A stretch of DNA of 21,251 nucleotides, taken from a virus. Under the pieces are notes generated by a model. That model saw nothing but the letters and a program-made list of their open reading frames with translations. It was not told the origin of the DNA and did no database searches. Positions 1 through 21,251 of the stretch are shown piece after piece. Made by a program: the position numbers and the translations under genes. Position 1 is the first letter of the stretch; the number at the start of each line of letters is the position of its first letter. The stretch lies in the IMG/VR virus record IMGVR_UViG_3300030451_000146, positions 1-21,251 of that record. One strand, given 5' to 3'.

Positions 1-820
1 TTTCTAGTTTCCTAATTTTTTCTTTTAACTCTTTTATACAGTTAATTAACAATCCATGGATCGCATCATACTCTACTGTTTTATATTCTTTACCATCATG
101 TAGTGCAAGTTTCTTTTCTCTAACCGCCTCAGGTAAAACTTTTTCTAATTCTTGTGCAATGATCCCAGCAGACTTCTGACCATTGTGCCTGGTAAATGTA
201 ACACCTCTGACTTCATCAATCTTATCTAGTGCATTAGGTATCATTTCTATATCTGTTTTAAGTGCTACATCAGATATTGTGGTTGAGAAAGCAATAACAT
301 CTCCATCTACATGAAGATCGCCATCTGATTCTAGTCTCATTTCTTCATTATCATTTGCTTTAAATCTCATACTGTTATCAGAATGAACATAAGATATTTG
401 TCCTACATCAGGATCATCTGTATCTGCGAAGTTAATAAAACTTGTGCCTGAGTTAGCACTGCTCAAATTCATACCACCATTACCACTCGTATTAGACACA
501 TCTAATAAATTATTAGGTGAGGTAGTTCCTATACCTACCCTATTATTAGAAGAATCTACTTTTAGTGTAGATGTATCAACAGTTAGATCTCCAGTTACTG
601 TATTAGTTATATAGTTTGAATCATTAGTCCACTGAGATATGTTCCCTGATTTATTTGTAAATGTAGTTGTAGAATCTGCAGTAGCCATTCCAACAATCTG
701 ACCTGAACCTACTAATGTATGATTTCCTGTTGGTAATGTAGCCTCACTGGATCCAGCAGTTGCCGGTGCCTTTAATATAACCTCACCTGAAGTCTCTCCT
801 AATAATTTAATACTACTCAT
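1..820 (-). CDS. Tail fibre-like protein with C-terminal Peptidase_S74 intramolecular chaperone domain (3' end outside window)
   Basis: An ATG at 820 opens 273 codons that run off the left edge without a stop, so the C-terminus is missing. The N-terminal part is a beta-rich fibre stalk with the common phage-fibre phrase RVGIGTTSPNNLLDV near residues 88-102. From about residue 183 it reads as Peptidase_S74: SDVALKTDIEMI, then a YNP-like core with GIIAQELEKVLPEAV, and a C-terminal helix rich in Lys and Glu. Known S74 domains trimerise the fibre and then cut themselves off at the Ser of a Ser-Lys dyad five residues apart; here these are Ser183 and Lys188. The mature fibre would therefore be about 182 residues. 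The start follows the previous stop by 3 nt, with AAGGA inside the upstream gene as ribosome binding site. It lacks the T7 gp17 N-terminal domain, so how it attaches to the virion is unknown. Confidence 0.85.
   Translation of the reverse strand, partial: MSSIKLLGETSGEVILKAPATAGSSEATLPTGNHTLVGSGQIVGMATADSTTTFTNKSGNISQWTNDSNYITNTVTGDLTVDTSTLKVDSSNNRVGIGTTSPNNLLDVSNTSGNGGMNLSSANSGTSFINFADTDDPDVGQISYVHSDNSMRFKANDNEEMRLESDGDLHVDGDVIAFSTTISDVALKTDIEMIPNALDKIDEVRGVTFTRHNGQKSAGIIAQELEKVLPEAVREKKLALHDGKEYKTVEYDAIHGLLINCIKELKEKIRKLE
257..274 (-). other. Predicted S74 autocleavage Ser-Lys dyad
   Basis: The six codons read S-D-V-A-L-K. The Ser (274-272) and Lys (259-257) are five residues apart, as in the self-cleaving dyads of endosialidase-type and MyRF-type chaperone domains. 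Cleavage is expected just before the Ser. The Arg usually found in SDxRLK is Ala here. The assignment is by motif only. Confidence 0.6.
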
Positions 821-823
821 AAT

Positions 824-1135
824 TTATTCCTTTGGATATTTATCTTTAGTTGTTTTGATCGTAGCTTTCCAACCATCAATACCATTGTGATATATATCAT
901 CTAATTGATCTTGTATGCTTGGATACTCGGCTGCTCTATTTACTTGATATTTTTTTGCATCATATAAAGCAGTAAGTTCAGCTAATTTTGTATTACATTC
1001 TTCTAGAGTTGGTTGTGAGTTTTCTGAATCATTCCATTCTATTGTAGAGTAATCTTGATCTCTCATTGAAAATGTAGAAGTAGGCCTTAGTGCAACTAAT
1101 GCATCATGTAGTTCAGGTTGTTTTTCGTATTCCAT
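824..1135 (-). CDS. Small fibre-associated protein, paralogue of the 1897-2196 gene
   Basis: A 103-aa protein lying between two fibre genes. The N-terminal half has an ALVALRP motif followed by YSTIEWND and PTLEE; the C-terminal half has EYPSIQDQLDDIY, a GW pair and a KYPKE ending. The same ordered motifs occur in the 99-aa protein at 1897-2196, so the two are paralogues. Such small proteins next to phage fibre genes are often assembly chaperones or tail accessory proteins, and that role is inferred from position alone. The start is preceded by AGGAAAAT directly after the upstream stop. Its last codons (CCA AAG GAA) supply the Shine-Dalgarno of the S74 fibre gene, which suggests translational coupling. 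No membrane segment or signal peptide is visible. Confidence 0.8.
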   Translation of the reverse strand: MEYEKQPELHDALVALRPTSTFSMRDQDYSTIEWNDSENSQPTLEECNTKLAELTALYDAKKYQVNRAAEYPSIQDQLDDIYHNGIDGWKATIKTTKDKYPKE

Positions 1136-1143
1136 ATTTTCCT

Positions 1144-1893
1144 CTATGTACTAATTGTTGTATTAGCACCTAGTAATTCTATTGCAAATAAATATGTAGA
1201 TGCTCTAGAGTGTGGTGCATTTGAATCGTTGTTATCGTTTTTACTTCTACCAATAAACCAGTCGCCATTACTTTCAGCATACATCTGTACTCGATATGTT
1301 AATGCACTGGTTGAATTAGGAGAGTGTATACCTGAACCAGCAAATAATGCTGAATGGTTATTATCTCCAGCACCTCTAATTTTAAAAGATGTTCTAGTTC
1401 TATTACCACTTGGATCACCTAAACATACTGGATTATTGTTTTCTGTAAATCTAACTGCAACTGTATTTTTATCAGTACCTATAACACCTGTTGTAAATAA
1501 TAAAATCTTGTTAGCAGTTGCTGCTGGTGTAATTGTTACTTCTAATCCAGTATTAGAAAATCCGCCTGATCCACTTGTAGTTGTTGTAATCTCATCTGCT
1601 GCTACTTTTACTATAGTTCCTATAGATGATATACCTGTGAGTGAAGATCCATCAATGGCCGGTAAGGCACCTGTAAGATTAGCCGCAGTTAATCCTGTTA
1701 GTGATGCACCGCTAATAGCCGGTAATGATCCTGTTAAATTAGCCGCAGCTAAATTTGTAATTGAAGATCCATTACCAGCAATAGTTCCAGTAGTTGTAAG
1801 ATTACCGCTACCTAGATCTACTGCACCAGTGCCGGTATCTTTTACTACGATATCAGTATTGTTTGCTTTAGTTCCAAATATTGAAATTGCCAT
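1144..1893 (-). CDS. Short tail fibre / receptor-tip protein with 20-aa repeats
   Basis: A 249-aa protein. Residues 1-35 form a short stalk resembling marine phage fibre N-termini (TGTGAVDLGSGNLTTTGTI). Residues about 36-90 carry a tandem 20-aa repeat of the type LTGALPAIDGSSLTGL-AAN. The remainder (about 95-249) is a beta-rich domain with TITPAATANKILLF, a pattern common in putative distal domains of marine phage fibres. It is paralogous in layout to the 265-aa protein at 2196-2993, but the C-terminal domains differ, as expected for diversifying receptor-binding tips. The ATG lies 3 nt after the previous stop, and the AAAGG of the previous gene serves as ribosome binding site. Host-receptor binding is inferred, not shown. 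Confidence 0.8.
   Translation of the reverse strand: MAISIFGTKANNTDIVVKDTGTGAVDLGSGNLTTTGTIAGNGSSITNLAAANLTGSLPAISGASLTGLTAANLTGALPAIDGSSLTGISSIGTIVKVAADEITTTTSGSGGFSNTGLEVTITPAATANKILLFTTGVIGTDKNTVAVRFTENNNPVCLGDPSGNRTRTSFKIRGAGDNNHSALFAGSGIHSPNSTSALTYRVQMYAESNGDWFIGRSKNDNNDSNAPHSRASTYLFAIELLGANTTIST
1634..1785 (-). repeat. 60-nt tandem repeat in the 249-aa fibre gene
   Basis: Two full 60-nt units (1634-1693 and 1694-1753) and a partial third encode 20-residue units built around LTG-LPAI-G-SLTG. The period and protein motif match the repeat in the neighbouring 265-aa fibre gene. Confidence 0.75.
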
Positions 1894-1896
1894 ATT

Positions 1897-2196
1897 TTAT
1901 CCCTTTGGTATATCCGATTTAATTTGATCTATAAATTCAACCCACTTATTAGTGCCATTCTTTTTATCCCAATATAAAAGATCTAATTGATTTTCTATAG
2001 ATCCATAAGCCTCTCTTCTTTTACCCTTATATAAGTTAGCCTCTCTTTCTGCAGTTACTTCTTTAATTGCTTGATTGACTTCTTCTTCTGTTGGTATAGT
2101 TTCTTTTTGATCTAACCATACAATATCAGAGTAGGTATCTCCATTAACTTGCCATTCGGCATTTGGTCTAAGTTTTATAAGTGCTGATACTATCAT
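1897..2196 (-). CDS. Small fibre-associated protein, paralogue of the 824-1135 gene
   Basis: A 99-aa protein whose ATG overlaps the stop of the upstream fibre gene by one base (TAATG), so it is probably translationally coupled. Motifs in order: ALIKLRP, YSDIVWLD, PTEEEV, a charged helix, EAYGSIENQLDLLYWDKKNG, then W and a short C-terminus ending IPKG. These align with the 103-aa protein at 824-1135. The QLD-LYWDK-NG stretch recalls small phage proteins annotated as XkdW-like or tail-fibre accessory, but I cannot confirm the family. A chaperone or adaptor role for the preceding fibre protein is inferred from one-to-one pairing. The final AAAGG codons double as the ribosome binding site of the next gene. 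Confidence 0.8.
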   Translation of the reverse strand: MIVSALIKLRPNAEWQVNGDTYSDIVWLDQKETIPTEEEVNQAIKEVTAEREANLYKGKRREAYGSIENQLDLLYWDKKNGTNKWVEFIDQIKSDIPKG

Positions 2197-2993
2197 TATA
2201 TCTCCATTACAAAAATCATTGAATAAGCATTGGTGTTAATACCTAACCCATCAAAACTATTTTCATTAAAATTAACATTATAGGTATGGTTTGTACCATC
2301 TCCTCGACCAGCCGCAGCTTTAATAGTGTGGTTCCCAGCACTCAAACCTGTCCATCTTGCTACAAAAGTGTGATTCACTTGGTTTTGTGATTGATGATAA
2401 GGATCTAAATGAGTTGCTTGAAATAAGTCTGTATTATTACCAGCATCCGCCCACATAGCAAATGTATGAATATTACCACCTGTCTCTCTACAAGAATAAT
2501 GTATGTGTGCAATTAATGTGCTAGATGCAGATAATTTATTAAATGTACCTGATATAACACCACCTGATGGATGTCTAAAGTCTTGGAATGTAGTTACATA
2601 AGCTGAGCCACTATTAAAAGATAAACGACTGTGATAAATTATCTCAGCTTTTTTTATAGGTGTAGCAATACCAGTTAATGATGAGCCATCTATAGCTGGT
2701 AATGCACCTGTTAAATTAGGTGCCGATAAACTCGTTAATGCTGATGCATTTAATGCTGGTAATGATCCTGTTAAATTAGGTGCTGACAAACTTGTTAATG
2801 ATGATCCATCAAGTGCTGGTAAATTACCAGTTAATGCTGATGAAGGTATTGTACCTTGTGTGGTCATATTTCCACTAGCATCAAAAGATACTTTAGTTAC
2901 ACCATCAGATTGTAAATCTAATGCACCACTGCTATCAGATTCTAATAATAAACCACCGGATCCAGTGGTACTGGCATTGATCTTACATGTCAT
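2196..2993 (-). CDS. Short tail fibre / receptor-tip protein with 20-aa repeats
   Basis: A 265-aa protein. An N-terminal stalk (LLLESDSSGALDLQSDGVTK) typical of marine phage fibres leads into a TTQGTIPSSALTG linker. About two and a half 20-aa repeats (LTGSLPALNASALTSLSAPN type) follow at residues 52-108. The C-terminal domain (about 115-265) is rich in aromatic residues, His and Asn, with VNHTFVARWTGLSAGNHTI, and is probably a trimeric beta tip. The start has a good ribosome binding site (TAGGAG, 8 nt upstream) and lies 15 nt after the main fibre stop. It lacks the gp17 N-terminal attachment domain, so it probably binds the end of the main fibre or another tail component. That attachment and receptor binding are both inferences. 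Confidence 0.8.
   Translation of the reverse strand: MTCKINASTTGSGGLLLESDSSGALDLQSDGVTKVSFDASGNMTTQGTIPSSALTGNLPALDGSSLTSLSAPNLTGSLPALNASALTSLSAPNLTGALPAIDGSSLTGIATPIKKAEIIYHSRLSFNSGSAYVTTFQDFRHPSGGVISGTFNKLSASSTLIAHIHYSCRETGGNIHTFAMWADAGNNTDLFQATHLDPYHQSQNQVNHTFVARWTGLSAGNHTIKAAAGRGDGTNHTYNVNFNENSFDGLGINTNAYSMIFVMEI
2671..2830 (-). repeat. 60-nt tandem repeat in the 265-aa fibre gene
   Basis: Two full 60-nt units (2671-2730 and 2731-2790) share long identical stretches such as GTTAAATTAGGTGC and AATGCTGGTAATG (plus strand). A partial third unit follows. They encode 20-aa stalk repeats and match the period of the repeat at 1634-1785. Confidence 0.8.
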
Positions 2994-3008
2994 TTTTAAA
3001 TTCTCCTA

Positions 3009-4565
3009 TCATAATACTAACCACCTTTGGCCTGTCGGCACTGTGACTACTACTCCGCTAGAAATAGTCAGTGGTGAGATTGACATTGCATTTTTGTTTG
3101 AACTTATTGTATAGCTCGTAGTTATAGTTTGATCTGTTTCTATGAACACAGAATCGCTACCCCCACCGGTTGCAGCACCGCCACCACCGATTGATCCCCA
3201 TGCAGATCCATCATAACCTTCAAAAGAAGTTTCTGTGGAATTGAATCTTATATATCCGGCTGCTGGTGATCCATCTCTTTGTGCAGTTGTACCTGATGGT
3301 AAATATGCTGATCCTGTGTTGCTAGATTTTTCTACTAAATTAGTTATGCTGACAACTGTATCGTTCCAGTTAGATCCATCATAAACTTTTAATTTATTAT
3401 CAGTTGTATTGAAGTATAGATCTCCAGCAGTTAGAGCAGCACCATCATTATCCACTGAAGGATTAGATGCTTTAGCACCTAAATAAGTATCATCAAAATT
3501 ATCTGCTGCTAACTCGGCTGCAGTTTGAGCAGCTTGTGCTGCAGTTGCAGAATTGGCTGCATTGGTAGCCTGGGTAGTAGCAGTTGATGCAGAAGTTGCT
3601 GCATTGGTTTCTGAAGTTCCAGCATTGGTTGCAGAAGTTGCAGCCGCAGTTGCTGAAGATGCAGCATTAGTTTCTGAAGTGGATGCTGCAGATGCAGAGT
3701 TTGCAGCCGCAGTTGCACTATTAGCCGCAGCAGTTTGACTAGCTGCAGAATTAGTTTCAGATGTACTCGCATTACTTTCAGAAGTTGATGCAGCACTTGC
3801 ACTACTAGCAGCAGCAGTTGCAGAATTGGCTGCATTAGTTGCATTAGTTGCAACTGATGATTCGCTATTTGCAGCATTGGTTGCAGAAGTTGCAGCAGCA
3901 CTTTGACTGGCTGCAGCAGCAGTTGCACTGTTAGCTGCATTGGTAGCATTTGTACCTGAAGTCGTTTCTGAACTTGCTGATGCAGTTTCACTAGCAGCCG
4001 CAGCAGTTGCTGATGCAGCAGCCGCAGATGCAGAATTAGCTGCATTAGTTTCACTTGTTGATGCATTTGATGCGGAAGTCGCAGCAGCACTTGCTTGTGA
4101 AGTTGCTTGTGCTACCTGGGATGCAGCCGCAGTATCAACATAATTCTTAGTAGCTGCATGTTGTGCAGCAGTTGGATCTACAACATTCTTAATCTTTTTG
4201 TTATTAGCAGTCCAGTTAAAATCAGCCGGATCTTGTTGTATGGTATTCTGTGCATCATCAATAGCCTCTTGGCCTAAGAAGAAACCTTGTTTACTATCGG
4301 TATCAAGATCAGATTCTTTTAATACTGATCCAGCTACATAATCTGTAAGTCTAGTAGATTGACTAGAAGATCTCCTAAATTCGATTGCGGCACCGACTGC
4401 TGGTGCTGATGATAATGTCGCTACTGTATTACCGGATGAAAGTGTATATGGAGTATTTACACCATTTACAGTACATGTCAAATGAGATGCATCTATAAAG
4501 TCGAATGTAATACTAAATGCAGTGGTATTTCCATCTCCAGTATATTGTACGAATGAGTTAGCCAT
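3009..4565 (-). CDS. Tail fibre protein (T7 gp17-like N-terminus)
   Basis: A 518-aa main fibre. Residues 1-105 match the T7 tail-fibre N-terminal domain that anchors the fibre to the tail: FVQYTGDGNTTAFSITFDF, a TCTVNG segment, then IEFRR, VLKESDLDTD and QGFFLGQEAIDD. A TAAQHAATKNYVD linker follows. Residues about 145-348 are an Ala/Ser/Thr/Asn repeat shaft (ASATSASNASTSETNAANSA type) like lambda Stf-type fibres. Two short modules come next (GDLYFNTTDNKLKVYDGSNW and GYIRFNSTETSFEGYDGSAW), then a C-terminus ending GQRWLVL. T7 gp17 is 553 aa, so the size is similar. A 26-nt repeat sits 25 nt upstream of the start, suggesting its own promoter. The Shine-Dalgarno GGAG is unusually far (16 nt) from the ATG. 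Confidence 0.93.
   Translation of the reverse strand: MANSFVQYTGDGNTTAFSITFDFIDASHLTCTVNGVNTPYTLSSGNTVATLSSAPAVGAAIEFRRSSSQSTRLTDYVAGSVLKESDLDTDSKQGFFLGQEAIDDAQNTIQQDPADFNWTANNKKIKNVVDPTAAQHAATKNYVDTAAASQVAQATSQASAAATSASNASTSETNAANSASAAAASATAAAASETASASSETTSGTNATNAANSATAAAASQSAAATSATNAANSESSVATNATNAANSATAAASSASAASTSESNASTSETNSAASQTAAANSATAAANSASAASTSETNAASSATAAATSATNAGTSETNAATSASTATTQATNAANSATAAQAAQTAAELAADNFDDTYLGAKASNPSVDNDGAALTAGDLYFNTTDNKLKVYDGSNWNDTVVSITNLVEKSSNTGSAYLPSGTTAQRDGSPAAGYIRFNSTETSFEGYDGSAWGSIGGGGAATGGGSDSVFIETDQTITTSYTISSNKNAMSISPLTISSGVVVTVPTGQRWLVL
3520..4130 (-). repeat. Low-complexity Ala/Ser/Thr repeat region of the fibre shaft
   Basis: About 200 codons dominated by Ala, Ser, Thr and Asn with recurring ETNAANSA and SATAAA units. 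The DNA repetition gives long spurious open frames on both strands. It is a likely site of length variation by recombination between repeats. Confidence 0.8.
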
Positions 4566-4570
4566 TGGTT

Positions 4571-4584
4571 ATTATTTTATCTCC
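4571..4584 (-). promoter_or_regulatory. Shared ribosome-binding leader of the tail fibre gene
   Basis: On the minus strand this reads GGAGATAAAATAAT, identical to the leader directly before the capsid ATG. Here GGAG is 16 nt from the ATG at 4565, longer than usual, because AACC lies between the leader and the start. Confidence 0.5.
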
Positions 4585-4589
4585 ATTGT

Positions 4590-4615
4590 TGATTTATTAT
4601 CTAAACATGCACTTA
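4590..4615 (-). promoter_or_regulatory. 26-nt repeat copy 1, candidate phage RNA polymerase promoter
   Basis: An exact 26-nt match to 17844-17869, same orientation, with minus-strand core TGCATGTTTAGATAAT. It lies in the 58-nt gap between the gp16-like gene and the fibre gene. Length, AT-rich 3' half and position before a gene block fit a single-subunit RNA polymerase promoter. Promoter function is inferred. Confidence 0.55.
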
Positions 4616-4623
4616 TACATGAT

Positions 4624-7600
4624 CTAGAATCCTATTAATCTATCTATATTTCTTTTCTTATCTTCTTTGATGTGTGGTGCATCTTTCTTATAGAATCTAT
4701 ATTTATCCTTTCTTTCCTCTACAAATGAATCACTTAATCTATCTCCTTCTTCATTCTTGAATCCTGATCCTTTAGATAATAGTTGATTCCTAGCTTTTAG
4801 TTTAAATGCCTGATAATACTTAGCCATTAAAAATTCTTTTCCACCAGGATCATTAGGATCACCGGTACCAGCATTTAGAAACTCAGATGATTTCATTTTA
4901 AATTTCATAAACTGATCTATCTTCATTCCATTAACTCTTACTTTTCCTATATTCTCTCTCCAGTAATCTAATGCAGTTTGACCTTTACTATTTCTAAATG
5001 TAGAGATATCTAGATCTTTATGTAAACTCTTTTTATCTATTCCTGATACACCACTTAAAAGTTTAGCCATTGTATAGATATTATCTGATGGATCTTTTAT
5101 TTCAGATCCTCTACCGATTAAACTTGGTGACATCATTACACCACTAAACACACCATCATTCATAAAGAATCCAGTTCTTGCTTTAATAATTGGATCACCT
5201 TTCCAATCTCTTTTTGGTTCTAATGTATCTGTTAATCCAACATTTTCTAGTAATACATCTGTAGCATCTCTTACTTCATATGAATGAGCATCTCCAAGTT
5301 CCTGGACTAGAAATCTTCTAAAACCTGAATATGGAATTGTATTGTTAAGTAAGTTACCGCCAAACCTAGTTACATTTGCACCAGTAGGATCTTCTAATAA
5401 TTCTAGTGCATCTGATATACCTTTGGTGTAAGTTTTATCAGTCATATTTCTAGTGATAGATTGTAATACTGCTATTGAGTATTCAGGTATACCTTCTATT
5501 GTTGGATCTAGTTTAGATACTTCTACAATATCGGCCATGATTCCAAACATAAAAAATCTTGGATCTGTTCTGTTGTATTGCACATAAGTCCATTCAGGCT
5601 CTTCTTCAGTTCCTTTATTCATTAGTATTGAATAAGGTTGCCAACCTGTAGCCATCAATAGATCCCTGGCACCTCTATCTTTAATTCCTTTACCGGTAAT
5701 TCTAGGTAACACTTTTTGTTTACCATTTTTATCTGTGATAACAACATCACTTGTTGCATACATATACCCCATGGTAGTTGCAGCTAAACCAAATAATTGT
5801 TGGCCTAAAATTTCTGCTCTTGCTCTTGGATCTCCAGTCGCCCATTTCCTAGAATTTTGTTTTGTAAATCTTCCTAGTATTGGAAATCTATTACCAACAT
5901 GTCGCCATAAGTTAGTTGGTGTTCTAATGAATGGTGCCATAAATCTAAGTGCTGGAACATTATTAAAAAACTTTTCTAAATTTTCACCAATACCTAAATA
6001 ACTTCCATCTTTAAGTGAGTTTGTAAATGTAGCCTCTCTAGCATATTGAACCGCCTCTGCGGCCATTGGATTACGATCTACTGCTGCTGATCCATCAGGT
6101 GCAAAAGCCTGATCCATATCTTTTTCTAAACCTTCTTTCCAGGCTGGTGATCCAGGTTCGATACCTTCAGCAGTCATTCTTCTAACACTACTTGCATGGA
6201 TCCTTCCTCGGTAGTTTGCTTGTTTTAACATTTCATCACCACTGGTTAGTAATTGTCCTGGTAGTTCTAAATATTTACCAACCCAATCTACCATCCTAGC
6301 TGGTAGGCCATCTTGCATATCGTAATTAGCTGCAGTTATAGTTCTACCATTTCTACCTTTAGTTTCTATTGTTTGAAACTTTTTATCTAAAACTGCATCC
6401 CCTTGTTGAAAAGATAATTTAGTTGCTCTCCATATATCTTTATAACTTTGTAGCATACCCTGGTAATGTGCAAATGCTTGTGCAGCACCTCTAAGATCAC
6501 CTTGCAATATTGCACCACCAGCATTTTCTAAAGGCCTTAACATAGCCTCATAGATCCCTGATGTTAAGTTAATAGCATTAGTCCAGGGAGATGATAATAG
6601 TGAGTTAGTGTAAAGACTGTTAAAAGTTTCTACTGCAAGTCTACCTTTAGTTTTACCAACTTGACTTATAACTTGTGCCGGTGTGTAGTTAGCCATTGTA
6701 CCGGCTGATGATAATGCATCACCTTTGTAATTTTCTATATCATCAACTAATCTTTCTATATCTAATTTACCTTCAGCTAATCCAACTTTAATTCTCCCAG
6801 CCTGGGTAAGTCTTGCAGCATTTCTTATCTGCTCTTTTAGATAGTATGTAGAATCTGCTAAAATAACTGACATCTCTTCATATTGCCTTACGACTTTTTG
6901 TGCATCTTCCGGCCAATCTCTATATGCTTTTTGGCCTGGTAAAGTTATCTTTGCTCTTCCATAAAGTTTAGTTAATTTAGAAACTTCTTTAGCCATCTCC
7001 TGGGTTTGTTTACCAATTCTTTGTATGACTTGTTTTGCAGCAATCATTCTTACAGTTGATTGTTTTGCATATTCAGCATCTTTAGGTAAGGCCGCTAAAA
7101 CTTCTTCTACATTTCTACCAAGTAAATTTGCAAGTTCTAATGCATTTTTATTTGTTAATACATCCTTTGATAAATATTCTAAAGTTTCATCATCAAATAA
7201 ATTAACTGCATCTTCTATTGTTTTTAAAACATGTTTACCACTTTTAAACTTATCAGTATTGATAATAGTATCTAAAAAAGTTCTACTATCTTTATCTGCA
7301 TTTTCTGCAGATGTTTTTAATTTTTTGATTGCTTTGTTAGTATCAATAGCTGGATTAGTTTCTACTTCATTTATTTTTTCTGCTCTTGTTTTAGGTTTAG
7401 TTGCTGGATCAGGATCTCCAGGTTTAGTATCATATTTCTTTTTATGTTCTTCTATTTTCTTAGCAGCTTTTTCATAAATCTCTTCTGCCTTCTCAGGTGT
7501 TTTCCTGGCTGCTTTCATTGCTCTCATACCGATCATTAATGCACCTTCGACAAGGCCACCTAACATCATACCTTCAATAACATTTTTTACTTTACCTTCT

Positions 7601-8304
7601 AAAACAGAATCATCATCTTCTGATTTTAAATAATCGAATACTACGATATCCAAATATGGATTATCAAATTCCGCTAACATATCAGTTAGCCTTCCTTCTG
7701 CTGGATCTATAACAAAGAAATCTGCTGCTGCACCAGCAGTCATAGCTCTAGCAAATTTTGATTTCTTAGAGATCTCTACTAGCTCATTACCTTTTTTAAC
7801 TTTATTAGCCCACCCAGCAGCTTTTAATCCTTTACTGGCTAAACCAAATCCACCTAAGAATCTAGCTATTCCTTCAGTAGCTACACCTACACCTGTTTTA
7901 GATTTGTACCATCTAGGGATCAGGCGATTGTTTGGATCTAAAATATAATCTAAAGTTTCTATACCGGTTTCACCTGTTAGATCACCAATGGTATCTAATG
8001 TTTCTTCTATACCATTTGTAAGGCCTACACCGGCTGATAATACAAAGTCTTTAAGATAGCTGGGATCAGCACCAGGATCTTTAACTAATCCGCTAGTCCT
8101 GGGTACTACCGGCTCATAACCATCATCTGTATCTAGATCGTTCATCCAGCTTGTATCACTTTTATCATTTGGATCTATAGAAGTTTCTATAGGATCATCT
8201 TCAGGTATTGGTAATGGTGGATTAACACTGTTTGATTCTTGATCTGTTGGATCTTTTTCTTGATCCAGTTTTTCAATATCTAACATCCAACTTGTATCTG
8301 ACAT
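4624..8304 (-). CDS. Large internal virion protein (T7 gp16-like, internal core protein D)
   Basis: A 1226-aa protein, close to T7 gp16 (1318 aa) in size and identical in position, last of the internal core genes and just before the fibre. In T7 this protein is ejected first and helps form the conduit across the cell envelope. The N-terminus is acidic and apparently disordered and contains the motif SDTSWM twice (residues 2-7 and 49-54). Hydrophobic and Gly/Ala-rich stretches follow (VGVATEGIARFLGGFGLA and VIEGMMLGGLVEGALMIGM), then long helical regions and Arg/Lys-rich segments. I see no lytic transglycosylase motif of the kind carried by T7 gp16. Its ATG overlaps the preceding stop (TAATG). 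The call rests mainly on size and synteny. Confidence 0.82.
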   Translation of the reverse strand: MSDTSWMLDIEKLDQEKDPTDQESNSVNPPLPIPEDDPIETSIDPNDKSDTSWMNDLDTDDGYEPVVPRTSGLVKDPGADPSYLKDFVLSAGVGLTNGIEETLDTIGDLTGETGIETLDYILDPNNRLIPRWYKSKTGVGVATEGIARFLGGFGLASKGLKAAGWANKVKKGNELVEISKKSKFARAMTAGAAADFFVIDPAEGRLTDMLAEFDNPYLDIVVFDYLKSEDDDSVLEGKVKNVIEGMMLGGLVEGALMIGMRAMKAARKTPEKAEEIYEKAAKKIEEHKKKYDTKPGDPDPATKPKTRAEKINEVETNPAIDTNKAIKKLKTSAENADKDSRTFLDTIINTDKFKSGKHVLKTIEDAVNLFDDETLEYLSKDVLTNKNALELANLLGRNVEEVLAALPKDAEYAKQSTVRMIAAKQVIQRIGKQTQEMAKEVSKLTKLYGRAKITLPGQKAYRDWPEDAQKVVRQYEEMSVILADSTYYLKEQIRNAARLTQAGRIKVGLAEGKLDIERLVDDIENYKGDALSSAGTMANYTPAQVISQVGKTKGRLAVETFNSLYTNSLLSSPWTNAINLTSGIYEAMLRPLENAGGAILQGDLRGAAQAFAHYQGMLQSYKDIWRATKLSFQQGDAVLDKKFQTIETKGRNGRTITAANYDMQDGLPARMVDWVGKYLELPGQLLTSGDEMLKQANYRGRIHASSVRRMTAEGIEPGSPAWKEGLEKDMDQAFAPDGSAAVDRNPMAAEAVQYAREATFTNSLKDGSYLGIGENLEKFFNNVPALRFMAPFIRTPTNLWRHVGNRFPILGRFTKQNSRKWATGDPRARAEILGQQLFGLAATTMGYMYATSDVVITDKNGKQKVLPRITGKGIKDRGARDLLMATGWQPYSILMNKGTEEEPEWTYVQYNRTDPRFFMFGIMADIVEVSKLDPTIEGIPEYSIAVLQSITRNMTDKTYTKGISDALELLEDPTGANVTRFGGNLLNNTIPYSGFRRFLVQELGDAHSYEVRDATDVLLENVGLTDTLEPKRDWKGDPIIKARTGFFMNDGVFSGVMMSPSLIGRGSEIKDPSDNIYTMAKLLSGVSGIDKKSLHKDLDISTFRNSKGQTALDYWRENIGKVRVNGMKIDQFMKFKMKSSEFLNAGTGDPNDPGGKEFLMAKYYQAFKLKARNQLLSKGSGFKNEEGDRLSDSFVEERKDKYRFYKKDAPHIKEDKKRNIDRLIGF

Positions 8305-9815
8305 TAATCATCCTCGCTTGGTACTAATTCATAACCAGGATCTAATTGTTTACCAACAAATTTATTGTAATCTGTATACCATCTACCTAGACTTTCAGCA
8401 GTAACTTTTCCATTCTTATCTGTGTAACCATTTACTTTTGCAGATGCTAATGCAAATCTCAACATAGATCCATACTCATCTGAATCATTAAGTTGCACAA
8501 TAGCCTCTGCAAATGTTAATACTTTATCAGTTGTTTCTGTTCCTCTATCTGTTGTTCTTTTGTTAGTTAATGTTCCCATTTCTCTGATCATTGCATTAAG
8601 TTCTTTTTTATCTTTTCTAATATTAAATTTATTTTCCATATCTAAATTAAATGGTACTAACTCTCTAGTAATATCAACTATGTTGTTATATTTATCTACT
8701 ACTTGCCTTCTTAGTTGTAATAATTCAGTTTGTAATTCTTGTGGTGAAAATTCATTGGTGCCTTGGTTTTTGACTAAAAGATCTTTAGCTCGTTTATTAT
8801 ATTCTTCGTATGCTATCGTTGCTTTATCTGCACCTTCACCACCCACATTATTAAATGTAGAAGTCATATCACCCCATAACTGTTTAGCTTGACCTTCCAC
8901 TATGGCATCAATCTCTTTTCCAAATTCCATACGAATTATATTCTCATCATGTTTGACCTGTTCAGTTCTTAAAGTCTGTATGTATTTATCAAACTCTTCT
9001 GCATCTTTACCATCAAGATATGTAAATCCATTAGCACCTTTAAAATCTCTAAGATCTTCAGCAAGTTCTATTGCAGAAAAGTAATCAGATTCTATTTCAC
9101 CTAATCTAGCTTTTTCTGATATTACATTTTTAAATGCTTGTAATACTAATGCCTTCCTTTCTCGTTTACTCAATGCTCTGAACTGATCAGATGTTTGATC
9201 TAAATTTGTTAGACTTGCAAATAATTCATCAGATGGAGTATTTCTAATAAGATCTTCATTCCTGGTAATAAACTCTAATGAATATTTTTCTTTTATTCTT
9301 TTTGAATTGTCTGCAGCATATCTTGATCCTAGTTGTTGATTGACTGCAGCAATAGATTTATCTAATGACTTTTGAAAGAATGTACTGGTATTAGAATATT
9401 GATCTAAATTTTCTTTATCATATTGTTGTGACCAGGCCAAGTATCCTGATCCATCAGCATCATCTTCATCTGAGTTTGTTTGATTAGCCCAAAACTCCTG
9501 GTATGCTATTCCTTTTTTAATTTGATATTCTGATCCAGCATTAGCACCTTTGATGTTATCGTAGTGTGCAATAAAGAAATCTGATTTAGTATTTTCTATC
9601 TCACCTTTATCAACACCATCTTGATATGATTTAAAGTTATCAACTCTAGCAGCTTTTTCTGCTGCGGCCATAACTTCTTTATCTTGCTCTTCACCTACAT
9701 AGCTACCATACTTCTGTAGACTTTTATTTAAAGTTCCAAGTGCCGATACTAACTGCTTACTGCTAGTATCTTCAGGTGCATAAGTTACACCATAAAAACC
9801 TTTCTGAAATGCCAT
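8304..9815 (-). CDS. Internal virion protein (T7 gp15-like, internal core protein C)
   Basis: A 503-aa, highly charged, mainly alpha-helical protein with no signal peptide or membrane segment. It sits between the gp14-like and gp16-like genes, as gp15 does in T7, where gp15 forms part of the internal core and the ejected periplasmic channel. It is shorter than T7 gp15 (747 aa). Visible features are a Lys/Glu/Asp-rich body, RALSKRERKALVLQAFKNVI near residues 215-235, and an acidic C-terminus ending PSEDD. The start has AGAGGA about 9 nt upstream, overlapping the previous stop, and the gene ends in a TAATG overlap with the next. The assignment is by position, length class and composition, not by a diagnostic motif. 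Confidence 0.78.
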   Translation of the reverse strand: MAFQKGFYGVTYAPEDTSSKQLVSALGTLNKSLQKYGSYVGEEQDKEVMAAAEKAARVDNFKSYQDGVDKGEIENTKSDFFIAHYDNIKGANAGSEYQIKKGIAYQEFWANQTNSDEDDADGSGYLAWSQQYDKENLDQYSNTSTFFQKSLDKSIAAVNQQLGSRYAADNSKRIKEKYSLEFITRNEDLIRNTPSDELFASLTNLDQTSDQFRALSKRERKALVLQAFKNVISEKARLGEIESDYFSAIELAEDLRDFKGANGFTYLDGKDAEEFDKYIQTLRTEQVKHDENIIRMEFGKEIDAIVEGQAKQLWGDMTSTFNNVGGEGADKATIAYEEYNKRAKDLLVKNQGTNEFSPQELQTELLQLRRQVVDKYNNIVDITRELVPFNLDMENKFNIRKDKKELNAMIREMGTLTNKRTTDRGTETTDKVLTFAEAIVQLNDSDEYGSMLRFALASAKVNGYTDKNGKVTAESLGRWYTDYNKFVGKQLDPGYELVPSEDD

Positions 9816-9827
9816 TATTGTTTTCCT

Positions 9828-10379
9828 CTAATCTATATCACTTGATTTACTTTTACCATATGAACCTGATTGATAATCAGCATATGTACCTAATGCGGAT
9901 CCAGCTACACCTATAGCTAATCCTAATGAACTTGGTTTGACCACATCAGGGATCTTACTATATGATCTTCTAAATGCACTGTATGCATCATCCTGGCCAA
10001 ATATATTATTAATATTAATATCAGAAACTTCACGATCTATTTTGCTAAACTCAGATTGATATTCAAATCCAACATCTCTTAACAAAGATTCTACATTCGC
10101 ATTACCTTTTTCTAATCCAGCTAATAAAGCCTCATCTTGTTTTTTAATATTTTCTAATTCTAAACCTTCTTTTTCTGCTGCAGCATCTCTAAGTTCATTT
10201 TGTTTTTCACGATCTAATTTTGCTAAATCAGCAAGATAAGCTCTGTTAGCAGATTTCCTAGCCTCTTTATTCCTGATCTCTTGTGCTGCTGCTTGATCTT
10301 TTGCGGCCTGGTATTGTTGTTGTTGTTGAACAACACTTAATCCAAATGATGCTAATGCTATTGTTGTTGGTTCACACAT
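9828..10379 (-). CDS. Internal virion protein (T7 gp14-like, internal core protein B)
   Basis: A 183-aa protein (T7 gp14 is 196 aa). It begins MCEPTTIALASFGLSVVQQQQQ, a short hydrophobic N-terminus followed by Gln18-22, then a long Ala/Lys/Glu/Gln coiled-coil region (residues 25-120). A hydrophobic Gly/Ala segment lies at 151-166. This layout is typical of gp14-like ejection proteins, which form the outer-membrane pore in T7. The ATG overlaps the end of the gp13-like gene by 8 nt, with GAGG upstream inside that gene. The Gln run corresponds to a TTG/CAA triplet tract at about 10314-10330 that could vary in length. Confidence 0.85.
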   Translation of the reverse strand: MCEPTTIALASFGLSVVQQQQQYQAAKDQAAAQEIRNKEARKSANRAYLADLAKLDREKQNELRDAAAEKEGLELENIKKQDEALLAGLEKGNANVESLLRDVGFEYQSEFSKIDREVSDININNIFGQDDAYSAFRRSYSKIPDVVKPSSLGLAIGVAGSALGTYADYQSGSYGKSKSSDID

Positions 10380-10854
10380 CTTGTTCTTTTGACCTCATGA
10401 TTAAAATAAATGGTTTATTGTATTTTCCTATGTTCTTTGTTGCTATAGGTTTGAATCCACATAGCTGCAACCACTTCAATGATTGCCAATTTTTTTCATA
10501 AACAAAGTTATAAATGTGATCATAATTTTTATGTAATCTTTTTATCCATTTAATAGATTCTTTAAAAAATGATACTGGAAACTTTTGTAATTTAGCTGAT
10601 GATAATAACCATATAACACCATAGCCTTCTAGTTCAGGATCTGAATTAACACCAAACATTCCATAGACAACACCATTATGATCTACGATTGTGTAGTTCT
10701 CTGCATCCTGTTGATGAAAGCAGCTTAACAATGCATCAAGCGGTGTATCATCATGTGAATACTTGATCTCTAATTGATCTAATGGTTTCAGATCTTTAGC
10801 TAGATGTACTGCATCTGTAATTTGAGCTGGTCTAACTGTAGGTACTCTATGCAC
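10372..10854 (-). CDS. Internal virion protein (T7 gp13-like, GNAT-type fold), GTG start
   Basis: A 160-aa protein between tube protein B and the gp14-like gene, the T7 gp13 position. The C-terminal half (YNFVYEKNWQSLKWLQLCGF) parallels T7 gp13 (WNYVWVGNTSHIRFLKTIGA), and the strands VVYGMFGVN and GVIWLLSS give a GNAT-like layout. I chose the GTG at 10854 because AGGAG lies 8 nt upstream, it overlaps the previous gene by only 8 nt, and the resulting N-terminus (HRVPTVRPAQITDA) mirrors the short gp13 start. A longer frame from a TTG at 10899 would overlap gene B by 53 nt and has no comparable ribosome binding site. In T7, gp13 is needed for assembly of the internal core. Enzymatic acetyltransferase activity is doubtful. 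Confidence 0.8.
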   Translation of the reverse strand: MHRVPTVRPAQITDAVHLAKDLKPLDQLEIKYSHDDTPLDALLSCFHQQDAENYTIVDHNGVVYGMFGVNSDPELEGYGVIWLLSSAKLQKFPVSFFKESIKWIKRLHKNYDHIYNFVYEKNWQSLKWLQLCGFKPIATKNIGKYNKPFILIMRSKEQDV

Positions 10855-13288
10855 GACTTGATCTCCTGAAATAAAATCCTTCCATCTCAGCAGATACAAT
10901 ATTTGCTGGTAAGTAAGAAGATGATTTAATAGTTACAGAATGTTGAGTATTTTGTGCCTGGACAGGTACTCTAAATGTACCGGTATCTAATACTGGTTGA
11001 TCAATCAAAGCAGTTGAACTATCAATAATGTAACCATTAAAACTATAAGTCTTAGCTGATCTATTATCATGATCTACAACTACCTGGAAAAATCCAGTAT
11101 TACTATAATCAAAACTCATAGTCCTTACTTGTAATCTTCCTGAAGTTATAGCGGCCAGGCCACCAGTCTTTCCAGGTTCTCTTAAATACTGAGTAGATAA
11201 AGTGTAAAGACTTGTAAACTCAAATCCAAAATATGCACTTGCTACATTACCTTTGACAGTAACTGTAGTTCCTGATTGTGAATTGATACTGACATCAGAT
11301 CCTGTTGCAGCATTAACACATTGTAATCCAGTTTTGACTGTGTATGGTGTAGTAAATGTTGTAAGATCTGTAGCTGCATCATATGATCCATTTAATTTAC
11401 ATCTTTGATCTAGATATATATTCATATTCAAATTTGAATCTTCTAAATTTCTAAGATCTATTTTATATAAATTAGCCTGTTGTCGTTCATTAGCAATAAT
11501 GTAGACATTAGATTCATTTGAAAATGCACCTATGATCTGAACATTTGGAAACTCCCAATATGACCAGGCCGATTGTACTTTTTCATTACCATTCCAAAAG
11601 TATTTATAAATGTATACTCTGTTAGCAAGTGTTGGATTAACATTTGAATTAGCATTGTATGGTGCATTGTTATTATCAGCACCATCATCTACTAATGCTA
11701 GTAATGTATTTTCAATAGTATTACTTATAACTGAATAACAATTACTACTAATTAGACTTGGTACACCTACAGTCACATCAATAGAATCATAGTTAGTAGT
11801 ATCCGGCTGCACATAATATTCTCTCAGTGAAACTTTATCTCCCCTGGATTGTGCGAAGTATAAATAATTACCGGCACCTACTGGTGTTACACTAGGTTTG
11901 TTTTCAAATCTTGTTGTTAATGTGATAGCCGCATCTGCTGGTGATAGTGCATTAGTACCGCTATCAACTTTAAATTGTGCTAGATCACTAAATAATATTA
12001 ATTCTTCATTAAATGGTATTGCATGTTTTAACACTGATACTTCATTTGATGTAGCTGCAAGATCTATCGTATCTGTATCTAATACTGCTGCAACTGTTTG
12101 ACTAAAGAAATTAAAATAACTACCAGCCTCACTCATGATTATATTTTCATCAGCCAGTAGACATAATCTATTTTTATGAAAAGTAATATTATTAACATTG
12201 AATCCAATAAATGAAGGTACAGGATTAGTATTATCATCACCACAATTTCTTATATCCCAAGAACATTGTTGGAATGTAAATGTATTGTTAGTTGCTCTAA
12301 CTAATTTGTGCGGCATAGTTGTAGGATCTATAGTCGTTTGTATGCCAGGTGCGGCACACTCTGTCCATACACCAACTCCTTCATACTTAACAAAATAATC
12401 AGTTGTTGTTAAACCTTCATCACCAGTAATTTTTACTATGGCACCTGTAGGTGCATAATATGGTAGATCAGTAAAATCATTAACTGAATCTCTGATCGTA
12501 TACATAGCACTATCACCAGCACCATCAGATGTTGATATTGTAAATGCAGCATTGTTATCTGTAGGTTTAATATGTATTACAGAATTGTATTGTGTGATTG
12601 TAAAATGATTAGATATAGCTGCATTGTTTAGTGCAGTTCCGGAATGTGTGCCTGGAGATCCACCTGATCCTGTAATTAAGATGTTTGCTATTTTTGCAGT
12701 ATCTCTTAGGAATCCTTGTGTTGCCACATTGTCACCATTCGGCATAGCAAATGAACTTGTCAAAGGATTACCGCCATTCATATTTGGATGAGTTAGTGTA
12801 ATGCTATAAGTTCTACCATAGTTAGATTGTTTTACATAAACTAATGCCTCTTCAACTTTAGCTGCAGTAGTTGTGCCAGTCATAGCCGGAACTTTGGTAG
12901 TATTCAAAACAAAAGTTGTATCAGCAACACTTACAAATTTAAAATTATTTTTAGGATCTGTAGATGTTAAATAACTTCCACCACTACTTATAGTCACAGT
13001 TTTTTCAGTGCCATCAATATCAAAGACTTTCATGCCGCCATTAAAAGCAGTTATAAAAAATTTGTTTGAATCATCCCTGACATAAGGATGGATAGCGGTG
13101 TTAGTAGAAAATACTTGTGAAGGTAAAAGATTATCAACCCACTCTAATGGTGGCCTTTTTTGTAAACCTTTTACGATTGATGATTGAGCATTGACTTGTG
13201 CCTCTGCTTGATTGAGATTTCTTTGTGTTGGATTCTGTTCAGATATTCCATTGATCAGATTAGGAATGGATGAGGATATTACAGACAT
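10847..13288 (-). CDS. Tail tubular protein B (T7 gp12-like)
   Basis: An 813-aa protein (T7 gp12 is 794 aa) that forms the tail nozzle. The N-terminus is diagnostic: MSVISSSIPNLINGISEQNP, then QVNAQSSIVKGLQKRPPLEW at residues 31-50, matching the gp12 phrase with GLQKRPP. The rest is beta-rich, with NRLCLLADENIIMSEAGSYFNFF near the middle, a phrase conserved in this family. The ATG overlaps the stop of tail tubular protein A (TAATG). The stop TAG at 10847-10849 lies just inside the gp13-like gene. Length is normal and no frameshift is seen. Confidence 0.95.
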   Translation of the reverse strand: MSVISSSIPNLINGISEQNPTQRNLNQAEAQVNAQSSIVKGLQKRPPLEWVDNLLPSQVFSTNTAIHPYVRDDSNKFFITAFNGGMKVFDIDGTEKTVTISSGGSYLTSTDPKNNFKFVSVADTTFVLNTTKVPAMTGTTTAAKVEEALVYVKQSNYGRTYSITLTHPNMNGGNPLTSSFAMPNGDNVATQGFLRDTAKIANILITGSGGSPGTHSGTALNNAAISNHFTITQYNSVIHIKPTDNNAAFTISTSDGAGDSAMYTIRDSVNDFTDLPYYAPTGAIVKITGDEGLTTTDYFVKYEGVGVWTECAAPGIQTTIDPTTMPHKLVRATNNTFTFQQCSWDIRNCGDDNTNPVPSFIGFNVNNITFHKNRLCLLADENIIMSEAGSYFNFFSQTVAAVLDTDTIDLAATSNEVSVLKHAIPFNEELILFSDLAQFKVDSGTNALSPADAAITLTTRFENKPSVTPVGAGNYLYFAQSRGDKVSLREYYVQPDTTNYDSIDVTVGVPSLISSNCYSVISNTIENTLLALVDDGADNNNAPYNANSNVNPTLANRVYIYKYFWNGNEKVQSAWSYWEFPNVQIIGAFSNESNVYIIANERQQANLYKIDLRNLEDSNLNMNIYLDQRCKLNGSYDAATDLTTFTTPYTVKTGLQCVNAATGSDVSINSQSGTTVTVKGNVASAYFGFEFTSLYTLSTQYLREPGKTGGLAAITSGRLQVRTMSFDYSNTGFFQVVVDHDNRSAKTYSFNGYIIDSSTALIDQPVLDTGTFRVPVQAQNTQHSVTIKSSSYLPANIVSAEMEGFYFRRSSRA

Positions 13289-13890
13289 TAATAATTCCTT
13301 CTAGTTGCATTTCTAAATATTATTCTATTTGGAGTTCCAGTGCTTAATATATTTTGTTTTTCATTAGCTGCATCTAACTGTTCACAATTTACTAATGCAT
13401 CTTGCTCATCTTGTTGAGTAAACCCAGCTAATTCTTTTGATCCAAGATACCTGGCCTGGAATCTTCTACCAGCAGTAGTAATAATATATCTTCTTGCAAA
13501 TTGAGGTAGTTCCTCAAATGGTAAAAGAATAATCATATCTACTTTTTGTGTACCTGAAAATGTAAATGTTCTATTTTCTTTATCGTATAAAAATCCATTT
13601 CTAATTACTACTTGACTTGTATTGTCACTAGGCCTGGTTGTTAGCCAAACACAATTAGTAGGTACAGGAACTTTACTATCTGAATCTAATGGTAGTGGAT
13701 AACTTAATTCAGTATTGTAGTTCCAACCTTTGGATTGTATGTCTACTGAAGATTCATCTAAGATCTGTTTAGCAATAGATACATCTGCACCAATATTTTC
13801 TGTAATACTTGATACTGGTGCCTCACCAATAATAGATAACATTGTATTAATTGCTTGTAGTTCTGATGTAAGTGTAATCTGTGTTGTCAT
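13288..13890 (-). CDS. Tail tubular protein A (T7 gp11-like)
   Basis: A 200-aa protein (T7 gp11 is 196 aa), the adaptor ring between portal and nozzle. Family signatures are visible: INTMLSIIGEAPVSSI (residues 14-29), AKQILDESSVDIQSKGWNYN (40-59), and PFEELPQFARRYIITTAGRRFQ in the second half. The start has AAGGA 6 nt upstream. The gene follows the capsid gene after a 67-nt gap that holds a strong inverted repeat, and it overlaps the next gene by one base. It is the first gene after the presumed terminator, as gene 11 is in T7. Confidence 0.95.
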   Translation of the reverse strand: MTTQITLTSELQAINTMLSIIGEAPVSSITENIGADVSIAKQILDESSVDIQSKGWNYNTELSYPLPLDSDSKVPVPTNCVWLTTRPSDNTSQVVIRNGFLYDKENRTFTFSGTQKVDMIILLPFEELPQFARRYIITTAGRRFQARYLGSKELAGFTQQDEQDALVNCEQLDAANEKQNILSTGTPNRIIFRNATRRNY

Positions 13891-13909
13891 AAATTTCCTT
13901 ATAGTTGGT

Positions 13910-13943
13910 GATAGCAGCCAGGGAGTAACTACTGACTGCTATC
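13910..13943 (-). terminator. Putative terminator or processing hairpin after the capsid gene
   Basis: A perfect 8-bp inverted repeat, GATAGCAG (13910-13917) and CTGCTATC (13936-13943), encloses 18 nt. On the minus strand it lies 14 nt after the capsid stop, the position of the T7 Tphi terminator. No U tract follows, so it may be a weak terminator, an RNase III site or an mRNA 3' stabiliser. Confidence 0.6.
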
Positions 13944-13957
13944 GTGGGGTTGAGGGT

Positions 13958-14935
13958 TTATGCCTCTTTAATGCCTACTGCACTTTCCGGTCTTAATACA
14001 CCATGTCCCATAGCATATTTAGCGACCATTAAAGTACCTTGTCTGCGAATATCGTAATCAGATTCAACTGCTAGATCCATAAGTTTTACAGTTCCAACTG
14101 CTGAAGGATGAGATACTAAACAAACATAGTTTGATAGATTAACCGCTTGTGGGTTAGATCCACCTTGTGTAGCAGATCCTTGATCCACACCACTGTTCAC
14201 ATTAGATGCGACAAAGTGAGGTGTAGGTATAAGTCTAATACCAGCAATGGACATTACCTTACCAGTATCAACTCCACCATTACTACCTTGTGTGAAGTCT
14301 ACATTAACCGCATTTGTTGCATTAGCTAGTTTGTAATACTCTTCTAATCTAATGAAAGCAACTCGGCCTTCTTTAGGTACATAGTGAGAATCTAATGCAC
14401 TAGCTGCATCAAATAAAGAATCAATCATTGCATTAGCTGCAGTAGATGCAGTTGCATTGGCGATTCCGGTGTTTGTAATTGTTGTACCAGCATCTCCGCC
14501 AGTAACATTAGCTGATCCTAATGATGCTTGGCCGATTGTTTGTAGTACATGTTTATCTTTTTGGAAAGCCAAGGCTCTTCCAATTTCTGTTGAGTAAGCA
14601 GATCTCACATCCCAGTGATTTTTAGCCTCTTCAATATTTGATAGGAAAGCAGATGAAACTAATAGATCGTTAATTGTAATAACTTTCTCATTGTGGTTTA
14701 CATCTGTTCCTGTGATCTCTGCACCAGGTGTGTGGTAAGCAGCAGTTGTTCTACCCATTACTGGGAAAGTTGCTGATTTACCTGATGATATAGATCTGAC
14801 CATTTCCTGGCCATCAGTTACACTAGCTCTTTCAAAAGCAGTGATAGTTTCTCCAGCGAATACTTTGAGAAACAAAGCATCTTCGGATCCACTAGCATTT
14901 ACTCTACCGATACTAGCTGGTGTTGCATTTGCCAT
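13958..14935 (-). CDS. Major capsid protein (T7 gp10A-like)
   Basis: A 325-aa protein (T7 gp10A is 345 aa) with the HK97-type T7 capsid sequence. Near the N-terminus it has LFLKVFAGETITAFERASVT and MVRSISSGKSATFPVMGRTTAAY; the middle has KVITINDLL; the end has SAVGTVKLMDL and AKYAMGHGVLRPE (residues 305-317), each closely matching T7. The start is clear: TAGGAGATAAAATA runs directly into the ATG, a strong ribosome binding site for a highly expressed protein. A 149-nt leader upstream and a hairpin downstream make this the most isolated gene in the window, consistent with separate high expression. No slippery site for a 10B-type frameshift product is apparent at the 3' end. Confidence 0.97.
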   Translation of the reverse strand: MANATPASIGRVNASGSEDALFLKVFAGETITAFERASVTDGQEMVRSISSGKSATFPVMGRTTAAYHTPGAEITGTDVNHNEKVITINDLLVSSAFLSNIEEAKNHWDVRSAYSTEIGRALAFQKDKHVLQTIGQASLGSANVTGGDAGTTITNTGIANATASTAANAMIDSLFDAASALDSHYVPKEGRVAFIRLEEYYKLANATNAVNVDFTQGSNGGVDTGKVMSIAGIRLIPTPHFVASNVNSGVDQGSATQGGSNPQAVNLSNYVCLVSHPSAVGTVKLMDLAVESDYDIRRQGTLMVAKYAMGHGVLRPESAVGIKEA

Positions 14936-14947
14936 TATTTTATCTCC
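14934..14947 (-). promoter_or_regulatory. Strong ribosome-binding leader of the capsid gene
   Basis: Minus strand GGAGATAAAATAAT, whose last two bases are the first two of the start codon. The same 14 nt precede the tail fibre gene. GGAG lies 8 nt from the ATG, near-ideal spacing. Confidence 0.65.
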
Positions 14948-15084
14948 TAAATAAAATGGTTAAAATTAATCAACCGACTTTATCTAAAATTATTTCAGCA
15001 AGATTGCCTTCCGCAGAAGATCAAGTTATTTCCTTTTAGTTTATTGTCCGGTCTTACTACTTCCAATAAGATGGAATGTAATAA
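14936..15084 (-). promoter_or_regulatory. Capsid leader region (149 nt, non-coding)
   Basis: The longest gap in the window, in the place where T7 has the phi10 promoter and an RNase III site. On the minus strand it holds a weak hairpin with TTCCA/TGGAA arms (15061-15076), then CTTC-TGCG-GAAG (15008-15019), whose loop fits the stable UNCG type only in the sense RNA. TTTAGATAA (14980-14988) follows, matching nine bases of the 26-nt repeat core. I see no open frame of useful length. A promoter here is plausible but not demonstrated. Confidence 0.4.
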
Positions 15085-15834
15085 TTAGTAAACATCAGAT
15101 CTTGCGATCTTCTGTTCAACTTCTTGTCTATATGCTGGATCCTTCTCATATCTAGGATCAGACATAGCAGCAGTTACCTGTGCCATAGATTCGTATTTAT
15201 CTGTAGTTGTAGATTGTTTACCTCTAACTAGATTAGGTTCTGCACTACTATTTTTTCTAGCCATCAATCCTCGAACCGCCATCTTGGTTGCCTCGGCATC
15301 TCTTTCATTAACAATATTGTTATATGCTACTATTTCTTCTTTACTTAAATTATCTTTAGCCCAGGCTATCATTTCTTTATAACCTTCATTACCACCGGCC
15401 AAACTTTTAATATCAGTTTCTATATTGACTGATAATGCTTGTACTCCTTCAATGTAATTAGCTACTACACTTCTTGATATTCCAACTTTTTCTAATTTAA
15501 CTAATGAATCTTCTGATAGTTCTCCATTATCTGCATATTCTTTTTCTAATGCAGACATATCTAATCCAGCAGCCTCAACTGTTTTTTCAGCAGTCTCTTC
15601 AATTTCTAAACCCTCATCTTCTTTAGGTTCTTCTTTGGCCTGGCCGACTTTAGATTCTAATGCTTTATATGCTTTTTCTAAATCTTCTTGTGTATCAAAT
15701 TTACCCAGGATTTTTTGACCAGCCTCACTTGGCTGCTCTTCAGCTACTACTTCTTCAGTAGTTGTTTCCGCAGCAGTTTCCTGTGTTGCCGGATCTGCTG
15801 GTGTATCTTTATTTATTACTACTTGCTCTACCAT
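15085..15834 (-). CDS. Capsid assembly scaffolding protein (T7 gp9-like)
   Basis: A 249-aa, strongly acidic protein (T7 gp9 is 307 aa) between portal and capsid genes, the invariant position of the scaffold in T7-like phages. The N-terminal third is a Glu/Thr/Pro/Ala-rich disordered segment. GKFDTQEDLEKAYKALESKVG (about residues 44-64) is a conserved scaffold phrase. The C-terminus is helical and more basic, with a terminal segment (YRQEVEQKIARSDVY) likely to contact the capsid protein. The ATG follows the portal stop after one base, so the two are probably coupled. It acts in procapsid assembly and is absent from mature virions in T7. Confidence 0.92.
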   Translation of the reverse strand: MVEQVVINKDTPADPATQETAAETTTEEVVAEEQPSEAGQKILGKFDTQEDLEKAYKALESKVGQAKEEPKEDEGLEIEETAEKTVEAAGLDMSALEKEYADNGELSEDSLVKLEKVGISRSVVANYIEGVQALSVNIETDIKSLAGGNEGYKEMIAWAKDNLSKEEIVAYNNIVNERDAEATKMAVRGLMARKNSSAEPNLVRGKQSTTTDKYESMAQVTAAMSDPRYEKDPAYRQEVEQKIARSDVY

Positions 15835-15835
15835 C

Positions 15836-17422
15836 TTACTGATCTCCCATCATACCTTGCATACCTTGTGTAATTGCTTGTGGATCCAATGTACCTTCCT
15901 GGATACCCTGAACCATACCGGATGCTACTGCTGGAGTTGCACCCTGTGTAATTGTTTGTGCCATTTGATTTTGCATCTCAGCTTGATTCTGTGCATCAAT
16001 AGTTTCCTGATCTATTAATAATCCTTCAGTATCTATTCCATGTGATGTTGCAATTCTCATGATCAGATCGTTAATATTTAACATCTGTGTAGCCTGTGGA
16101 TTGATCTGTGCTAATGCACCTACATCTTCTAAAAATGCTCTTAGTTTTGCTAGATCGTTACCTCGGCCTAGTGCCGCTACACCAGTTATGATCACTGGAC
16201 TTATAGCACCTTTAGGTAATTTAGGAATAGATCCACTCGATCCTAATCTCTTCATTAATAAATTAACTAAAGGTAATTGAAATTCTTGTGACAATAATGA
16301 GTATAGGCCGCCTAATGATGATTCTAATTCATTAGCTAATTTTCTAATCTCTTCTGCAGTAACTCTTTCAGCATCTCTGATCACACCTGATTGAAGTAGA
16401 AATGCAAATGCTAATCTTTCATTTAGAGTATTTATAACTCTCTCTACTACCTGGAGATCATATTGTTTATCGGCCTGTAATGTTGATACATCTTCTCGGT
16501 GTCCTGTTATGATATCTCCATTAGCTGATTCTACTAGATCTCTTTTCTTAGTAACTGCATTTGGTTTTACCATAAATACAACTTTGGCTGATGCGGCTGA
16601 TGATTCTAATAATGACTGAGATAATCCTTCTAATGATTTAAGATCTCCCAGGAACTCTTCTACATATGATCTACCATAATCTTCAGTATCAACCCTAACC
16701 ATTCTTAATGCCATGAAAGGTAGATCTTCTTCTTTATATTTACCTACACTAGAAGGAATAATTATATCGTTACAACACTGATAGACATGAAAATTACCAT
16801 CAAGTTCTTTACAGATTTTAGTATACAAGTCTAGATCTGAACCTTTCTCACCATCTATCTCACATAACTGTCTGATCTCAGGATCAAGTGCCATTGGTGA
16901 TATTGATTCTTTAATAATTATTTTTAGTAAATTACCATCAGCATCTCTCTCTACACAATATTGATTTATATTGTAGATCTTCATTTGATTGTTTTTAGGT
17001 ATAGATACTAATACATTACCGGTAACTATGAGGTGTTTTAAGGCCTCAAACAAAGATACTCTCAATGCTGATTCTTCTATAAACCTCATAACTTCTCTTT
17101 CAATTTTAGCCAGGGATCGTTCTACTTCTGTTCGTAGTGCCTCATCCTCTTCTAACTCTTGATTAATCTTATTACTTGTAGTTAATCTAAAGAAGGGTTC
17201 GTTAGGTGGTAGTAAAAGTAATAACAATTTAGAGGCCAAATTATTTACACCTCTAGCACCGACTGATTGATATGGTGTATAGAGATCTGATGAATCTGAA
17301 AATCCTTCAGGCGGTAATAAAGATGCAATCGTAAGTTCGGAACATTCTCTGCCTCGATCTACAAATTGTTCTTTTTTAGCCTCTAGTTTTGTGTATTCCT
17401 TCTTAATGTTTTCTGATGCCAT
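15836..17422 (-). CDS. Portal / head-tail connector protein (T7 gp8-like)
   Basis: A 528-aa protein (T7 gp8 is 536 aa) forming the dodecameric DNA gate. The N-terminus carries the family signature: RGRECSELTIASLLPPEG (residues 23-40) and PYQSVGARGVNNLASKLLLL (50-69). Further conserved segments are GRSYVEEFLGDLKSLEGLSQ and RDAERVTAEEIRKLANELE. The C-terminus is Gln/Met-rich (AEMQNQMAQTITQG), as in many connectors. AGGA overlaps the preceding stop and sits about 7 nt before the ATG. Length is normal. Confidence 0.96.
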   Translation of the reverse strand: MASENIKKEYTKLEAKKEQFVDRGRECSELTIASLLPPEGFSDSSDLYTPYQSVGARGVNNLASKLLLLLLPPNEPFFRLTTSNKINQELEEDEALRTEVERSLAKIEREVMRFIEESALRVSLFEALKHLIVTGNVLVSIPKNNQMKIYNINQYCVERDADGNLLKIIIKESISPMALDPEIRQLCEIDGEKGSDLDLYTKICKELDGNFHVYQCCNDIIIPSSVGKYKEEDLPFMALRMVRVDTEDYGRSYVEEFLGDLKSLEGLSQSLLESSAASAKVVFMVKPNAVTKKRDLVESANGDIITGHREDVSTLQADKQYDLQVVERVINTLNERLAFAFLLQSGVIRDAERVTAEEIRKLANELESSLGGLYSLLSQEFQLPLVNLLMKRLGSSGSIPKLPKGAISPVIITGVAALGRGNDLAKLRAFLEDVGALAQINPQATQMLNINDLIMRIATSHGIDTEGLLIDQETIDAQNQAEMQNQMAQTITQGATPAVASGMVQGIQEGTLDPQAITQGMQGMMGDQ

Positions 17423-17430
17423 GTATTATC

Positions 17431-17649
17431 CTAGTTAGGTATATTGAGATCTGATGTACCTGTCATAGCTATATCTGATCTTAGCGATTTTTTACCAGTC
17501 CTTTTTGCTTTCTTTTTCTTTAGATCTTTATCACTATCAGTTTCGATAGCTAGATCTAATTCAGGAATTTGCTCTGAAACCGCAGCAACTGGTGGAACCG
17601 GTGCTGGTGGTGGTGGTGCTGCTGGTGCTGGTCTACTTGATCTACACAT
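17431..17649 (-). CDS. gp7.3-like small virion / tail assembly protein
   Basis: A 72-aa protein directly before the portal gene, matching T7 gene 7.3. The N-terminal third is an extreme Pro/Ala tract (PAPAAPPPPAPVPPVAAV), followed by an acidic patch and then KKKKAKRTGKKSLRSDI and a LNIPN terminus. T7 gp7.3 likewise has a basic GKKSL segment and a short C-terminus ending in INI. That protein is a minor virion component linked to tail and adsorption functions. Similarity is confined to the C-terminal end, so the assignment relies on this motif plus position. GAGG lies 11 nt upstream of the ATG. Confidence 0.7.
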   Translation of the reverse strand: MCRSSRPAPAAPPPPAPVPPVAAVSEQIPELDLAIETDSDKDLKKKKAKRTGKKSLRSDIAMTGTSDLNIPN

Positions 17650-17655
17650 TTATAT

Positions 17656-17844
17656 TTATACCTCGTTGTCGTTTGCTTTTTGTTTTAAAAAATCAATCAC
17701 TGATCGTTGTCCTGATCGGTACATTATCTCACTAAGACTTTCATTAGGTTGTGGTGTCCTGGTAGGAAATGTTTTATCTAGAAATTTTATTAGATCATCT
17801 GTAGTAACAGGTAGATCATTTTCGTTTTTCTTTAAAATACTCAT
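17656..17844 (-). CDS. Hypothetical 62-aa protein
   Basis: I do not recognise a family. The protein is soluble and mixed-charge, with KFLDKTFPTRTPQPNESLSE in the middle and YRSGQRSVIDFLKQKAND near the end, which looks like a short amphipathic helix. It is the first gene after the 26-nt repeat; the A of its ATG is the last base of that repeat. There is no Shine-Dalgarno upstream, unlike nearly all other genes here. Either it is translated by readthrough and coupling, or from a near-leaderless transcript. Its position corresponds roughly to the small genes between 6 and 7.3 in T7. That it is real is supported by tight packing between neighbours and neighbour-like codon use. Confidence 0.65.
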   Translation of the reverse strand: MSILKKNENDLPVTTDDLIKFLDKTFPTRTPQPNESLSEIMYRSGQRSVIDFLKQKANDNEV

Positions 17845-17869
17845 GATTTATTATCTAAACATGCACTTA
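17844..17869 (-). promoter_or_regulatory. 26-nt repeat copy 2, candidate phage RNA polymerase promoter
   Basis: An exact copy of 4590-4615 in the same orientation. It starts with the TAA stop of the DUF3310 gene and ends on the A of the next ATG. Position at the boundary between replication and virion genes fits a late promoter. No host-type -35 box is conserved at a suitable distance from the GATAAT element. Confidence 0.55.
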
Positions 17870-18133
17870 ATTTTGCTTATCATCTACTGCACAAATAAGA
17901 AATTTTAAGTACCACTCAGCTTTAGATAGATCTATTATTGGATTATCACTATGTTTAGTCTCATATCTCCATATGTATTTTTGTATATTACCTTTTAAGT
18001 ATCCACAAAATGCATCATGTGACATTGATGCTTTGATAGCATAGATACATTCGATATCACCACCATTGTAATGAAATGGTTTATTAACTATGTCCTGGTT
18101 TCCAGGCTCTGATTTTTTTACTTTTGAAGTCAT
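17867..18133 (-). CDS. DUF3310 protein
   Basis: An 88-aa protein that is almost entirely a DUF3310 domain: VNKPFHYN (residues 16-23), IECIYAI (27-33), GYLKGNIQKYIWRY (44-57) and DLSKAEWYLKFLI (68-80). The domain is common in phages, and in T7 it occurs in gp1.7, a nucleotide kinase. Here the domain stands alone, so kinase activity should not be assumed. The gene overlaps the exonuclease by 50 nt; the ATG at 18133 is supported by GGGAAG just upstream. A link to nucleotide supply is suggested by the adjacent replication genes. The stop codon is part of the 26-nt repeat. Confidence 0.88.
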   Translation of the reverse strand: MTSKVKKSEPGNQDIVNKPFHYNGGDIECIYAIKASMSHDAFCGYLKGNIQKYIWRYETKHSDNPIIDLSKAEWYLKFLICAVDDKQN

Positions 18134-18845
18134 AATCTTCCCATTGTAGTATGTAACTTATCCTTGCTTGTGTAATTGCATCTTGTTCTGTATATCCGGC
18201 CTTAGTGTATGTTTTTAAAATAATATCCCAGTATGGATCCATAGACTTAGATCCTTCTACAGGTTGTAATAATTTAGCTGCAGTTTTAGTTCCTATACCT
18301 TTGCACCCTGGGTAATTATCTGTAGTATCACCAGTAAGTATTTGTATTGCATGATTATAAATGGCCTGGGGTTTAGTAATCTTGTATATGTTATGACCAT
18401 CAGGTGATAACTTACCTGGTATCGTTTTAAGATCCTTATCTAAAGAAACTATAATACTATTTTTATTCTCAGGATTTGTAGAATATATACCTAATAAATC
18501 ATCAGCCTCTAATCTTGGCTCAGTTATAGCATTGTGTTCTGATTTTAAATATTTAAACATCTCGAATAAACACAATGGTTTTCTTCTATCACCTCTGTTT
18601 GCTTTGTAATCTTCACTTAATTTTTTTCTAAAGTTTTCTTCTCGATCACTAAGAAATATTAATACATCTGACAAGTACAGATTCTCTTTTAGACTAAGTA
18701 TGTACTCTTCAAATATTTTTCTAGCCATATTGAAATCACTATGTAGTGTCCATAGATCATTACCCCAGTGTATCGGCTCTTCTATTTGACTTGCTATTTG
18801 ATATGCAATGATATCACCATCTATTAATAATTTACTTTTTGACAT
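18084..18845 (-). CDS. 5'-3' exonuclease (T7 gp6-like, FEN/PIN family)
   Basis: A 253-aa enzyme (T7 gp6 is about 300 aa) that removes RNA primers and degrades host DNA in T7. Metal-binding acidic residues are visible: LIDGDIIAY (D9, D11), EADDLLGIY (E113, D115, D116), VSLDKDL (D136, D138) and TGDTTDN (D173, D176). A YKANRG clamp motif lies at 80-85, and the helix-three-turn-helix GCKGIGTKTAAKLL at 180-193 binds duplex DNA. AAGGA lies upstream of the ATG, which overlaps the HNH gene by 14 nt. All key residues are present, so the protein is predicted to be active. Confidence 0.94.
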   Translation of the reverse strand: MSKSKLLIDGDIIAYQIASQIEEPIHWGNDLWTLHSDFNMARKIFEEYILSLKENLYLSDVLIFLSDREENFRKKLSEDYKANRGDRRKPLCLFEMFKYLKSEHNAITEPRLEADDLLGIYSTNPENKNSIIVSLDKDLKTIPGKLSPDGHNIYKITKPQAIYNHAIQILTGDTTDNYPGCKGIGTKTAAKLLQPVEGSKSMDPYWDIILKTYTKAGYTEQDAITQARISYILQWEDYDFKSKKIRAWKPGHS

Positions 18846-19341
18846 TTTTTCTTTCCTTATACTGTTTGACTGTGTAATTTGCTAATCTCATTAATTCATA
18901 TGGATGTGCATTATTTTTAATTGTGTTTGCTTTGACTGATATCCATTGTATGTTACCGACTATATATCCTTTATCTGTGTCTATACGATCCATTGATGCT
19001 GATCTCCATTTATCTGTATTACAAAATGACATCTCACAATTAAACACCGGACATAAATGATCTTTAGGAAATATACTTTTTAAATATTCTATAGATACAT
19101 TAAATTCCATTCCTCTTTTCTTTGCTCTACCTTTGGCACCTCTTCTTACTTCTCTAATATTTAGATGTAGCCAGGCATCAGGAGTACACCATTTTTCTTT
19201 TAATGAGTATTTGTTTTTGACATACCCTATAAAATATAATCCTCTTTGCTTGTCACCTTTTTTTAAAATCCTACCTGACAATGGTAATGTAATATAATTT
19301 TTACCAATGTTATCAATGGATCTCTTTCCAATTTCTACCAA
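18832..19341 (-). CDS. HNH endonuclease (free-standing, possibly homing)
   Basis: A 169-aa protein inserted between polymerase and exonuclease. A basic region (REVRRGAKGRAKKRGMEFNVSIEYL) precedes a Cys motif (C97, C102, C107). The HNH core is RSASMDRIDTDKGYIVGNIQWISVKANTIKNNA (catalytic-site region D118 to N139), given here as its positions 113-145. This arrangement is typical of free-standing phage HNH proteins, some of which are homing endonucleases. The frame starts with TTG at 19341; GGAG 9 nt upstream supports it, and no later ATG before the core is plausible. It overlaps the polymerase end by 29 nt and the exonuclease start by 14 nt. The target site is unknown. Confidence 0.85.
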   Translation of the reverse strand: MVEIGKRSIDNIGKNYITLPLSGRILKKGDKQRGLYFIGYVKNKYSLKEKWCTPDAWLHLNIREVRRGAKGRAKKRGMEFNVSIEYLKSIFPKDHLCPVFNCEMSFCNTDKWRSASMDRIDTDKGYIVGNIQWISVKANTIKNNAHPYELMRLANYTVKQYKERKNVKK

Positions 19342-21049
19342 TTCTACTATCTCCGGTTAGTTGTACTCTCAATCCTATACGATCTGTAATATCTTCTATA
19401 GCCTGGACTACCATGATCTTAGCTTGATCTGCAAGATCTTCTTTTACTTCCAGGATTACTTCATCATGGATCCATCCAACAAGTTTTATATCCTCATTCA
19501 AATGTGATCTAAGATTATCTATCCAATATTTAGATACGATTGCACCTGATGATTGAAGTAAACAATTCAATGCAGCATGTGTAGATCTAACAAATACTCT
19601 TCTACCATCTAGTGCTTTTATATCACCATTAGTTTCTGCTGCTGATTGCACATCCTGGATCAACATGTGTAATGCTGGGATCTTCTCCAAAAACATATCT
19701 CTTAATTTCTTACCTTCTGCTGGTGTCTTATTCATAGTCTCGCCAATTCTTTTTGCACCGCCACCATACAAAAATGTATATATAAATTTTTTAGCTAGTG
19801 GTCTTTGATTAGCTTTAAGTTCTAATGCTTGTAATGTCCTGGTATGTATATCACCATTGACAACATCATTAGCATACTCACCATCATCATATGGATACAT
19901 GTAATGGCCTAACATTCTAAGTTCCAACTGTGACATATCAGCACCAACTAAAAGACATCCATCTTTTGCTTTGAATAATTCTCTACACTTATCTCCATAC
20001 TCTGCATTTACACTTACAACTTGTGCTAAGTTAGGTGTAGCATGAGTTGCTCTACCGGTAACTGCACCATTGGTATTTATTGTGCTATAGATCCTTCCTT
20101 TGTTTTCTAATTTTAACCATGCATTATTACCTTCTGCTAGTTGGCCTAATCTTTTTTGGATCATAAACATCCTGGCTAAAAATTTAGCCTCACTCCAGTC
20201 TAATGCGGCCAACACAGAATCATCTACTTTAGGCCTACCATCCGGTGTAAATTCTGTTGGCACCCATCCTCGTTGTGCTTTCAATCTCATAGCTATGTGA
20301 TCCCTGGAATTAGGATTGAAGTCTACAATTTTTCTTTTTGTAAATGGTTTACCTTTGACATAACCTCTGCTTTTATTATTTACTTTAGGTATAAATTCTT
20401 CAGTCTCTTCCCAGGATGGAAAATACTCTGATAATTGTTTTTCTAATTTAGTTCTCTCATCTGATAGTTCACTGTAAAGTTCTCTAGCTTTAGTAGTATC
20501 AAACTCTATTCCATTCATCATCATACCTACACATGCCTCTTGTACTTTGTGTTCTAGATCCAATGATTCTTTTGAATAATTTTTTTCTAAAATCTTTTTA
20601 TATAAAACATGAGTTACTTCCACATCTAAAATACAATACTCTAACATCTCTTCTGTAAACTCATCCCATTGTTCAGGTGCTTTACCTTTATTTAATTTTA
20701 ATCTATATCCCCAGGCCTCTAAACTTTGGCGGCCTACTAATTTTTGTGGGTATCCTGTATGAATATTTTTATAATCATATTCTTTGATATGTGACCAAAC
20801 TAATCTAGCAGCAACTAATGTATCGAATAGTTCGGCCTGGGTTTTAATGTTTGTAATTTTTTCTATAACTTTACAATCGAAAGCCATAACATTATGACCT
20901 ACTATAAGTTCTGCTTTTTGATAAAGATCTAAACATTGATCAAGATCAGTATAGATTTTATTAGTTTCTATATCTTTCATAACTATGCAATGTATCTTGG
21001 TAACTTTATCTAAAAAATTATCACACTCTAAATCTAATATGTATTTCAT
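19313..21049 (-). CDS. DNA polymerase, family A (T7 gp5-like)
   Basis: A 578-aa replicative polymerase, clearly shorter than T7 gp5 (704 aa). The 3'-5' exonuclease residues are present: D6 and E8 (ILDLE), D58 in GHNVMAFD, and Y138/D142 in YCILD. Polymerase motif A is GADMSQLELRML (D371), motif B is AKKFIYTFLYGGG (K421, Y428), and motif C is GWIHDEVILEV (H528-D529-E530). Phrases such as GAVTGRATHATPNLAQ and HAALNCLLQSSGA are near-identical to gp5, and the protein ends in His as gp5 does. The thumb region that holds the thioredoxin-binding insertion in T7 is much shorter here (residues about 213-244). AGGAG lies 3 nt before the ATG and overlaps the previous stop. Confidence 0.97.
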   Translation of the reverse strand: MKYILDLECDNFLDKVTKIHCIVMKDIETNKIYTDLDQCLDLYQKAELIVGHNVMAFDCKVIEKITNIKTQAELFDTLVAARLVWSHIKEYDYKNIHTGYPQKLVGRQSLEAWGYRLKLNKGKAPEQWDEFTEEMLEYCILDVEVTHVLYKKILEKNYSKESLDLEHKVQEACVGMMMNGIEFDTTKARELYSELSDERTKLEKQLSEYFPSWEETEEFIPKVNNKSRGYVKGKPFTKRKIVDFNPNSRDHIAMRLKAQRGWVPTEFTPDGRPKVDDSVLAALDWSEAKFLARMFMIQKRLGQLAEGNNAWLKLENKGRIYSTINTNGAVTGRATHATPNLAQVVSVNAEYGDKCRELFKAKDGCLLVGADMSQLELRMLGHYMYPYDDGEYANDVVNGDIHTRTLQALELKANQRPLAKKFIYTFLYGGGAKRIGETMNKTPAEGKKLRDMFLEKIPALHMLIQDVQSAAETNGDIKALDGRRVFVRSTHAALNCLLQSSGAIVSKYWIDNLRSHLNEDIKLVGWIHDEVILEVKEDLADQAKIMVVQAIEDITDRIGLRVQLTGDSRIGRNWKEIH

Positions 21050-21056
21050 TTACTCC

Positions 21057-21251
21057 TCAATGTATTGTCTTTAATTCAAAATAAATATGTATATCATCTC
21101 GATCATCATACACACTCCACAATCTCATGGATAACTCTTCCATCTCTTCTTCACTTCTAACAGGAATAATCAATGTTTTTTCATTTTGTAGTTCTACTTT
21201 TGTAATTGCAGCTTTACAAATGTATTCAATATATTCCTGTTCTGTTTCAAA
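21057..21251 (-). CDS. C-terminal part of an unidentified protein (5' end outside window)
   Basis: An open frame enters from the right edge and ends at TGA (21057-21059), giving 64 residues in frame with the edge. Visible are YIEYICKAAITKVELQNEK, then TLIIPVRSEEEMEELSMRLW and a DDRDDIHIYFEL segment near the end. It is acidic, and I do not recognise it. The stop overlaps the Shine-Dalgarno of the DNA polymerase, so the two genes are probably in one operon and coupled. In T7 the genes before the polymerase include primase-helicase and small early genes; this sequence resembles no helicase C-terminus I know. The tight junction and sensible codon use support a real gene. Confidence 0.65.
   Translation of the reverse strand, partial: FETEQEYIEYICKAAITKVELQNEKTLIIPVRSEEEMEELSMRLWSVYDDRDDIHIYFELKTIH

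Follow-up and report, generated by a model that had tools for sequence, protein, structure and literature searches.

A T7-type DNA polymerase with a short thumb tip in a Votkovvirus-like pelagiphage: replication most likely without host thioredoxin

Introduction

Phage T7 provides the textbook minimal replisome, and its DNA polymerase, gp5, grips the host thioredoxin through a loop of the thumb. A preliminary description of the viral DNA considered here reported a polymerase of the same type that appeared to lack most of this insertion. This raises several questions: whether the insertion is really absent, rather than displaced; whether it was lost in this lineage or never acquired; and how the replisome could then remain processive. 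Our reading, based on sequences and a structure model, is that the gene very probably encodes the replicative T7-type polymerase of a Votkovvirus-like pelagiphage, that a hairpin tip without thioredoxin-binding loops takes their place in the thumb, and that the enzyme most likely replicates DNA without the host thioredoxin.

Sequences and relatives

The window, by which we mean the whole stretch of DNA analysed, is a virus record of 21,251 bases. Its closest named relatives are the Votkovvirus pelagiphages: the uncultured phage MedDCM-OCT-S28-C10 (AP013540), with 74% identity between its polymerase and the window enzyme, and Pelagibacter phages HTVC200P and HTVC119P (62% each). The helicase and SSB genes lie beyond the window edge and hence were read in a near-identical contig, L001, which matches the window with 99.9% identity over 9936 bases.

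The comparison set comprised 208 loci, composed of the best 80 relatives for each of three queries (out of 541, 541 and 544 confirmed ones, ranked by similarity) and of hand-picked named phages. A polymerase ORF was found in 207 loci, the missing one being that of phiKMV (T7-type profile, E 1e-20). The polymerases from the 196 loci where they had at least 500 aa were clustered together with the window protein, yielding 150 non-redundant sequences (<95% identity), which were aligned; P-SSP7 (split gene) and ProddE (intron) were left out on length. The polymerase gene is split or interrupted in L028, L116, L202, L204 and L005; among these, that of P-SSP7 is annotated as two ORFs, that of ProddE has an annotated intron, and in the other three, all contigs, two pieces were found by the profile.

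The polymerase and its gene neighbourhood

The polymerase gene (19313..21049, minus strand) encodes a T7-type family A enzyme of 578 aa with a 3'-5' exonuclease domain (Pfam DNA_pol_A, 5.5e-45; T7 gp5 among PDB sequences, E 1.5e-98). The catalytic residues D6, E8, D58, D142, D371, H528 and D529 are invariant in a 15-sequence alignment, so that both the catalytic Asp pair and the acidic residues of the exonuclease are present, and the catalytic motifs are intact, as had been claimed. The AlphaFold2 model (47 sequences) has pLDDT 93.7 and pTM 0.89. When it was compared with known structures by VIA-align, T7 gp5 (2ajq_A) ranked first (Z 40.1, rmsd 1.7 over 550 residues, 41% identity over the aligned positions), followed by the Bst and Taq polymerase I large fragments (Z about 31-32). 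Thus, the enzyme shares with gp5 the family, the exonuclease and the fold. The large fragments, which come from a bacterial repair enzyme, also share the fold, although at an identity of only about 21%; to our knowledge, they have no thioredoxin insert.

The neighbouring genes are of the T7 type as well. The window encodes a 5'-3' exonuclease of the T7 gp6 type (18084..18845, minus strand; Pfam 5_3_exonuc_N, 4.8e-11), and L001 carries a T7-type (gp4-type) primase-helicase and a gp2.5-type SSB. Between the two window genes there is an ORF of 169 aa with a TTG start (18832..19341, minus strand), which shares some bases with the 3' end of the polymerase gene. Its positional counterpart in AP013540 is annotated as an endonuclease, and a Pfam search with the window ORF gave no match. 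At a distance from these genes, an ORF at 3009-4565 (minus strand) contains a long, repeat-like stretch rich in Ala, Ser, Thr and Asn, and 151 of its bases match an HTVC203P gene annotated as a putative tail fiber.

The thumb tip

The thumb-tip segment (residues 211-243; 20321..20419, minus strand) is a beta-hairpin of 33 aa in alignments and model, and its counterpart in T7 is a segment of 72 residues holding the thioredoxin-binding domain. It is followed by the anchor block FNPNSRDHI (residues 244-252; 20294..20320, minus strand; alignment). Between W213 (codon start 20413) and F244 (codon end 20318) there are 30 residues, compared to 69 between W264 and F334 of T7 gp5 in the alignments. The preliminary description had counted about 30 residues from a tryptophan near position 213 to the anchor block, which is exact in number and place; it had also rightly taken the T7 segment to be longer, but its length of about 65 should be 69.

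The phmmer match to T7 is interrupted at the tip, as residue 215 of the query corresponds to T7 266 and the match resumes with query 227 at T7 317. The sequence after the gap is again similar (window SRGYVKGKPFTKRKIVDFNPNSRDHI, T7 TREYVAGAPYTPVEHVVFNPSSRDHI; phmmer and alignment). In total, the window protein has nothing that corresponds to 39 of the 72 T7 residues in this segment, and in the AlphaFold2 model the tip is a plain beta-hairpin with strands 213-219 and 236-242. The ten T7-clade tips are 61-72 residues long, versus 33 in the window. As the segment from F210 to F244 has this same length of 33 residues in contigs L002, L003, L004, L008, L032 and L034 and in the records AP013540 and HTVC200P, the short tip is not an accident of assembly.

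An equivalent insertion elsewhere in the protein would speak against the absence of the domain. The largest insertion relative to T7 anywhere in the polymerase alignment is of two residues; hence, the T7 insert has not been relocated. The absence of most of the thioredoxin-binding insertion thus stands, backed by the alignment, the structure model and the comparison of 150 sequences, and since the T7 thioredoxin-binding loops are not there, the polymerase is most likely independent of host thioredoxin. For orientation, PMC3556154 gives residues 258-333 as the limits of the T7 thioredoxin-binding region, and the same paper reports that in phiCbK this region is extended by 11 residues.

The front basic patch

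A second T7 element, beyond the one covered by the preliminary description, is also missing. In T7 the hairpin VKWKRRW (586-592) precedes the LDGR motif, and we take its residues K587, K589, R590 and R591 to be the front basic patch. The hairpin has no counterpart in the window polymerase, where the corresponding segment (residues 459-480; 19610..19675, minus strand) comprises 22 aa in the alignments, compared to 36 in T7 and 36-38 in the T7 clade. According to PMC12593628 and PMC5997990, the T7 helicase tail docks on this patch, and the latter source reports that with the basic-patch contacts the replisome reaches a processivity of 17 kb instead of 5 kb.

The site varies in the opposite direction as well: two Rhizobium phages with a short thumb tip (L022, L023) have 54 residues there, versus 36 in T7 and 22 in the window.

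Helicase tail and SSB

The helicase C-termini could be read for 132 of the 150 phages. Tail lengths were counted from the alignment column of the TGRL motif and are approximate for the few sequences without the motif at that place. A terminal Phe or Tyr is kept by 105 of the 132 helicases. In the T7 clade all eight readable helicases end with one of these residues, and their tails extend for 23-27 residues past the TGRL-type motif, with a net charge of -5 to -11. Two groups have no aromatic end. The nine Votkovvirus-like helicases, with the window represented by L001, stop 6-7 residues past the motif; the L001 helicase ends with TGRLTELFNEL (net charge -2), and thus has no acidic tail with a terminal Phe. 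The eleven Stopavirus-type helicases retain 7-15 residues, some of them acidic. The helicase-end character requires ten parsimony changes, compared to a mean of 26 with shuffled labels.

One could suppose that the helicase tail and the polymerase patches are lost jointly, following a single rule. This was rejected, as 81 of the 104 phages with a short tip and a readable helicase end still have the terminal F or Y. Since short-tip polymerases are thus mostly paired with a tailed helicase, the tail was lost in a step of its own, specific to the clades concerned. Other pelagiphage and roseophage members of Autographiviridae (HTVC200P, HTVC019P, HTVC011P and CRP-125) have a short tip and no front basic patch, the same as the window, and the Votkovvirus HTVC200P has the tail-less helicase of the window genus as well. 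In contrast, the CRP-125 helicase ends with F, and the Pelagivirus HTVC019P, whose tip is even shorter (22 residues), has kept the tail, which ends with DDY.

In Votkovvirus, the insert, the front patch and the helicase tail are all absent, hence all three docking elements of the T7 polymerase and helicase are missing, although the partner genes are alike. The SSBs also differ in degree, as the last 20 residues of the Votkovvirus-like gp2.5-type proteins, which end with DFI or DFL, have a net charge of -2 to -5, versus -14 in T7. What is less ordinary about the system is not the tip as such, but the pairing of a short-tip polymerase with a helicase that has no tail. This pairing is seen in one genus of SAR11 phages and, in a milder form, in the second, Stopavirus-type clade. 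SAR11 are the commonest bacteria of the ocean, both clades include cultured SAR11 phages, and these tail-less helicases amount to a natural experiment on the coupling of helicase and polymerase. In the literature searched on pelagiphage thioredoxin, helicase and processivity, with most subscription journals outside its reach, this twist was not found.

The replisome would then do without the T7 tether between the tail and the basic patch. The enzyme may, as the preliminary description suggested, attain processivity by other means or be less processive. The likeliest route to processivity, as we infer it, would be that polymerase and helicase stack directly on each other at the fork, with the participation of the gp2.5-type SSB and with frequent re-binding, the genome being about 40 kb long.

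The gene between the helicase and the polymerase

A rival reading is that another phage protein fills the gap. At the window edge there is a small ORF (21057..21251, minus strand), cut to 64 of its 70 aa and present as a whole in L001 at 7781-7990, the stop codon not counted. Its 70 codons there start 8 bases before the helicase stop codon, so that the two genes overlap by 11 bases with the stop codon counted, and end just upstream of the polymerase. With dN/dS of 0.14-0.35 (ten pairs from five loci, synonymous sites being near saturation in some pairs), the ORF appears to be under purifying selection, in support of a real gene.

The suggestion is that this protein is a phage-made replisome accessory replacing both thioredoxin and the helicase tail. 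The position of the gene, the selection on it and the predicted alpha-beta-alpha-beta fold (pLDDT 86.1) all agree with such a role. So does the presence of small ORFs in the same slot of Pelagivirus and other related contigs, where, by their profiles, the Pelagivirus group is linked with those of L036 (88.8%) and HTVC200P (60.0%). Foldseek with the slot model gave a weak match, the fourth in rank (E 0.24), to a 74-aa HTVC019P protein, which, judged by its length, is probably the slot protein of that phage.

Several observations point the other way. The group containing the window ORF shows just a weak link with the HTVC200P group (21.6%) and none with the Pelagivirus (1.1%) or L036 (1.4%) groups, and for the Stopavirus ORF there is no link with any of the other 14 groups (best 1.4%). 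Among the 131 non-redundant loci in which both genes could be read, 27 have a spacing below 60 bases between the helicase and the polymerase, and 17 of these 27 loci are short-tipped. The slot ORF had no Pfam or PHROG match, and position in an operon is not function. Thus, an accessory role of the slot protein seems unlikely to us, and there is likewise only a small chance that in the Votkovvirus and Stopavirus-type clades a T7-derived replisome without the known docking elements is held together by a small phage protein from this slot.

Comparison of the slot model with known folds was uninformative, the best Z (6.0) being in the range of common arrangements. A tblastn search of phages with the 70-aa protein (E up to 1) found nothing, but it missed the AP013540 relative too and hence is too insensitive to count. 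The slot ORFs as a single pelagiphage family are supported only partly, with links above 50% in 2 of the 105 group pairs.

Phage thioredoxin genes

Replacement of the host thioredoxin by a phage-encoded one was considered and rejected: among 35 records a PF00085 match was found in one, cyanophage S-TIP28, and this was below the curated cut-off. With PF00085 at E up to 0.001, no thioredoxin was found in the window or in four Votkovvirus-like records, two of which are partial.

In S-TIP28 (L027, 5458-5757) and in L173, L174, L175 and L177, a thioredoxin-like ORF occupies the slot between the helicase and the polymerase, which is a further point for an accessory encoded there. The S-TIP28 ORF is annotated as thioredoxin and matches PHROG 22 (1.5e-6); those of L174, L175 and L177 have no PF00085 match and are labelled thioredoxin-like as they cluster with it. 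In S-TIP28 and the related contigs the tip segment has 30 residues, and the thioredoxin-binding domain of T7 is absent from it. This suggests that a T7-type clamp cannot be deduced from the mere presence of a thioredoxin gene next to that of the polymerase.

Published systems and the error rate

The absence of the thioredoxin-binding domain has been published for phiNFS, phiKMV, LKA1 and other phiKMV-like phages, and a link to the error rate was proposed there (PMC5653853). This absence is common to them and the window, but the phiKMV polymerase is no close relative (22% identity), and the phiKMV primase and AAA ATPase are annotated as separate genes. By analogy, the short thumb could make the window enzyme less processive and more error-prone, speeding the evolution of the phage. 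In favour of this reading there is that proposal for the phiKMV-like polymerases; against it, the exonuclease residues are intact. Six pairs of close relatives were compared as well: polymerase dN was 0.06-0.07 at dS 0.64-0.75 in five, and the sixth showed zero difference. As estimated from these sequences, such values represent ordinary purifying selection; they are uninformative on the error rate itself. We consider the error-prone reading quite unlikely, and retain replication without thioredoxin as the preferred one.

Cyanopodoviruses that carry the polymerase gene are presumed to replicate in the T7 manner in PMC9860041. In PMC12753301, PMC9860041, PMC11092137, PMC6918029 and PMC5628290, nothing was found on absence of the thioredoxin domain, and in PMC6302109, on family A polymerases of virioplankton, the word thioredoxin does not occur. 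The short tip is real but mostly ordinary, and the absence of the domain is already in print for the phiKMV-like phages.

Distribution and ancestry of the short tip

The tip segment between F210 and F244 has at most 35 residues in 115 of the 150 sequences, 39-48 in 14 and at least 58 in 21; as the relatives were ranked by similarity (the best 80 per query) and supplemented by hand-picked phages, the 115 of 150 is no unbiased census. The commonest length is that of the window, 33 or 34 residues (n = 69). A long insert together with the front basic patch occurs in ten sequences, which form a single clade (support 1.0) placed among short-tip sequences and including T7, ICP3, PZL-Ah152, Pf-10, PSTCR2 and ST16. 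In the sister group of this clade, Bordetella phage BB8 has a long insert and no patch, and its two group mates are short-tipped.

Under Fitch parsimony the patch requires one change, the inserts of at least 58 residues require nine (versus a mean of 20 with shuffled labels), and the root is short-tipped. Because the root, Celeribacter phage P12053L, was chosen by hand and support is weak at several nodes (e.g. 0.07, 0.11, 0.49), an ancestral short tip is parsimonious rather than proven. Still, as the insert and the patch are combined only in the T7 clade and the short tip is seen in 115 of the 150 sequences, these alignments indicate that the short tip is most likely ancestral and the T7 insert a later addition. 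Among the sampled relatives, a short tip is what one ordinarily finds beyond the T7 clade, and T7 is the elaborate exception. In this sample, both the capture of thioredoxin and the front basic patch look as if they had been added within one clade, and not like features of T7-type replication in general. The loss implied by the preliminary description is therefore reversed for these relatives: the majority and parsimonious ancestral state is the short one, and the insert is derived.

This bears on a recent deletion of the thioredoxin-binding domain in the window lineage. In favour of it, what follows the T7 domain can still be recognised in the sequence of the window polymerase, but the tips of the nine Votkovvirus-like phages, of the other pelagiphages (HTVC019P, HTVC011P, HTVC103P), of CRP-125 and of S-TIP28 are all short (22-34 residues), and the T7-type insert with the patch is confined to one clade. 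A recent deletion is thus very unlikely. That thioredoxin is still bound, on the hairpin that is left or at another site, and works the way it does in T7, is highly improbable too, because, although the sequence and the strands beside the T7 domain are retained, more than half of the T7 segment has no counterpart and nothing longer than two residues is inserted at any other place.

A tblastn search with T7 residues 262-318 alone (E up to 0.01) matched 1205 phage records. Of the 40 organism names of these matches, the ten most frequent were those of enterobacteria, Pseudomonas and Vibrio, and neither Pelagibacter nor Synechococcus was among these ten. When a host link was sought via bacterial genomes, seven stretches matched a pattern, and none of them encoded a relative.

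As long inserts arise several times in the tree (the nine changes above), the thumb-tip site is labile. Another tip insertion of about 60 residues, with the pattern KTPxG...TKxxLK...IP, is present in uncultured phages L148, L156, L170 and L171, whose thumb tips have 58-62 residues. It bears no visible similarity to the T7 domain and, judging by its sequence, is possibly an independent binding module. The tips of L154 and L098 are long too, although less like this insertion.
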